From contig NZ_AOIS01000036.1 in NCBI RefSeq assembly GCF_000337495.1, forward strand, positions 81,692-145,691: a DNA stretch of 64,000 bases. Direction: 5' to 3'. Below the pieces are notes generated by a model that was not told the DNA's origin, ran no database searches, and worked only from the letters and a program-made list of their open reading frames with translations. Of this stretch, positions 1 through 64,000 are shown piece by piece. Both the position numbers and the translations under genes were made by a program. Position 1 is the first letter of the stretch. Every line of letters starts with the position of its first letter. The DNA comes from Haloterrigena salina JCM 13891 (lineage in GTDB: Archaea; Halobacteriota; Halobacteria; Halobacteriales; Natrialbaceae).

Positions 1-247
1 GGTAGGCCACGACGACGCGGTCCCTCGAGGGCTCCTTGCCGGGGTCGACGTCGCGACCGAGCACCCCGCGCTCTACAAAGTCCAGCCCGAACGCGAGGTA
101 GATGATCGCGAACGCCGTCGTCGTGAGGACGCCGCCGATGAAGCCGCCGCCGGGGAGGTTGTGGCCCTCGACGAACAGCGAGATCGAGACGACGAGGATG
201 ATCGGGACGACCACGCGAGCGGTCGTGCGCATGACGACGGTCGTCAC
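1..247 (-). CDS. mnhB: Na+/H+ antiporter subunit MnhB (MrpB), partial at window edge
   Basis: The N-terminal 82 residues are visible and the rest lies beyond the left edge. The sequence has a hydrophobic first helix followed by GHNLPGGGF, the hallmark of the MnhB/MrpB domain, and a second hydrophobic segment. MrpB is a membrane subunit of the multi-subunit Mrp sodium/proton antiporter. I chose the GTG at 247 because it overlaps the stop of mnhA in a GTGA arrangement, typical of translational coupling; an ATG at 232 is the alternative. It is the next gene of the same minus-strand operon as mnhA. Confidence 0.9.
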   Translation of the reverse strand, partial: MTTVVMRTTARVVVPIILVVSISLFVEGHNLPGGGFIGGVLTTTAFAIIYLAFGLDFVERGVLGRDVDPGKEPSRDRVVVAY

Positions 248-2604
248 TCGTCGTCACCTCCCGACCGCATCACGATCAGCGTCAGGATCGAGATCGCGGC
301 CATCGCGACCACGACGAGTTCGCCCATCGTGTCGAAGCCGCGAAAGTCCACGAGGGTGACGTTGACGATGTTCGTTCCGCCGCCCTCCGGGACGGCCTGT
401 TCGGCGTAGACGCGGGCGATATCCGTCGAGCCCTCGGGACGGGCGTCGGTCGTGACGAGGACCGTGATGAAGGCGGTCGCGCCGACGGCCAGCGAGACGA
501 CGGCGTCGCGGGCGTACTTGCCGAGGCTGACCTCGTAGTACTCGGGGATCTCCTCGATCACCAGCAGGAAGATCAGGAGCACGAGCGTCTCGACGACCAG
601 CTGGGTCAGCGCGAGGTCGGGCGCGCTCGCGAGGATGTAGAAGATGGCGACCATAAAGCCCAGGATCGACAGCGTGAGGACGCCGGCGATGTGGGAGTCG
701 GAGAGTGCGACCGCGAGCCCCGCAACGACGGCGACGAGCAGGACGAGCGCGACCGCGGGCGCGGCGTCGAAGTCGATGAGCTCCGACGAGGCGACGGTGC
801 CGGCCGCGACGAACCCAGCGAGCGCCAGCCCGCAGGTGCCCAGCAACGTCCACGTCGCGTACGTCCGGAGCAACCCGTTGTGGATGCGGTCGCCGACCAG
901 GGCGCCGCCGCCGGTGAGACCGCCGACGATCGCGTCGTACCACCAGTTCGCGGCGATCAGCGGGGCCGCGTCCAGCGCCGCGTTGAGTCCATCGTGAATC
1001 CGGTCGTAGAACGGGTAGGCGGCCAGTCCGAGCACGATGGTGATCGCGCTCATCCCCACCGGCGGGGAGTAGGACGTCGGGAGACTGACGTGCATTTCGT
1101 GGTGCTCGAGGGCGGTCGCGTCGAGGCCAGACTGGACGATCACGTCGACGGCGAGTTGCGGTTCGACGCTGACGACGGCGGCCAGGAGCGCCAGCACGCC
1201 CGGCGCGACGACCAGCGTGGTCGACGGGCGGTGGACGTGCCCGAGGGCATCGGGCCGGTCGCCGAAGAACAGCGAGAGAAAGCGCAGCGAGTAGAGGACG
1301 GTGAAGACGCTCCCGAAGACGGCGACGGCGGGGTAGAGCACACCGAGCACGCCGATATCGTGGTGGTGGCTCGCCTCGACGGCCGCCTCGAACAGCAGTT
1401 CCTTCGAGTAGAAGCCGTTGAACGGCGGAATGCCGGCCATACTCAGCGCGACGATTACCGTGATGATCGCCGTGACCGGGAGGTCGTGACGGAGACCACC
1501 GAGGTTGTCGATGTTGCGGGTGCCGGCCTCGTGGGCGACGATTCCGGCCACGAGGAACAGCGCCGCCTTGAACAGGGCGTGGTTGAGCAGGTGGAAGACG
1601 CCGGTCTCGGCGCCGTAGATCGAGGTGAAGCCGAAGCCGGCGACCATCAGCCCGAGGTGGCTCGCCGTCGAGTAGGCCAGCAGTTCCTTGATGTCCGTCG
1701 CAGCGACGGCCATGATCGCGCAGACGGTCATCGTCGTCAGGCCGAGCGTCGCGAACAGGAACAGCCACTCCTCGCCGACGAGGATGGGTCGCATCCGCCC
1801 GATGAAGTAGACGCCGACCTTCACCATCGTCGCGGAGTGGAGGAAGGCCGAGACGGGCGTCGGCGCCGCCATCGCGTTGGGCAGCCAGAAGTGCAGCGGA
1901 ACCTGGGCCGACTTGGTCCCCGCGCCGATCGCGAGCAGGGCGAGCACCGGCAGGAACAGCCCTTGCTCGCGGAGGCCCTCGGCCATCGCCTCGGGGGTCT
2001 CGAGCATCGCGGCCAGATTGAAGGCGGCGTCGGGGCCGACGACGTCGCCGGCGACGATCGACAGCAAGAGCAGCCCCACGAGCAGGAAGAGGCCGCCGCC
2101 GACGGTGATGAACATCGCCATCCGAGAGGCGTACTGCGAGGAGTCGTCGGCCGTGTAGTGGCCGATCAGGACGAACGAACAGAGGCTGGTGAGTTCCCAG
2201 AAGAGGAAGATCGCGATCAGGTCGGCCGCCAGCGCGACGCCGACGATCGAGCCCATGAACGCCAGTAACGCGGTGTAGAAGCGAGCGAGGTGGGGTTCGC
2301 CGTGCATGTACGCCGGCGAGTAGAGGAAGATGAGCGTCCCGATACCGCAGGCTAACATCGCGAACAGCAGTCCCCAGCCGTCGAGATAGAAGCGCAGAGC
2401 GACGTCGAGCGACGGGATCCACTCGAGGCCGACGGTGCCCTCGGTGCCGCGCTGGCTCGCCAGCAGGAGGAAACTCGCCAGCGCGACCGCTACGCCGGCG
2501 TAGCCGGTCCGCTCGCCGAGCAGACGGTACAGGACGGGCGTGCTCACAGCGGCGACGAAGGGGAGGGCGACGGCAGCCAGCACTACCGACAACTCTGGCG
2601 GCAT
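244..2604 (-). CDS. mnhA: Mrp-type Na+/H+ antiporter large subunit MnhA
   Basis: This 786-aa polytopic membrane protein is the large, proton-pumping NuoL-like subunit of an Mrp antiporter, which exchanges cytoplasmic Na+ for H+. It has the family's conserved lysine helix (GTKSAQVPLHFWLPNAM, about residues 230-247) and HLLNHALFKAALF further on. The C-terminal part, from about residue 610, carries the MbhD/MbhE-type helices and ends in the FDTMGELVV motif typical of fused MrpA proteins. It overlaps mnhB by 4 nt. A TTTAAGTAC element about 25-30 nt upstream of the ATG could be its TATA box. Such antiporters support sodium homeostasis in haloarchaea. Confidence 0.95.
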   Translation of the reverse strand: MPPELSVVLAAVALPFVAAVSTPVLYRLLGERTGYAGVAVALASFLLLASQRGTEGTVGLEWIPSLDVALRFYLDGWGLLFAMLACGIGTLIFLYSPAYMHGEPHLARFYTALLAFMGSIVGVALAADLIAIFLFWELTSLCSFVLIGHYTADDSSQYASRMAMFITVGGGLFLLVGLLLLSIVAGDVVGPDAAFNLAAMLETPEAMAEGLREQGLFLPVLALLAIGAGTKSAQVPLHFWLPNAMAAPTPVSAFLHSATMVKVGVYFIGRMRPILVGEEWLFLFATLGLTTMTVCAIMAVAATDIKELLAYSTASHLGLMVAGFGFTSIYGAETGVFHLLNHALFKAALFLVAGIVAHEAGTRNIDNLGGLRHDLPVTAIITVIVALSMAGIPPFNGFYSKELLFEAAVEASHHHDIGVLGVLYPAVAVFGSVFTVLYSLRFLSLFFGDRPDALGHVHRPSTTLVVAPGVLALLAAVVSVEPQLAVDVIVQSGLDATALEHHEMHVSLPTSYSPPVGMSAITIVLGLAAYPFYDRIHDGLNAALDAAPLIAANWWYDAIVGGLTGGGALVGDRIHNGLLRTYATWTLLGTCGLALAGFVAAGTVASSELIDFDAAPAVALVLLVAVVAGLAVALSDSHIAGVLTLSILGFMVAIFYILASAPDLALTQLVVETLVLLIFLLVIEEIPEYYEVSLGKYARDAVVSLAVGATAFITVLVTTDARPEGSTDIARVYAEQAVPEGGGTNIVNVTLVDFRGFDTMGELVVVAMAAISILTLIVMRSGGDDE

Positions 2605-2828
2605 CTAGTTTTGCTAATCTACCGAGACGGCGTACTTAAATCGTCGCCTTTCGGTTCCTATTCCGGTCGTCGTCGGTAGATTACAGGGCTGTCGCGGCTG
2701 GAATCGGCAGTTGGTCGCCGTTACCGAGTCGGTCGAAATCGCGAGTCGAGCGGCAACGAGCGCTCGAGACGGTCGACGGTCTTGGCGAGTCGAGCGACGA
2801 TCGCGATCGGTCCGATACAGCGGGACGT

Positions 2829-3161
2829 TCACCACCGTTCGATACGGTACGGCCCGTCGACCGTCTCGAACCGATCGATCCCGAGCACTCGGTCCGCCTC
2901 GCGGAGGGCCCGCCGTCCGGTCGCTTCGGCCGCGGTCGCGTCGTCGCCGTGGAGCGTCAGCCGACAGTCGATCGTCACCGCCAACCCGTCGTCGCCCGCG
3001 TCGACCGCGCCGAGTTCCCTGACGTCGGCGTACCGGACGGTCGCGAGCGACTCGAGGACCTCCTGTGTGGCGACGGCCAGTTCGCCGCCGCGCTCGAGGG
3101 GGACGTCGATCCGAAGGGTCGCCGCCGCGATGCGTTCGGTGACGGTGTCGCGCTCGCTCAT
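2829..3161 (-). CDS. Small conserved-looking hypothetical protein
   Basis: A 110-aa soluble acidic protein with no signal peptide or membrane segment that I can see. It alternates short predicted strands (TLRIDVPL, AVTIDCRLTLHG) with helices, giving an alpha/beta pattern, and ends in a basic-aromatic tail (YRIERW). I do not recognise the family. It lies 64 nt downstream of tenA on the same strand, so the two may be co-transcribed, but nothing in the sequence ties it to thiamine metabolism. Codon usage and acidity match neighbouring real genes, and the reverse-strand readings look like shadows. Confidence 0.7.
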   Translation of the reverse strand: MSERDTVTERIAAATLRIDVPLERGGELAVATQEVLESLATVRYADVRELGAVDAGDDGLAVTIDCRLTLHGDDATAAEATGRRALREADRVLGIDRFETVDGPYRIERW

Positions 3162-3225
3162 AGGCGACGGTTAGGACACCGACAGTATGACCCCAACGGT
3201 CCGACCGTCTCTGTCGCGGCCGCGG

Positions 3226-3885
3226 TCAGAGCCCCCAGTCCTCGCGGGTGTAGGCCATCTCCCAAAACCGGTACTCGAGTTTGGCGCTCGTCAGGAACGC
3301 CTCGCGCATCGCGTCGTGCTCGCCCGGATACCGCTCGCCGCAGTCGTCGACGAACTCTCGACACCACGCGGTCGCCTCGCGGAACTCCTCGCCCGTGTAC
3401 AGCTCGATGAAGGGCGTGTACCGGTGGTCCTCCTCGGCGAGGTCGGCCATGTGTTCCGCGACGTCGAGATACCCCTGCATGCAGGGGTAGAGCGCCGCGG
3501 CGATCTCGGCGATCGACCCCTCGTAGGCGGTTCGCACGAGGAAGTTCGTGTAGGCGTGGCAGGTCGGCGCCTTCTCGACGGCCTCGAGTTCCTCGGGGGA
3601 GATGCCGTAGTCGGCGGCGAACTCCCGGTGGAGATCCATCTCGTGGTCCAGGACCTCGTGGGCGACCCCCAACAGGTGGGTCATCGTCGCCTCGTCGCGG
3701 GCCTTCGTGCCCGCGATCGAGAACACCCGCGCGTAGTCGAGCAAGTACCGGTAGTCCTGTTTCACCCAGTGCTGAAAGGCGTCTTCGTCCAACGTCCCCG
3801 CCGCGAGCTCGCGCACGAACGGGTGGTCCTTCTGTGCCGCCCAGACGTCCGCTCCCGCCTCGAGTAATCGGTCGCTGAAAGCCAT
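3226..3885 (-). CDS. tenA: TenA family thiaminase II / aminopyrimidine aminohydrolase
   Basis: This 219-aa all-helical protein matches TenA, which hydrolyses aminopyrimidine breakdown products of thiamine for salvage. Key residues sit at the same numbers as in the Bacillus enzyme: Asp44 (VKQDYRYL), the nucleophile Cys135 (ALYPCMQGY) and Glu204, close to the family's Glu205. Length is normal for the family. A TTATTTATAATA element about 30 nt upstream of the ATG is a good TATA box, and directly upstream of it lies a perfect dyad (3928-3946) that could be the operator of a thiamine regulator. I looked for a TPP riboswitch and saw none. Confidence 0.95.
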   Translation of the reverse strand: MAFSDRLLEAGADVWAAQKDHPFVRELAAGTLDEDAFQHWVKQDYRYLLDYARVFSIAGTKARDEATMTHLLGVAHEVLDHEMDLHREFAADYGISPEELEAVEKAPTCHAYTNFLVRTAYEGSIAEIAAALYPCMQGYLDVAEHMADLAEEDHRYTPFIELYTGEEFREATAWCREFVDDCGERYPGEHDAMREAFLTSAKLEYRFWEMAYTREDWGL

Positions 3886-4301
3886 CTCGAATCGACGCTG
3901 ACGGACAGCATGCTATTATAAATAACCGATACAACCCGATTGTATCCGAAGAGCGACTCGCCATTGCGTCTGACTCGGGGAACTGGCCGGAGAATCGACT
4001 CGAGGGGTGTCAAAGCAAAGTGAGAGGATACACGCCGGGAGTGGATCGCTCGGTGGGGGACGAGCGGTTTGGGGAGCAGTCCCGGCGTGCTGGGTGAGAG
4101 GCAACTCGGTGTGCCGCTGTCGGTCTGGGGAGTGTTGACAACGGTGCCGACGATCGTCGGCGCCTAATACTCCGTTCCGATTACTCATAAATTTTCTGTA
4201 TGCTGTGGAGTATTTTATACGGGTGCGAGGAACAGGACTCGAGGGGCGTTTGACACGCGATTGGCGGGGAAGAAATCGTAATCGAACCGCTCGCTGGCCG
4301 C
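3886..4301. other. Intergenic region between tenA and elp3
   Basis: No convincing gene is visible in these 416 nt. The region holds the tenA promoter and dyad on the left. Around 4146-4161 there is a perfect 16-bp palindrome (GCCGACGATCGTCGGC). At 4189-4222 an AT-rich stretch contains a TATTTTATAC element that could work as a TATA box on either strand. A 90-codon minus-strand frame starts at 4188 under that element, but its composition looks like non-coding shadow. Confidence 0.5.
3928..3946 (-). promoter_or_regulatory. Candidate operator dyad upstream of tenA TATA box
   Basis: GATACAA and TTGTATC form a perfect 7-bp inverted repeat separated by 5 nt. It ends a few bases upstream of the TTATTTATAAT element (about 3914-3925) that would drive tenA on the minus strand. 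The position suits an activator or repressor site next to BRE/TATA. The binding protein is unknown; archaeal ThiR-type regulators are a possibility. Confidence 0.5.
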
Positions 4302-5963
4302 TTAGAGTCGCTTACTGACGTACGGCCCGTCCTGGTGGTAGCCGAGTTTCTCCCGGTAGTACTCCCGGGCGCCGATTCCGGAGATGACGCTGACCTTGTC
4401 GTAGCCGGCGTCGGCGGCGAGTTCCTCGGCGCGGGCCATGAGTCGGCGGCCGTAGCCGCGGTGTTGATGCTGGTCCGTTGCTCCCTCGTCGCCGACTGTG
4501 ACTTCGCTGCCGTAGACGTGCAGTTCGCGCACGAGCGCGGTGTTCTCGAGTTCCGGTCGGACGGGATCGTTGGGGAACCGCAGGCGGCAGAAGCCGACGA
4601 GGAGGTCCTGGTCGAAGTCCTCGAAGGAGATGAAGTGTTCCGTCCCGCCGCAGGCGTCGTAGGTCATCACGTCGAGTTCGACGTTCTCGGGCGTCTCGTC
4701 GTTCATCCCGGCTTCGCGACAGCGGATGCACTCACAGGTCCAGTCGTGGTCGTCCATCCGCTTGCGGGCGAGTTGCCGGAGGTTCGACTTCCAGACGCCG
4801 GCGTCGATGTAGTCCGCCGGGATGTCCCGCTGGACGCGCTGCAGGCGCGTGTAGCGGGGGATCATATCCTTGATCTCGGCGACCAGTTCGGCGGCCTCGT
4901 CGTTGTCGAGCGGGTCGAACTCGCCGTTGTGCCACCAGTCGTAGGTCGCCGTCCCGCGGACGATCAGCGTCGGATAGATCTTCAGGTAGTCAGGCTTCCA
5001 GGCCTCCTCCTCGAAGATTCGGCGGAAGTCCTCGAGGCACATCTCCTTGCTCATCCCGGGCTGGCCGGGCATCATGTGGAAGCCGACCTTGAACGCCGAA
5101 TCCCGCAGTCGCTGGTTGGCCTCCATCGACTCCTGGACGCCGTGGCCGCGGTGCATTTCCCGATTTATGCGCTCGTAGGTGGTCTGGACGCCGACCTCGA
5201 CTTTCGTCCCGCCGAGATCGAGCATGCGGTCGATCTGCTCGGGGTCACACCAGTCGGGCTTGGTCTCGAACGTGGTGCCGATGTTTCGGACGTCCGCGGT
5301 CTCGTTTTCGGCGATGACGTCCTCGACGTACTTCCAGTCGTACTCCTCGGGATCCTGCGCGAAGCTCTCGCCCTCGGCCGGTTCGGGCTCCTTCTCGACG
5401 TCGTAGTCGTTCATCGCCTCGAGGGCCCGCTTGACGAACCACTCCTGGTAGTCGTGGCTCCGGGCGGTCATCGTGCCGCCCATCAGGATCAGTTCGACCT
5501 TGTCGACGGGGTGGCCGATCTCGCGTAGTTGCTCCAAGCGCAGCGTCACCTGCCCGTAGGGGTCGTAATCGTTCTGGACTCCGCGGGCGGCCGCGGGCTC
5601 CTCGCCGGTGTAGCTCTGGGAGGAGGAGAACTCCGAGTCGGGGCCGCCGGGGCAGTAGAGACACTTCCCGTGGGGACACCGCTCGGGCGAGGTCATGATC
5701 GCGACCGGCGAGACGCCCGACGCGGTGCGGACGGGCTTGCGCTGGAGGACCGCCTCGAGATCCTCGCGGTACTCCTGGGGCGCGTAGTCGAGCAGTTCGG
5801 AGTTCTTCGGCACCTTCGGCGCCGAGTGTTCCGAACAGGCCTCGAGTTTGGCTTTCTCGACCTCGTCGCGCTCGATCTCGCCGTTGACGATCCGCTCGAC
5901 GAGCGTCTCGCAGACCCGCTCGAACGCTTCGGTTTCGGTCGGTTCGGGCGTCTCGGTACTCAC
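4302..5963 (-). CDS. elp3: tRNA uridine-34 carboxymethyl radical SAM/GNAT enzyme Elp3
   Basis: A 553-aa Elp3, which installs the carboxymethyl-type modification on the wobble uridine (U34) of tRNAs. The radical SAM cluster cysteines are visible as CPHGKCLYC, at Cys96, Cys101 and Cys104. The central part carries the family's MGGTMTARSHDYQ segment and the VEVGVQTTYERIN strand. The C-terminal GNAT acetyltransferase domain (about 390-553) contains the HQHRGYGRRLM acetyl-CoA loop. Length is normal for archaeal single-subunit Elp3. It stands alone, flanked by intergenic DNA on both sides. Confidence 0.97.
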   Translation of the reverse strand: MSTETPEPTETEAFERVCETLVERIVNGEIERDEVEKAKLEACSEHSAPKVPKNSELLDYAPQEYREDLEAVLQRKPVRTASGVSPVAIMTSPERCPHGKCLYCPGGPDSEFSSSQSYTGEEPAAARGVQNDYDPYGQVTLRLEQLREIGHPVDKVELILMGGTMTARSHDYQEWFVKRALEAMNDYDVEKEPEPAEGESFAQDPEEYDWKYVEDVIAENETADVRNIGTTFETKPDWCDPEQIDRMLDLGGTKVEVGVQTTYERINREMHRGHGVQESMEANQRLRDSAFKVGFHMMPGQPGMSKEMCLEDFRRIFEEEAWKPDYLKIYPTLIVRGTATYDWWHNGEFDPLDNDEAAELVAEIKDMIPRYTRLQRVQRDIPADYIDAGVWKSNLRQLARKRMDDHDWTCECIRCREAGMNDETPENVELDVMTYDACGGTEHFISFEDFDQDLLVGFCRLRFPNDPVRPELENTALVRELHVYGSEVTVGDEGATDQHQHRGYGRRLMARAEELAADAGYDKVSVISGIGAREYYREKLGYHQDGPYVSKRL

Positions 5964-6107
5964 TGTACGTCTTTCGTCGCCGTTCGTGAATAAGCGTGTC
6001 GGACTCGCGAATCCGCGCTCGAGCGATTCGGGTCGGTGCGGATCGTCTCGACTCGAGACGGTCGGCGACGCGATCGGTCTCGGTCGATCGAAAAGCAGGA
6101 ATGTCGG

Positions 6108-7985
6108 CTACCGACCGAACAGCCGCCTGAAGAAACTCCGTCCGCTCGGTCGCTCCGCGAGCATCACCGAGCAGTCGACCTCGTTGACGACGTCTAAGTG
6201 CAGCGAGCTGGTCACGAGCCGCGAGAGCAGGCCGCGCTCGGTCGCGCCGAGCATGATCGTCGTGTGATCGTCCGCCGCGCGACAGATGGCCTCCTCGACG
6301 TTTCCGGAGTCGTCGACGAGGATCTCGGCGTCGTGGAGGTCGTGGTCGATGGCCCACTCCTCCAAGAACTCCTCGCCGGCGCGGCGGTCGTCGGGGCCGT
6401 CGACGATGTGCAACAGCGAGACGTCGGCGCCGATGGTGTCACTGAGCGTCTTCGCGACCTCGGCGCTCAGGTCCGAGTCCGGACCGCCGGCCGTCGGCAA
6501 CAGGATCCGCGAGGTGTCCAGCCCGCGGTCCTTGACCACGAGGAAGTCACAGGGGAGCTGGCTGGTGAGTTCGCTGATGGGCCGTTCGGCTCGCGCGGCG
6601 TCCCACAGGTTGTTGCCGCCCCAGCCCATCACCACGAGGTCGGCGTGCTCGCGGACGGCGGTGTCGAAGATCTCCTCGAACGAGCGATGGGTGACGACCG
6701 TCGACGTCTCGCTGTCGACGTTGCCGTAGTCGATCGACCCGGTGACGTCCTCGAGCAGGCTCTCGGACTCGTTGACGATCCGGGCGCGCTGTCTGTCGGT
6801 GCCGACCGCCGCCGGCCGGTCGGGCGTCTGGACGACGTGGACGACGTGGACGATCGCCGACTCGCGGGTGCTCGCGAGCGTCGCGGCGAGTTCGACGAGC
6901 CGGGATTCGGTTCGCGGGTTCGCGATGGGGACGACCACCCGGTAGGTGTCGTCGTCGGCGGGCGCGGTCGTCTCGGCCGTGTCGATTATGGGGACGTACG
7001 AGCGCCCGACGACGCTACCGAGGGTCCACTCCTGGATCGAGAGGCGCCGTTCGATCCCCTCGAACCGAGCCGACTCGAGGCGGCGCTCGCTGGTCTGGAA
7101 CCAGTTGACGACGGTCACCAGCAGGATGCCGCCGATGGTGTTGCCCAGTGCCACCGGGAGGACGAAGTGGAAGATGCCCACGTAGAGGGAGAGTTCGCCG
7201 AGGAAGACGGCGAAAGCCATCTCGGTGAAGGAGGTGACGACGTGGAACAGGTTGCCGATCGGAATCGCGAGGAAGGCCATGTAGACGATCAGAATCCGGG
7301 CGACCGTCTCGCGTGCGGCGTACTCCACCCAGACGACGCCGGCGACGATCAGACCGGCGAAGGCCGCCTTGAAGAACAGGTCCAACCACGCGGTCTCCGG
7401 ACCGTGGGTGCCGAGATACAGCGCCGCCTCGAACGCCTCGTCGGAGAAGACGCCGCCCCACGCGAGCACTGCGGCGCCGATCGCGCCGCCGGTGAAGTTG
7501 CCGGCGAGAACGATCGTCCAGTGGCGCAAGAGCGCGGGGATGCTCGCGAGACGCTCGAGGGTGAGCGCCACCGGCGGCAACGTGTTCTCGGTGTACAGTT
7601 GGTAGCCGCCGATGATGATGTAGATGAATCCGAGCGGGTACAACAGCGCGCTCAGGATCGGGTGGCCGTCGGTCGCCCCGTACAGCGAGGCGTACAGCAG
7701 GACCGTGATCGTGATCGCGAAGCCGGCGGCGATGCCGCTGAAGAACAGTTCGCGGCTGCCGGAGGTGACCTCCTCGTCGGCCGCCGCGACGATCCGCTGA
7801 AAGACCTCGTCCGAAGAGAATCGGTCGCGGACGACCGATCCGGCCGCCGGCGCCCCGCTTCGGGAGCGGTCGACGGCCTCGCGGACCCGTTCCGCCTCTG
7901 CGTCGTGGTCGGGGGGCGGTGCCTCCTCTCGTTCCCGGTCGGCGCGGGCGGACTCCGCGCTGCCGGGCTGCTCGTGATCGCTCAT
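6108..7985 (-). CDS. Formate/nitrite transporter (FNT) fused to two universal stress domains
   Basis: This 625-aa protein has three parts. Residues about 1-65 are an acidic, disordered N-terminus. Residues about 65-310 form a six-helix FNT channel domain (helices such as ELFFSGIAAGFAI and LAGNFTGGAIGAAVLAW). After a linker, two UspA folds follow (about 340-480 and 485-610), with VVMGWGGNN and IMLGATERG nucleotide-loop-like segments. FNT proteins conduct small anions such as formate or nitrite; Usp domains bind nucleotides, so the channel may be gated by adenylate state (inference). I chose ATG 7985; an in-frame start at 8054 would add 23 residues of poor quality. It is divergent from crtD. 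Confidence 0.9.
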   Translation of the reverse strand: MSDHEQPGSAESARADREREEAPPPDHDAEAERVREAVDRSRSGAPAAGSVVRDRFSSDEVFQRIVAAADEEVTSGSRELFFSGIAAGFAITITVLLYASLYGATDGHPILSALLYPLGFIYIIIGGYQLYTENTLPPVALTLERLASIPALLRHWTIVLAGNFTGGAIGAAVLAWGGVFSDEAFEAALYLGTHGPETAWLDLFFKAAFAGLIVAGVVWVEYAARETVARILIVYMAFLAIPIGNLFHVVTSFTEMAFAVFLGELSLYVGIFHFVLPVALGNTIGGILLVTVVNWFQTSERRLESARFEGIERRLSIQEWTLGSVVGRSYVPIIDTAETTAPADDDTYRVVVPIANPRTESRLVELAATLASTRESAIVHVVHVVQTPDRPAAVGTDRQRARIVNESESLLEDVTGSIDYGNVDSETSTVVTHRSFEEIFDTAVREHADLVVMGWGGNNLWDAARAERPISELTSQLPCDFLVVKDRGLDTSRILLPTAGGPDSDLSAEVAKTLSDTIGADVSLLHIVDGPDDRRAGEEFLEEWAIDHDLHDAEILVDDSGNVEEAICRAADDHTTIMLGATERGLLSRLVTSSLHLDVVNEVDCSVMLAERPSGRSFFRRLFGR

Positions 7986-8126
7986 AGTCGGGACCGAATC
8001 ACGGAACGAACTAAGCGTTTGGCTTTGAGGACGCTGCGAGTTATCACGCACCAAACCACAATCGACGCACGGACGGTCGCGAACGGGCGCTGGCCGTCGG
8101 ACTCCCCGTCACACGCGGCGGGCCCG

Positions 8127-8139
8127 ACCCTACATGGGT
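8127..8139 (+). promoter_or_regulatory. Dyad ACCC-N5-GGGT upstream of crtD
   Basis: ACCC and GGGT flank five bases, 42 nt upstream of the crtD ATG. The element resembles the outer arms of the Bat-UAS-like site at crtB, but the inner ACTAG core is not conserved. It could be a regulatory site of the carotenoid operon; the evidence is weak. Confidence 0.3.
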
Positions 8140-8180
8140 ATGACATACGCTTTTCACCGTGCCCGCGGTCACGTTCGAGT

Positions 8181-9677
8181 ATGCAATCGCTGGCCGGTGA
8201 GTCGGTCGTCGTGATCGGCGCCGGAATCGGCGGCCTCGCGACGGCCTGTTACCTCGCCGACGCGGGCGCCGACGTGCGGGTCATCGAGAAGAACGAGCAG
8301 GTCGGCGGTCGAGCGAGTCGCCTCGAGAAAGACGGCTTCCGGTTCGACATGGGCCCCTCGTGGTACCTGATGCCAGACGTCTTCGAGCGCTTCTTCGGCG
8401 ACTTCGACCGGACGCCGACGGACTACTACGAACTGACGCACCTCGATCCGCACTACCGGCTGTTTTTCAAGGACGGAGATCGGGTCGACGTGACGCCCGA
8501 CCTCGAGCGAACGAAGGCCGTCTTCGAGGAGTACGAGGACGGCGCCGGCGAGGCCTTGGAGCGCTACCTCGAGAAGTCCCGCGAGAACTACGAAGTCGGG
8601 ATGGAGCACTTCGTCTACGAGGACCGCACGCGGCTGCGGGACTTCATCGATCCCGACGTGGCCCGGCAGGCGCGGGGACTGTCCCTGCTGGGGTCGATGC
8701 AGGGTCACGTCGAGGACTACTTCGACCACCCGAAGCTCCAGCAGATCATGCAGTACACGCTGGTGTTCCTCGGCGGCTCGCCGACCAACACGCCGGCGCT
8801 GTACAACCTGATGAGCCACGTCGATTTCAACCTCGGCGTCTGGTATCCCGACGGGGGGATCGCCGCCGTCGTCGACAGTATCGCACAACTGGGCCGGGAA
8901 CTGGGCGTCGAGTACGACACCGACCGGCCGGCGACGGCGATCAAGGGCCGCGAGGGCGCCTTCCTCGTCGAGACGCCCGAGGGACCGGTCCGGTCGGACC
9001 TGGTCGTCAGCAACGCCGATTACGCCCACACCGAACAGGAGCTCTTGCAGCCCGAACAGCGCGGCTACGACGCCGACTACTGGGAAAAGCGAACCTACGC
9101 GCCCTCGGCGTTCCTGCTGTACCTCGGCGTCGAGGGGTCGGTCGACGACCTCGCTCACCACACGCTGGTCCTCCCGACGGACTGGCAGGACCACTTCGAT
9201 CGGATCTTCGAGGATCCCGAGTGGCCCGAGGATCCCGCCTACTACCTCTGCGTGCCCTCGAAGACCGACGAGGACGTCGCTCCCGACGGCCACAGCGCGC
9301 TGTTCGTCCTCGTCCCCGTCGCGCCCGGCCTCGAGGACACCCCCGAAACCCGCGAGGAGTACCGCGATAGGATCCTCGCGGACATCGCGGTCAACACCGG
9401 GACCGATCTGCGCGACCGGATCGTCCTCGAGGAGCGCTTTTGCGTCGAGGACTTCGCCGACCGGTACAACAGCTACGACGGGACGGCCCTCGGACTGGCC
9501 CACACGCTCCGCCAGACCGCGCTGTTCCGCCCGCCCCACCGCGCCAAGGGGGTCGACGGACTCTACTTCGTCGGCGGCGACACGACGCCTGGGATCGGCG
9601 TCCCGATGTGTCTCATCAGCGGCGAGCTGACCGCCGAGAAGGTCCTCGAGGACTACGGCCGACCGACCGGCCGATGA
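8181..9677 (+). CDS. crtD: Carotenoid 3,4-desaturase CrtD (phytoene-desaturase family)
   Basis: This 498-aa FAD oxidoreductase starts with the dinucleotide-binding fold VVIGAGIGGLATA and the family's VGGRASRLEKDGFRFDMGPS segment, and ends with the FAD-binding YFVGGDTTPGIGVPM motif. In haloarchaea the crtI-family gene next to lyeJ and cruF is CrtD, which introduces the 3,4-double bonds during bacterioruberin synthesis. Because family members are similar, phytoene desaturase (CrtI) cannot be fully excluded from sequence alone. I chose ATG 8181; the frame upstream is antisense to the FNT gene. It begins a compact operon with lyeJ 13 nt downstream. Confidence 0.9.
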   Translation: MQSLAGESVVVIGAGIGGLATACYLADAGADVRVIEKNEQVGGRASRLEKDGFRFDMGPSWYLMPDVFERFFGDFDRTPTDYYELTHLDPHYRLFFKDGDRVDVTPDLERTKAVFEEYEDGAGEALERYLEKSRENYEVGMEHFVYEDRTRLRDFIDPDVARQARGLSLLGSMQGHVEDYFDHPKLQQIMQYTLVFLGGSPTNTPALYNLMSHVDFNLGVWYPDGGIAAVVDSIAQLGRELGVEYDTDRPATAIKGREGAFLVETPEGPVRSDLVVSNADYAHTEQELLQPEQRGYDADYWEKRTYAPSAFLLYLGVEGSVDDLAHHTLVLPTDWQDHFDRIFEDPEWPEDPAYYLCVPSKTDEDVAPDGHSALFVLVPVAPGLEDTPETREEYRDRILADIAVNTGTDLRDRIVLEERFCVEDFADRYNSYDGTALGLAHTLRQTALFRPPHRAKGVDGLYFVGGDTTPGIGVPMCLISGELTAEKVLEDYGRPTGR

Positions 9678-9690
9678 TCGCTCCACCGCC

Positions 9691-10563
9691 ATGACTGCGA
9701 ACTCGACGGCTGCGGGCGAGGGCCAACACGGCGACCGGCTCCGGTACCTGCTGACCCTCTCTCGGCCCCGGTTCTGGCTCTATCTCGCCGGCCCGGTGCT
9801 CGTCGGCGTCGCCTACGCCGCCGATAGCGTCGGCGACGTGTTCGCACCCGCGGCGATCGTCCTGTTCGCCTACTTCCTGCTCCCGGCGAACGTCTTCCTC
9901 TACGGGATCAACGACATCTACGACCGGGAGATCGACGCGGTGAACCCCAAAAAGGAGGAGCAGGAGGTCCGCTACAGGGGTCAGCGGATCGTTCCCGCCG
10001 CGGTGGCGCTGTGTGCCGTCCTCCCGCTGGCGGTCCTTCCGCTCGTACCGAGTGACGCGTGGCCCTGGATCGGCGCGTTCCTCGTCCTCGGAGCGGCCTA
10101 CAGCGCGCCGCCGGTCCGGTTCAAGACGACGCCACTGCTGGACTCGATCTCGAACGGGCTCTACATCGCCCCCGGCGTGGCGGCCTACGCAGCCGTCGCG
10201 GGGAGCCAGCCCCCGGTCCTCGCCGTCCTCGGCGGCTGGCTGTGGGCGATGGGGATGCACACCTTCTCCGCGATTCCCGATATCGAACCCGATCGGGAGA
10301 CCGGTATCCGGACGACCGCGACGGTGCTCGGCGAGCGCCGGACCTACGCCTACTGCGGCGCTTGCTGGCTCGCGAGCGCCGCCGCGTTCGGCGCACTCGA
10401 TCTCCGCCTGGGCGCGCTCATGCTCGTCTACCCCGGCCTCGTCGCCGCGATCGCGACCTCGAGCGTCACGGTCGACCGCGCGTACTGGTGGTTTCCGGCG
10501 ATCAACACGGTCGTCGGCGCGGCGCTGACGATGGGCGGCCTCTGGAGGGTGCTCTATGGCTGA
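9691..10563 (+). CDS. lyeJ: Lycopene elongase LyeJ (UbiA prenyltransferase)
   Basis: A 290-aa membrane-embedded UbiA-superfamily prenyltransferase. The first aspartate motif is NDIYDREIDAVNP and the second is DIEPDRETGI, both needed for Mg-pyrophosphate binding; about eight hydrophobic helices follow one another. In haloarchaea this enzyme adds C5 units to lycopene to give C50 carotenoids and also performs 1,2-hydration. It lies between crtD and cruF, the order known from characterised bacterioruberin clusters, and its last 8 nt overlap cruF. Confidence 0.93.
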   Translation: MTANSTAAGEGQHGDRLRYLLTLSRPRFWLYLAGPVLVGVAYAADSVGDVFAPAAIVLFAYFLLPANVFLYGINDIYDREIDAVNPKKEEQEVRYRGQRIVPAAVALCAVLPLAVLPLVPSDAWPWIGAFLVLGAAYSAPPVRFKTTPLLDSISNGLYIAPGVAAYAAVAGSQPPVLAVLGGWLWAMGMHTFSAIPDIEPDRETGIRTTATVLGERRTYAYCGACWLASAAAFGALDLRLGALMLVYPGLVAAIATSSVTVDRAYWWFPAINTVVGAALTMGGLWRVLYG

Positions 10564-11482
10564 TCCGGGTACGAGGCCGGACGAGGTTGCCGATTCCGAC
10601 TCCGTTTCCGATCCCATTTCCGAAACCGGCGAGCGTCGAGCGGCTCTCGAGCGACGCCTCGAGGCGCTGATTCGAGAGAATCGATTCACGATCGCGGTCG
10701 TGTTTCCGGTCATCGGCGCGGTGACGCTGGTCGCGAGCGCGGAAGGGCTACTGCCGAGGCCGCTCGCGTACAATCCGCTGTTGATCCTGTTCGGGACGCT
10801 GGTGATGCGCTCGCCGCTGGTCGTCGGCCTGCTCCCGCGGGTCGACCGCCGAGCGCTGGCCTGTCTGGGTCTCGTGACGGCGTACACGTACGCAATCGAA
10901 CTGGTCGGCGTGCGAACCGGCTGGCCCTACGGGACCTTCGAGTACGGGATCCGGTTGGGGCCGATGCTGTTCGGCGAGATCCCGCTCGCACTCCCGCTGT
11001 TTTTCGTCCCGCTGGTCCTGAACGCCTATCTGCTGACGCTGCTGGTTCTCGGGGGCTGGAGCGCGCGGCCGCTGGTCAGGATCCCGACCGCGATCGCCGC
11101 CGTCGTCGCCGTCGACCTCGTCCTCGATCCGGCCGCCGTCGCCATCGGGTTCTGGTCGTACGTCCCGCCGGGCGGCTACTACGGCGTTCCCGCCTCGAAC
11201 TACGTCGGTTGGCTCCTCTCGGGAACCGTCGCTGCCCTCCTCGTCGACCGCGCGTTCGACCGCGCGGCGCTGCTCGAGCGCGTCCGTACTTGCGAGTTCG
11301 TCCTCGACGATCTGGTGAGCTTCGTGGTGCTCTGGGGGGCGATCAACGTCCTCTACGGGAACTGGCTGGCCGCCAGCGTCGCCGGCCTGTTCTGTCTCGG
11401 TCTGTTCCGGACCGAGCGCTACGACCGCGAGCTGCTCCTGACGGCGCTTCCCGCGAGCGTCGGACGAAGTCGCGACTCGTGA
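10556..11482 (+). CDS. cruF: Bisanhydrobacterioruberin hydratase CruF
   Basis: A 308-aa multi-pass membrane protein of the CruF (COG2324-type) family, the last enzyme of bacterioruberin synthesis, which hydrates the C5'' ends of the C50 chain. Visible features are a 45-residue acidic N-terminus, then about seven hydrophobic helices with conserved charged and aromatic stretches such as TGWPYGTFEYG and YGNWLAA. It overlaps lyeJ by 8 nt, so the pair is probably translationally coupled. The assignment rests on family resemblance plus gene order crtD-lyeJ-cruF. Confidence 0.92.
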   Translation: MADPGTRPDEVADSDSVSDPISETGERRAALERRLEALIRENRFTIAVVFPVIGAVTLVASAEGLLPRPLAYNPLLILFGTLVMRSPLVVGLLPRVDRRALACLGLVTAYTYAIELVGVRTGWPYGTFEYGIRLGPMLFGEIPLALPLFFVPLVLNAYLLTLLVLGGWSARPLVRIPTAIAAVVAVDLVLDPAAVAIGFWSYVPPGGYYGVPASNYVGWLLSGTVAALLVDRAFDRAALLERVRTCEFVLDDLVSFVVLWGAINVLYGNWLAASVAGLFCLGLFRTERYDRELLLTALPASVGRSRDS

Positions 11483-11648
11483 GCGCAGGTCAGGACGTTC
11501 GGCGGCGCATCCGCCGCCGTGAGACGTCCCGGAGTCGGCGGACCGTCGACGCGCCGCAGGCGCACTCGTTTTCGGTGCCGAGCGGTGCGGATCGGGGGGC
11601 GAGCCATGCTTGCTCGAGACTTTTGCTCACGCGGCCGCTACTGATCGT

Positions 11649-11810
11649 ATGGCGACCATAGCACCGGTCGAGTGTCCGCTCTGTCACACCGAACTCGAGG
11701 CCGACGGGTGCCTCGAGGACCACCTCGTCGACGCTCACAGCAAACGGCGGTTAGCGCGGTTCGTCGTCGCCGAAGCCGAGGCGCTGAACGCCAGGGACGT
11801 CTCGGAGTGA
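11649..11810 (+). CDS. 53-aa C2H2-type zinc micro-protein
   Basis: A short ORF starting at ATG 11649 encodes an acidic protein with a C-x2-C-x12-H-x4-H spacing (CPLC ... HLVDAH), which fits a single C2H2-like zinc finger. Haloarchaeal genomes hold many such micro-proteins, few of them studied. It follows cruF by 166 nt and is probably transcribed separately. The in-frame upstream Met at 11610 would add 13 residues that do not look conserved. Function is unknown; nucleic-acid or protein binding is a guess. Confidence 0.75.
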   Translation: MATIAPVECPLCHTELEADGCLEDHLVDAHSKRRLARFVVAEAEALNARDVSE

Positions 11811-11842
11811 GCGCCGTCCGTGGCCGGTCGCGCCGGCGCGGG

Positions 11843-11995
11843 TCAGACGAGCAGGCTGGTGATGGAGCTCCCGAACAGGAGCAACAGCAACACCGCGGCC
11901 ATCGTGAGCGTCAGCCAGATGCCGAGACCGACCGCGGCCCGGCGCGCGTTCTCTCGATCGATGTCGACGGGGTCGTGTGAACCGGTAGTGGACAT
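11843..11995 (-). CDS. 50-aa single-pass membrane micro-protein
   Basis: The minus strand encodes a 50-residue protein: a polar acidic N-terminus (MSTTGSHDPVDIDREN), a short basic patch (ARRAA), then one strongly hydrophobic helix (about residues 22-42) ending in a small polar tail. The positive patch before the helix suggests N-in topology. It sits 82 nt upstream of the crtB-proximal end, between the zinc micro-protein and crtB, on the same strand as crtB but downstream of... its stop is convergent with the zinc micro-protein. I do not recognise the family. Confidence 0.65.
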   Translation of the reverse strand: MSTTGSHDPVDIDRENARRAAVGLGIWLTLTMAAVLLLLLFGSSITSLLV

Positions 11996-12077
11996 ACACG
12001 GCGACCTACGCCCCGACGGATAACAACGGGAAATCCATTATATCGAGGGAGTTGAAAAGCGGTCGTCGAGTTCGACG

Positions 12078-13028
12078 TCACTGCGTCGGGACGCGACCGC
12101 CGTGTCCGGCCTCGTGGCGGTCGCGGTCGCGATCGGGAACGGCCGAGACCCGCCGGAAGACGGCCTCCGGATCGCGGTTCCAGTGCCAGTGCCAGCGCGT
12201 CTTCGCGAGACACCGAAGCTTTCGCGTCGTGGAGAGCGACGGCTCGCGGGACAGGACGTCGTACTCCTGGGCCCGTATCATGGTGTGGTGTTCCGCGTAG
12301 AGGACGGCCGCCAGCAGAACGGGCAGTTGGCAGTCTTCGGGGAGATAGCGGATGCCGGCGACGCCCTCGCGGTAGAGTTCCTCGGTTCGTTTGAGCTCCG
12401 CCGTCATCGCCGCCGCGAAGGAGTCGGAGTACTCGAGGCGCTCGATCTGGGCGTCCGAAACGCCGTGCGCGCGAAGCGTCTCTTGTGGCAGGTAGATCCG
12501 ATCGCGCTCGAGGACGTCCTCGCGGACGTCCCGCAGGAAGTTCGTCATCTGGAACGCCTCGCCGAGTTTGATAGCGTGGGGGAGCGCGGCCTCGCGCTCG
12601 TCGGGATCCATGATCGCCGTCATCATCACGCCGACGGCCGCCGCCGAGCCGCGCATGTACGACTCGAGGTCGTCGTAACTCTCGTACCGGTCGGTCTCGA
12701 TGTCCGACTGCATCGCGTCGACGAACGACTCGATTTCGTCGTCGGCGATGTCGTACTTCCGCCGGAGCTCCTCGAACGCCTCGAGGACCGGTCCCTCGGG
12801 TTCGGTTTCGCCGAGGGCCTGGGCCCGGAGCGACTCGAGTTCGGCGCGCTGCCTGTCGGGCGGAACGCCCTCCGCGTCGTCGACCACCTCGTCGGCGATC
12901 CGGAAGAACCCGTAGAGGACGTGCGTCGCGTGTCGAACCCGCTCCGGGAGGAACTTCGTCGCCAGGTAGAACGTCTTCCCCGTGCGCTGCTGGATCGTCT
13001 TGCCGGCGTCGATGTGTTTCTGCTGCAT
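12078..13028 (-). CDS. crtB: Phytoene synthase CrtB
   Basis: A 316-aa squalene/phytoene synthase-fold enzyme that condenses two GGPP molecules to phytoene, the first committed step of carotenoid synthesis. Both aspartate-rich motifs are present in family form: RIADEVVDDAEG (about residues 43-54) and QMTNFLRDVREDVLERDR (about 160-180). It is on the strand opposite to crtD-lyeJ-cruF and has its own promoter, which carries a Bat-UAS-like element. The bat-like regulator gene ends 153 nt upstream on the same strand. Confidence 0.95.
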   Translation of the reverse strand: MQQKHIDAGKTIQQRTGKTFYLATKFLPERVRHATHVLYGFFRIADEVVDDAEGVPPDRQRAELESLRAQALGETEPEGPVLEAFEELRRKYDIADDEIESFVDAMQSDIETDRYESYDDLESYMRGSAAAVGVMMTAIMDPDEREAALPHAIKLGEAFQMTNFLRDVREDVLERDRIYLPQETLRAHGVSDAQIERLEYSDSFAAAMTAELKRTEELYREGVAGIRYLPEDCQLPVLLAAVLYAEHHTMIRAQEYDVLSREPSLSTTRKLRCLAKTRWHWHWNRDPEAVFRRVSAVPDRDRDRHEAGHGGRVPTQ

Positions 13029-13080
13029 TCTCTGTTCGTGGCCCTCCCCGCGGTGGGATGTAACTCATACGACAGTTGCG

Positions 13081-13110
13081 TATAAAATAGCTACCCCTAC
13101 CTAGTGGGGT
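13081..13110 (-). promoter_or_regulatory. crtB promoter: TATA box with Bat-type UAS
   Basis: Read on the minus strand, ACCCCACTAGGTAG (13110-13097) matches the bop-regulon UAS consensus as I recall it (ACC-c-n-actag-TT-n-G) at all specified positions but one. Six nt later comes the TATA element CTATTTTATA (13090-13081). The ATG of crtB lies about 53 nt further on. The adjacent gene encodes a Bat-type protein, which makes a regulator-target pair plausible. Confidence 0.6.
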
Positions 13111-13132
13111 CGTTGTCTGCTCGCGAGCCGCA

Positions 13133-13151
13133 ACGGCAACGCCGTCTCACG
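13133..13151 (-). terminator. Hairpin repeat downstream of bat-like gene
   Basis: ACGGC-AAC-GCCGT forms a stem-loop within a 19-nt sequence that occurs identically at 60488-60506, downstream of tRNA-Leu. Here it lies 31-49 nt past the stop of the bat-like gene and upstream of the crtB promoter. A transcription terminator or 3'-end processing signal is the simplest reading. Confidence 0.4.
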
Positions 13152-13181
13152 GGCCTTGCCTGTTCGACTGCTCGCGGAGTG

Positions 13182-14903
13182 TTACTCCGCGTTCATCTCG
13201 TTCGAGGCAGTTTCACCGCCTCGAAGCCCGCTCGCGTGGTCCGCTGAACGGAGTTCCGCGCTATCGAACAGTTCGTCCAGCAGCTTCCGCTGTGCGGTCC
13301 GGAGGTGCTGGTGGTACGTCGAGCGGGTGATGCCCATCGACTCGGCGAGTTCCTCGCCGGAGACGTTGCGGGGCCACTCGAAGTAATCGGCGTAGTAGGC
13401 CTTCCGCAGCGCCGTTTGCTGGCGATCGGTCAGCGACGACTCCAGCCGAGCCATCACGTCTCCCGGCGTTCGCCTGGGACGATCGGTCTCGTGGTAGCTG
13501 ATCAACTCGACTGCGTCGTACCGCCGGTCTAAGAGGTCGTAGACCGAGCGTGCGGCCTGTCCGTTCGGGAGGTCGACGATGAGTTCGACGCTCGCGTCGC
13601 CGACGGCACTCCGATCGGCCTGCGATGCGTCACCCCTGGTCTCGAACCGGCGAACCGTCCCTCCGTGTTCGGAGATCGTCCGCACGATCCCGTCGTCGAC
13701 GGCGGCCTCGAGGAGCGTCCCGCCGTCGTACGTTGACAGGATTCGAACGTCGGTGACGCCGTCGATCGCCGCCGCGTCCGGGGCGTCGTCGACGGCGCGG
13801 TCGGCGTGGAAGAACGCGATCGGCGTCCCGTCCTCGTCGGTCAGTCCCCGGAAGGTGACCGCCGCCTCGAGTTCCGTCGCCAGCGCCGCGACGAACAGGT
13901 CGGGGTCCGCGATCGACAGCTCGAGTTCGACGACGGCGTCGGTCGCGAGCATCTGTCGCGCCTCGATCGCGTTCATCGCGGTCGAGATCGCCCCGGCGAG
14001 CGAGTCGAGGACGAGCAGTTCGCGCTCCGAGAACGCCGCCGGTTCGTCGGCGAACACCGCGAGTACCCCGTACGTGACCTCGCCGTAGCGAAGCGGCAAC
14101 GCGGCGACCGACTGAAACCGGTCGCCGGCGCCCGTCGGCCACCACCGCCTCGCGTCGTCGAACGAATCGAGGTTCTGAACCACCTTCGCCTCTCCCTCCG
14201 CGAGCGCCCGAACGGCGGGGTGGCTCTCGTCCGACGCGAGGACGAGCGTCTCGTCCTCGAGAGGGACGTCGCCCGCACCGGCCCACTCACGCGGCGAGAG
14301 GCGGCGGTTGGTGACGTCGACGCGACCGATCCAGGCGAGCACGTACGGGTCGGTGTCGGCGAGACGCGAACAGACCGAGCGTTCGATCTCCTCGCGGGTC
14401 GTCGCGCCGACGGCGGCGTCGGTGACGTCACGGAGCAGGCCGTCGACGCGCTCGAGGACGTGCTCTAACGCCCGGTGTTCCTCGCGGAGTTCCGCGGCGG
14501 TCTCCTCGACGGTGATCTCGGCCAGTTTGCGCTCGGTGATATCGAGGTGGACCACCGAGACGCGGAGCTCCCCGCCGACGTGGAATCGCTTCGCCCACAT
14601 CAGGAACCACTGCTTTCGCTCGGGCGAGTGACAGGGGTACTCCATCGTGAACGTCTCTCGCTCGCCGTCGATGATCGCCTCGAGACCCTCGACCGCGCGT
14701 CTGGCGTATTCGTCGGTATCGACGTCCGCCTTCGCCGTCGCGATGTAGTTGACGCCGACGTGGTCCGTCCGGTGATCGTCGGAACCGAACGCCCGCCAGG
14801 AGTCGTTGGTCAGCAGAATCTCTCCGTCCTCGTCGATGACCGCGACGGTAATGGGGAGCGTCTCGAGGGCGGCGTTGGCAAGTTCGTCCCGCTGCTCCAT
14901 CAC
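13182..14903 (-). CDS. Bat-type transcriptional regulator (PAS, GAF, HTH-10)
   Basis: A 573-aa protein with the layout of bacterio-opsin activators. Residues about 10-125 form a PAS domain (VAVIDEDGEILLTND ... VVHLDITERK), a coiled segment follows, then a GAF domain (about 150-310), the Bat-associated domain (about 320-480), and a C-terminal HTH-10 (LTDRQQTALRKAYYADYFEWP ... STYHQHLRTAQRKLL, split here for length). PAS and GAF parts would sense redox, oxygen or light; HTH-10 binds DNA. Its position just upstream of crtB suggests control of carotenoid synthesis, as Bat does in Halobacterium. No bacterio-opsin gene is in the window. Confidence 0.92.
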   Translation of the reverse strand: MMEQRDELANAALETLPITVAVIDEDGEILLTNDSWRAFGSDDHRTDHVGVNYIATAKADVDTDEYARRAVEGLEAIIDGERETFTMEYPCHSPERKQWFLMWAKRFHVGGELRVSVVHLDITERKLAEITVEETAAELREEHRALEHVLERVDGLLRDVTDAAVGATTREEIERSVCSRLADTDPYVLAWIGRVDVTNRRLSPREWAGAGDVPLEDETLVLASDESHPAVRALAEGEAKVVQNLDSFDDARRWWPTGAGDRFQSVAALPLRYGEVTYGVLAVFADEPAAFSERELLVLDSLAGAISTAMNAIEARQMLATDAVVELELSIADPDLFVAALATELEAAVTFRGLTDEDGTPIAFFHADRAVDDAPDAAAIDGVTDVRILSTYDGGTLLEAAVDDGIVRTISEHGGTVRRFETRGDASQADRSAVGDASVELIVDLPNGQAARSVYDLLDRRYDAVELISYHETDRPRRTPGDVMARLESSLTDRQQTALRKAYYADYFEWPRNVSGEELAESMGITRSTYHQHLRTAQRKLLDELFDSAELRSADHASGLRGGETASNEMNAE

Positions 14904-14971
14904 TTACGTTCACGCTCTGTGCCGTCTTAAAAGGTCGAAACTATCCGATAACAGGGGGCAGTAGTCGGTGC

Positions 14972-14993
14972 GAGACCAGTTCGAATCGGTCTC
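14972..14993. promoter_or_regulatory. 22-bp near-perfect palindrome upstream of bat-like gene
   Basis: GAGACC and GGTCTC flank ten bases centred on the self-complementary TTCGAA, so 18 of 22 positions are symmetric. It lies about 70 nt upstream of the bat-like ATG (with a CTTTTAAG TATA element in between, near 14926-14933) and about 165 nt upstream of the DUF7283-like gene. It may be an operator for either. Confidence 0.4.
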
Positions 14994-15125
14994 TTTCAAA
15001 TTATATCCACAATGATCGTAGCGGCTCGAGCGTGAGGGACGCCGAGCCGTCAGTAGCGAGTGAACGTCGTCAACAGCGTCTCTCCACCGCCGGAGTTGCC
15101 CGTTTCTTCCGTTCCGTTCTCCGAG

Positions 15126-15133
15126 TTTAAATA
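15126..15133 (+). promoter_or_regulatory. TATA box of the pseudopilin-like operon
   Basis: TTTAAATA lies 23-30 nt upstream of ATG 15156, the spacing expected for a leaderless haloarchaeal transcript. This supports the choice of 15156 over the in-frame upstream start at 15060. Confidence 0.55.
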
Positions 15134-15155
15134 CGATCACGAGCCAGCAGCGGCT

Positions 15156-16157
15156 ATGGACTGGGAGACACCCGTCGACGCCTGGTACGTGTGGCTGGGC
15201 GCCAGTATCGTTAGCCTCGCTCTCGCCGGCGTCGTCCTCGCCTTGCCGACGGGACCGCCGCCCGACGCCGAGGGCGCGACGAACGCGATCGAGGAGACGA
15301 CCGCGAGCAGCTACGAAGCGTCGTCGACCCTCGAGCACGACGCCGACGCGATCAGAATCGACGGGAAGACGGTCGCGTTGCGCAACGAACACGGGGTCAG
15401 TCGCTCGAGTCTCGCGTACGGCCAGGTCGTCGCCGTCAACGGCGACGAGCGGCTCGAACGCCTCGTCTACGGCGAGTCGTTCGCGACGGTGTTCGAATCG
15501 GAACTCGAGGACGCGGACGCGAACGCGGCGACCGCGTTCATGGACCGCGTCGCCGACGCCGACGAGAACACCGCCGGCGAGTGGCTGACCGCTTCGGACG
15601 AGCTAACCGTTCGACAGGTCACCGTCGAGCCCGACGAGCTGCCGGAGGTACGAGTCCACGGGACCGACCACGAAGACTGGATACTCGACGGCCATCGTTC
15701 CCTCCCGAAGGAACTGGCCGCTACGTACGAAGGTGACGAGACGCCGACGGTCACGTACACCGTGACCGGTACTGCTCCCGTCGAACCCCGCCTCGTAGCG
15801 CCACACGAGTCCGTGGCCGTCGGCTACGAGGCGGAGTGGACGACGACGCACACGGACTCCGATACCGTCCGAACGGATCTCGATTCACACCTCGTCGATG
15901 GGGAGCGGATCGAAGGAACCCGTTCGTCGGGTACTGATACCGAACGCCCCGACGAGGAGTTCTGGATCGGCGTCTACCCGCTCACCGTTACTGCGGAGTT
16001 CGGTTCGGAAACGTGTGAAACGACCCTCGAGAGCGCGACGACCGCCGATTCCGTCTGCCCGGCCGTCACCGCCACCGACGAGCGCGCGGCCGAACTGGAC
16101 TGGATCGAACGAAACGACGAGACGGGGAACTACCATGTCACGCTCGCGGTCGTCTAG
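15156..16157 (+). CDS. DUF7283-like membrane-anchored protein
   Basis: A 333-aa acidic protein with one N-terminal transmembrane helix (about residues 12-32) and a large outward-facing domain rich in Thr, Ser and acidic residues. The start (DWETPVDAWYVW) and the PTGPPPDA segment after the helix resemble the haloarchaeal DUF7283 family; that label is from memory. It is the first gene of a four-gene coupled operon of single-anchor exported proteins. In other haloarchaea such genes sit near TadA/PilB-type ATPases, but none is adjacent here. A late Cys pair (residues about 290 and 305) could form a disulphide. Exact role is unknown. Confidence 0.8.
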   Translation: MDWETPVDAWYVWLGASIVSLALAGVVLALPTGPPPDAEGATNAIEETTASSYEASSTLEHDADAIRIDGKTVALRNEHGVSRSSLAYGQVVAVNGDERLERLVYGESFATVFESELEDADANAATAFMDRVADADENTAGEWLTASDELTVRQVTVEPDELPEVRVHGTDHEDWILDGHRSLPKELAATYEGDETPTVTYTVTGTAPVEPRLVAPHESVAVGYEAEWTTTHTDSDTVRTDLDSHLVDGERIEGTRSSGTDTERPDEEFWIGVYPLTVTAEFGSETCETTLESATTADSVCPAVTATDERAAELDWIERNDETGNYHVTLAVV

Positions 16158-16608
16158 GGGCCAGACGGAGCCGGTGGCGGCGCTCGTTGCGGTCGTCGTC
16201 ATGGTGATCGCGCTCGGCCTCTACAGCGGCTTCCTCACCGACGTCCTCGGGGACCGCACCGATCGCTCGCCCGAGACGTCCGCGATCGATCGGATCTGGG
16301 CCGACGTCTCCCACGGCAGCACCTTTGCAGCTCACCGACCGATCGGGCTGGACGACGTCGAACCGGATTCGCTCCCGCAGGGACGGAACGTCCACGTCGA
16401 GATCACTGCGGTGACCGACGACGGCGATCGGGAGGTCGTCGCGACGGAACAGTTCGGGACGGACGGGACGCCGGTCGCCGACCCAGAGGGACCGCCCGCC
16501 GACGGGTCCGGGATCGAGACCGGCGTGGCGGAACGGCCCGTTCCCGTCGAAGTCTCCCCCGGCGACGTTCGCGGCGGTACCCTTCGGGTGGAGGTGTGGG
16601 CCCCGTGA
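16135..16608 (+). CDS. DUF7284/7285-like pseudopilin-type protein
   Basis: A 157-aa protein beginning with a basic, short leader (MSRSRSSRGQTEPV) followed by one hydrophobic helix (about residues 14-31), the layout of class III (prepilin-type) signal peptides, then an acidic exported domain. The RGQ-TEP junction resembles a PibD processing site. It overlaps the preceding gene by 23 nt and the following by 4 nt (GTGA), implying translational coupling. The in-frame sequence upstream of 16135 is antisense-like and not used. It is probably a minor pilin-like component; the DUF label is from memory. Confidence 0.75.
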   Translation: MSRSRSSRGQTEPVAALVAVVVMVIALGLYSGFLTDVLGDRTDRSPETSAIDRIWADVSHGSTFAAHRPIGLDDVEPDSLPQGRNVHVEITAVTDDGDREVVATEQFGTDGTPVADPEGPPADGSGIETGVAERPVPVEVSPGDVRGGTLRVEVWAP

Positions 16609-17558
16609 GATCGGACCGCGCCGTCAGCACCGTCCTCGACGTCGCGTTCGCGCTGCTGCTGGTCAGCGCGAGCATCCTGCTGCTCAGCCTGTATCTGACC
16701 ACTACCGACGGTTCGCTCGAGGAAACGCGGGCGGACCGAACCGCCGAAACGCTCAGCGGGTCGACGGTCGCCGTCAGCTACGATCTCGAGTCGATCGCGG
16801 AAAGCGACCGCTACGAGGAGCCGGAGACCGTCGACGACTACGAACGGACGACGTACGGCTCCGCGACCGACTTGCTCGCGGAGGCGGCGGTCGCGAACGC
16901 GACGATCGGCGACGGCCGATTGATCCGGTACGCGGACTCGTTCGCCGATAGCGTCGCCGCCAGCGTCGACGGCCGGTTCACCGGTTCGAACCGCAACGTC
17001 TATGTCGTCGCCAGCTGGCGCCCCTACGAGGACGCCTCGATCAGGGGGGAGGTGACCGCCGGCCAGCGACCCCCGCCGACCGCGGATACGACCGCGGCGA
17101 CGACGACCGCCTCGAGCGGAACGCCCGCTCTCAACAGTTCAGAGTTGGCGACAGCGTACGCCGACGAGGAAGCGGTCGACACGCTCGCCGAACCGATCGC
17201 TCGCTCGATCGTCCGCGGCTACTTCCCGCCCGAGCGAACGCAACTGACCCTCGAGCGGCGGGGACTCGACCGAGCCGTCACGACGACTCACTACCTCGAA
17301 CTGGCCGATCGTCTCGATCCGGATCACGACCTCGAGCGAGACGCCGGTCCGCTGCGGCGATCGGACGCCCGGGCCGACGACGCCAACGAGGTGCTGATCG
17401 CGGGCCTCACCGAACTGATCGCCGACGACCTCGGGTCGGGGCCGATCGGTGACGAACTCGACGCGATCGGCGACGACGAGGCCGAACTGGAAGCGTTCTT
17501 CGAGGAAACCATCGCTCCCAGCGACGTCGACATTACGACGTACACGTGGGAAGAATGA
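16605..17558 (+). CDS. DUF7284/7285-like pseudopilin-type protein
   Basis: A 317-aa protein with the N-terminus MRSDRAVSTVLDVAFALLL, which closely resembles haloarchaeal prepilins (charged leader, then RAVST and a hydrophobic helix to about residue 30). The exported part contains a Thr/Ala/Pro-rich linker (about 155-185) and an acidic C-terminal half. I chose GTG 16605 because it overlaps the upstream stop in GTGA; GTG 16596 is also in frame. Its ATGA overlap with the next gene keeps the operon coupled. The role is inferred only from architecture. Confidence 0.78.
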   Translation: MRSDRAVSTVLDVAFALLLVSASILLLSLYLTTTDGSLEETRADRTAETLSGSTVAVSYDLESIAESDRYEEPETVDDYERTTYGSATDLLAEAAVANATIGDGRLIRYADSFADSVAASVDGRFTGSNRNVYVVASWRPYEDASIRGEVTAGQRPPPTADTTAATTTASSGTPALNSSELATAYADEEAVDTLAEPIARSIVRGYFPPERTQLTLERRGLDRAVTTTHYLELADRLDPDHDLERDAGPLRRSDARADDANEVLIAGLTELIADDLGSGPIGDELDAIGDDEAELEAFFEETIAPSDVDITTYTWEE

Positions 17559-20500
17559 CAGGAAAACGCACACGAACGACGGTATCGATCGACGATCGCG
17601 CTCGAGTCCCCTTCGCGATAATCGGGGTATTGCTGCTGGTGACCAGCGTGACGGTCGTCGGCGTCCTCCAGATGCGCGGCGGACCCGAGACGGAGATCGA
17701 CGAGACGCTCGCGATGGAGCGGACGGAAGCGGCCGTTCAGAGCGAACTCCGCGGCGCCGTCGTCGATGCGACCCACCGGGCTGCAGCCCAGCCGGTAACG
17801 ACATCCGACCTCGACGCGCTCGAGGGCAACCAGACCGAGACGTTCGAGACGTACCTCGAGTTGTTGATCTACCTCGAGGCGCAGGAGTCGCTGTCGGCCG
17901 CCGGCCAGATGACCGGCGACGTCGAGACGACGGTTTCCATCGGCGGAGACGTTCCCGATGATCCCGACCGCGCGATCAGGACCGCCGACGACCGAATCGA
18001 CGTCGCGGAGCGAGAGGGCGGTAACGGACTACTCGAGGTGACGCTTGATCGAGTGACGATCACGCTCGAGGACGGCGATCGCGTCGTCAGCGAGCGGACG
18101 ATAGACGATCTCACCGTCACCGTCGGGACGCCGATCCTCGAGTTACAGGAGAAGACCCGGGAGTTCGAGACGATGCTCGACGAAGGATTCCTCGATGGCG
18201 AGGTCACCGAGTTCGAAAACATGGCCCAGAAGACGGCCATGCGACTCTATCCGATGGCGTATTTCAAGTCGTTCATCAATCGGATGGACAAAGGGACGGG
18301 TGGCGAAGATCTGGGTCAGGGTTGGACCTTCGACGAAATTCTCGAGAACAATCACACCGAAGTGATGGCGAACGACGCCATCTTCGGCGTTCAGGAGGAG
18401 GTGTTCGGCGAGGACGCAGTCGATCCGTACGCTGACAGGGTGATGCGGCCGGCGTGGGCGTGTTTCGCGGCGGACATGCTGGAAACGATGGCCAGCAACG
18501 ACGATGATGATAATGAGAAAAGTGACGATGGATACCAGGCGACAATATCCGTCACAGACAGGTTAGGTAACGGAATTCACGATGCGACCGTCTTCGTCGA
18601 CGGAGAAAAGCGGGGGACAACGGATCCTAGTAACGAGGTTTCGTTCGAGCTAGCGGAGAACGGGACGCACTCGGTCGTCGTGATCGCAGATGACTACGAG
18701 CGATTCGAGCAGCGTATCCGGTTTTCCGAACGGGACTCTCGAGACCGCGTCGAACTCCGCCCGTCTACCGACCGAACGATCACCGTCTACGATCCGTCCG
18801 GAGAGCCGGTCGACGGCGCCGACGTCAACGTCTGGGTGGACGACGAACTCGCGTACGCGACGACGGGCGCCGACGGAACGATCGCTCTCGAGGGCCTCGC
18901 GATCGACGACCGAAGCGAGCTCACGGTCGAAATATTCGCGGACGGATACGAGGACGGATCGGAGACGGTCGAAATCGATCGGTCCCACGCCGCGATTTTG
19001 ACGTCGGCAGGCGACGCCTCGCTCGACGATCTCGAGGACAGTGCGGGACTGAACAGCTACTTCGAGGACGATCCGAGCCTCAAGGACGCGGCCTGCGAAG
19101 ACTTCCGTGAGTATCTCTTCGGCGACAAAGACGGCGATCTCCCGGACGCGCCCTCGACGACCGAGCTCGTCGACGGCATGTTCGGTGAGATGAACCCGCT
19201 GACGCAGAACGAAACGGTCGAACCGAACGACATGGCCGACATCGCCTACTACGAGCTGATCGGCATCCGAGATCTCTCGACAGTGTTGGACGACCTCCCC
19301 AGCGCGATGAATCCCGAGGACATCGACGAACCGATCGGTTACACCGAGGGGTTCGAGTCGCGGATCGAGAACGGCGACTTCATCGACGATATCTACGACG
19401 TGACTGTCGACCGATCGGACGATGTCTCCTACGGGTCGCTTTCCGCGAACAGGAGCAGTTCGTTTTCCGACTACGAGTACAGTCATTCGGTGTACGATTC
19501 CCGCGGCGTTACCGACATCGACGTATCGTTGTCGCAGGACTGGCGGACTACCGACGGTGCGTACACCAATCGTGATCTCCACAGTCTCACGATCGATGTC
19601 GACGTCGAAATTCAGGAACGATCGGTCTTCGAGAACGCGACGTGGAACGGAACCGACACGAAAACCATCGACCGGTCGCCCGAAACGCTCCCGGTCACGA
19701 TCGAGGTCGATATCGATGCAGATCTCGTCGACGAGCTCGACATCGATCGAAGCGAGATCGAGGATGATTTCGAGGCCGGCACTGGATACGCGAGCCGAGG
19801 CGATATCACCGGCCTCTCGGATCCGGCCAACTTCGAGCACGTCGTGACCGACTCCCTCGAGACGATGCTCGAGGTGAACGCGCTCGATTCAGACGGCGAT
19901 CTCGAGTCTCAGATCGAAGCGGATCTCGGCGATTCGATCCGCATCTCGAGTATTCCGTCGACGAACGAGAGTTCCACCGGGGCGATATCCGTCGCGTTGG
20001 ATATCCGCTCCGGAGTTCTCGGAGCGGACTCCGCGAGTTACGACGTCGAGGATCTCGAGGCCAGTTCGAATCTCGACAGAGCCGAACTCGAAGAGTGGCT
20101 CGAGGACGATCTTTACCTGGTCAACGCGTACGTCAAGAAGGAGACGAACGTGATCGAGCAACCGCGAGTGGAGTTTCTGCGCAGTCCGTCGCCATTCAGA
20201 GAGCTGCACGACGAGATCAAAGCCGTCGAAGACGAACTCGTGGACACGGCGTCGTACGACAACGTTCCGGACCTCGTTCGAATGGAAGTACGAAACGCTT
20301 ACTTCGAAACGCTCACCGGTCGACTCGACGAGATGGCGGATTTCCACGAGGAAACGGTCGGCGAGTTCGACGACGCGATGTCCACGAGCGACGGCGCGCT
20401 CGACGACTCACTCGATATCGTACAGGAGGTCTTCGCTGGCGACGTCGAGACGGGAAGCGGGGAACTCGAGGGCTCGGAGCTCATGGAAGACCTGGAGTTC

Positions 20501-21088
20501 GACGTCTCCGGTTCGCCGACGTACATGGACCTCGAGACGGTCGACGACGACGAGGTACCGTCGGTTCGGCCGCCGAACTCCACGATCATGGACAACGATG
20601 TCGACGGCGAGCACGCGGCGCTCGGAGTCAAATACGGACAACGACTGCCGACACCGGGGCTCCCGCTGGTACCGTGGCCGCCAATGCTGTACGTCCTGCA
20701 GGTCAACAGCTACAACGTCGACCTCCAGGGCGAGTACTCCCGCTTCGAAGTGAGTGCAACCGCGGGCGATCCGGTCGACGGCGAGGGAACAACGTACGTC
20801 CGCGATCGGATGGACGTCGAAGTCGATCTCGGCGGCGATGCGCCACAGAAGATCGGCGAAGTTGAACCGATCACGTTCGATACGTCGCTCGAGATTCTGA
20901 TCGCTATGCCCGGCATGATGCCGATGAAGTCAGGTGCACCGCCGAATACAGGGGACCCATCGTTCGGTGAAAATATTGGGCTCAGTAAGATGTTAAAATC
21001 TCTGAGAGAGTCCCTCAATAATGAGGAGACTGTAATATTGGGTCCCGAAAAATCGACTGACGAATACGGTGATACTGGTCCTCGATAA
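17555..21088 (+). CDS. Giant DUF7286-like exported protein with inserted Ig-like domains
   Basis: An 1177-aa protein with one N-terminal transmembrane helix (about residues 20-40) preceded by basic residues, then a long acidic exported region. The N-terminal and C-terminal parts resemble DUF7286 (label from memory). Residues about 325-480 look inserted: two consecutive beta domains of the carboxypeptidase-regulatory/PEGA type, with the signatures DATVFVDGEKRGTT and GADVNVWVDDELAYATTGADGT, joined to the core by a Asp/Asn/Glu-rich linker. The C-terminus (from about 20,950) shifts to lower GC. It starts in an ATGA overlap with the upstream gene. It may be the large scaffold or tip of a pilus-like system. 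Confidence 0.82.
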   Translation: MTGKRTRTTVSIDDRARVPFAIIGVLLLVTSVTVVGVLQMRGGPETEIDETLAMERTEAAVQSELRGAVVDATHRAAAQPVTTSDLDALEGNQTETFETYLELLIYLEAQESLSAAGQMTGDVETTVSIGGDVPDDPDRAIRTADDRIDVAEREGGNGLLEVTLDRVTITLEDGDRVVSERTIDDLTVTVGTPILELQEKTREFETMLDEGFLDGEVTEFENMAQKTAMRLYPMAYFKSFINRMDKGTGGEDLGQGWTFDEILENNHTEVMANDAIFGVQEEVFGEDAVDPYADRVMRPAWACFAADMLETMASNDDDDNEKSDDGYQATISVTDRLGNGIHDATVFVDGEKRGTTDPSNEVSFELAENGTHSVVVIADDYERFEQRIRFSERDSRDRVELRPSTDRTITVYDPSGEPVDGADVNVWVDDELAYATTGADGTIALEGLAIDDRSELTVEIFADGYEDGSETVEIDRSHAAILTSAGDASLDDLEDSAGLNSYFEDDPSLKDAACEDFREYLFGDKDGDLPDAPSTTELVDGMFGEMNPLTQNETVEPNDMADIAYYELIGIRDLSTVLDDLPSAMNPEDIDEPIGYTEGFESRIENGDFIDDIYDVTVDRSDDVSYGSLSANRSSSFSDYEYSHSVYDSRGVTDIDVSLSQDWRTTDGAYTNRDLHSLTIDVDVEIQERSVFENATWNGTDTKTIDRSPETLPVTIEVDIDADLVDELDIDRSEIEDDFEAGTGYASRGDITGLSDPANFEHVVTDSLETMLEVNALDSDGDLESQIEADLGDSIRISSIPSTNESSTGAISVALDIRSGVLGADSASYDVEDLEASSNLDRAELEEWLEDDLYLVNAYVKKETNVIEQPRVEFLRSPSPFRELHDEIKAVEDELVDTASYDNVPDLVRMEVRNAYFETLTGRLDEMADFHEETVGEFDDAMSTSDGALDDSLDIVQEVFAGDVETGSGELEGSELMEDLEFDVSGSPTYMDLETVDDDEVPSVRPPNSTIMDNDVDGEHAALGVKYGQRLPTPGLPLVPWPPMLYVLQVNSYNVDLQGEYSRFEVSATAGDPVDGEGTTYVRDRMDVEVDLGGDAPQKIGEVEPITFDTSLEILIAMPGMMPMKSGAPPNTGDPSFGENIGLSKMLKSLRESLNNEETVILGPEKSTDEYGDTGPR

Positions 21089-21121
21089 GACAGTATATAT
21101 AGGGACAATAATTTTAAATTA

Positions 21122-22459
21122 TTATTCTGGTTCGAGTGTGCTGATAACACTACCATTTCCAGAGTTATATGTGAACACCACGATATCGCTGAGAACTGCA
21201 TATCCTCTGATACGACCACCGATTAAGTCAATGTGGTCTGTTGTATGAGTTGACCATTGTCGTTCCCCGGTTTTAGGATCAAGAGCATCTAACTGGACAT
21301 ATCCAAAATCACGCCAAACGAATAGCGTGTCCTCTGAAACAAACAATCTGCGACCAGTCGGTCCAGAAGGAAGTGCTTCTGCCTTCCAAGATTGTGGCTC
21401 TTCGCCACTTTGCAATTCGCTTGTAAAAACGGCTAGCTGATCAAATACCCCCGCTGAGTAAATGATTTCATTTGCGATAGTCGGAGCCCGACCAGCAATG
21501 ATAGAACTGTCGTCATCATAATCGTTATTGTAGGAGACAACAACTTCTTCCTCTCCTGTCTCTCCATCAATCGCCAGAACCGTATCGAGTTCGTGCGTAT
21601 AGACTGTCCCACCATGGACCAGTAGTTCTCTCCCGGTATCGATAGTACCAGACGGAGAATACGCCCAGATCTGCTCTTCTTTCTCGACATCGAATCTCAC
21701 TACTTCGTAGTCATGTCCACTGTTCGTTTTGTGTGATACATAGAAGGAACCATCACTACCGATAGCAATATCTTGAACCGCATTTACTCGTTCCTCCCAA
21801 ATTATACTCCGCTCTTCAATGTCGACAGCGTATAGTTTTCCGTCGTTATGGACGTAGACGATTCCATCGTAGACACGAATGTCGCCAGAGTATAGCGAAC
21901 CGAGTTCAACTGACCATAAGACGTCTCCAGTCTCGGGTTTCAGCGCATAGAGGGTTTCAGTGAGAAAGTACACGGCGTCGTCAGTTACCGCTGGCGTCGT
22001 CGGTTCCCACTGCGGATTTGGAGGTGTTTCCGGTGGCAGTTCTGGTTCGTACGTCCACTCAATGTCTCCAGTCGTACGGTCGATCGCACGGAGTGTTGAC
22101 ATCTCGTCCGCGACGTAGACGAACCCGCTACCGACGACGGGTCCCGAAACCTTACCGTCTTCAATTTCGACCGTCCACCGCTCCTCGAGCGGCCCGTCAG
22201 GCCCGCTCCACTCGTCGGTAACCATTCCGTTGTTCGCGGAGAACCGTGCCATCGGCCACGAGTCGCCGCTCGAGCCGTTGTGACCGCCGCCGGTCTCATT
22301 TTCGTCAGGTTCCTCGCCGGTACCATCAAGGCTTGAACTGTCGTTTTCGTCGTCCGAATCGTCGTTACCCGTACAGCCGGAGAGGCCGGCGATACCGACC
22401 GATGCACTGCCGCAGGCTGTGAGCCACCGTCGGCGCGTCGATGTCGATCGTCGGTCCAT
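21122..22459 (-). CDS. PQQ-like beta-propeller lipoprotein
   Basis: A 445-aa secreted protein. The N-terminus has a Tat-type motif (STRRRWL) and a lipobox GLSGC with Cys29 as the likely lipid anchor, followed by an Asp/Glu/Gly/Ser-rich linker to about residue 75. The rest is a beta-propeller with repeats of the kind VYVADEMSTLRAID, VYFLTETLYALKPETG, VYVHNDGKLYAVD and DTVLAIDGETGEE, as in PQQ-enzyme/BamB-like propellers. No catalytic dehydrogenase residues are evident, so binding is more likely than catalysis. GC is clearly lower than the neighbours and A/T-ending codons are common, a sign of transfer. An ATTATATATTT TATA element lies just upstream of ATG 22459. Confidence 0.85.
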   Translation of the reverse strand: MDRRSTSTRRRWLTACGSASVGIAGLSGCTGNDDSDDENDSSSLDGTGEEPDENETGGGHNGSSGDSWPMARFSANNGMVTDEWSGPDGPLEERWTVEIEDGKVSGPVVGSGFVYVADEMSTLRAIDRTTGDIEWTYEPELPPETPPNPQWEPTTPAVTDDAVYFLTETLYALKPETGDVLWSVELGSLYSGDIRVYDGIVYVHNDGKLYAVDIEERSIIWEERVNAVQDIAIGSDGSFYVSHKTNSGHDYEVVRFDVEKEEQIWAYSPSGTIDTGRELLVHGGTVYTHELDTVLAIDGETGEEEVVVSYNNDYDDDSSIIAGRAPTIANEIIYSAGVFDQLAVFTSELQSGEEPQSWKAEALPSGPTGRRLFVSEDTLFVWRDFGYVQLDALDPKTGERQWSTHTTDHIDLIGGRIRGYAVLSDIVVFTYNSGNGSVISTLEPE

Positions 22460-22628
22460 CGTGTACTCCAAATATATAATTAAACTAACTAAGTGTAACG
22501 GAAATAGCCGATAGTGCTAACCGAAGCAAATTCGGCTTGAGACCAGTCTCGGCTGCAGGCTCTCGAATGGGGATGTCGTTCGAACCCGGCCCAACAGAAA
22601 ACGAGAACAGAGTTCGATCAGCGGCGAG

Positions 22629-23861
22629 TTACTCGAGCAGTTCCTCGGCGAGCATCGGGATGAACGTCCCGATATCGGTGACCATGCCGATGGCCTGCGC
22701 GCTGCCCCGGTCGAGAAGTTGGGTGACGGTAGCGGGGTTGATGTCGACGCAGACGGTCTTGGTCGTCGAGGGGAGGCAGTTGCCGACGGCGACCGAGTGG
22801 AGCAGCGTCGCGAGCATGAGGACGATGTCGGCCTCCTGGGCCTGCTCGCGGATCGCGTTCTGAGCCTCGATCGAATCGGTGATCGTGTCCGGAAGCGGGC
22901 CGTCGTCGCGGATCGAGCCCGCGAGGACGTAGGGAACGTCGTTGCGCACGCACTCGTACATCACGCCGTCGTCGACGACACCCTCGTCGACGGCCTCCTC
23001 GATCCCGCCGAGGCGGGCGATCTCGCTGATCGTGTAGATGTGGTGTTTGTGTCCCTTTCGCGGGTGCTCTAAGCTCTCGGTGTCGACGCCTAGCGAGGTG
23101 CCGTAGAGGTCGCGCTCTAAGTCGTGGACGGCGAAGCCGTTGCCGGCCGAAAGCGCGTCGATGTAGCCCCCGCGGACGAGTTCCGCGAGCGCGTCCCGGC
23201 CGCCGGAGTGAACGATCGCCGGGCCGCAGACGACGAGGACGTTTCCGTCGTTTTCCCGGACCTCGCGCATCTCGTCGGCGATCTCCTCGATCAGCGACGC
23301 CGAGGGGCGCTCGCTCGAGACGCCGCCCTGCATGAAGCCGAACGAACCGCTGCCGTTGCGGGGGCGTTCCGGCGGTTCGACGCGGATCCCGGTTTCGCCG
23401 GTGACGACGAGGTCGTCTCCCTCGATTGCGTTCAGGACCTTCGTGTAGACCCGCGGACGCTCGTCGTCCGCGTTTTTCTCTACCACGAGGGCACAGTCCA
23501 TCTCGACGTCCTCGACTTCGACCCACTCGCCGTCGACGCGGACGAACGTCGGGTGGTTGGTCGTCGAGTAGAAGTCGACGGGGACGACGCCGTCCTCCGG
23601 CGCCGCCTCGAGCGTCGCGTCGCGCGGATCGGCGACGGTCGCGCCCTGCTGGTTGAGTTCGTGGAGGATCGCCCGCAGGTCGCTCTCGGTTTCTGCGAGC
23701 ACGCGCATCCGGCAGTAGGTCTCCGCGTGCTTGTGGCGGCCGACTTCGAACTCCTCGACCTCGAACTCGCCGCCCATATCCATTACGACCCCGAAACAGT
23801 GGCCCATCGTCCCCGAATCGATGATGTGTCCCTCGAGTTCGACGGTTCGCGAAACGGTCAT
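22629..23861 (-). CDS. Ornithine cyclodeaminase, nickel-pincer nucleotide type (TIGR00300 family)
   Basis: A 410-aa enzyme of the archaeal family with an N-terminal LOR/SDH-type conserved domain (from ELEGHIIDSGTMGHCFGVV to about residue 100) and a C-terminal Rossmann-like domain (GPAIVHSGGR, SAGNGFAVHD, DINPATVTQL). The family converts ornithine to proline and ammonia, and members are annotated as using the nickel-pincer nucleotide cofactor. I chose ATG 23861; the 55 residues upstream to 24026 read as antisense-like, basic sequence. It is transcribed alone. Confidence 0.88.
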   Translation of the reverse strand: MTVSRTVELEGHIIDSGTMGHCFGVVMDMGGEFEVEEFEVGRHKHAETYCRMRVLAETESDLRAILHELNQQGATVADPRDATLEAAPEDGVVPVDFYSTTNHPTFVRVDGEWVEVEDVEMDCALVVEKNADDERPRVYTKVLNAIEGDDLVVTGETGIRVEPPERPRNGSGSFGFMQGGVSSERPSASLIEEIADEMREVRENDGNVLVVCGPAIVHSGGRDALAELVRGGYIDALSAGNGFAVHDLERDLYGTSLGVDTESLEHPRKGHKHHIYTISEIARLGGIEEAVDEGVVDDGVMYECVRNDVPYVLAGSIRDDGPLPDTITDSIEAQNAIREQAQEADIVLMLATLLHSVAVGNCLPSTTKTVCVDINPATVTQLLDRGSAQAIGMVTDIGTFIPMLAEELLE

Positions 23862-24021
23862 CGGTGCAGCGTTGGCGACCGGGGACCGTGAATGTGTGCG
23901 TTTCGGTGCCGGTCGACAATGGGCGACGGCACTCGCCGGTGTGAAACACCGCGACCGAGCGGCAGCGTTCGCACGCTCTCCGGCGGGCCCGCGTCGCGGA
24001 AAATCGTCACAGCCACCGTCG

Positions 24022-24047
24022 ACCATTATTTCACTGCAAATGATGGT
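24022..24047. promoter_or_regulatory. Imperfect dyad upstream of the 24090 gene
   Basis: ACCATTAT and ATGATGGT are symmetric at 7 of 8 positions with a 10-nt spacer, 43 nt upstream of GTG 24090. The spacing fits an operator near a promoter for an autoregulated DNA-binding protein. Evidence is the symmetry only. Confidence 0.3.
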
Positions 24048-24089
24048 TTAGACAACACTTTTGTGCACATCTGTGGACGGCTCAGATAC

Positions 24090-24662
24090 GTGTCGCACCC
24101 AACAACAACACCGACGTCAGTCGAACTGTGGATCCGATCGTTCGCCCCCACGAGCGCCGGCCCGACGCAGGAGCGCGCCCTCGAGCGACTCTCCGACCTC
24201 GAGTCCCAGGCGCCGATCGAGTCGGTGGACGTGAGCGTCTGGGGAAAGGAAATCGAGATCAATCGACCCGAGCGAGCGATGCGTATTCCCCAACTCTGTC
24301 GGATCGAACGCCGACTCGAAGCCTTCGAGAACTGGGCCGCTCGCACGGGGCGCCGGCTCGAGCCGTTCTTCCGAAACACGCGCATCGAGTCGTCGATCAC
24401 GGGCGAATCCCACGACGTGTGGCGGCTGCCGACGATCGCGGTCGCGGAGTTCGATGGCGACGAACTCCTCCACGTCGCGCCCTGTCGCGACGGCGATCGA
24501 ACGATCGACGTTTTCGACCGTCTCGAGTCGCTCCTCGAGGACTCAGAGGCGACGACGGCCGTCGACGGGGGGTCAGGCGACGGATTGACCGAGCGCTCGT
24601 CGGATCCGGCGACCGACTACGGGCAGAGTCGCATCGACGTGGAACCGTCTCGCTCTGACTAA
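24090..24662 (+). CDS. Haloarchaeal HTH-domain-type protein
   Basis: A 190-aa acidic protein of a haloarchaeal family usually annotated only as HTH-domain containing. Recognisable segments are VELWIRSFAPT near the start, VDVSVWGKEIEI, a long helix FENWAARTGRRLEPFFR, and RLPTIAVAEFDGDELLHVAPC. A Ser/Asp/Gly-rich tail ends the protein. I chose GTG 24090 because it begins just before the conserved VELW segment; the frame is open further upstream but there is no good promoter there. It is divergent from the ornithine cyclodeaminase gene, with a dyad between them. Function is unknown. Confidence 0.75.
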   Translation: MSHPTTTPTSVELWIRSFAPTSAGPTQERALERLSDLESQAPIESVDVSVWGKEIEINRPERAMRIPQLCRIERRLEAFENWAARTGRRLEPFFRNTRIESSITGESHDVWRLPTIAVAEFDGDELLHVAPCRDGDRTIDVFDRLESLLEDSEATTAVDGGSGDGLTERSSDPATDYGQSRIDVEPSRSD

Positions 24663-24878
24663 TTCTGTTCCCTGCCGAACCGCGTCGAGCGGTGGCCGAA
24701 CGATCGACTGCCTACTCGACCGGCTACCGAACGCTACCCCGCGTTGAACCCTATCGTGCTCGACGGACCGAATCAGGTTGGAAACCGATCGGCGCCGCCG
24801 TTTCGCTCCCGTTTCGATGGCTGACTGTCAGGATCGTCGTGAATAACATCTATGCGACCGTGTCACATAGTATGAGCC

Positions 24879-25040
24879 ATGGCGAGTAACTCAACCACCC
24901 TCGGCCTGTCCCGGTGTCGCAACTGCGGGTTCGAAGCGCCCGGCGGCGACGACGCGTGGCGTCGAATCGACGTCCCGAAACTGGGACGGATGACACAGTG
25001 TCCCGACTGCGAGAGCACCGACGTCATCACGAGTCGGTAG
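24879..25040 (+). CDS. 53-aa zinc-ribbon micro-protein
   Basis: The ORF from ATG 24879 encodes a 53-residue protein with two CxxC knuckles, CRNC (residues 13-16) and CPDC (about 42-45), separated by a spacer containing a Trp-Arg segment, a typical zinc-ribbon layout. The ATG at 24872 is out of frame and closes after five codons. It lies 69 nt upstream of msrB on the same strand. Haloarchaea have many such one-domain zinc proteins; the partner of this one is unknown. Confidence 0.8.
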   Translation: MASNSTTLGLSRCRNCGFEAPGGDDAWRRIDVPKLGRMTQCPDCESTDVITSR

Positions 25041-25109
25041 CGTCGACCGCGATTCGAGACCCCCGTCGGAACGCACAGACTCTTGGGCGTCTCCTCCCTA
25101 GGTTACTCC

Positions 25110-25538
25110 ATGGAACGCAATACGAGCGATCAGTCCCGCGACGACGCCGAGGGTGACCTTCCGGACAGCGATGCCGAGTGGCGCGACCGGCTGAGCGAGG
25201 AGGAGTACCAAATCCTGCGCGAGGCCGGCACCGAACCGCCCTTTAGCGGCGAGTACGTCGATCACAAAGCGGACGGGACGTACGCCTGCGCCGGCTGCGG
25301 CGCCGAACTGTTCGACGGCGACACGAAGTTCGAGTCCGGCTGCGGCTGGCCCAGTTTCTACGACGTCGACGACGATCGCGTCGAGACCCGACTCGACACC
25401 AGCCACGGGATGCGCCGAACCGAGGTCCTGTGTGCCAACTGCGGCGGCCACCTCGGCCACGTCTTCGAGGACGGTCCCGACCCGACCGGCAAACGATACT
25501 GCATCAACTCGGTGGCACTCGAGTTCGAGGACGAGTAA
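25110..25538 (+). CDS. msrB: Peptide-methionine (R)-S-oxide reductase MsrB
   Basis: A 142-aa MsrB, which reduces the R-epimer of methionine sulfoxide in proteins. The zinc-binding pairs are CAGC and CANC; the family motifs GCGWPSF and GHVFEDGP are intact, and the catalytic cysteine is Cys131 in RYCINS. The N-terminal 30 residues are an acidic haloarchaeal extension. I chose ATG 25110; the upstream in-frame start would add nine non-acidic residues. Oxidative-stress repair is the likely role. Confidence 0.97.
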
Positions 25539-25603
25539 CGCAGCCCGCGCTGAAACGCATAGATTCGTTCGGTAAGAACCCTATTTTCGGTCGTCGTTCG
25601 AGA

Positions 25604-25966
25604 CTAGTCGTCGGACCTCGAGGGCCGGTCGCGGTTCGTCTCGGCGTCCGTCATCGGCCCGCTTCGGTAGACCGCATAGAGGACGAGCACGGCGATCGCG
25701 AAGTCGAACCCGTGTTCGACGAGGTGGTGGACCGTCATCGGGACCACGCCGAACACGGTGCCGAGGCCGACGATGGACCGCACCACGAGCAGTCCGAGCA
25801 CGGCCGTAATCAGTAGGTACCGGGGCGAGCGCCGTCTCGAGTACGCGACGAGCCCGCAGCAAAAGAGGATCGTCGTCCCGACGGCGGCGAGGACGATCAC
25901 GGCCAGTAACACCGGCGCCAGTTGCGGATCCAGCCACGGGATGTCGAGGGGACTCGTGTGTTCCAT
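25604..25966 (-). CDS. Small membrane protein (DUF7471-like)
   Basis: A 120-aa protein with three to four hydrophobic helices (about residues 17-42, 50-72, 77-100) and a charged cytosolic tail (DAETNRDRPSRSDD). The arginine cluster YSRRRSPRYLL between helices one and two and the HHLVEHGFD segment resemble the haloarchaeal DUF7471 family (label from memory). It is divergent, 286 nt away, from a tandem winged-helix regulator, an arrangement suggesting that the two are functionally linked. Function is unknown. Confidence 0.75.
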   Translation of the reverse strand: MEHTSPLDIPWLDPQLAPVLLAVIVLAAVGTTILFCCGLVAYSRRRSPRYLLITAVLGLLVVRSIVGLGTVFGVVPMTVHHLVEHGFDFAIAVLVLYAVYRSGPMTDAETNRDRPSRSDD

Positions 25967-26251
25967 CCGCGATACGCTATCTGGGCGGGAAAGCTACCTA
26001 TGCGCTTCGGTTGTTACCGGTTTGTCGTCCCGCAGCGACCGTCCGTGTTTCGTCGAGGCAGTCGAAGACGGCCGTCTCGAGCCCTCGTTTGCGTGTGCGA
26101 CGGTTTCGTACTCAGCCGATCGTCTCATCGAGACGGGTCGTCTGACCCGTTCTCACCTGCCGGGAACGAGCGGAACCCGTTATCCGGACGTGGTCGCTAG
26201 TCGGTGGTAGCAGCCCCGTATCGGGGCATCGATCACGACGACCACCTCACA

Positions 26252-26779
26252 ATGAGCGAGACACGACGACAGATCAGGGCACACGTTCGGGCCAACGCCG
26301 GAATCCACTTCAACGAACTCGTCCGAGAGTCGACGTACGCGCCGGGACAGATCCAGTATCACGTCCGTCGGCTGATCGACGCCGACGAACTCGTCCGCGA
26401 GGAACTCTACGGGCAGACCCACTACTACCCCCCGCAGTACGACGAGTGGGAACGTGCCGCGCTGGCGCTGTTCCGCCGCGAGACGACCCGCGAGATCGTC
26501 CTCTTCTTGATCGAGCACGGCTCGTGCCGACCGGCCGCGGTCGCGGACGAGCTCGACATCGCCCGAAGCACCCTCGAGTACCACCTCGATAACCTGGTCG
26601 AGTGCGATATCGTCGAGAAAGAGTACGGGGAGCGCAATCGCGTCACGCTCTCGCTGTCCCGGCCCGACCGAACCGCGCCGCTGCTCTCGGAGATCTCGCC
26701 GACGGTGCCGGATCGATTGGTCGATCGGTTTACGCGGCTCGTCGACGGTCTGCTCGAGAACTCCGTCGACGCCGAGTAG
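26252..26779 (+). CDS. Tandem winged-helix transcriptional regulator
   Basis: A 175-aa protein with two winged-helix DNA-binding domains in a row. The first (about residues 1-65) has NAGIHFNELVREST and a wing ending YYPPQYD; the second (about 75-140) has CRPAAVADELDIARSTLEYH and a hydrophilic wing. This layout is common among haloarchaeal regulators that pair with a small membrane protein encoded nearby, here the gene at 25604-25966. ATG 26252 is the best start because the preceding codons read poorly. The ligand and targets are unknown; membrane-linked sensing is inference. Confidence 0.88.
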   Translation: MSETRRQIRAHVRANAGIHFNELVRESTYAPGQIQYHVRRLIDADELVREELYGQTHYYPPQYDEWERAALALFRRETTREIVLFLIEHGSCRPAAVADELDIARSTLEYHLDNLVECDIVEKEYGERNRVTLSLSRPDRTAPLLSEISPTVPDRLVDRFTRLVDGLLENSVDAE

Positions 26780-27014
26780 GCGCGGTCGGTCGGTTACTCG
26801 CGGTTGGTCTCTGACCTTATCTCGAGACAAGCGCTGGCCATCCCCAGAGCGGGACAACCATCTGCCAGGTCCGACGTCTGCATCCGACATCCGCAGTCGT
26901 TCGTCACCACGGCCATTGTCCGAGGGAGATTCGACGGCGAGGAACGCCGCCCGGCGCGATTTTCGAACCCGAAACCGCGAACACTTAGTACGGTGGCTTG
27001 TAACACTCTCGATC

Positions 27015-27944
27015 ATGGGATTCGACGAGATGGACGTCGATACGATCTGGATGGACGGCGAGTTCGTCGACTGGGACGAGGCGCAGGTCCACGTCCTCAC
27101 GCACGGACTGCACTACGGCAGCGGCGTCTTCGAGGGCGCACGGTGTTACGACACTGCGGAGGGCCCCGCGATCTTCCGCTGGGAGGAACACCTCGAGCGA
27201 CTCTTCCAGTCGGCCAAGCCCTACGACATGGACATCGACTACACGAAAGAGGAGCTCACCGAGGCGACGAAGGAGCTCATCCAGCGCCAGGATCTCGAGT
27301 CCTGTTACATTCGCCCGATCTCTTTCTACGGCTACAACTCGCTGGGCGTCAGTCCGAAGGACTGTCCCACCGAGACCGCGATCGCGGTCTGGCCGTGGGG
27401 CGCGTACCTCGGCGAGGAAGCCCTCGAAGAGGGCATCGAGGTCATGATCTCCTCGTGGCGGAAACACGCCTCGAGCCAGATCCCGACGAACGCGAAGACG
27501 ACGGGCCTGTACGTCAACAGCATGCTCGCCGGCGAGGAGGCCCGCCGGAACGGCTACGCCGAGGCGATCGTCCTCAACAAGGAGGGCAACGTCGCCGAAG
27601 GTCCAGGCGAGAACATCTTCCTCGTGCGTGACGGCGAGCTCCACACGCCCGGCCTCTCCGAGTCCATCCTCGACGGCATCACCCGCGACACCGTGATCGA
27701 GATCGCCGAGGATCTGGGCTATACGGTCCACGACGGGGCCTCGATCTCGCGGGGCGAACTCAACACGGCCGACGAACTGTTCTTCACCGGCTCCGCGGCC
27801 GAGGTCACGCCCATCCGGAAGGTCGACAACGTCGTCATCGGCGACGGCTCGCGCGGCCCCGTCACCGAGGAGATTCAGCAGCGGTTCTTCGAGGTCGTCG
27901 AACGGGAGACCGACGAGTACGACGAGTGGTTCGAGTACGTCTGA
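27015..27944 (+). CDS. ilvE: Branched-chain amino acid aminotransferase IlvE
   Basis: A 309-aa fold-type IV PLP aminotransferase. It shows the family's HGLHYGSGVFEGARCY segment, the catalytic Lys161 in NAKTTGLYVNSMLA, and EGPGENIFLV and FFTGSAAEVTPI around the cofactor phosphate. It carries out the last step of leucine, isoleucine and valine synthesis, and the first of their breakdown. The length is standard. I chose ATG 27015 because MGFDEMDVDTIWMDGEFV is the normal beginning; the frame upstream is unrelated. It is monocistronic. Confidence 0.96.
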   Translation: MGFDEMDVDTIWMDGEFVDWDEAQVHVLTHGLHYGSGVFEGARCYDTAEGPAIFRWEEHLERLFQSAKPYDMDIDYTKEELTEATKELIQRQDLESCYIRPISFYGYNSLGVSPKDCPTETAIAVWPWGAYLGEEALEEGIEVMISSWRKHASSQIPTNAKTTGLYVNSMLAGEEARRNGYAEAIVLNKEGNVAEGPGENIFLVRDGELHTPGLSESILDGITRDTVIEIAEDLGYTVHDGASISRGELNTADELFFTGSAAEVTPIRKVDNVVIGDGSRGPVTEEIQQRFFEVVERETDEYDEWFEYV

Positions 27945-28028
27945 GCCGGCAATCACACGAGTCACGCGAGACATGATCCCGGTCGTTCGCCGTTGTACGG
28001 CCGCTCCTCGCGTGAGGATGCAGGGACA

Positions 28029-28826
28029 TCAGACTCGCCGAAGGAACGTCCGGAGTTCCGTGTATGCGGCGTCGTACGCGTCGCGAAACACGTAGTGACC
28101 GGCGTTCGAGACGTGGACTAATCGTCCGGACCGGAGCGAGTCGGCCGCGTTCAGGTCGGCGACCCGCTGATCGATGTCGGCATCGGACCGCAACACCAGT
28201 GACCGACAGGAAACGTCCGGCAGCACATCGACGAGCGGCGACGGGTAGCCCTGACGCGCGAGTTCCGCGATCGCCGGATCGGATTCGAGATGGCCGGTCG
28301 CGAGGCGGCGGGCGTGAGTCGGATTTAGCTCGGAATACTCCGCTTCGACGATCTCCTCGACGGTCCGATCGGACGCTCGTTCCAGGACGGTTCGCGATTG
28401 CTCGAACAGTTCGTCCGGATCCGCCTCCGGAAGCCTGTGGAAACAGTCCGGTTCGACGACGACCACCCCCTTCGCGAGGGTCGGCCGTCTCGCTGCCGTC
28501 CACGCGACCGTTCCGCCTCCCATGGAATGTCCTACCAAAACGGGATCCTCGAGGTCGAGTGCGGTCACTAGCCCGTGCAGATCGGCGATCCGATCGGCGA
28601 GACGGTATCCCGTCTCCGGAGCGTCGGAGCGACCGTGTCCGCGGGCGTCGTACGCGATCACCTCGTAGTCCGCCGCGAGGTCCTCTGCTAGCGGGACCCA
28701 GCGTCGGCCGGTGTCGTTGAACCCGTGCGCCAGAACGATCGGTGGCCCGGTCCCGGTTCGGTAGTACCGGAGCTCGACGCCGTTCGACGAGACGGTTCCG
28801 GTCGTCCACCCGTCGGGGAGATTCAT
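28029..28826 (-). CDS. Alpha/beta hydrolase
   Basis: A 265-aa cytosolic alpha/beta hydrolase. The oxyanion segment is LAHGFNDTGRRW, the nucleophile elbow GHSMGGG holds Ser99, and the catalytic His is in VSNAGHYVF; the acid is probably Asp in LRSDADID. A YDARGHGRSDAP motif links it to the epoxide-hydrolase/haloperoxidase/esterase branch, but the substrate cannot be told from sequence. An AT-rich region upstream (28827-28860) supplies a CTATTTGTA TATA-like element. It is convergent with ilvE. Confidence 0.88.
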   Translation of the reverse strand: MNLPDGWTTGTVSSNGVELRYYRTGTGPPIVLAHGFNDTGRRWVPLAEDLAADYEVIAYDARGHGRSDAPETGYRLADRIADLHGLVTALDLEDPVLVGHSMGGGTVAWTAARRPTLAKGVVVVEPDCFHRLPEADPDELFEQSRTVLERASDRTVEEIVEAEYSELNPTHARRLATGHLESDPAIAELARQGYPSPLVDVLPDVSCRSLVLRSDADIDQRVADLNAADSLRSGRLVHVSNAGHYVFRDAYDAAYTELRTFLRRV

Positions 28827-29016
28827 CCATTATATCATACTACTACCACCTACAAATAGATACCGCGGCCGCCGTTTACGGCTGAACACCGAACTGATCG
28901 AATACGGAAGTCGTGTGCCGATCGATTGCGACCACGTGTCCGTCCTCGCCGTCTCCATCCGATCGCCTCGAGAGGCGAACGCTCTTGTCGACGGCCCGCC
29001 AGCACCGAGACGAGAG

Positions 29017-30015
29017 ATGTCCACGGACCTCGTTCGCTTCGAGTCAGTCGCGGCCCGAGACGTCGCGCTGATCGTCCTCGAGGAACTGGCGCAGGCGGCG
29101 CCGGTTCGAGCGTGGCTGTTCGAGGCGATCGGGCTCGAGGCCGACTCCGCGACGATCCTCGAAGCGAGTGATTCGCTTGGCGGACCCGAGAGCCCCGAGT
29201 TCGATGCCACGCGGCGATGGTCCGCGCTCGAGATCGGGCTCGAGACCGCGGACGAGCGGGTTCGTCTCGTCCTGACGATCGGAACTGGACCTGCCGTCGA
29301 TACCGACGCGGACGCGCTCGAGTCGATTCGGACGCGACGGGACCGCGCGCTCGACGGCGACTGGGACGACTGTCGGCTGGTATCGATCGCGCCGAAGAGC
29401 GCCCTCGAGACCGGGACGACCGATACCGAGCCACCGACGGACGCGACGATCTCGCTCGAGTCGCTCCGGGATCGGTTCGCGGCGCGCGATGGCGACCGGG
29501 ACGAGTACCGGGCTGCCCTGGTTCAAGCAGCTATTGACCGCGGGCGTCGGCGCGCAAGTGCCGGCCCGCCGTCGATCGTCGCGGAGTATCGCGCGCTGGT
29601 GAGAGAGCGCGAGCCGGCGTTCGACCTCGAAGCCGAGAACGAGGGCGCCGATACGGTCGCTGACGACGACACGGCGGTCGCGATCGACGCCCCGCCGCTG
29701 GCCGACGACCACCGACTCGTTCACGCGCTGTCCGCTGGATCCGTCGACCTCCGCATTCCCGGCGTTGCGGCGCATCTCCGGGCCTTCGCCGCCCGCTACG
29801 CGACCGCGATTCCGCCGGCGACGGATCTGCTGACCGATGGCGACGCGCTCGTGCTCCGGCTGTCAGTACCGGCGATCGGTTCCGGCTCGAGTGCGGACGA
29901 CGACGCGCTCGACGGCGACGCGACGGCGATCGACGAGGCTGCGGTCGACGAGACGCTGACGGCTATTCGGGACCTCCTGACGGTCGCCAAACGCGTCGAC
30001 GACCGGTCGTCGTGA
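29017..30015 (+). CDS. Hypothetical acidic protein
   Basis: A 332-aa, highly acidic, soluble protein with no membrane segment or motif I recognise. It has two halves. Residues about 1-130 alternate helices and strands (VALIVLEELAQAAPVRAWLF; ALEIGLETADERVRLVLTIG). After a linker with an acidic low-complexity patch (about 225-245), residues 255-330 form a second mixed domain. I chose ATG 29017. It stands 87 nt before the GGGP synthase gene on the same strand and may be co-transcribed. No function is proposed. Confidence 0.7.
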   Translation: MSTDLVRFESVAARDVALIVLEELAQAAPVRAWLFEAIGLEADSATILEASDSLGGPESPEFDATRRWSALEIGLETADERVRLVLTIGTGPAVDTDADALESIRTRRDRALDGDWDDCRLVSIAPKSALETGTTDTEPPTDATISLESLRDRFAARDGDRDEYRAALVQAAIDRGRRRASAGPPSIVAEYRALVREREPAFDLEAENEGADTVADDDTAVAIDAPPLADDHRLVHALSAGSVDLRIPGVAAHLRAFAARYATAIPPATDLLTDGDALVLRLSVPAIGSGSSADDDALDGDATAIDEAAVDETLTAIRDLLTVAKRVDDRSS

Positions 30016-30101
30016 ACGGGCCTCGAGAGTGACGCCCGAGGGCGTTTTCCACCAGCGGCCGTTTCGTAGCGTTTTTGCCGGTTCTCCGGAAACGACGCGG
30101 T

Positions 30102-30806
30102 ATGACTGCCTGCCCCTGGGACGACTGGAACCATATTCTCAAGATCGACCCGGACAAGGAGCTCCCCGAGGGCGTCACCTACGGAGACCTCTGTGCGACC
30201 GGCACCGACGCCATCGAGGTCGGCGGCACCATGGGAATCACCGAGGAGAACATGGAAGCCGTCGTCGACGCCTGCGCCGAACACGACGTGCCGCTCTATC
30301 AGGAACCCTCGAGCCCCGACGTCGTCATCGACAACCGGGCGCTCGAGGGGTATCTCATCCCGACGGTGTTCAACGCCGGCTCGCCGTTCTGGATCACGGG
30401 CGCCCACAAGGAGTGGGTGCGAACCGACGGCGACATGGACTGGGACCGGACCTGGACGGAAGCCTACATCGTGATGAACCCGGAGGCCGACGTCGCGGAG
30501 TACACCGAAGCCGATTGCGACCTCGGGCCGGACGACGTCGCCGCCTACGCCGAGGTCGCCGAACGGATGTTCGGCCAGGAGATCGTCTACCTCGAGTACT
30601 CCGGGACGTTCGGCGACGAGGAGATCGTCGAAGCGGCCGGCGAAGCGACCGACGAGACGACGCTGTTCTACGGCGGAGGCATCCACGATTACGACTCGGC
30701 CGCGACGATGGCCCGGCACGCCGACGTGATCGTCGTCGGCGACCTCGCTCACGAGGACGGGGTCGAGGCCGTCCGCGAGACGGTCGAGGCGGCCCAGGAC
30801 GCCTGA
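30102..30806 (+). CDS. Phosphoglycerol geranylgeranyltransferase (GGGP synthase)
   Basis: A 234-aa TIM-barrel enzyme of the PcrB/GGGPS family. It forms the first ether bond of archaeal lipids by joining GGPP to sn-glycerol-1-phosphate. The sequence carries the family's HILKIDPDK start, EVGGTMGI phosphate-binding loop, [10 protein letters not shown] and FYGGGIHDY segments. The Glu in EYSG is the conserved catalytic-region residue. ATG 30102 gives the standard N-terminus. It draws on the same GGPP pool as CrtB. Confidence 0.96.
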
Positions 30807-30939
30807 CGAACGCGTCGCCGCCGAGTACCGCGACTCGCACTCGAGTTACCGACGAGCGAGAGAGTACGGGAAGTACGACCGTTCAATTCGGGATACCGTT
30901 GCTTAGGAACTCATTCGTCGGGCGCCCGTCGGCTCGGAC

Positions 30940-31283
30940 GTGACCCTCGATCCGACCGACCGACCGACCGCGCCATCCTGTACCTGTTATAAGAGGGGAG
31001 TCTGCCCCACCTCACCCGCGACGAGATCGCCGACCGAATCGGAATCTGTGAACGGACGATCGACGTACCGGGCGTCGTCAACGTTCGCGAACTGTTACCC
31101 GGGACCGGAACCCTCCACGTCGAGGTCGTCGCGATGGACGCCTCGAAGGTCGGAACCGCCGTCGAAGAGTTGGACGCCCTGGGACTCGAGATCCACGAGG
31201 TGGGAGTTCTGCGGTCGAATTACTCCCACCCGTTCGACCAGTTCGGAACGGAGGCGTTCGACTCGAAGACCGGATCGGAGTGA
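30940..31283 (+). pseudogene. Decayed Lrp/AsnC family regulator
   Basis: The sequence is a broken Lrp/AsnC gene. Starting at GTG 30940, the frame for MTLDPTD is shifted by four copies of GACC (30954-30969), where two would restore LDPTDRAILYLL. Two codons later TAA (30990-30992) stands where CAA for Gln is expected before EGS. Then LTRDEIADRIGICERTI (start of the HTH) is joined directly, at about 31059-31064, to VPGVVNVRELLPGTGTLHVEVV, the ligand-binding RAM domain. The recognition helix and linker are deleted in frame. The RAM part ends in the usual HPFDQFG. Three independent lesions argue for a pseudogene, not a sequencing error. Confidence 0.85.
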
Positions 31284-31395
31284 GCGATTCGAGCGCGAGT
31301 TTGTTGCGTGGCGACCGGCCAGAACGAATCTTTGCTGCTGGTGTCTCGCGAGGAACGTGCCCGTCATTCTTATCCGCTGCAGCGGCTTTATACTG

Positions 31396-31683
31396 ATGAT
31401 GACAGCCCAGTCTCCCTCCCCCTCTAGCGGCGAAGCGCTGTCGATCAGGGTCGTCCGCGAAGTCGCCGCCCACGACGGCGTCGACCCGATGGACCTGTCG
31501 CCGCCGCTGTTCCGGAGCGTCGACCCCGCGGCGTTGGACGCGCTCTTCGAACCGACGTACGCTGAGAGTGCTCGCGACGGCCGCGTGACCTTCGCTTACG
31601 ACGGGAAACAGGTGACCGTCGATAGCGACGGCGAGGTGAGGATCGACTCGGAACGGGACCCGCAGCGACAGCGTTCGCGATGA
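31396..31683 (+). CDS. HalOD1 output-domain protein
   Basis: A 95-aa protein that is essentially one HalOD1 domain. It has the helix ALSIRVVREVAAHDGVDPMDL and the closing strands VTFAYDGKQVTVDSDGEVRI. HalOD1 is a haloarchaeal output domain attached to response regulators or found alone, with an unproven role. The stop overlaps the start of the next gene in ATGA, so the two are coupled. Two adjacent ATGs (31396, 31399) are possible starts. Confidence 0.85.
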   Translation: MMTAQSPSPSSGEALSIRVVREVAAHDGVDPMDLSPPLFRSVDPAALDALFEPTYAESARDGRVTFAYDGKQVTVDSDGEVRIDSERDPQRQRSR

Positions 31684-31892
31684 AGTACTGCCTCGAGTGC
31701 GACTGGGTCGCGGATCCTGGGTCCGAGACCGACGCCCTCGACGACGAGCGCTCGAAAGCGGCGCTCGAACACTTCGTCGAAACGGGTCACTCGATCGACT
31801 CGAGCGACTCCGTCGGACGGCCGACGACGCCGGCCATCTGCGAGGCGTTCCTCGTCCGGGACCTCGTCGGGTCGTTCGGTCAGTCGGTCTAG
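31680..31892 (+). CDS. 70-aa zinc-finger-like micro-protein
   Basis: A 70-residue acidic protein with CLEC near the N-terminus and HFVETGH in the middle, so a C-x2-C ... H-x5-H metal site is likely. Such proteins often follow HalOD1 genes in haloarchaea. It overlaps the HalOD1 gene by 4 nt and presumably is made from the same mRNA. The HalOD1/zinc-protein pair may act together, but no function has been assigned. Confidence 0.8.
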   Translation: MKYCLECDWVADPGSETDALDDERSKAALEHFVETGHSIDSSDSVGRPTTPAICEAFLVRDLVGSFGQSV

Positions 31893-31975
31893 AACGCCGA
31901 CTCGGCAACCGTTCGCTCCCAAGTCGTTGCTGACACTCTCCGCTTCCCCGCTCGTTTCCGACGGCTCGACCGGCG

Positions 31976-32821
31976 TTACGGCGTCTCGAGGAGTTCCCGG
32001 AGCCGCGGCAGTACCTCGGTCACGTCCTCGCGGCGGACCACGTCGGCCGCGTCGTCGACCGGCGTCGACTCGAGGTTGACGATGCCGACGGTGGCCCCCG
32101 TCGACGCCGCCTGCCGAGGCAGCGACGCGGCCGGCTCGACGACCAGCGAGGAGCCGATGGCGAGGAAGACGTCGCTCTCGCGGGCCAGCGATCGGGCACG
32201 CTGGATGACCGCGCCCGGAAGCTGTTCGCCGAAGAGGACGACGTCGGGTTTGAAGACGCCGCCGCAGTCGCAGGTCGGGGGCAACTCGCCCTCGGCGGCC
32301 CGGTCGAAGATCGGATCGGCGTCCCGTCGCCGCCCACAGTCCGTACAGCGGACGCGCCGGGCGTTACCGTGTAACTCGAGGAGCGTCGTGTCGTCCGCTG
32401 CGGTCTCGGCGTTCGCTTCAGCGGCTTCGTCCGTTCGATCGTCACCGGTCTCGTCGCCGTTCTCGCTCGGGCCCGCGGCAGTCTCGTCGGCGGCCTTCGC
32501 GTGTAACCCGTCGGTGTTCTGCGTGAGAATCGCCTCGAGGTGGCCGTCCCGTCCTATCGCGGCCAGCGCGTCGTGGGCCGCGTTCGGTTGGTACTCTTCG
32601 GCGAACAGCTCCCGCTGCAGGTCGACGCGGTCGTCCCAGAACCCCTCGGGATCGCTCCGGAACCGACCGTAGGTGAACTGCCCTTCGTCGAACTTCTCCC
32701 AGACGCCGTCGTCGCCCCGGAACGTCGGTACGCCCGAGGGTGCGGAGATGCCCGCGCCGGTGAACGCGACGACGGTGTCTGCGCTGCGGATCTCGTCGGC
32801 GAGTGACTCGAGGTCGTCCAT
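31976..32821 (-). CDS. Sir2 family NAD-dependent protein deacylase
   Basis: A 281-aa sirtuin. The NAD-binding loop [17 protein letters not shown], the TQNTDGLH segment and the catalytic histidine in [12 protein letters not shown] are clear. The zinc cysteines are CTDC and CDC(GG). Between the Rossmann part and the zinc module there is a haloarchaeal acidic insert of about 35 residues (about 112-147). The start at 32821 gives the normal N-terminus; the open frame continuing upstream to 34222 is antisense to aspS. It probably removes acyl groups from lysines in proteins such as Alba or acetyl-CoA synthetase. Confidence 0.95.
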
Positions 32822-33025
32822 ACCGGACGGTCGGGACGGATCGTGAAAACTCGTCGTGGTGCGAGCGACTGCAACCGCACGACTCGAGGCCGATCGGAAC
32901 CGCTCGGTCGCGCTTCGAGTGGCGTCGACGGCCCGTCCTCGAGCGAACGGCCGAGCGCGAGCGGTCCGCGAACCGAACGGCCGCAAACGATTGCGCTTAA
33001 GTTGCGGCGACCGGAATCGAGGTGT

Positions 33026-34330
33026 ATGCAGGACCGAACCTACACTGCTGACGCCGAGCCGGGCGACGACGTCACCGTCGCCGGCTGGGTCCACGAGATC
33101 CGCGACCTCGGCGGAATTGCTTTCCTGATTCTCCGCGACACGTCGGGCAAGATCCAGATCAAGTTCGAGAAGGACGAGATGGACGACGACCTGGTCGAGA
33201 CGGGACTCGACGCCTCCCGCGAGAGCGTCGTCACGGTCTCCGGCGCCGTCGAGGAGGAACCCCGCGCGCCGACGGGCGTCGAGGTCACGCCCGAATCGGT
33301 CGAGGTTGTCGCGCCCGCCGACCCCGAACTGCCGCTGGACCCGTCGGGGAAGGTCGACGCCGACCTCTCGACGCGACTCGACAACCGGACGCTCGACCTC
33401 CGAAAGGAGGACGTCCAGTCCGTCTTCGAGATCCGCTCGGGCGTGCTGAACGCGGTTCGCGACCAGTTCCGCGAGTTCGACTGTACGGAGATCAACACGC
33501 CGAAGATCGTCGCCACCGGGACCGAGGGCGGCACCGAGCTCTTCCCGATCACCTACTTCGGCGAGGAGGCCTTCATGAACCAGTCCCCGCAGCTGTTCAA
33601 GCAGCTCATCGCGGGCTCGAACGTCGAACGCGTCTTCGAGATCGGGCCGATCTTCCGCGCCGAAGAGCACAACACGCCGCGACACCTCAACGAGGCGACC
33701 TCGATCGACTTCGAGGGCGCGTTCTGCGACCACCAGGACGCCATGGACGTCGCCGAAGGCGTCGTCAAGTCCGCCTACGAGGCGGTCCAGGAGAACTTCG
33801 GCGACGAACTCGAGGCGATCGGCATCGCGGACGAGTTCGAGGTCCCCGAGGGCGACTTCCCGCGCATCAGCTACGAGGAGGCCATCGAGCGCATCAACGC
33901 GACGGGCGAACTCGACGAGCAGCTCGTCTGGGGCGACGACCTCTCGACACCGGCCGAGGAGGCCCTCGGACAGGACGTCGGCGGCCACTACTTCATCACC
34001 GACTGGCCCAGTGAGATCAAGCCGTTCTACATCAAGGACCACGACGACGACCCCGAACTGTCGACCGGTTTCGACCTGATGCACCCGCGCATGGAACTGG
34101 TCTCGGGCGGTCAGCGCGAGCACCGCCACGAGAAGCTCATCGAAGGCTTCGAACAGCAGGGCCTCGATCCCGACCAGTTCGAGTACTACACGAAGATGTT
34201 CAAGTACGGCATGCCGCCCCACGCCGGCTTCGGCCTCGGCGGCGAGCGCCTGATCATGACGCTTCTCGGACTAGACAACATCCGAGAAGCCGTTCTCTTC
34301 CCGCGAGATCGTCAACGTCTGAGCCCGTAG
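33026..34330 (+). CDS. aspS: Aspartyl-tRNA synthetase (archaeal type)
   Basis: A 434-aa class II synthetase. The N-terminal OB-fold anticodon-binding domain (about 1-110) has [20 protein letters not shown]. The catalytic core shows motif 2 ([15 protein letters not shown]) and motif 3 ([16 protein letters not shown]), and the protein ends in the standard [10 protein letters not shown]. Archaeal members may charge tRNA-Asn too (non-discriminating); that is not decided here because Asn/Gln amidotransferase genes are not in view. The last 30 nt, with part of the 3' flank, are partly duplicated downstream. Confidence 0.96.
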
Positions 34331-34769
34331 GCGAAGACGTTGAGAGCGCGTGGAAACCACGAGCGCGTAGCGCGAGTGCGTTTCCTCGAGATCGTCAGCG
34401 TCTGTCGCCATAGGCGACAGACCTGAGAGCCAGCGAGACGAGCGGTGCGAGGCTGACCGAAGGGAGGCCTCGAGTAGCGAACGGGGAGCGATGACCCGTG
34501 AGCGAAGCGAAGTCTCGCAGGACCGACAGCGCCTGTCGCCGTACGGCGACGGCGCAACTGTCGAGTGGGGGCTCGTTGGACGAGCAGGCGAGTCCAACGG
34601 TGTTTACGCGGCATCACCGGCATTTCTCGCCGTATGCGGCTACGTACACCGGTAGTCGCATCGCTATCGGATCGGAAACGAGTGGGCTACCGAGACGGGA
34701 ACGACGGGACGTCGCGAAAAAACGAGGCGGGCGCTCGGAAGCGCGGTTCACGGCGGGCGCTGTCGGACG
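34331..34769. repeat. Gene-free region with degenerate repeats and hairpins
   Basis: No gene is visible in these 439 nt. The end of aspS (34305-34334) recurs at 34388-34417 with 25 of 30 positions identical, and a looser third copy lies near 34521-34549. Copies two and three contain strong hairpins: an 8-bp stem with ATA loop at 34402-34420 and a perfect 16-bp palindrome at 34535-34550. A third hairpin (8-bp arms, 34574-34581 and 34592-34599) follows. They may act in transcript ending between the convergent aspS and lipase-like genes. Confidence 0.55.
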
Positions 34770-35651
34770 TTAGAACCAGCCCCAGCCGTCGTCCCCGCCG
34801 TCGTCGCCGCCGGTATTGCCGTCACAGGAACCGCTGTTGATAGCGTCGGCGAGGTCGCTCCCGACCATCGAGTCGCCCAGATACGAGAGGTGGCTGCCGA
34901 CGCTGACGGTGACGTCGACGTCCGTGTAGTTCGGGGCGGGATCGCAGCCGGCTCCCTCGGTCCCGAGGGCCGTGTCACCGAAGCCGCCGTAGGCGCTGCC
35001 GACCGTCGAGTCGTTGTTCGAGTGGTAGTTGCGGACCTCGCAGGCGTTGTCCAGACCGGCGTTCCACGGACTGCCACAGACTTCCGATCCGTCGGCGGCC
35101 GCGCCCAGCGGGGCGACGGTCTCGATCTGGTAGCCGCTGCTGAGTTTGGTCGCGGCCCAGAGGACGCAGCGACCGCCCAGCGAGTGGCCGACCAGTCGGA
35201 CGTTGCCGCCGCCGCTATCGTAGAACTCCTCGATGAGGCCGGCCGTCACCTCGCCGACGTTCTCGGTGTCGGCTTCCGCGCCGATGAAGTTGAAGCTACT
35301 TGCGGGCCACTCGATAGCGACCGTCTCGTCGGGCGAATAGCCGCCCGACACGAGAGAACTCTCGACGCTCGAGGCCTGACTCGAGACGGTGGTGTCGCCG
35401 AACCAGCCGTGGATGAACACGAGCAGTTCGTCCGTGACCGGGAGGCTGCCGTCGGCGCTCCAACCGAGCAGGCCGTCGTCGATTCCGATGACGTCGGGGC
35501 CGAGGACCTGTGCCGACGCCGAACCGGACGCGGCGGCCAGTCCGGCGCCGCCGACAACCGTCGTTCCGGCCGCCTGCAGCAGCGTTCGTCGACTCGTAGC
35601 GGTCCGCTCATCGGTCGATTCCGATCGTTCCAGAGTGGTGGTATCCGTCAT
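34770..35651 (-). CDS. Tat-exported lipase-like alpha/beta hydrolase
   Basis: A 293-aa secreted protein. The N-terminus has a Tat signal (TSRRTLLQAAG, followed by a hydrophobic stretch) ending near ASAQ (about residue 48). The mature domain is an alpha/beta hydrolase with FIHGWFGD as the oxyanion segment and GHSLGGR as the nucleophile elbow. Four cysteines in the second half and a Gly/Asp-rich acidic C-terminus (DDGGDDGWGW) are consistent with life outside a halophile. Lipase or esterase activity is likely, but the substrate is unknown. A TAAAAATATAC element upstream is a likely TATA box. Confidence 0.88.
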   Translation of the reverse strand: MTDTTTLERSESTDERTATSRRTLLQAAGTTVVGGAGLAAASGSASAQVLGPDVIGIDDGLLGWSADGSLPVTDELLVFIHGWFGDTTVSSQASSVESSLVSGGYSPDETVAIEWPASSFNFIGAEADTENVGEVTAGLIEEFYDSGGGNVRLVGHSLGGRCVLWAATKLSSGYQIETVAPLGAAADGSEVCGSPWNAGLDNACEVRNYHSNNDSTVGSAYGGFGDTALGTEGAGCDPAPNYTDVDVTVSVGSHLSYLGDSMVGSDLADAINSGSCDGNTGGDDGGDDGWGWF

Positions 35652-35956
35652 AACTCCATTCAGTATATTTTTAGATTACATATTTAATTCTAACTTCTAG
35701 ATAGAAACATAAACTGATGAAGTCGGCGTATTAGAGTCTCCGCTACTCGACGCGTTCGAGTTCGAGACGCCACGCGATGGCGGGACGGTTCGCTCTCGAG
35801 AACGGGCGACCGCCGTGTCGAGTGGCAGTTCGACGGCGAACGCGCGAGCGGTGCGACGAGGGGCCGCCGTCGAGTGACCGAGATACCGGATCCGAGTGGG
35901 CCGCGGAAATGACCGAATCTACAACGTTATGTCGTCCGAGTCGTAATCGGGGGGCA
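35652..35956. other. Divergent intergenic region, lipase-like gene to pantoate kinase
   Basis: The left 60 nt are AT-rich and hold the promoter of the minus-strand lipase-like gene. From about 35730 the composition returns to high GC. An open plus-strand frame from 35777 continues into pantoate kinase, but its codons do not look coding before ATG 35957. I see no RNA gene. Confidence 0.5.
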
Positions 35957-36790
35957 ATGCGCGAGGAGGCGACGGCGTTCGTACCGGGGCACATCACGGG
36001 CTTTTTCAGCGCTCACCCAGACGACGATCCGACCGAGGCGGGCTCTCGCGGCGCGGGAGTGACGCTTACGGACGGCGTCGAGGTAACGGTCGAACCGACC
36101 GACGAGGCGGCGTCGACGATCGTCCTCGACGGGACGACGCTCGAGATCGACGCCGTCGAGACCGTCCTCGAGACGCTCGCGGTTACGGCCCGCGTCGAGG
36201 CCGAGTCGGACCTGCCGCTGGGTGCGGGCTTCGGCGTTTCGGGGGCGATGGCGCTGGGGACGGCGCTGGCGGCCAACCGCGTGTTCGAACGCGACCTCTC
36301 CTGGAACGAACTCGTGACGATCGCCCACGGGGCGGAAGTGCAGGCCGGGACGGGGCTGGGCGACGTGGTCGCCCAGGCCCGCGGCGGCGTCCCGATTCGA
36401 CTCGAACCGGGCGGGCCGCAGGTGAACAAGCTGGATGCGATCCCCGCACGGGCGCGCGTCGAGTACGTGACGTTCGGGGAACTCTCGACGGCCGACGTCC
36501 TCTCGGGCGAGACCGACCGGCTCTCGGCGGCCGGCAAGCAGGCGCTATCGCGGGTCGTCGAGGAGCCGACGCTGCTCTCCTTTATGTACGCCTCGCGGCT
36601 GTTCGCCCGCGAAGCGGAGCTGTTGACCGAGCAGGTCGCACGGACGATCGGCGACGTCACGGAGGTTGACGGCCAGGCCTCGATGGCGATGCTCGGCGAA
36701 ACCGTCTTCGCGTTCGGCACGGGGCTCTCCGACGCGGGCTACGAGCCGACCGTCTGTGCGACCCATCCGGCGGGCGCGATGCTGAAGTAA
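35957..36790 (+). CDS. Pantoate kinase (archaeal CoA synthesis)
   Basis: A 277-aa GHMP-family kinase that phosphorylates pantoate to 4-phosphopantoate in the archaeal CoA route. The ATP-binding GHMP loop is LPLGAGFGVSGA (about residues 84-95), preceded by the family's FVPGHITGFF start. A C-terminal GLSDAGYEPTV segment corresponds to GHMP motif 3. The partner enzyme, phosphopantothenate synthetase, is at 42269-43048; in many archaea the two are neighbours. I chose ATG 35957 because it gives the standard N-terminus. Confidence 0.93.
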   Translation: MREEATAFVPGHITGFFSAHPDDDPTEAGSRGAGVTLTDGVEVTVEPTDEAASTIVLDGTTLEIDAVETVLETLAVTARVEAESDLPLGAGFGVSGAMALGTALAANRVFERDLSWNELVTIAHGAEVQAGTGLGDVVAQARGGVPIRLEPGGPQVNKLDAIPARARVEYVTFGELSTADVLSGETDRLSAAGKQALSRVVEEPTLLSFMYASRLFAREAELLTEQVARTIGDVTEVDGQASMAMLGETVFAFGTGLSDAGYEPTVCATHPAGAMLK

Positions 36791-37109
36791 CCGCCGTCCG
36801 TTACCTATCAGTCGATCATATCAGATACCATATATTATTCGGCGAGCCACCGGTTTGAGACGGTATCAACCCGAGGTGAAATCCTCTCGTTGCTCCCCGC
36901 ACACATCATTTTATTCTACTCTTGGGGGCGAGGATAATAATACGACTTTCAGTATGTTTGGATTCTTAACATACGAATTAGCGCTGTGAGTGTGGTTCTG
37001 AGACGGTTTCCGGAAAAATAGAATCTATTTTTTGAGTTATGTGTCAGCAATAAGTTTGGTGGCCGGAGCTTTATTATGATGGGTTTCAGTTATCTGTTCA
37101 AGTTTCCGA
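36791..37109. other. AT-rich intergenic region before the DUF1508-repeat gene
   Basis: About 319 nt of much lower GC than the surroundings, without a plausible gene. It holds an 8-bp A/T hairpin (AAAAATAG-AAT-CTATTTTT, 37014-37032), which could be an operator or a terminator. A CTTTATTATG stretch near 37070 may be the TATA region for the following gene. The base shift could mark a boundary of transferred DNA or a lost element. Confidence 0.45.
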
Positions 37110-40019
37110 ATGTCTTCCCCGAGTGAAATTCACCAAAACTTGTTTCGGCTGTACGAACACTACGTCGGTGAACCCGACTCGAGCAAGGACGTCTACGGGT
37201 ACTGGGTGTTCATCGTGGGCTACCTGCTCGGAGCGGCCGGCATTTTCACCTACGTCGTCGGCTACGCCGGCAGCGCGGGCTCGTACACCCTGATCAGGAT
37301 CTCCGGCGTCACCGCGGCGACGGGGCTGGCGCTCTGTCTGTTCGGCATCGTCTTGATGCTCCCGGTGCGCAGGATCGGGATCTACGCGAGCGCGCTCGGA
37401 CTGCTGGTCGCACTCGGCGGCGTCGTCTTTTTCGGCTGGGCCTATCCAAACAACTGGCGGGATCTGGGAACCGACTACAGCGTTCAGGTCATCTCCGTCT
37501 ACACGCTCGGAATCGGACTGATCGCGGGCGTCACCGCTCTCGTTCCCATTCTGACTGGCCAGAAGGGGATGTTCGTCGAGGAGGAGGGCGCGACCGACGA
37601 TCCGGAGATCATGACCGGCGACGCGATGGAGGGGGCCCAGTTCGCCGTCTTCCGCGACGAGGACGGTGACTGGCAGTGGCACGTCCTCCACCTCGAGGCG
37701 CTGGCGGCGAGCAACGACAGCGCGGTCACGCGACCCGAGGCGACCGAGAGCATCGAGCGCGTCCAGTCCCAGATCAGCTCCGCGGGGCTGATGGAACTGA
37801 CCACCTCCGCGTTCCGGCTCTACGAGGATCGCGACGGTACCTGGCAGTGGACGCTGGCCCGCGACGACGGCAGCGTCGTCGGCGCCAGCACCGGCGAGTT
37901 CGAGGAACGCGACGGCGCCGAAAACTCGGTCAGCTTCCTCAAGGACCGCGGTCCGGAGGCCGACGTCATCGAGATCGAGGGCGCGGCGTTCACCTACGAG
38001 GAACGGCGCGACCAGTGGTACTGGCAGTTGGTCGACGACGAGCGGACGCCGCTGGCCTCGACCGATACCGGCCACCGAACGCAGGAGGCCGCCGAGGAGG
38101 CGGCCCGGACGTTCGCCGAGCGGTTCGATCGGGCGCGGCTGCTCGACGTCGAGCACGTCGGCGTCGAACTCGTCGAGCGCGCCGGGAACTGGACGTGGCG
38201 GTTCGTCGACGACCGCGACGAGGTCGTCGCCACCGCCTCCGACGCCTACGACTCCCGCCGGGACGCCGAGGCGGCCGCCGAAGCGCTGCTCCCCGCGCTC
38301 GAGTCGGCCGCCGTCACGGTCGCCGGGGAGCCGACCTACGAGTGCTACGAGTCGGGCTCGCAATGGCGCTGGCGGCTCGTCGACGAGTCCGAACACGTCG
38401 TCGCCCGGAGTCCGACCGAGACGACGACCCGCGGGGCCGTCGAAGCGGGCGCCGATCGGTTCGGCGACCACGTCCGCGACGCCGACGTCGTCGAGATCGA
38501 CGACGCGGAATACGAGATTTACCCCGCGGAGAACGAACTATCGGCCGCCACGGACGACGGGGACGATCTCCCGGCGACGGTCGACGAGGCAATGGCCGAC
38601 GGCGGCACCGAACTCGAGTTCGAGGACGAGACGGACCAGGCGCCGACCGGCCCCGACTGGAACTGGCGGCTCGTCACGGAGGACCGCGACGTCGTCGCCG
38701 CGAGCACCGAGCCCCACCCCGACGCCGAGTCGGCGACCGAGGCCATCGAGCGCGTTCGCCAGCAGGCCAGCGAGGCCGATCTCATCGAGTTCGAACACGC
38801 CGCGTTCCAGGTCTACGAGGCCGACGACGGCGAGTGGCGCTGGCGGCTCATCGACGAGGACGGCAACGTGCTGGCCGACAGCGGCGAGGAACACACCTCC
38901 CGCGGCGAGGCCGCCGAAGCGATGATGACGCTCAAGGAGCAGGCCCCCGAGGCCGAACTGCTCGAGATCGAGACCGCCGCCTTCGAACTGTTCGTCGACG
39001 AGGACGACGAGTGGGGCTGGCGGCTCATCGACGAAGCCGGCAAACTCGTCGCCGAGGACCCCGCGACCCACCCCACCCGCGGCGCCGCCCGCCAGGCGAT
39101 GAACCGCCTGCTCGAGCACCTCGATTCGGACGTCCGGACGATGGACGACGCGATCTTCCAGCCCTACGCGGACGAGGACTGGCAGTGGCGCTTCGTCCTG
39201 CCCTCGGGCGAGACCGTCGCGGAGGCCGGTGAGACCCACGCCACCCGCGACGAACTCGTCGCGGACGTAGACGACGTCCGCGAGTCGGCCGCGTCGGCCC
39301 GCACGCACGCGATCGGCGAGGTCGCCGTCCAGCTCTACGACAGCGGCGGCTGGCACTGGCGGCTGCTCGACCGCGACCGCGAGGAGGTCGCCGACTCGGC
39401 GGTCACCTACGACGACCGTGACGGCGCCGTCGGCGGGGTCGAAGCGCTGCAGACCCACGTCGCCGACGCGCCGATCTTTGCCATCGAGGACGCCGCGATT
39501 CGGCTGGACCGCGACGACGGCTGGTCGTGGGAGCTCGTCGACCACGAGCGCGAAGTGATCGCGAGCGCGGTCGGCGCGGGGGCGTCCAAGGCCGCCGTGC
39601 TCGACGATATCGAGGCCGTACGCCGGCTGGCGCCGATGGCCGGCCGCGTCGACTTCGACGTCGCCTCGTTCGAACTGGTCGCCGACGAGGACGGCCGCTG
39701 GCAGTGGCGGCTCATCGACGAGGACGGCCGCACCATCGCGACCGGCACCGAGGCCCACGAGTCGACCGAGGCCGCCCGCGCGGCCTTGGAGGACGTCCGC
39801 GAACTGATCGCCGAGGCGAGCATCCTCGAGATCGACAGCGTCTCCTTCGAACTCCACACCGCCGAGGGCGGCGACGGCTGGGTCTGGCAGCTGATCGACG
39901 AGTACGGGACGACGATGGCCGAGAGTACCCAGACCTACGAGAACCGCACCGAGGCTCGCGAGGCGATGAACGACGTGAAGGCCCACGCGCCCGACGGCTG
40001 GATCACCTTCACGGAGTGA
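37110..40019 (+). CDS. Membrane protein with 13 DUF1508-like repeats
   Basis: A 969-aa protein. The N-terminus has four transmembrane helices (about residues 30-54, 64-84, 88-110, 124-147). From about residue 175 to the end there are 13 copies of a unit of roughly 60 residues, each with a W-x-W core followed by a charged strand (WQWHVLH, WRWRLVDE, WGWRLIDE, WVWQLIDE and so on) and a helix of the type EAxxAxxxVRE. This is the HVO_2922/YegP-like DUF1508 fold, normally found in one or two copies. Repeats 5 and 6 are split by an acidic linker (about 470-510). It may be a sensor or scaffold on the inner face of the membrane; the function is unknown. Confidence 0.85.
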   Translation: MSSPSEIHQNLFRLYEHYVGEPDSSKDVYGYWVFIVGYLLGAAGIFTYVVGYAGSAGSYTLIRISGVTAATGLALCLFGIVLMLPVRRIGIYASALGLLVALGGVVFFGWAYPNNWRDLGTDYSVQVISVYTLGIGLIAGVTALVPILTGQKGMFVEEEGATDDPEIMTGDAMEGAQFAVFRDEDGDWQWHVLHLEALAASNDSAVTRPEATESIERVQSQISSAGLMELTTSAFRLYEDRDGTWQWTLARDDGSVVGASTGEFEERDGAENSVSFLKDRGPEADVIEIEGAAFTYEERRDQWYWQLVDDERTPLASTDTGHRTQEAAEEAARTFAERFDRARLLDVEHVGVELVERAGNWTWRFVDDRDEVVATASDAYDSRRDAEAAAEALLPALESAAVTVAGEPTYECYESGSQWRWRLVDESEHVVARSPTETTTRGAVEAGADRFGDHVRDADVVEIDDAEYEIYPAENELSAATDDGDDLPATVDEAMADGGTELEFEDETDQAPTGPDWNWRLVTEDRDVVAASTEPHPDAESATEAIERVRQQASEADLIEFEHAAFQVYEADDGEWRWRLIDEDGNVLADSGEEHTSRGEAAEAMMTLKEQAPEAELLEIETAAFELFVDEDDEWGWRLIDEAGKLVAEDPATHPTRGAARQAMNRLLEHLDSDVRTMDDAIFQPYADEDWQWRFVLPSGETVAEAGETHATRDELVADVDDVRESAASARTHAIGEVAVQLYDSGGWHWRLLDRDREEVADSAVTYDDRDGAVGGVEALQTHVADAPIFAIEDAAIRLDRDDGWSWELVDHEREVIASAVGAGASKAAVLDDIEAVRRLAPMAGRVDFDVASFELVADEDGRWQWRLIDEDGRTIATGTEAHESTEAARAALEDVRELIAEASILEIDSVSFELHTAEGGDGWVWQLIDEYGTTMAESTQTYENRTEAREAMNDVKAHAPDGWITFTE

Positions 40020-40145
40020 CCGCGACGGCGGTTACACCGGCCGCGGCCGTTCGAATCGCTCGCTGATCGACGCTCGTTTTTGCCGATTTCGCTCGGATCC
40101 GATACCGATCGGACGTTTATGTGGGCCGAGCGCCACGCTCGAGCC

Positions 40146-40796
40146 ATGAAGTCGATGGGCATTCGACTACAGTACGCCCCGGAGGCGGTGCCGCAGCTCC
40201 ACGCGGGGATCTGCGAGTCGCCCGACATCGACCGGGAGGTAATCGTCGGCGGGCAGGCCGTCGACGGCGTCGAGATGATCACATCCTTCGTCTACGGCGA
40301 TCCCGAGGCCTACGAGGCGCTGCTGGTGGACCTCGAGGACGTCCGCGAGTACGATATCACGCCGGCCGAGGACGGATTTTTCCTCTACCTTCGGCGGGGG
40401 CTCGGTGCGGACGGACTGTCGTTACTGAACGCGCTCGCACAGGAGACCGTCGTGGTCGTGCCGCCGATCGAGGTCCGTTCCGATCGGACGCTTCGGCTGA
40501 CGGTCGTCGGTCACCCGTCTGCCCTCACGGCCGTGATGGACGAGGTGCCCGACGGGATGACCATGGACGCCCGCTGGGTGAGCGACGAATTGACGATCTC
40601 CGATTCGCCCGTTACCGACCGTCAACTGGCGGCGCTCCGGGCGGCCCGCGCGGTCGGCTACTACGAGATTCCGCGGGAAGCGGGGATCGAGACCGTCGCC
40701 GACGAACTCGACTGCGCCGTCTCGACGGCGTCGGAACTCGTCCGCCGCGGCGAGGCGAACGCGGTCGAGCGGGTGCTCGAGACGGACCTCTCGTAG
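40146..40796 (+). CDS. HTH-10 (Bat-type) transcriptional regulator
   Basis: A 216-aa regulator. The N-terminal domain (about 1-150) resembles the Bat-associated input domain, with alternating strands such as EVIVGGQAVDGVEMITSFVYG. The C-terminal HTH-10 shows VTDRQLAALRAARAVGYYEIP and CAVSTASELVRRGEANAVERVL. No PAS or GAF domain is present, so any signal must enter through the short N-terminal domain. ATG 40146 is preferred over the upstream in-frame start. It follows the DUF1508-repeat gene by 126 nt. Targets are unknown. Confidence 0.9.
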   Translation: MKSMGIRLQYAPEAVPQLHAGICESPDIDREVIVGGQAVDGVEMITSFVYGDPEAYEALLVDLEDVREYDITPAEDGFFLYLRRGLGADGLSLLNALAQETVVVVPPIEVRSDRTLRLTVVGHPSALTAVMDEVPDGMTMDARWVSDELTISDSPVTDRQLAALRAARAVGYYEIPREAGIETVADELDCAVSTASELVRRGEANAVERVLETDLS

Positions 40797-40810
40797 GTCG
40801 GCTGGCTCGT

Positions 40811-41185
40811 CTACTGGAACCGACCGGCGAGCCAGATTAGGACTCCCGCCCCGATCAGTACGAGACCTGCGGTCGAGGTAACCGGTTCCGGGAAGAGAAA
40901 GAGGACGACTCCGGCGGCGACGAGTAGCGTACCGAGTCCGTACTTCGCTCTCGCCCGATCGAACCAGCTCCCCGAGTCGTCCGCCGTCGGTTCCGCTGAA
41001 CTCCCTCGTACTCGATCCACCAGACTCCCGGAATCGTCCGTCGTGGATTCTCTCGACCTCCCTCGTACTCGCTCTACCAGGCTTCCGGCGTCGTCCGTCG
41101 TGGATTCTCTCGACCTCCCTCTCATTTTAGCCATCCAACCGTTCGATTCGTCCTCGGTTTCCTCAGCCGATCGTCTGAATCGCAT
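40811..41185 (-). CDS. Small membrane protein with three 19-aa tandem repeats
   Basis: A 124-aa protein with a polar N-terminal half and two C-terminal hydrophobic helices (about 85-101 and 105-121) separated by a short PEPVTST turn. The polar half holds three tandem units of 19 residues beginning RGRSREST, RGRSREST and RGSSAEPT (DNA 40952-41122); the first two are nearly identical at DNA level, so the duplication is recent. The TATAAG element at 41196-41204 lies about 20 nt upstream of the ATG. I do not recognise the family. Confidence 0.7.
   Translation of the reverse strand: MRFRRSAEETEDESNGWMAKMRGRSRESTTDDAGSLVERVRGRSRESTTDDSGSLVDRVRGSSAEPTADDSGSWFDRARAKYGLGTLLVAAGVVLFLFPEPVTSTAGLVLIGAGVLIWLAGRFQ
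40952..41122 (-). repeat. Three 57-bp tandem repeats inside the small membrane protein
   Basis: Unit 1 is 41122-41066, unit 2 is 41065-41009 and unit 3 is 41008-40952. Units 1 and 2 differ at only a few bases, and unit 3 is more diverged. All keep frame, so the number of units may vary between strains. Confidence 0.75.
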
Positions 41186-41400
41186 GGGTAATTCTTATAT
41201 GCGAACTGGGAATAGCAGAATGCCTTCCAGTGCTGGCCGTTGAAATTCTCCCAAGTAGACACTCTTTCTCCCTGTACTGCGGTGCTACGCTCACCTACTG
41301 ACGTTCCCTCATTCAAAACCTATTCTCGCTGACTTGACACTCCGTACGGCGCAGAAGCGTTTGGAAATTTTTTCCGAGTAATCCGTCATTCAGCGTCTTA

Positions 41401-42099
41401 TCACCCGGCGTCGCGCTTCTCGCAGACGACGGTGTATGAGATGCCGGCCATGTGGGTGTCGACGACCTCGCACTCGTCGAAGACCGTCGCGAGCGCGTCC
41501 ACGACGTCGCCGTCCGGATTCCAGTTCGCGTACCAGCGGAGGAACCGTCGGACGAGGGGATTCAGGACTCGAGCGGGGCCGCTCGGAGCCGGTCGGACGT
41601 CGACGACGGCGAACCGCGCACCGGAGTGCAGCGATCGGAAGACGTTCTCGACCGTTCGGCGAACGTCGGGCATGACCGAGAGCGAGAGCGTCGCGATCGC
41701 GGCGTCGAACGGCTCGTCGAACGCGGCCCTCGCGGCGTCGGTGTGACGCAGTTCGACGTTCTCCCAGCCGTGGGTCTCGATCCGTTCCCGCGCGTTCTCG
41801 AGCATCCTCGGGCTGTAGTCGACGGCGACGAGTTCGCCCTTCGGACCGATCTCGCCGCGGAGGCGCTCGAAGTTGACGCCCGGCCCGCAGCCGACCTCGA
41901 GCACGCGGTCGCCGGGCTGCAGGTCGAGTCGATCGATCGCCGCCTCGCGGATCGGTTCGAAGTCCCGCTCGCTCATCCCGTACCAGTCGCTCCAGCGATC
42001 CCAGACCGCGCGGCTGCGCTCGAGGTGGGCTTCGTACCGGTCGTTCGCTGTCATCGGTGCGTCGCTCTCGGAGTCGCGCCCGCCCCGTTCCGTGGCCAT
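41401..42099 (-). CDS. Class I SAM-dependent methyltransferase
   Basis: A 232-aa methyltransferase with the SAM-binding motif VLEVGCGPGVNFERL (about residues 68-82), VAVDYSPRML as motif II and an IATLSLSVMPD motif. The N-terminus and the VRPAPSGPARVLNP region after the core resemble UbiE/phospholipid-methyltransferase-like enzymes, but the substrate is not determined. ATG 42099 is preferred; an in-frame GTG at 42105 adds two residues. It is divergent from the phosphopantothenate synthetase gene, 169 nt away. Confidence 0.88.
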   Translation of the reverse strand: MATERGGRDSESDAPMTANDRYEAHLERSRAVWDRWSDWYGMSERDFEPIREAAIDRLDLQPGDRVLEVGCGPGVNFERLRGEIGPKGELVAVDYSPRMLENARERIETHGWENVELRHTDAARAAFDEPFDAAIATLSLSVMPDVRRTVENVFRSLHSGARFAVVDVRPAPSGPARVLNPLVRRFLRWYANWNPDGDVVDALATVFDECEVVDTHMAGISYTVVCEKRDAG

Positions 42100-42268
42100 A
42101 CTCACAGTTCGGCCGGAACGGGAGAGTAGCTTTACGCGAAACGTATCGCCTATTTATAAGTACTCGAGCAGTTCCGTCGAATCGACCGGCTTCGATCGCG
42201 CTCGCACGGCTCGGACGGAGTGCCGAGCGATCGGACCGTTTTTTATCAACCGAATCCAGTGACCGACC

Positions 42269-43048
42269 GTGACAGACTACGACACCGTCTCCGCGGAGGT
42301 CGACGAGGAGGAGGAGATCCCGGAGGACCATCCGCGATACCAGGACCTGCTCACACGCCACCGTATCGAGAAGGGCGTCGAGAAGGGCATCACCCACCTG
42401 CAGGGGATGCACGCCGAGGGTCGGGGCAGCGCCTTCGACTACCTGCTCGGCGAGGAGACGATTCCAAGCGCCGACGCCGCCGAACGCGCCGCCGCGGCCC
42501 ACCTCCTGTTGGCCGACCGGCCCGTGCTCTCGATCAACGGCAACGTCGCCGCGCTCGTCCCCGGCGAGATGGCCGAACTCGCCGACGCGACCGGGGCCGA
42601 CCTCGAGGTCAACCTCTTCAACCGGACCGAGGAGCGCATTCGGGCGATCGCCGATCACCTCCGCGAGCACGGCGCCGAGGACGTGAAGGGCCTCGAAGCC
42701 GACGCGCGCATCCCGAACTTGGACCACCAGCGCGCGAAGGTCGACGAAGACGGCATCTACGCGGCCGACGTCGTGCTCGTCCCCTTAGAGGACGGCGACC
42801 GCGCCGAGGCCTTAAACGAGATGGGCAAGACCGAGATCGTGATCGACCTCAACCCGCTCTCGCGGTCGCCCCAGGTCGCCGACGTGCCGATCGTCGACAA
42901 CATCATCCGCGCCGTGCCGAACGTGACCGCACATGCCCGGGAGCTGGCCGACGCCGACGAGTCGGAACTTGAGGCGATCGTCGAGGAATTCGACCGCGAG
43001 GCTGCCCTCGAGGAGGCCGAGGACCGGATTCGATCGGGCGAGCTGTGA
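42269..43048 (+). CDS. 4-phosphopantoate-beta-alanine ligase (phosphopantothenate synthetase)
   Basis: A 259-aa archaeal enzyme that joins 4-phosphopantoate to beta-alanine, the step after pantoate kinase in CoA synthesis. The sequence shows family segments HPRYQDLLTRHRI, GLTHL-like GITHLQGMHAEGR, LSINGNVAALVP, EVNLFNRTEERI and IDLNPLSRSPQVA. The start is GTG 42269, with an acidic extension of about 15 residues. It ends 7 nt before the convergent gene at 43056. Pantoate kinase lies about 5.5 kb to the left. Confidence 0.93.
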   Translation: MTDYDTVSAEVDEEEEIPEDHPRYQDLLTRHRIEKGVEKGITHLQGMHAEGRGSAFDYLLGEETIPSADAAERAAAAHLLLADRPVLSINGNVAALVPGEMAELADATGADLEVNLFNRTEERIRAIADHLREHGAEDVKGLEADARIPNLDHQRAKVDEDGIYAADVVLVPLEDGDRAEALNEMGKTEIVIDLNPLSRSPQVADVPIVDNIIRAVPNVTAHARELADADESELEAIVEEFDREAALEEAEDRIRSGEL

Positions 43049-43055
43049 TGCTGCC

Positions 43056-43712
43056 TCAGAATTTGTCCGTGATCGCCGGTGAGACGGCGTCTCGCGCGTC
43101 TTCGCGGTCGATAACGTAACTCCGTTCGGCGTCGATGCCGGGAATTCGCGACTTCAGTTCGGCGATACGTTCCTCGACGCGGTAGTACGACAGCGAGAGG
43201 TACTCGCTGGCCGCCCGCGACAGCGAGTCGTCGATCTCGTACTCGATCCCGTCGGAACCGTTGAGACACCGCCGTTCGTAGTCCACGAGCCACTTCCGCG
43301 CCATCGCGACGCCCGTCTCGGCGTCGTACCCCCGTGCGACGTAGTGTCTGTAGGGGTGGCGGATCCAGGAGAGCTCCCAGTGGGCGTAGACGTCGACCTT
43401 CTCGGCATCCTCGAGCGCGTGGAGCACGACGTGGAGCTGCTCGTCGGCCAGCGGGGACGGCCGCCAGACCCACGACCCTTCGGAAGTGTTGCCGTCGAGT
43501 CGGACCTTCAGCGACGCGATCGGGTTCCGCGAGAAACCCAGTTCGTCGAGGATCGACTCGAGGCGGGCCTCCGAGCAGTGGGCCGTCAGCACGTACTCGT
43601 CGGCCGTGGTGTGGCTGATGGCGTAGCCGCCGAACGTCCCCGCGAACAGGTAGTGTAGCTGCGGCAGGAGACTCCGGCGAACGGCGTTGACGGCGTCCTC
43701 TCTGTACGTCAT
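43056..43712 (-). CDS. Hypothetical protein
   Basis: A 218-aa soluble protein of unknown family. It starts MTYREDAVNAVRRSLLPQL at ATG 43712; the in-frame extension to 43817 is poor. It contains a strand-rich first part with HTTADEYVLTAHCSE, then HWELSWIRHPYRHYV and a helical C-terminus. Its aromatic and histidine content is high, which could indicate a ligand-binding pocket, but no motif is diagnostic. It is convergent with the phosphopantothenate synthetase gene. Confidence 0.72.
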   Translation of the reverse strand: MTYREDAVNAVRRSLLPQLHYLFAGTFGGYAISHTTADEYVLTAHCSEARLESILDELGFSRNPIASLKVRLDGNTSEGSWVWRPSPLADEQLHVVLHALEDAEKVDVYAHWELSWIRHPYRHYVARGYDAETGVAMARKWLVDYERRCLNGSDGIEYEIDDSLSRAASEYLSLSYYRVEERIAELKSRIPGIDAERSYVIDREDARDAVSPAITDKF

Positions 43713-43828
43713 GTGATCGGGCGGAGTACGCGAGCCAGCGGGAAGTGTATTCGGGACGGCAGCGTTCGCGGTCGGGCCTGCCACAGCCGGTAAAACGATT
43801 AGGGATATTCTCGTCAACGGTAGGATCG

Positions 43829-44116
43829 ATGCCCGGGTCGACCGATCCGTCCGACGACGACGTCGTTACGCGCCGCTCCCTCGACACCTCGCGAGACGCC
43901 CCGGCGATCGGGCTCGTCGAGATCGTCGCCGACGTCAAGGGAACCGACGCGATGGAGCTCGCACCGATCTACGATCGGGCCGACGATCTGGTCGCCGATC
44001 TCTTCGAGTCGCCGCCCGAAGCCGCCGCCGCCGCGGAACTCGAGTTTTCCTACCAGGGATACCGAATCACCGTTCGACAGGACGGCACCGTCGTGATCCG
44101 GAACCCGTCGGAGTAG
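43829..44116 (+). CDS. HalOD1 output-domain protein
   Basis: A 95-aa protein consisting of a 25-residue acidic lead and one HalOD1 domain: helix PAIGLVEIVADVKGTDAMELA, then strands ELEFSYQGYRITVRQDGTVVI (each quoted only in part). It is the second stand-alone HalOD1 protein in the window. It starts at ATG 43829 and is divergent from the hypothetical gene at 43056-43712. Its role is unknown; HalOD1 is presumed to be a signal-output module. Confidence 0.85.
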   Translation: MPGSTDPSDDDVVTRRSLDTSRDAPAIGLVEIVADVKGTDAMELAPIYDRADDLVADLFESPPEAAAAAELEFSYQGYRITVRQDGTVVIRNPSE

Positions 44117-44316
44117 CCGCCGTCTTCGGCCGGCGATTGCGGCCGTCCTCGGAGTGACGATTTCGATCTCGATCTCGAGCGAGCGCGAGCGCCGACGCTC
44201 TCGCGGGACCGGTCGGACCGGGTTCGAGACGGTCTCGACGCCGCCCTGATATCGTCCGGTATACGACCACCGTTCAAGAAAGCATAAATCCGTCCGCTGA
44301 TTCCACTCAGACAGCA

Positions 44317-45312
44317 ATGGATACCTACGACCTGATCACCCGGAACGCCGAGGAGGTCGTGACCGACGAGGAGGTGCGCGAACTGGCCGCCGATCCCGAG
44401 GGCAAACGCACCTACGTCGGCTACGAGCCCTCCGGCGTGCTCCACCTCGGCCACCTGTTGACGGCGAACAAGCTCATCGATCTCCAGGAGGCCGGCATGG
44501 AGGTCGTCGTTCTACTGGCGGACGTCCACGCCTACCTCAACGGGAAGGGCACCTTCGAGGAGATCCGCGAGACCGCCGAGCAGATGAAGGCCCAGTTCAT
44601 CGCGTACGGACTCGACGAGGAGTCGACGGAGTTCGTCTACGGCTCCGAGTTCCAGCTCGACGAGGAGTACACCCTCGATCTCCACGAACTCGAGCTCTCG
44701 ACGACGATGAACCGTGCCCAGCGCGCGATGGCGGAGATCCAGGGCGACGAGACGGCCAAGGTGAGCCACCTCGTCTACCCGCTGATGCAGACGCTCGACA
44801 TCGAGTACCTCGACCTCGATCTGGCCGTCGGCGGACTCGACCAGCGCAAGGTCCACATGCTCGCTCGCGAGAAGCTGCCCGAGGTCGACTACGAGGTCCG
44901 GCCCGCCCTCCACACCCCCATCGTCGCCGACCTCACCAGCGGCGAGGGGAAGATGTCCTCGAGCGAGGGGATCACCATCTCGATGGAGGACTCGACGGAG
45001 GACTTAGCGGAGAAGGTCAACTCGGCGTACTGTCCGCCGACCCGCGATCCCGAGCCCGACGAGGACGGCAACGAGCGCGAGAACCCCGTCCTGGAACTGT
45101 TCGAGTACCACGTCTTCCCGCGCTTCGAGGAGATCGTCGTCGAGCGCCCCGAGAAGTACGGCGGCGACCTGACCTACGAGACCTACGAGTCGCTGGCCGC
45201 GGACCTCGAGTCCGGGGAACTCCACCCCGCCGACGCGAAGGGGACGCTGGCGAGCTATCTCGACGAGCTGATCGCGCCGGGTCGCGAGAAGCTCCACGAG
45301 CTTCGAGAGTAA
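44317..45312 (+). CDS. tyrS: Tyrosyl-tRNA synthetase
   Basis: A 331-aa archaeal TyrRS, class I. The HIGH-type motif is HLGH in PSGVLHLGHLLTANK (about residues 41-55) and the KMSKS-type motif is KMSSS in GEGKMSSSEGI (about 211-215). It lacks the bacterial S4 domain, as usual in archaea. An AGCATAAATCC element about 30 nt upstream is a likely TATA box. It charges tRNA-Tyr. The protein has only modest acidic enrichment beyond normal halophilic levels. Confidence 0.96.
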   Translation: MDTYDLITRNAEEVVTDEEVRELAADPEGKRTYVGYEPSGVLHLGHLLTANKLIDLQEAGMEVVVLLADVHAYLNGKGTFEEIRETAEQMKAQFIAYGLDEESTEFVYGSEFQLDEEYTLDLHELELSTTMNRAQRAMAEIQGDETAKVSHLVYPLMQTLDIEYLDLDLAVGGLDQRKVHMLAREKLPEVDYEVRPALHTPIVADLTSGEGKMSSSEGITISMEDSTEDLAEKVNSAYCPPTRDPEPDEDGNERENPVLELFEYHVFPRFEEIVVERPEKYGGDLTYETYESLAADLESGELHPADAKGTLASYLDELIAPGREKLHELRE

Positions 45313-45334
45313 ACGGGGCCGTCCGCACTTCGAC

Positions 45335-46042
45335 TCACTCGACGAACACGCGCTCGTCGTCGGTATCGAGGAGCGAACTGAAGATCTTCCCTTCGGCGGT
45401 TCGGAGGTGCTGTGAGAAGGTGGCCGGCGCGATCCCCAGCCGATCGGCGAGTTCGCTGGCCTCGTGTTTCCGCGGCCAGTCGTAGAACCCGTTCATATAG
45501 GCCGTCAGGAACACTTCCCGCTGTCTGTCCGTCAGCGCGTCGATGAGGGTCTGCGAGAGGTCGTAGCGCGTGAAGAGCGACGTCGATCGACGCCGGTCGC
45601 GACAGTCGGTGGCGGTCACCGTCGGATGCTCCCGCTGGACCCGGTCGACGAGTTTGACGGCGTCGGCTCGCGACGAGACCTCCGCGACGAGCCGCCCCTC
45701 TCCGCCGGCGGCCTCGACGGTCCGGGGAATCGCCCCGAAATCGACGACCGTCTTCGCGACGCAGTCGCCGCGGACGTGGAACCGCAGTCGCCCGCCGTCG
45801 GCGTGGTGGGCGACGGGGTCCGCGTCGACGTCCGCTGCGTCGTCGATCGATTCGGGAATCCGCTCCGGGGGGACGCCTTCGACGGTGAAGTACTCGACGA
45901 ATCCGCCGTCCGAATGGGGAAAGAGCACTTCGAGGTCGAGCAGGCAGCCCGCCGTCTCCGAGGCGTCGACGAACGGATACGACGGATCGTCGACGCGGAA
46001 CTCGACTTCGACGACGGATTTCTCGCTCCGGCTTCGGCTCAT
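45335..46042 (-). CDS. HTH-10 (Bat-type) transcriptional regulator
   Basis: A 235-aa regulator. The N-terminal half begins VVEVEFRVDDPSYPFVDASE, a typical input domain of short haloarchaeal HTH-10 proteins, and the C-terminal HTH-10 has ALTDRQREVFLTAYMNGFYDWP and IAPATFSQHLRTAEGKIF (parts quoted). I chose ATG 46042; an in-frame ATG at 46090 would add 16 Cys/Arg-rich residues that look unusual. It is convergent with tyrS with only 22 nt between. This is the third HTH-10 gene in 33 kb. Its ligand is unknown. Confidence 0.9.
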   Translation of the reverse strand: MSRSRSEKSVVEVEFRVDDPSYPFVDASETAGCLLDLEVLFPHSDGGFVEYFTVEGVPPERIPESIDDAADVDADPVAHHADGGRLRFHVRGDCVAKTVVDFGAIPRTVEAAGGEGRLVAEVSSRADAVKLVDRVQREHPTVTATDCRDRRRSTSLFTRYDLSQTLIDALTDRQREVFLTAYMNGFYDWPRKHEASELADRLGIAPATFSQHLRTAEGKIFSSLLDTDDERVFVE

Positions 46043-46323
46043 CTCCCGTCGACGTTCGCGGGCTCGGCACTGTTCGCTTTCGCAGTCCATAGCAGGGGCT
46101 TCTTTCGTCAGTCGGCGCCGTATTCGAGAGTGCGCGCCGCCTCGCTCACCGGCGACCCGACGACCGTCGCTCGAGATCCGTGGACCGTCGTTTCACTCCG
46201 CTTCGGATCAGGACGCCGTTCGCGAGGCCGGAACCGAAACGATCCGGCCGGTCGCCGCGGAGTACGTAGAGGTCTCGGTGCCCGTCAGTGTTGCAGTAGC
46301 CGCCGCGGACCGAAAAATAGCGG

Positions 46324-46494
46324 TCAGAACTCCATCGCGCCGATCGCCGGCTCGTCAGCGCAGCGGCTGCACTCGAAACTCGTTCGGTAGTCCTCGCACG
46401 GCTCGTGGACCTCCTGACCGCACGTCTCGCAGCGCACGAGTTCGCGCTCCTCGATTCGGCGTTCACAGGTGGTGCAGTGACGTCCGATTTTCAT
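46324..46494 (-). CDS. 56-aa multi-cysteine zinc micro-protein
   Basis: The minus strand encodes 56 residues with four metal-binding knuckles in order: CTTC (7-10), CETC (22-25), H-x2-C (HEPC, 30-33) and CSRC (42-45). Eight ligands could bind two zinc ions, in a cross-brace (RING/LIM-like) or double-knuckle layout. There is a basic N-terminus and an acidic tail. It stands alone between an HTH-10 gene and birA. I do not recognise a named family. Confidence 0.8.
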   Translation of the reverse strand: MKIGRHCTTCERRIEERELVRCETCGQEVHEPCEDYRTSFECSRCADEPAIGAMEF

Positions 46495-46641
46495 GGCTTA
46501 TGCTAGCGTATTACACGCTTATTCGGGGCTTCGTGAACCGCCGGTAAAAGCCTACGGATCAGCCAGCAGACCGAACGGTTCCGTTCCGTCGTTCGGCGAC
46601 GACCCCGCCGATTGAAGTGCGAGCGCGCCCCTCTCGCGTCC

Positions 46642-47580
46642 ATGAACGAGACGCGACGCGCGATCCTCGAGGCGCTGTCCGACGGGCCGGTCTCCGGGCC
46701 GGAGCTGGCCGAGTCGCTGGACGTCTCGCGGGCCGCGGTCTGGAAACAGATCGACGGCCTCCGCGACGCCGGCTTCGAGATCGAGAGCGGACCGACCGGC
46801 TACGAACTGGTCGCCGTCGAGGCGTACACCGGGCCGACCGTCGAGTTCGGCCTCGAGGCGCCGTTTTCGGTCGACTACCACGAGACGATCGGGAGCACGA
46901 ACGACCGCGCGCGCGAACTCGCCGCCGACGGGGCCGCGGACGTGGCCGTGTTGGCCGACGAACAGACCGGCAGTCGCGGCCGACTCGATCGCGAGTGGTC
47001 GTCGCCCCCGGGCGGCGTCTGGGTGAGCGTCGTCTCGCGGCCGACGATCACGCCCGCGCAGGCGCCGCTGTACACGCTCGCGGCCGCGGTCGCGATCGCT
47101 CAAGCGGCCCGCGAGGCCGGCGTCGACGCGCGGATCAAGTGGCCGAACGACGTGGTCGTCCCGGTCGGGGACGACGGCGACTACCGAAAACTCGCGGGCA
47201 TCCTCACCGAGATGGAAGGCGAGACGGATCGGGTCGACTGGATCGTCCCCGGTATCGGCATCAATGCCAACGTAGACGCCGACGCGCTGCCGGAGGGGGC
47301 GACGAGCATCCGCGACGAGGTGGGCGACGTCGACCGCCGACGGTTCGTCCAGCGGCTGCTCGAGGAGTTCGACGACTATCGGAGCGACCTCGAGACCGTC
47401 GTGCCGGCGTGGCGCGACCTGGCGCTGACGCTGGGCCAGCGCGTCAGGGTCGATCGGCCCGCAGGCGAGGTCGTCGGCGAGGCGGTCGATATCACCAACT
47501 CCGGGGCGCTCGTGATCGAGACGGACGACGGGCGGCAGACGGTCTCGGCGGGCGACTGCGAGCACTTGCGGCCGGTCTGA
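46642..47580 (+). CDS. birA: Biotin-acetyl-CoA-carboxylase ligase BirA with HTH
   Basis: A 312-aa bifunctional BirA. The N-terminal winged helix (about 1-55) has LAESLDVSRAAVWKQI. The ligase domain holds the biotinyl-AMP loop GSRGRLDREW, the VSVVSRP strand and KWPNDVVV; the C-terminal domain (about 265-312) is the SH3-like cap. It biotinylates the carboxylase carrier subunit and could repress biotin genes. ATG 46642 gives the normal N-terminus. It is convergent with the Usp gene, 10 nt away. Confidence 0.95.
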   Translation: MNETRRAILEALSDGPVSGPELAESLDVSRAAVWKQIDGLRDAGFEIESGPTGYELVAVEAYTGPTVEFGLEAPFSVDYHETIGSTNDRARELAADGAADVAVLADEQTGSRGRLDREWSSPPGGVWVSVVSRPTITPAQAPLYTLAAAVAIAQAAREAGVDARIKWPNDVVVPVGDDGDYRKLAGILTEMEGETDRVDWIVPGIGINANVDADALPEGATSIRDEVGDVDRRRFVQRLLEEFDDYRSDLETVVPAWRDLALTLGQRVRVDRPAGEVVGEAVDITNSGALVIETDDGRQTVSAGDCEHLRPV

Positions 47581-47590
47581 GAACGGGCGA

Positions 47591-48070
47591 TTACTCGACG
47601 GCGACGCGTTTTCGATCCCGACGGGTCCCCTCGTCGTCGGTCGGGTCGACGTGGACCGCCAGCACCGGTACCGGCGCGCGGCGGACGACGCGTTCGGTGA
47701 CGCTGCCGAGCAGGAGTCGGTCGATGCCGGCCCGGCCGTGCGTCCCCATAACGACGAGGTCGCACTCCCCCGGCTGGGCCTGATCGACGATGATGCGGCT
47801 CGGCGATCCCTCGAAGACCTCCGTCTCGACGTCAACGTCGTCCGGCGCGAGATCCTCGACCCGACTGATCGCTCGCTTTCCCTCCTCGTGGAGGGCTTCG
47901 GCGACGCCCTCCAGTGCGGTCTCCATCGGGAGGCCCCCGTAGCCGGCGACGTTGACGACGTAGATCGCTCGCACCGTGGCATCGTGGGCCCGGGCCAGAT
48001 CGAACGCATACTCGAGAGCGTGTTCCACCTCCGGCGAGCCGTCGGTCGGAACGAGAATACAGTCGTACAT
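47591..48070 (-). CDS. Universal stress protein (UspA family)
   Basis: A 159-aa single-domain Usp. It has the ILVPTDGSPEVEHAL start and the ATP-binding loop VMGTHGRAGIDRLLLGSVTERVVR, with the G-2x-G-9x-G-S spacing of ATP-binding members. It probably forms dimers and responds to stress. ATG 48070 is preferred to the in-frame upstream codon at 48094. A CTATTATAG element 30-40 nt upstream is a plausible TATA box. Confidence 0.93.
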   Translation of the reverse strand: MYDCILVPTDGSPEVEHALEYAFDLARAHDATVRAIYVVNVAGYGGLPMETALEGVAEALHEEGKRAISRVEDLAPDDVDVETEVFEGSPSRIIVDQAQPGECDLVVMGTHGRAGIDRLLLGSVTERVVRRAPVPVLAVHVDPTDDEGTRRDRKRVAVE

Positions 48071-48192
48071 GCGAATTATGCTAACATACAACACACTACT
48101 ATAATAGCGTTGTCGTGGTCCAGCCGGACGGTCACGTGAGGTGATAGCCGCAGGCGACGGACAAGAGCCGCGAGAGACGACGAGCGAACGAA

Positions 48193-49224
48193 TCAGACGG
48201 TCGCGGAACCGAAGACGACCTCGCGGACGTCGTCGACGCCGGCCCGCCGAACCACGGCCCGGACCGGATCTCGCGCCCCCGCGAGGTTGTGCGAGTCGCC
48301 GTCGAGGACCAGCAGCCGCGCCTTTCGGCCCGGTTCGACGAGCCCGTACTCGAGGTCGGCGATCTCGGCCCCGTTGATCGTGGCCATCCGGAGGATTTCG
48401 GTAGCCGACAGCTCCGACAGTTTGGCGAGGAACTCCATCTCTCGGAACATCGACGGCGAGTTGAGCATCACGTTGTCCGTGCCGAGCGCGAGCGTCGTCC
48501 GCTCGCTCAGCTCCGCGTACGGCGACAGCCCGACGTCAGTCACGAGGTTCGACCGCGGACAGACGACGATCGGGACCTCCTGTTCGGCGACCCGGTCCAG
48601 ATGAGCCGGTTCGGGGTGGACCATGTGGACCAGAAACTCCGGCTCGAGGTCCAGCGCGGGATCGATGTCGGTCTCGTCGACCTCGCCGGCGTGGATTCCG
48701 AAGGGTTTGCCCGCCTCGCGGGTCGCCTCGCGCTCCGCGTCGAAATTGGCGTCGTTAGCGCCGCTCGCGCCGAACCCGTCGCCCGCGCGCATCGCGTCGA
48801 TCGTCTCGCGGCCGAAGGCGATCGGCTCGATCTCGAGCCCCTCCGCGGCCCGCTCTAAGGTCTCGACGCCCTCGACGCCGCCCTCGCGGAACTCGAGGCA
48901 GGCCGCGGTGCCCGATTCCTGCATGAACTGCAGCGAGCGGCGCATCGCGGCGGCGAGTTCCTCCTGGGAGGCCTGTCGCAACAAACGGTGTTTCAGCCCG
49001 TCCGGCGGCGCGACGAGTTCCTCGAGGGAGAGTCCGCCGCCCGCTTCCTTCGCGATCGAGTCGCCGATGTGGGTGTGGGCGTTGACGAACGCCGGCAGGA
49101 TGATGTCCTCGCTCTCGACGGCGGTCTCTTCGATCGCCTCGATCCGGCCGTCGTCGCCGATCACGACGCGGCCCTCGATGGGCTCGAACTCGCGACCTCG
49201 GAGGATCGTTCCCGTTCGTTCCAT
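48193..49224 (-). CDS. Amidohydrolase family protein
   Basis: A 343-aa metal-dependent hydrolase of the amidohydrolase superfamily. The metal ligands are HTHIGD (motif 1), HAGE and HMVH in the middle, and the LGTDNVM aspartate near the C-terminus. The layout is closest to the chlorohydrolase/guanine deaminase-like branch that acts on ring or amide nitrogen; the substrate is not determined. A closing beta domain (ARLLVLDGDS) is usual for the family. ATG 49224 is the start; GTG 49230 is in frame. It stands alone. Confidence 0.87.
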   Translation of the reverse strand: MERTGTILRGREFEPIEGRVVIGDDGRIEAIEETAVESEDIILPAFVNAHTHIGDSIAKEAGGGLSLEELVAPPDGLKHRLLRQASQEELAAAMRRSLQFMQESGTAACLEFREGGVEGVETLERAAEGLEIEPIAFGRETIDAMRAGDGFGASGANDANFDAEREATREAGKPFGIHAGEVDETDIDPALDLEPEFLVHMVHPEPAHLDRVAEQEVPIVVCPRSNLVTDVGLSPYAELSERTTLALGTDNVMLNSPSMFREMEFLAKLSELSATEILRMATINGAEIADLEYGLVEPGRKARLLVLDGDSHNLAGARDPVRAVVRRAGVDDVREVVFGSATV

Positions 49225-49401
49225 AGGCACGTGTTCGTACCGCGTGCCTTCAACGATTCGGGGTCGGCCGACTCGACCGCGAACGGGCGCTGAACCCGAC
49301 TGTTCGGTTCCGGGAACGTCCCGTTTCCGTCGTTAGTACGGCTCAGGTGAAGATTTCTCGTCTCCATTCCGATCGTTGGTTCGGGCCGAGTTGAAACGTA
49401 A

Positions 49402-51633
<2,232 letters not shown>

Positions 51634-51829
51634 TTCCGGGTGATACGGACCCGTCGTCTCAGGTGACCGGTGCTAACGACCCCATCGTCGCCGGTTTCGG
51701 GAAATAGCCCGTCCTGAGTCGAACGCGAGGCACGGGTCGTCGAACTCCGCTCGACGGAACGGGACGACGAGATCGACCCGGCCAGCGACGGCGACAGTGG
51801 CATAGCGCGTCGGCGCGCCACATCTTCGC

Positions 51830-52291
51830 ATGACCGAATTCGACGTCTTCGAGGAGATCGAACTGTTCGAGGAGATCGACGCGCCGCCCGACGTCGTCTG
51901 GGACGTCCTCCTCGAGTTCGAGCGCTACCCGGAGTGGAACCCGTTCGTTCGGGCGATCGAGGGCGACCCGACGCCGGGCGAACGCCTCCGGGTGCGGATC
52001 GAGCCGCCGGGCGCCCGCGGGATGACGTTCGAGCCCGAGGTCGTCGTCGTCGAGGAGAACCGCCGCCTCGCGTGGGTCGGTCGACTGGTCGTTCCCTTCG
52101 CGTTCGACGGCTACCACGAGGTCCGCCTCGAGCCGATAGCTGGCGACCGGACGCGGCTGCTCCACCGCGAGACGTTCCGCGGCGCGCTCGTTCCACTGCT
52201 GTTCGACCGGGAGTCCCTCGAGAAGGGGTTCGCGGCGATGAACGCGGCTATCAAGGAACGGGCGGAGCGTCGAATTGCCGCCGCCACGTGA
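51830..52291 (+). CDS. SRPBCC (START-like) domain protein
   Basis: A 153-aa protein with the START/polyketide-cyclase fold. The N-terminal EIDAPPDVVWDVLLEFERYPEWNPF region (quoted in part) is characteristic, and RRLAWVGRLVVPFAF and TRLLHRETFRG form the later strands. The family binds hydrophobic ligands in a deep pocket. Its ligand is unknown. The ORF starts at ATG 51830; no partner gene is adjacent. Confidence 0.92.
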   Translation: MTEFDVFEEIELFEEIDAPPDVVWDVLLEFERYPEWNPFVRAIEGDPTPGERLRVRIEPPGARGMTFEPEVVVVEENRRLAWVGRLVVPFAFDGYHEVRLEPIAGDRTRLLHRETFRGALVPLLFDRESLEKGFAAMNAAIKERAERRIAAAT

Positions 52292-52373
52292 TGGGATCGG
52301 TAATACGTAGCCGGTATTCAGGAGTTCAGTCCGCTCTCGCGCCCGGCGTCGCAAGCAGATTGCTGTCCGATAG

Positions 52374-52385
52374 TTATATTTTTAA
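52374..52385 (+). promoter_or_regulatory. TATA box of the 59-aa membrane micro-protein
   Basis: A TTATATTTTTAA element is centred about 28 nt upstream of ATG 52408. This supports the short start and a leaderless transcript for that small gene. Confidence 0.5.
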
Positions 52386-52407
52386 CAGTTATGCGCAGAT
52401 TAGACGT

Positions 52408-52587
52408 ATGGACACGCGAGAGAATGAATGGGTTCCGCTATTCGCCGTCGGGATGGGGCTCGTGGTCGTCGGCTTGCTCCTGTTGGAGACAACAGCGTGG
52501 TATCTCCAGTACGCGGTACTGGGACTCGGACTTCTCACGGTTGCCGGTTCGGCCTATCAGGCGACGACGGGCTCTGTCGTCGGTTAA
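52408..52587 (+). CDS. 59-aa two-helix membrane micro-protein
   Basis: A 59-residue protein beginning MDTRENEWVPLFAVG with two hydrophobic segments (about residues 9-26 and 32-49) separated by ETTAWYL. A TATA element is well placed for ATG 52408, whereas the frame upstream to 51934 is a shadow of the SRPBCC gene. Such two-helix micro-proteins are common in haloarchaea. Function is unknown. Confidence 0.72.
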   Translation: MDTRENEWVPLFAVGMGLVVVGLLLLETTAWYLQYAVLGLGLLTVAGSAYQATTGSVVG

Positions 52588-52643
52588 TCTCCACGCTGTC
52601 GTCGGGAATCGTCCGATGAGCGAGTGAAAACATCCGCGATCGG

Positions 52644-53297
52644 TTACAGCAACTCGGGAATCGCCTCGAGGCTCTCGATTTCGACGGTCGGCTCCCGCGG
52701 GAGTCCCACGCCCTCGACGTGGTCGCGCCGGAGGAAAGCGGCGTCGATGCCGGCGGCGTCGGCCGCCTCGACGTCGACCCAGCTGTCGCCGACGAACAGC
52801 GCGTCCTCGGCGCCGAGTTCCTCGAGCGCGAGTTCCAGGTAGTACGGCGTCGGCTTCTTGCGGTCGATCCCCTTCACCGTCGGCTCGCGGCCGTACCAGA
52901 CGTCGAACCAGTCGAGTTCGAACTGGGAGACGATGTTGCCGATCGTCTCGTGTTGGTTGTTGCTGACGATCGCCGTCGCGACCTCGAGGTCGCGGATCGC
53001 GTCGATATCGTCGTAGGGACGTTTCCGGCCGGCCTCGATCTCCTCGAGTTGGGCCGCGACGGCGGCGTGTTCGCGGGCCGTCCAGAGCTCGTGGGGGTCG
53101 ACGTCGTGGTCGTCGGCGACCTCGCGCAGCGAGTCGACGCTCGGCCCCATCACGGTCCGAACGTGCTCGGACGGCGGGTCGACGACGCCGACGGCCGCGA
53201 AGGCGTCGTGCATCGCGTCGATGAGCACCTCGCGATCGGTCGGCGTCGTCAGGACGCCGTCGTTGTCGAAGAGGACTGCGTCGTAGGCTGCGTCCAT
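52644..53297 (-). CDS. HAD family hydrolase
   Basis: A 217-aa HAD-superfamily phosphatase. The nucleophile motif is LFDNDGVL (Asp10 and Asp12); motif II is the Ser in AIVSNNQHE; the Lys of motif III is in DRKKPTPYYLE; and motif IV is VGDSWVDVEAADAAG. An alpha-helical cap (about residues 20-85) places it in subfamily I, like phosphoglycolate or beta-phosphoglucomutase-type phosphatases. The substrate is not predictable. ATG 53297 is the start. Confidence 0.92.
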   Translation of the reverse strand: MDAAYDAVLFDNDGVLTTPTDREVLIDAMHDAFAAVGVVDPPSEHVRTVMGPSVDSLREVADDHDVDPHELWTAREHAAVAAQLEEIEAGRKRPYDDIDAIRDLEVATAIVSNNQHETIGNIVSQFELDWFDVWYGREPTVKGIDRKKPTPYYLELALEELGAEDALFVGDSWVDVEAADAAGIDAAFLRRDHVEGVGLPREPTVEIESLEAIPELL

Positions 53298-53440
53298 TCG
53301 GGACCGTTCGCTACGGTCCGGGGGGATTTCGGTGTTGTGCTCGAGGGCTCCCGATCCGTCGCGGTCGCGAACGGCGTCGCCGCGCGACGTAGCGTGTGTG
53401 CACGGCGCTAACTCCTACCCGGCTCCTACGCCCGTCGCCT

Positions 53441-53605
53441 ATGGGATTTTTCGAGCGACTCGAGCGGACGTTACCCGCCGACGGCGGGGTCGAGTACCAG
53501 GGTCCATCGTGCGGGGCCGTCTTCGATACGGCACACGAACGGTGTCCGAACTGTGCGGAGTTAGACGTCCGCGAACGGGCGAGTTTCGAGTTTCGGCCGG
53601 AGTGA
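53441..53605 (+). CDS. 54-aa degenerate zinc-ribbon micro-protein
   Basis: A 54-residue protein with a helical N-terminus and a zinc-ribbon-like core. The second knuckle, CPNC (35-38), is intact, but the first reads GPSC (21-24), where family members would be expected to have CPxC. The Gly21 codon GGT is one base away from the Cys codon TGT. Metal binding may be lost or changed. It starts at ATG 53441 and is transcribed away from the HAD gene. Confidence 0.7.
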   Translation: MGFFERLERTLPADGGVEYQGPSCGAVFDTAHERCPNCAELDVRERASFEFRPE

Positions 53606-53780
53606 CGACGCGGGGGTCGAAGCCGTCCGCTAGTTCTCTTCGTTTTCGAGTCGGCCCGAACCCGGACCGCAGGTTCAAGTACGGAGGGGCGACCAGCACC
53701 GGCGATGGACTCCCCGCTCAGCGTCGCCCGTCACTCGAGACACACGGACAACCACTCGCCGCGCGGGCTCCCGGAGGCCG

Positions 53781-54392
53781 ATGGGGCATAGAGCGCTCGT
53801 CGCCTACCGGCGACCGGACCAGCGGTACGACCTCCGATACAGCCACTGGGGCGGCGAGGCCGTCGCCCTCGGCGACCGGATCAGTGCCGAGACCCCGCTG
53901 GGCGACGGCGACGTCGACGGCGACCTGCTCGCGGAAGCGATCGACCGGGACCGACTCCTGATCGAGTACCTCGACCCCTGCTGCTACGAGGCGCTGTACG
54001 TCGTCGAACCCGGCGGGGACTACCGCGTCACGGCCTACCGCGTCTGCTGGCTCGAGTGGCCCGACGGACGCGACGGGGATCGCGGCGCGATCGTCACCGT
54101 CGAGAACGACGCCGCGGACCGCCGGGTGCGGACGTGGTTTCGCGCGACGAAGACGACGCTCGCCGACGTCGTCGAGATGGGCGTCCTCTCGTGGCGCGCG
54201 GCCCGGACCTACCTCGAGGCCCGGATCTGCGAGGACGAGGACGGCGCGGTCTACACGTACGGCGCGTCGGATACCGACACCGTCGACTACGCGCCGTCGT
54301 CCAACGAGTGGTTCGACGGGGACGGGCAGGACAGACGAGAACGAACCGAGGACTGGCATCCGGACGAGGATCTCGAGGGGAGGGACCGCTAG
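53781..54392 (+). CDS. DUF6735-like hypothetical protein
   Basis: A 203-aa acidic protein beginning MGHRALVAYRRPDQRYDLRYSHWGG (quoted in part), which resembles the haloarchaeal DUF6735 family (label from memory). It contains PCCYEALYVV with a Cys pair and VETW-like RVRTWFRATKTTL, with no signal peptide. The C-terminus is a charged tail. Its stop overlaps the convergent mutS-like gene by 4 nt. A 28-codon small frame at 53705 overlaps its start. Function is unknown. Confidence 0.78.
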   Translation: MGHRALVAYRRPDQRYDLRYSHWGGEAVALGDRISAETPLGDGDVDGDLLAEAIDRDRLLIEYLDPCCYEALYVVEPGGDYRVTAYRVCWLEWPDGRDGDRGAIVTVENDAADRRVRTWFRATKTTLADVVEMGVLSWRAARTYLEARICEDEDGAVYTYGASDTDTVDYAPSSNEWFDGDGQDRRERTEDWHPDEDLEGRDR

Positions 54393-56176
54393 TCGGTCCC
54401 CGTCTCCGTCCAGCGGGCGTCGGCCAGCGTCCGCTGGACGACGTCGTTGCCGACCGCCTCCGCGAGCGTCTCGAAGCCCGCGCGCTCGCCGCGCTCGTCG
54501 GCGTTCGCGACGAGTCGCGAGACGATGAACTCCGGCGTCGACCGCCCGACCGTATCGAACCGGGGCTGGTAGTCGACCAGCAACTCGAGGTCGGGGTTCA
54601 GCCCCTCCGCGAAGATGCCGTCGACCCGCGCCTCCGGCGGCAGCGGCTCTAAGTCGTCCGCGAGGTGGGTGACGAACACGCCCAACGCGTCGCGATCGAC
54701 GGAGAGCGTCACCAGCCCGTGCAGGAGGTCGGCCGCGCTCCCGGGTTCGGTGATCGCCTCGAACTCGTCGACCAGCATCAGGGTGCGCCCGCCGGCCGAT
54801 AGCGGCGGCACGATCGAGCGCAGCGTCGACTCGAGGACGCCCGCGTTGAAACTCGCGTGGCGACGGTGGAAGACCAGCGAGTCGACCGGCGTCACCTCGG
54901 CCCGCTCGGCGGGGACGGGAAGCCCCATCATCGCCAGCAGGACCACTTGGCAGAGGGTCTCGAGCAGCGTCGTCTTCCCGCCGCTGTTGGCCCCGGTGAG
55001 CACGGAGACGTGCTCCTCACCGGGAACCGCGTTTACGCCCGCCGGAACCGCGGTCACGCCGTGGTCGCCGAGCGCGTAGGTGACCGACTGGACCGACTCG
55101 TCGTCGACGGCGGCGAGGGTGAGGTTCCGGGCGTTGACGACGGAGACGGCCGCGTCCGGGCGCTCGACGAACGTCGGCCGGGTGCAGTCGTACTCGAGGG
55201 CGAACCGGGCCAGCGAGAGGTGCAAGGCGATGTCGTCGACGGCGGAGACGGCCTGCTCGACGGCATCGCCCGTCTCCTCGAGGGTCGCCTCGAGTTCGCT
55301 CGCGACGGTTTCCTCGCGCCCGTCGATCGCGTCGGTGAGGTCGCTCCGGAGGGTTCGCAGCGTGGCGCCGACGAAGTCCGTCGCGTCGGTCGCGTCCGTC
55401 GGCATCGCGTCGCGAACCCGGTCGACGGTCACCGCCGTCTCGGTCAGCAGGTGGTCCTCGAAGGCCTCGCGGAACCGGCCGACGTCGCGGACGCCGTCCG
55501 ACCGGAGTTCCTCGATCAACTCGAGGGCGTTGGCGTCCATGTCCTCGACCGCGCCGAGGGCCTCCCGCAGGCGGTCGAGTTCCTCGTCGGCGCCCTCGCG
55601 CACTCGCCCGTGGTCGCCGTCCAGCGCCGCGAGCGCCTCGGCGGCTTCCGCGAGTCGCTCTCGCTCGAGATCCGCGACGGCGGCAAACGGGCCCGAGTCC
55701 ACCCCGGCCTCGAGCAGGGCGAGCGCGGCCTCGACGGCGGCGCGCTCGCTCCCCGCGCGCTCGTCGTAGCGCTCGTAGGCCGCGAGCACGGCCTCGCGGT
55801 CGTCGGTCTCGAGTGCGGCCCAGGCGTCCCGTGCCGCGAGGACGTCGTCCAGCCGTTCTTCCATCGCTTCGCGGTCGGTCAGCGGCGTCAGCACGCGAAC
55901 CCGGTCGGCCGCGCGCTGCGTGACGGCGTGTTCGACCGCCAGATCCAGCAGTTCCTTGTACGCCGACCGGGCGTCGCTCGTCGCCAGCACGTCCATCCCG
56001 TCGCCGCCCGTCGCTCGGCGCAGGATCCGCGTCGCCCGGCCGCGAGCGAGGCCGGCGTCCGCGAGCGCCCGCACGTCGCCGCTCTCGATCGCCTCGATCG
56101 CGCGGTCCCGTCCCAGTTCCTCGACCAGCGTCGCCCGCGTCTTCGGCCCGACGCCCCAGTACTCCTCGAGTCGCAT
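54389..56176 (-). CDS. MutS-related ATPase (archaeal MutS5/MutS2-like)
   Basis: A 595-aa protein of the MutS ABC-type ATPase family lacking the N-terminal mismatch-recognition domain. An N-terminal helix-hairpin-helix region (VGPKTRATLVEELG, about residues 6-60) precedes a long helical clamp/lever (about 70-330). The ATPase domain has Walker A TGANSGGKTTLLETL, signature-like STLRSIVPPL and Walker B LMLVDEFEA. Archaeal MutS5-type proteins act on recombination intermediates or other DNA structures, not canonical mismatch repair; the exact role is not settled. ATG 56176 is preferred over the start at 56209. Confidence 0.92.
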   Translation of the reverse strand: MRLEEYWGVGPKTRATLVEELGRDRAIEAIESGDVRALADAGLARGRATRILRRATGGDGMDVLATSDARSAYKELLDLAVEHAVTQRAADRVRVLTPLTDREAMEERLDDVLAARDAWAALETDDREAVLAAYERYDERAGSERAAVEAALALLEAGVDSGPFAAVADLERERLAEAAEALAALDGDHGRVREGADEELDRLREALGAVEDMDANALELIEELRSDGVRDVGRFREAFEDHLLTETAVTVDRVRDAMPTDATDATDFVGATLRTLRSDLTDAIDGREETVASELEATLEETGDAVEQAVSAVDDIALHLSLARFALEYDCTRPTFVERPDAAVSVVNARNLTLAAVDDESVQSVTYALGDHGVTAVPAGVNAVPGEEHVSVLTGANSGGKTTLLETLCQVVLLAMMGLPVPAERAEVTPVDSLVFHRRHASFNAGVLESTLRSIVPPLSAGGRTLMLVDEFEAITEPGSAADLLHGLVTLSVDRDALGVFVTHLADDLEPLPPEARVDGIFAEGLNPDLELLVDYQPRFDTVGRSTPEFIVSRLVANADERGERAGFETLAEAVGNDVVQRTLADARWTETGTD

Positions 56177-56281
56177 ACTCGTCGGATTCGAGGCAACCGT
56201 CTTGAACACTGTGCCTCGAGTCGCCTCGCCGAACCGAACCAGCGGGCTCTCGGTGCGACTCGTGGACCCTCGTCGACGCCC

Positions 56282-57673
56282 CTAGTAGAAGAGGCTGAAG
56301 AGACCGAACTGGACGGGGAGCAAGAGCAGGATCGTCGCGAGCGAGCAGGCGACCGTGGCGACGATCAACTCCCGCGTCCGGACGTCGCCCTCGTTCAGAA
56401 TGACGATGAGGACCGCCGACTGGTAGGGGAAGAAGTACGAACTCAGCGCCATCGTTTCCGCGAGCAAGACGGGCGTGAACGGGAGCCCCGCCGCGTCGAT
56501 GTAGGGAATGAGGATCGGCGTCAGCACGCTCGCGACGGCCAACCCCTCCATCAGGAAGGTCAGCGCGAACGTGATGCAGAAGACGGCGGCGAGAACGACT
56601 ACGAGCGGTCCGTCGGACGGCACCAACGCGAGTAGCTGGGTCGCCGCACTATCGGTGAACCCGGTTCGGGTCAGTCCGTCGCCGATCGCGAACACCGCGG
56701 CGATGAAAAAGAGGATCGTGAAGTCGACGTCGCTCCCGACGGTCTCGAAGTCAGCGACGCCGAGGGAGGGCAGGTACGCCAGGATGACGACGGCGACCGC
56801 ACCGACCACCGGATGGAAGCCGTGGACGAAGTCCGTCGCCCAGATCAGCGTCCCGACGAGCAGGAACGCGAGCATCCGTCGCTGGGCCCCGGTGTCGGCC
56901 GACCGTTCATCTTCGGGCAGTTCGAAACTGGAGTCGGCCGCGGGCCGGAAGAGGGCGTAGACGATGCCGACGACCAGCAGCACGCGGAGAAGTCCCATGA
57001 CGGGGTACATGTGGAGCGACCACTCGGACCAGGAGATGGTGTGGCCGGCGATCGATTCCCCGAACCCGGAGATGATGATGTTCGGCAGGTCCGCGGTCAG
57101 AATCCCTGCCGAGCCGTAGAACGTGGCGAACAGCGGGCCGAGATAGAGGCCGACCTGCGCCCGGCGGGAGTCGAACAGGGAGCCGAGTTCCCGGAGGATG
57201 GGCGCGAGCGCGAGGATGCGGACGAGCGCCGACGGCACGAGGAAGGCCAGGGCGTGGGCGCCGATCGAGAGCGCGAGCAACAGGCGACGGTACGCTCGGA
57301 GCGAGTCGCCGTCGGCCGCGTCGCCGATGCTTCTGGTCGCGATCCACCGACCGACGCCGTTCGCGAGGCCGCTCTGGCGCGTCGCCTCGCCCATCAGTAA
57401 CCCGAAGCCGATGAGCCACGTCGCCGGCTTCTGGAATCCGGCGAGCGCAAGTTCCGTCGAGACGGCGACGGCGATCAGTCCGAGCGCGATCAGCCCCGTG
57501 TACGACGGCGGTACCGGCGTCAGGACCCAGAGGACGATACAGAAGAGCGTGATCGAGAGCATCGTCGCCGCCGATCCCGCGGCGAGCATCCACGTCGCGA
57601 CGGCGACGGCGGCAGCGAGCGGGAACGCGATTGTCGGCGATCGAGCCACGTCGATCGCGTTCAGTCGGTTCAT
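56282..57673 (-). CDS. SLC13 family anion/Na+ symporter
   Basis: A 463-aa membrane protein with about 12 hydrophobic helices. It carries the divalent-anion symporter family features: paired hairpin-like segments in each half (for example SAGILTADLPNIIISG and TFLMEGLAVASVLTPIL) and a final FFPYQSAVLIVIL. Members move dicarboxylates, sulfate or phosphate with Na+. The substrate is not predictable. The gene stands alone on the minus strand. Confidence 0.88.
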   Translation of the reverse strand: MNRLNAIDVARSPTIAFPLAAAVAVATWMLAAGSAATMLSITLFCIVLWVLTPVPPSYTGLIALGLIAVAVSTELALAGFQKPATWLIGFGLLMGEATRQSGLANGVGRWIATRSIGDAADGDSLRAYRRLLLALSIGAHALAFLVPSALVRILALAPILRELGSLFDSRRAQVGLYLGPLFATFYGSAGILTADLPNIIISGFGESIAGHTISWSEWSLHMYPVMGLLRVLLVVGIVYALFRPAADSSFELPEDERSADTGAQRRMLAFLLVGTLIWATDFVHGFHPVVGAVAVVILAYLPSLGVADFETVGSDVDFTILFFIAAVFAIGDGLTRTGFTDSAATQLLALVPSDGPLVVVLAAVFCITFALTFLMEGLAVASVLTPILIPYIDAAGLPFTPVLLAETMALSSYFFPYQSAVLIVILNEGDVRTRELIVATVACSLATILLLLPVQFGLFSLFY

Positions 57674-58019
57674 TGAACAGTGTTCTCCGATGCAATAGTA
57701 AAATTGCCGTGATTTACCGGTCGTCCCTCAGACGGTTCGAAAGCCCGAAGAGGCGCCGCGTCGTCCGACGACCGCAAAACGTCCTCATGTTCGTGGTGGC
57801 CACCGCGATCGCGGATCGACCGACCATATCGATCGGTCGAAAACGCCGTCGCTGACGGTCGGTTTTCGGCCACCGCCACGGATCGGGCTCGCGATGAGAC
57901 GCCGCCGTCGCGTCGTTCCGCGAGAAGTGTACACGATCGTGCCCATATTTTTGCCGCACCGGGAGCTGATGAGGCACAAACACGGGGATTTTTATCGACT
58001 GGGCTCCCTACGGACGACC
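57674..58019. other. Divergent intergenic region, SLC13 carrier to purF
   Basis: No gene is supported here in 346 nt. An 8-bp inverted repeat (TCGACCGA ... TCGGTCGA, 57816-57840) lies in the middle, next to a second weaker dyad. The purF promoter probably uses the TTTTTATC element at 57988-57995, about 25-32 nt upstream of ATG 58020. In-frame codons upstream of 58020 do not look coding. Confidence 0.5.
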
Positions 58020-59531
58020 ATGACTGATGGGCGGGGCGAGACTCCCCGGCGAACAGGGATGACCGAAAAGTGCGGCGTCGTCGGCGTCTCACTCGACGGT
58101 CGAGACGCGGCGCGGCCGTTGTACTACGCGCTCTACGCGCTCCAGCACCGCGGCCAAGAGTCTGCCGGAATCGTCACCCACGACGGCTTCCAGCAGCACA
58201 GCCACGTCGAGATGGGCCTGGTGGGCGATGCCTTCGGCGAGGACGACCTCGACACGCTCAACGGGGCAGCGGGGATCGGCCACGTCCGGTATCCGACGGC
58301 CGGCTCGGTCGATTCCTCGTGTGCCCAGCCGTTCTCCGTCTCCTTCAAGAGCGGTTCGCTGGGGCTTTCCCACAACGGCAACCTCGTCAACGCCGACGAG
58401 ATCCGTGACGAACTCGCCGCCGCGGGCCACGCCTTCACCAGCGACGGCGACACCGAGGTCATCGCCCACGACCTCGCGCGCAACTTACTCGAGGAGGACC
58501 TCGTTCGCGCGGTCAAGCACACGATGCAGCGGATCCACGGCTCGTACTCGCTGACGATCAGCCACGACGACACCATCCTCGGCGTCCGCGACCCGCAGGG
58601 GAACCGGCCGCTCTGTATCGGCGAACTCGAGGACGGCTACATCCTCGCCTCGGAGTCGGCGGCGATCGACACCCTCGACGGGGAACTCGTCCGCGACGTG
58701 CGGCCGGGCGAACTGGTCGTCCTGCAGGAGGACGGCGAGGGCTTCGACTCCTACCAGTTGGTCGAGGAGGAAAACACGGCCCACTGCTTCTTCGAACACG
58801 TCTACTTCGCCCGCCCCGACAGCGTCATCGACGAGACGCTGGTCTACGAGGCCCGCCGGAACCTCGGCCGCAAGCTCTGGGAGGAGAGCGGCGTCGAGAC
58901 CGACGTCGTGATGCCGGTCCCCGACTCCGGGCGCGCCTTCGCTTCGGGTTACGCCGACGCCGCGAGCGAGACGACCGCCGACGGCGAGCCTCGAGACTCC
59001 GAGGACGCCGGCGTCGAGTTCGCCGAGGGGATGATGAAGAACCGCTACGTCGGCCGGACGTTCATCATGCCGACCCAGGACGAGCGCGAACGCGCGGTGC
59101 GGCTGAAGCTCAACCCGATCAAATCGACGATCGAGGGGAAGACCGTCACGGTCATCGACGACTCGATCGTCCGCGGGACGACCTCCACGCAACTGGTCCA
59201 ACTGCTCAAGGACTGCGGCGCCGAAGAGGTCCACGTCCGCATCGGCGCTCCGGCGATCGTCGCCCCCTGTTACATGGGGATCGACATGGCCACCCGCGAG
59301 GAACTGATCGCCTCCGACAAGTCCACCGCCGAAATTCGCGACGAAATTCAGGCCGACAGTCTCGCCTACCTCTCGACCGACGCCGTCGCCGACGTCCTCG
59401 AGACGGAGCGCCTCGACCTCTGTCTGGGCTGTGTCACCGGCGAGTACCCCTACGACATCGAGGGCGAGGAGACCGACCGCGACGTCTCTCGTCCCGATAT
59501 CGGCGGACAGCAGCTCCCAGCGGACGACTAA
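58020..59531 (+). CDS. purF: Amidophosphoribosyltransferase PurF
   Basis: A 503-aa enzyme making phosphoribosylamine from PRPP and glutamine, the first step of purine synthesis. The start at ATG 58020 gives a 17-residue propeptide before the nucleophile Cys18 (TEKCGVVGVS), as in forms that mature by cleavage; ATG 58059 would give a shorter one. The PRPP loop is VIDDSIVRGTTS. The four Fe-S cysteines of the B. subtilis type are present (HCFFEH, APCYMG and LCLGC), so it probably carries a 4Fe-4S cluster. It is followed by hairpins. Confidence 0.96.
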   Translation: MTDGRGETPRRTGMTEKCGVVGVSLDGRDAARPLYYALYALQHRGQESAGIVTHDGFQQHSHVEMGLVGDAFGEDDLDTLNGAAGIGHVRYPTAGSVDSSCAQPFSVSFKSGSLGLSHNGNLVNADEIRDELAAAGHAFTSDGDTEVIAHDLARNLLEEDLVRAVKHTMQRIHGSYSLTISHDDTILGVRDPQGNRPLCIGELEDGYILASESAAIDTLDGELVRDVRPGELVVLQEDGEGFDSYQLVEEENTAHCFFEHVYFARPDSVIDETLVYEARRNLGRKLWEESGVETDVVMPVPDSGRAFASGYADAASETTADGEPRDSEDAGVEFAEGMMKNRYVGRTFIMPTQDERERAVRLKLNPIKSTIEGKTVTVIDDSIVRGTTSTQLVQLLKDCGAEEVHVRIGAPAIVAPCYMGIDMATREELIASDKSTAEIRDEIQADSLAYLSTDAVADVLETERLDLCLGCVTGEYPYDIEGEETDRDVSRPDIGGQQLPADD

Positions 59532-59547
59532 CGAACTTTTCCGCTGC

Positions 59548-59623
59548 GGGTGCGCCTACGACGCACCCTCGGGAAAACTTCGATGAAAAGCACTCCTCCC
59601 TCCGTTCCGGACGCGAAGCGTCC
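59548..59623 (+). terminator. Two hairpins downstream of purF
   Basis: A 7-bp stem (GGGTGCG / CGCACCC, 59548-59568) lies 17 nt after the purF stop, flanked by TTTTCC and GGGAAAA that extend it imperfectly. A second hairpin, GGACGC-GAA-GCGTCC, is at 59609-59623. They may contribute to 3'-end formation between convergent purF and the DUF420 gene. Confidence 0.4.
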
Positions 59624-59709
59624 TCCATATCGGTCGTCGGCCCGCTCGCTCGTTTCACTCGCTCGCGGATCTACCGGTGTCCTCAACTGGTTCCTCGCCT
59701 ATCGCTCTC

Positions 59710-60273
59710 TCAGTAGACCACGTGCAACAGCACGTAGACGACGATCCCCAGCGAGAAGGAGATCAGCCACAGGCTCGCGGCGATCCGACCGACGCGGGCG
59801 TGGTTCGTCCGGTAGAGTTCGTCGATCGGATACGCGCCGGCGAGCAACAGCGCGTAGTAGACCAGCGGCACGCAGACGATCGCGAGGAAGATGTGAATCG
59901 CGAGGATCGGGTAATAGACGAACTGTTTGATCGTCTCGGGTCCGGGGAACGGCTGCGGTCCCCCGGTCGCGACCAGCCGGTAGAGGTAGAAGGTCAGGAA
60001 GGCCGCGAACAGGACGAACGAGGTGACCATCGCCAGTCGGTGGCGATCGACGTTCCCGCGACGGATCGCCCGCCAACCCACGGTAATCGTCCCGATCGCT
60101 GCGGCGCTGATGAGTGCGTTGAGGAGGGGGATCGACTCGAGGACCCAGTCGGGCGCGATCGGTACCGTCGAGGATGGGATCCGGCCGCCCGCGGCCGCGA
60201 AGACGATCGCGAGCGAGACGACACTCAGGACGGCCGTCAGGATATTGACGCGCTCTCGAGGGACGTACTCCAT
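59710..60273 (-). CDS. DUF420 membrane protein
   Basis: A 187-aa protein with five hydrophobic helices. It has a basic N-terminus (EYVPRERVN), GWRAIRRGNVDRHR between helices 2 and 3, and HRLAMVTSF and YYPILAIHIFLAIVCVPLV (quoted in part) with conserved histidines. This matches DUF420, whose members lie near cytochrome oxidase genes and may help assemble haem-copper oxidases. No oxidase subunit is adjacent here, so this role is inference. ATG 60273 is preferred over the upstream in-frame start. Confidence 0.9.
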   Translation of the reverse strand: MEYVPRERVNILTAVLSVVSLAIVFAAAGGRIPSSTVPIAPDWVLESIPLLNALISAAAIGTITVGWRAIRRGNVDRHRLAMVTSFVLFAAFLTFYLYRLVATGGPQPFPGPETIKQFVYYPILAIHIFLAIVCVPLVYYALLLAGAYPIDELYRTNHARVGRIAASLWLISFSLGIVVYVLLHVVY

Positions 60274-60487
60274 ACCTCGAGATTCGACTCTGCGGGGAAA
60301 GTGGTTACTGTCGTGGTCGGTTGCGCGTCGCGTCAACAGTGACCGATGGAGCCGTAGCCGTCGCTCGAGGGCACAAGTATCGACGGAACCGGTACCGAAC
60401 AGCGCTGTCGCTATCCGGTGTAGTGTCCGTCAGAAGTTATGCGTGGGTGATGTCCTCGAAGGGAAATCACCTGCATCGTTTCGCTCG

Positions 60488-60526
60488 ACGGCAACGCCGT
60501 CTCACGTTTGGTGGACTTCGTCCACC
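60488..60526 (-). terminator. Hairpins downstream of tRNA-Leu, one identical to 13133-13151
   Basis: Past the tRNA 3' end on the minus strand there are two stem-loops: GGTGGAC-TTC-GTCCACC (60510-60526) and ACGGC-AAC-GCCGT within the 19-nt sequence 60488-60506 that is identical to 13133-13151. The 19-mer begins 28 nt past the tRNA. Transcription termination or processing is a reasonable guess. Confidence 0.4.
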
Positions 60527-60533
60527 CATGCGA

Positions 60534-60618
<85 letters not shown>

Positions 60619-60764
60619 TCGCGGTGTCTTTGTCTTACTGCACTCAACCGTATCCATCGGTATTACAAAAGCCCTTTCTTTTTCTCCCGGCCTGCGCCGA
60701 GGTCACACGGGACTGAGGGAATTCGAGGCGGTGATTTGAAATGCTCGAGTTGCCAAAAGGTACC

Positions 60765-61301
60765 ATGGCTAAGTATTCGACCGGTTCGTCCTCCGGCGGC
60801 GGCGGGACAAGCTGCGAACTCTGCGGTGCCGAGAGCGACTCGCTGCGACTCGCCACGGTCGCCGGCGCCGAACTCGAGGTCTGTCCGGACTGTGCACCTC
60901 ACGACGACACCCAGAAGCGTTCGGGATCGGGTTCGGGCCGCGGCTCTCGCGGACAGGACCAGGGCCGAGGCGATTCGAACGACGAACCGAGCCGCAAGCA
61001 GAAGGCCGCCCAGAACGTCGCCAAGGCGAACCCGGTCTGGGACGGCGACTCCGAGCACTGGGAGCAGGAGGGGACGAACTACGACGACGATCCGCTGCCG
61101 TATCTCGTCTCCGGCTACGGCGAGAAACTCGAGGCGGCGCGCCAGGACGCCGGCCTGCAGCGCGAGGAACTCGCCGAGGAACTCGGCGCGCGCGAGAAGG
61201 ACCTCCTCGCGGTCGAACAGGGCCGGGCGGCCCAAGACGGCGTCGGCGGCGGCCTGATCGAAGCCCTCGAAGAGCGACTGGACGTGACGCTGTCCGAGTG
61301 A
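60765..61301 (+). CDS. Archaeal multiprotein bridging factor aMBF1
   Basis: A 178-aa protein with an N-terminal zinc ribbon (CELC ... CPDC, about residues 18-45), a Gly/Ser/Arg-rich acidic linker (about 50-90), and a C-terminal Cro/XRE-type HTH (LEAARQDAGLQREELAEELG). This is the layout of aMBF1, associated with transcription and with the ribosome in archaea. ATG 60765 is preferred over a start at 60741. It is divergent from the tRNA-Leu gene. Confidence 0.92.
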   Translation: MAKYSTGSSSGGGGTSCELCGAESDSLRLATVAGAELEVCPDCAPHDDTQKRSGSGSGRGSRGQDQGRGDSNDEPSRKQKAAQNVAKANPVWDGDSEHWEQEGTNYDDDPLPYLVSGYGEKLEAARQDAGLQREELAEELGAREKDLLAVEQGRAAQDGVGGGLIEALEERLDVTLSE

Positions 61302-61377
61302 GGTCGCGCTCGGCATATCGATTCGACTGACTGTTTCGGCAAGCAGACTTTTCATAGCTGACGAGAGAGTGGACCCA

Positions 61378-62235
61378 ATGACCGGACAACGGGCAGCCAG
61401 GGAGCCCTACACCACGCGATTCGAAACCGAGGTGACGTCAATCGACGGGCGCACGGTCTGGCTGGAGACGAGCTACTTCTACGGGACGAGCGACGGCCAA
61501 CCGGCCGACCGCGGGACCGTCGGCGACGCGACGGTCACAGACGTGCAACTGGTCGACGGCGAACAGGCTCACGTGCTGGCCGAGGACCCGTCGTTCAGGG
61601 CGGGCCATCGCGTGCTCTGTTCGATCGACTGGTCGTTTCGCATGTACTGCATGCGCGCGCACACGGCCGCCCACATCTGCTACGGCGCCGCCAGGCGCTG
61701 CCTCGAGTCCCCGGGGTACGCCGGCCTCGAGATCGGCGAGGAGACGGTCGCGGTAGACCTCGAGACCGCGCCGCTCGACGACGAGGCGCTGATCGAACTC
61801 GACGAGTTGATCAACCGGACCGTCTGGGAGTCGAGGCCGGTCTCCTGGGAGAGTGTTCCCGTCGCGACGGCCCGCGAACGCGAGGACATCATTTTCGACG
61901 AGGAGCGTTCCGGGATGGCCGTCGAAAAGGGTCGGGCCCGCGTCGTGACGATCGGCGACGAGGACGACACCGGCCACGGGATGGCGACCGCGGACGCGGG
62001 GGAGCCGTGGAACGTGGCGGCCTGCGGCGGGACTCACGTCCGGAACACCCGCGAGGTCGGTCCCGTCACGGTGCTCGGCTGCTCGAGCCCCGCCGAGGGA
62101 ATCCGCCGGATCGAGTTCGCCGTCGGTCCGCAGGCGATCGACCGGCGGACCGCCGAGAAGCGGGCCGCCTTCGCCGCGTCGGCAGCATTGGACGTCGACC
62201 TCGAGGACGTCGGCGACGAACTCGAACGCGCCTGA
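61378..62235 (+). CDS. Alanyl-tRNA editing protein, AlaX-like
   Basis: A 285-aa enzyme of the AlaX/threonyl-alanyl editing family, which removes wrongly attached amino acids from tRNA-Ala. The zinc site is HTAAH (about residues 98-102) and CGGTH (about 216-220). An N-terminal beta domain (about 1-85) precedes the editing core. It is separated from aMBF1 by 76 nt on the same strand. ATG 61378 is preferred; an in-frame GTG at 61369 is possible. Confidence 0.92.
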   Translation: MTGQRAAREPYTTRFETEVTSIDGRTVWLETSYFYGTSDGQPADRGTVGDATVTDVQLVDGEQAHVLAEDPSFRAGHRVLCSIDWSFRMYCMRAHTAAHICYGAARRCLESPGYAGLEIGEETVAVDLETAPLDDEALIELDELINRTVWESRPVSWESVPVATAREREDIIFDEERSGMAVEKGRARVVTIGDEDDTGHGMATADAGEPWNVAACGGTHVRNTREVGPVTVLGCSSPAEGIRRIEFAVGPQAIDRRTAEKRAAFAASAALDVDLEDVGDELERA

Positions 62236-62358
62236 GAACTGACAAGGCTCGCTCTACGGAGACCGGCGATCGTCGCAAGCACTGGTTTCATATCGCCGTG
62301 TTCCGGATTACGACGTAGCTATAGCTCGGCGGCTTGCTCACGGTAGGTAGAAACTATT

Positions 62359-62374
62359 ACTATCTTCGAAGTGA
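62359..62374 (+). promoter_or_regulatory. Candidate TrmB-like operator upstream of gnaD
   Basis: TACT, eight bases, then AGTG matches the half-site pair TACT-N8-AGTA of the haloarchaeal TrmB motif (TACT-N7/8-GAGTA, as I recall it) at seven of the eight half-site positions. It lies about 10-26 nt before the gnaD ATG at 62385. A TrmB-type regulator gene follows gnaD. This is weak evidence by itself. Confidence 0.3.
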
Positions 62375-62384
62375 ATTTACAACC

Positions 62385-63623
62385 ATGGGAGTCGATTACT
62401 CACAGCTGCACGATCCGAACGCCGAGTATACGATGCGCGACCTCTCGGCGGAGACGATGCAGGTCACCCGCGAACGCGGGGGCGGCCGGGACATCGAAAT
62501 CACCGACATCCAGACGACGATGATCGACGGGAACTTCCCGTGGACGTTGGTCCGGATCTACACCGACGCCGGCATCGTCGGCACCGGCGAAGCCTACTGG
62601 GGCGCCGGCGTCCCGGAACTGATCCAGCGGATGACGCCCTTCCTGCAGGGCGAGAACCCGCTTGACATCGATCGGCTGACCGAGCACCTCGTCCAGAAGA
62701 TGTCCGGCGAGGGGTCGATCGCCGGCGTCACCGTCACCGCCATCGCGGGCATCGAGGTCGCTCTGCACGATCTGGCGGGGAAGATCCTCGATGTGCCGGC
62801 CTACCAGCTGCTGGGCGGCAAGTACCGCGACGAGGTCCGCGTCTACTGCGACTGCCACACCGAAGCGGAGGCCGACCCCGAGGCCTGCGCCGACGAGGCC
62901 GAACGCGTCGTCGAGGACCTGGGCTACGACGCCCTGAAGTTCGACCTCGACGTCCCCTCGGGCCACGAGAAGGACCGCGCGAACCGCCACCTCCGCGAGC
63001 CCGAAATCGAGCACAAGGCCGAGATCGTCGAGCGGGTCACCGAGCGCGTCGGCGACCGCGCCGACGTCGCCTTCGACTGCCACTGGACGTTCTCCGGCGG
63101 CAGCGCGAAGCGCCTCGCGAAGCGCTTAGAGGAGTACGACGTCTGGTGGCTCGAAGACCCCGTCCCGCCGGAGAACCACGACGTTCAGCGGGAGGTTACC
63201 CAGTCGACCGAGACGCCGATCACCGTCGGCGAGAACGTTTACCGGAAACACGGCCAGCGCCGCCTGCTCGAGGAGCAGGCCGTCGACATCATCGCGCCGG
63301 ACATGCCCAAAGTCGGCGGCATGCGCGAGACGCGAAAGATCGCCGATCTCGCGGACATGTACTACGTGCCGGTCGCGATGCACAACGTCTCCTCACCGGT
63401 CGCGACGACGGCCAGCGCCCACGTCGGCGCGGCGATCCCGAACTCGCTGGCCGTCGAGTACCACTCCTACGAACTCGGCTGGTGGGAGGACCTCGTCGAG
63501 GAAGACGTTATCGAGGACGGCTACATCGAGATTCCCGAGGAGCCGGGGCTCGGCGTAACCCTCGATATGGACGTCGTCGAGGAGCACATGGTCGAGGGAG
63601 AGGAACTCTTTGACGAGGCCTAA
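62385..63623 (+). CDS. gnaD: D-gluconate dehydratase (mandelate-racemase/enolase family)
   Basis: A 412-aa enolase-superfamily sugar-acid dehydratase. The N-terminal capping domain has NFPWTLVRIYTDAGIVGTGE (in part); the barrel has the YDALKFDLDV lysine strand, the metal ligands in DCHW, EDPVPPEN and GENVYRKH, and the late catalytic HN in AMHNVSSP. It most resembles the gluconate dehydratase of haloarchaea, which feeds the semi-phosphorylative Entner-Doudoroff pathway. A galactonate or xylonate specificity is possible. ATG 62385 is preferred over 62334. A TrmB-like regulator follows. Confidence 0.88.
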   Translation: MGVDYSQLHDPNAEYTMRDLSAETMQVTRERGGGRDIEITDIQTTMIDGNFPWTLVRIYTDAGIVGTGEAYWGAGVPELIQRMTPFLQGENPLDIDRLTEHLVQKMSGEGSIAGVTVTAIAGIEVALHDLAGKILDVPAYQLLGGKYRDEVRVYCDCHTEAEADPEACADEAERVVEDLGYDALKFDLDVPSGHEKDRANRHLREPEIEHKAEIVERVTERVGDRADVAFDCHWTFSGGSAKRLAKRLEEYDVWWLEDPVPPENHDVQREVTQSTETPITVGENVYRKHGQRRLLEEQAVDIIAPDMPKVGGMRETRKIADLADMYYVPVAMHNVSSPVATTASAHVGAAIPNSLAVEYHSYELGWWEDLVEEDVIEDGYIEIPEEPGLGVTLDMDVVEEHMVEGEELFDEA

Positions 63624-63736
63624 GTCGCGTCGAACCCGCGATCTGACGCGATTGCGTATTTTGCCGGTACGTCTGAGAACGGAGTCCGGACCGGACATAT
63701 TTTACATCGACCGTCACTCTAGATAACTGAATACGC

Positions 63737-64000
63737 ATGGACGACGACGAGCTCGCTGAACTGCTCGAGCGATTCGGCCTCTCGGAGACGGAGACCGACA
63801 CCTACCTCGCGATCCTCGAACGCGGGGAGTCGAAAGCGAGCGCCATCGCCGACGCCGCCGACGTCTCCAAGCGCTACGTCTACAGCATCAGCGAGGAACT
63901 CGAGGAGCGCGGGTTCGTCGAGGTCGACGACCACGCGGTGCCGACGGTGATCCGGCCCGTCCAGCCCGAGACGGTCGTCGAGCGACTCACGCGCAGCGTC
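63737..64000 (+). CDS. TrmB-family HTH regulator, partial at window edge
   Basis: The first 88 residues are visible. They form the winged helix of the TrmB family: LLERFGLSETETDTYLAILERG, then ASAIADAADVSKRYVYSISEEL and the wing GFVEVDDHAVPTVIRPVQPE (quoted in parts). TrmB proteins bind sugars through a C-terminal domain, beyond the window. In haloarchaea TrmB co-ordinates sugar and gluconeogenic metabolism; its position next to gnaD fits. A TATTTTAC TATA-like element is about 30-35 nt upstream. Confidence 0.9.
   Translation, partial: MDDDELAELLERFGLSETETDTYLAILERGESKASAIADAADVSKRYVYSISEELEERGFVEVDDHAVPTVIRPVQPETVVERLTRSV

Follow-up and report, generated by a model that had tools for sequence, protein, structure and literature searches.

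The window, a stretch of 64,000 nucleotides of Haloterrigena salina, contains a cassette of four genes on the forward strand, which lies about 97-103 kb into its contig (C36) and whose order, by Pfam assignment, is DUF7283-DUF7285-DUF7284-DUF7286. The first gene (15156-16157) encodes a DUF7283 protein of 333 residues (PF23954, E 1.7e-50), the second (16135-16608) a small pilin of the DUF7285 family (157 residues; PF23956, E 2.5e-30), the third (16605-17558) a DUF7284 pilin (317 residues; PF23955, E 2.2e-82), and the fourth (17555-21088) a giant exported protein of the DUF7286 family (1177 residues; PF23957, E 2.7e-113). All four frames are full length and retain the motifs of their families. 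As had been noted in an initial annotation of this DNA, the genes overlap (by 23 bp between DUF7283 and DUF7285, by GTGA at 16605-16608 between DUF7285 and DUF7284, and by ATGA at 17555-17558 between DUF7284 and DUF7286). The same annotation had described the products as acidic proteins with one N-terminal helix, and indeed their pI values are 4.05-4.36 and each has a single, N-terminal hydrophobic segment, at residues 9-34, 9-39, 5-35 and 16-43, respectively. A genome-wide search showed DUF7283, DUF7284 and DUF7285 to be single-copy in H. salina, and the three genomic matches to DUF7286 are fragments of one gene, that of the window. A search of the literature found no paper that names DUF7283-7286.

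A TATA-like box, TTTAAATA (15126-15133, forward strand), is seen in the sequence about 27 nt 5' of the DUF7283 start and is a candidate for the cassette's own promoter in its separated state (see below). The box also precedes both cassettes of Natronorubrum texcoconense at about equal distance. A TATA-like word likewise stands before DUF7283 in 35 of 67 other cassettes, which rules out a promoter peculiar to split cassettes. At the other end, a low-GC gene on the reverse strand (21122-22471), convergent with DUF7286, encodes a PQQ beta-propeller protein with a lipoprotein-like signal (PF13360, 8.5e-25). A similar frame occupies the same site in an N. texcoconense locus (L052), so that the gene is found with the cassette in two genomes; its membership in the system is only putative.

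Canonical prepilin leaders are present in only two of the four products, DUF7285 (RGQTEPV, within SSRGQTEPVAALVAV) and DUF7284 (DRAVSTV, within RSDRAVSTVLDVAFALLL), and it is for these two that the earlier proposal of prepilin-like leaders in at least two products holds. The same division runs through the families: ahead of the helix, a FlaFind-like motif is found in 55 of 71 DUF7285 homologues and 54 of 76 DUF7284 homologues, and is rare in the other two families (1/75 for DUF7283 and 0/68 for DUF7286). DUF7286 has instead a conserved but non-canonical motif, DRG/A-R-V-PFA-I/L (DRARVPFAIIG in the window protein), of which R15, P19 and F20 are invariant across 56 homologues. Judged as type IV pilins, by a [KR][GA] leader directly upstream of one N-terminal helix, DUF7285 and DUF7284 therefore qualify, DUF7286 shows only its non-canonical motif, and DUF7283 has the single N-terminal helix without a prepilin leader. 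A match to the archaeal prepilin peptidase (PibD) family is encoded on contig C14 of the H. salina genome.

Behind its N-terminal helix, DUF7286 has a large alpha/beta ectodomain, for which an AlphaFold2 model was partly confident (pLDDT 71.6, pTM 0.57). Comparison of this model with the PDB by Foldseek gave no match at E <= 0.001, nor did a profile search of PDB sequences support any known adhesin fold. The weak transthyretin-like Foldseek matches that were seen fit an insert of about 145 residues (residues 336-480; 18560-18994, forward strand) in which Pfam recognizes carboxypeptidase-regulatory/PEGA-like, that is, transthyretin-like, domains (PF13620, 8.6e-11; PF08308, 3e-4). The insert is filled in only 2 of 56 aligned homologues, the window protein and that of N. 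texcoconense (L052). The model of DUF7283 was good (pLDDT 82.1); it too gave no Foldseek match in the PDB at E <= 0.001, and a relationship to the archaellum proteins FlaF/FlaG was therefore unsupported. Homologues of DUF7283 are mostly 150-190 residues long, and about 295-359 residues long in many Natrialbaceae, where, as in the window protein, an extra beta-rich half is found at the C-terminus.

Across the whole genome, six matches to the T2SSE ATPase family were found, on contigs C10, C24, C27, C47, C54 and C63. None lies on the contig of the window, which bears out the earlier observation that no assembly ATPase flanks the set and rules out that an adjacent one had been overlooked. Judged by sequence comparison and by the general character of these families, the C10 match is a PilB3-like pair, the C27 match an archaellum locus and the C47 match a second FlaI-like gene; C63 encodes a large PilB4-like ATPase together with pilins of its own, C54 a divergent pair and C24 a PIN-domain ATPase. 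On C63 (L100:8046-16903), pilC and a number of small prepilin-like genes come after a gene for a PilB ATPase of 1314 residues, and this is a second complete, PilB4-like pilus locus in H. salina.

It is an ATPase of the C54 type that directly precedes DUF7283 in most other genomes. The C54 pilB gene (C54:46449-48392) is the sole H. salina copy of the type that accompanies the four families elsewhere, so that the distant ATPase that had been postulated, and that a genome search was to find, has been located. Its product has an intact Walker A motif (GTRGAGKT), and the gene is followed by one for a polytopic protein that we call PilC on the basis of position, hydropathy and the literature, since it has no Pfam match and, in what were shallow alignments, its profile did not resemble those of the genome's other PilC/FlaJ proteins. 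The DUF7311-pilB-pilC genes are flanked by a CDC48-like AAA gene on one side and, on the other, by an orc1/cdc6 gene that has repeats around it. The ATPase pair is about 46-50 kb into a contig of 181 kb. Because both cassette and pair are thus well inside long contigs, contig ends do not explain their separation, and in tetranucleotide profile the window matches C54 (r 0.991); an assembly artefact at contig ends was ruled out on these grounds. The orc1/cdc6 gene directly follows pilC (L101:12366-13550) and has on both sides repeats of 28-35 nt of the type AACAGCGGAACC/T..GTGGG, with a GC content of 50% (L101:12256-14490); this is probably a replication origin next to the motor genes. A single N flanked by duplicated stretches within the DUF7311 gene (L101:8141) is probably a scaffold join, which leaves the length of that gene uncertain.

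Cassette and C54-type ATPase are distributed together almost perfectly. Among 145 genomes of Halobacteria, 106 have DUF7284 and 105 have the C54-type ATPase, the latter count omitting one weak match of 115 bits (G002); both are present in 104 and neither in 38, with two exceptions of one kind and one of the other (Fisher p ~2e-31, a statistic that ignores shared descent). DUF7286 is present in 111 of the 145. The pattern varies within genera: in one genus (g2), cassette and ATPase occur together in four genomes, and seven of the listed ones are without either. Of the exceptions, G121 has its cassette on a 4-kb contig that starts inside pilC, and in G010 DUF7284 was unrecognised and DUF7286 is present. 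The third, G045, is a genuine orphan: DUF7284-DUF7286 are kept beside a cetZ-like gene (L055), and the three T2SSE-family ATPases of that genome include none of the matching type. Since G045 keeps its cassette all the same, cassettes can outlive their motor or use another. The four families do co-occur outside H. salina, all four being present in Haloferax volcanii, for example, and the initial annotation, which had offered the lack of such co-occurrence as grounds for its own dismissal, therefore survives that test.

The usual order at these loci is DUF7310 (a coiled coil), DUF7311, pilB, pilC, DUF7283, DUF7285, DUF7284, DUF7286, frequently preceded by a divergent cetZ gene and followed by genes for a DUF5791 protein and an epimerase. 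A C54-type pilB lies within about 6 kb of the pilins in 96 of the 106 genomes with DUF7284, in agreement with the earlier statement that the families are usually seen with TadA/TadC-type genes. Among 80 named loci of GTDB genomes, 65 have it within reach, and several of the remaining loci are contig ends. The ATPase type has a CxC..C..C N-terminus in 68 of 76 cases. In two loci a gene for a HerA/DUF87-like ATPase lies just upstream of DUF7310-DUF7311-pilB (L119:11285-12343 and L120:7838-8764), and genes of similar size occupy that position in several other Natrialbaceae regulons.

This arrangement is that of the pilB2/C2 type IV regulon of haloarchaea that has been linked to cetZ2 (PMC9856176, 2023), with which it shares, in most genomes, cetZ, DUF7310, DUF7311, pilB, pilC, pilins, a small conserved gene and a sugar epimerase gene. 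The proteins of the window belong to the four families that come after pilC there, and the cognate PilB is present in single copy; the identification rests on shared neighbourhood. Thus, the view of the set as an orphan encoding an uncharacterised appendage is not upheld: it is the cassette half of a widespread and described regulon. According to PMC9856176, Natrialbales often or usually have pilB2 outside the regulon, and the cetZ2-adjacent form is tied to Haloferacales and Halobacteriales only. We found no cetZ-like gene beside either the window cassette or the C54 pair, the cetZ2 neighbourhood being usual only outside Natrialbales. Our results depart from the published picture in that the missing half has now been located in H. 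salina and in that a full cetZ-adjacent regulon is present in Natribaculum breve (L161:1-23288), which we take to belong to the Natrialbaceae. Intact regulons are also found elsewhere, in many genomes of Natrialbaceae genera.

In H. salina the linkage usual for the regulon is broken, with the cassette on C36 and its pilB-pilC on C54, and since other members are split too, such linkage is not a defining requirement. The C36 cassette is flanked by a gene for a bat-type regulator, beside phytoene synthase (crtB), on one side and by argZ on the other. In N. texcoconense (G116) this cassette recurs with the same genes on either side, at 53% identity in DUF7283 and 62% in DUF7286; another cassette is located elsewhere in that genome, and the sole pilB-pilC of the C54 type is on a third contig. 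Other split genomes are G120, G046, G069, G033, G117 and G124, together with one of two systems in G141. The break point is after pilC in some and after DUF7283 in others, and in G057 and G087 the two halves adjoin but are divergent. Two different cassettes with one matching pilB-pilC are present both in N. texcoconense (L052 and L053) and in G077 (L056 and L057).

Trees built by quick searches from pilB and pilC (motor) and from DUF7284 and DUF7286 (cassette) agree for most unsplit loci and conflict for several. The motor data reject the nesting of G033 and G141b seen in the pilin tree (p-AU 2e-98) and a sister relationship of H. salina (G000) and G116 apart from G120 (p-AU 3e-4), and the pilin data reject the motor clade (p-AU 3e-60), although these exact values are not to be relied on, given that the groupings were picked after the trees had been seen and the searches were quick; the likelihood gaps, 62 to 329 units, are the safer measure. 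Given this conflict and the presence in some genomes of two cassettes for one motor, cassettes appear to have been exchanged. A modular evolution of archaeal motors and pilin sets has already been put forward in general form (PMC4858521, PMC6491452).

We consider it likely that these four genes constitute the pilin cassette of the PilB2/C2 regulon for haloarchaeal type IV pili, parted from its motor and driven in trans by the PilB2/C2 encoded on C54. Because the motor genes that normally stand directly in front are on a different contig, the set represents a known pilus system with separated halves and no unknown appendage. We infer processing, filament assembly, subunit roles and adhesion as follows. 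PibD, encoded on C14, would remove the leaders of DUF7285 and DUF7284, and PilB2 would hydrolyse ATP to power assembly of the pilins on the membrane platform PilC2. DUF7285, the best candidate for the major subunit, would probably make up most of the filament, with DUF7284 as a likely minor subunit. DUF7286 would probably be a large tip or minor subunit, carrying an adhesin-like insert in the H. salina lineage, and DUF7283 would be a non-cleaved, membrane-anchored accessory protein.

Alternatively, a different PilB/PilC of the cell, either the C10 pair (PilB3-like) or the C63 pair (PilB4-like), might have acquired the cassette, or several of them might serve it. There is precedent in H. volcanii, in which PilB3-C3 rescues the loss of PilB1-C1 (PMC6491452), and both the orphan cassette of G045 and the conflicts between motor and cassette trees are in keeping with such a change of partner. 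We nonetheless regard it as unlikely, because cassette and C54-type ATPase have been kept jointly in 104 genomes, including all eight that are fully split. G045 might also be called on to argue that a cassette separated from its motor, as in H. salina, is a decaying remnant left behind when the motor was lost from the site. This we consider very improbable: the four frames are full length with their motifs, N. texcoconense keeps the full set at the identities given above, and the motor persists elsewhere in the H. salina genome.

A different question is whether what is assembled is a long pilus at all. One small pilin-like subunit next to one very large exported protein without a relative in the PDB would suit a short pseudopilus, a piston like that of a type II secretion system, by which DUF7286 is presented or secreted. 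Most loci, however, have no linked gene for a secreted substrate, and the archaeal relatives of the clade have been described as pili (PMC4858521), so that we give this interpretation little credence.

Separation of halves in a PilB2/C2 pilus has a parallel in H. volcanii, in which the PilB3/C3 motor and the pilins PilA1-6 are encoded apart and work in trans (PMC4858521, PMC6491452). The PilB3 operon, however, is without pilin genes and uses PilA encoded elsewhere, whereas in H. salina a whole four-gene cassette that normally follows the motor has been separated from it. Judged against the text of PMC4858521, the ATPase type as a whole has the features of subclade 4F (Makarova et al. 2016), namely a Cys-rich N-terminus, an intracellular coiled-coil protein and an FtsZ-like neighbour; PMC6491452 assigns H. 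volcanii PilB2 to 4C. The system also resembles bacterial Tad pili (TadA/TadC, TadE/F/G) in its TadA-like ATPase (TIGR03819, 139 bits, below cut-off) and in combining small pilins with a large exported protein of one helix, but no homology of DUF7283-7286 to Tad proteins was found with Pfam or NCBIfam.

The cassette is thus a real and well-conserved set of pilus components, and a rearranged member of a known system, not a new one. As far as the literature searched shows, four things are new: which DUF families compose the cassette, where split genomes keep the missing half, that motor and cassette trees conflict, and that DUF7286 of this lineage carries a transthyretin-like insert. Pilin partners are now assigned to a haloarchaeal pilus motor for which we found no experimental study, and the notion that the full regulon is missing from Natrialbales is corrected. 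Motor and pilins can become separated and enter new combinations, and because in split genomes the two are separately deletable, these genomes allow a direct test of motor-pilin pairing. Finally, we suggest, tentatively and as one possibility, that in Natrialbaceae the PilB2/C2 motor and the pilin cassette may be independently inherited, exchangeable modules. One motor would then drive alternative cassettes (N. texcoconense has two), each with a distinct giant DUF7286 at the tip, of a fold absent from solved structures, and the type of filament might be changed by gain or swap of a cassette.
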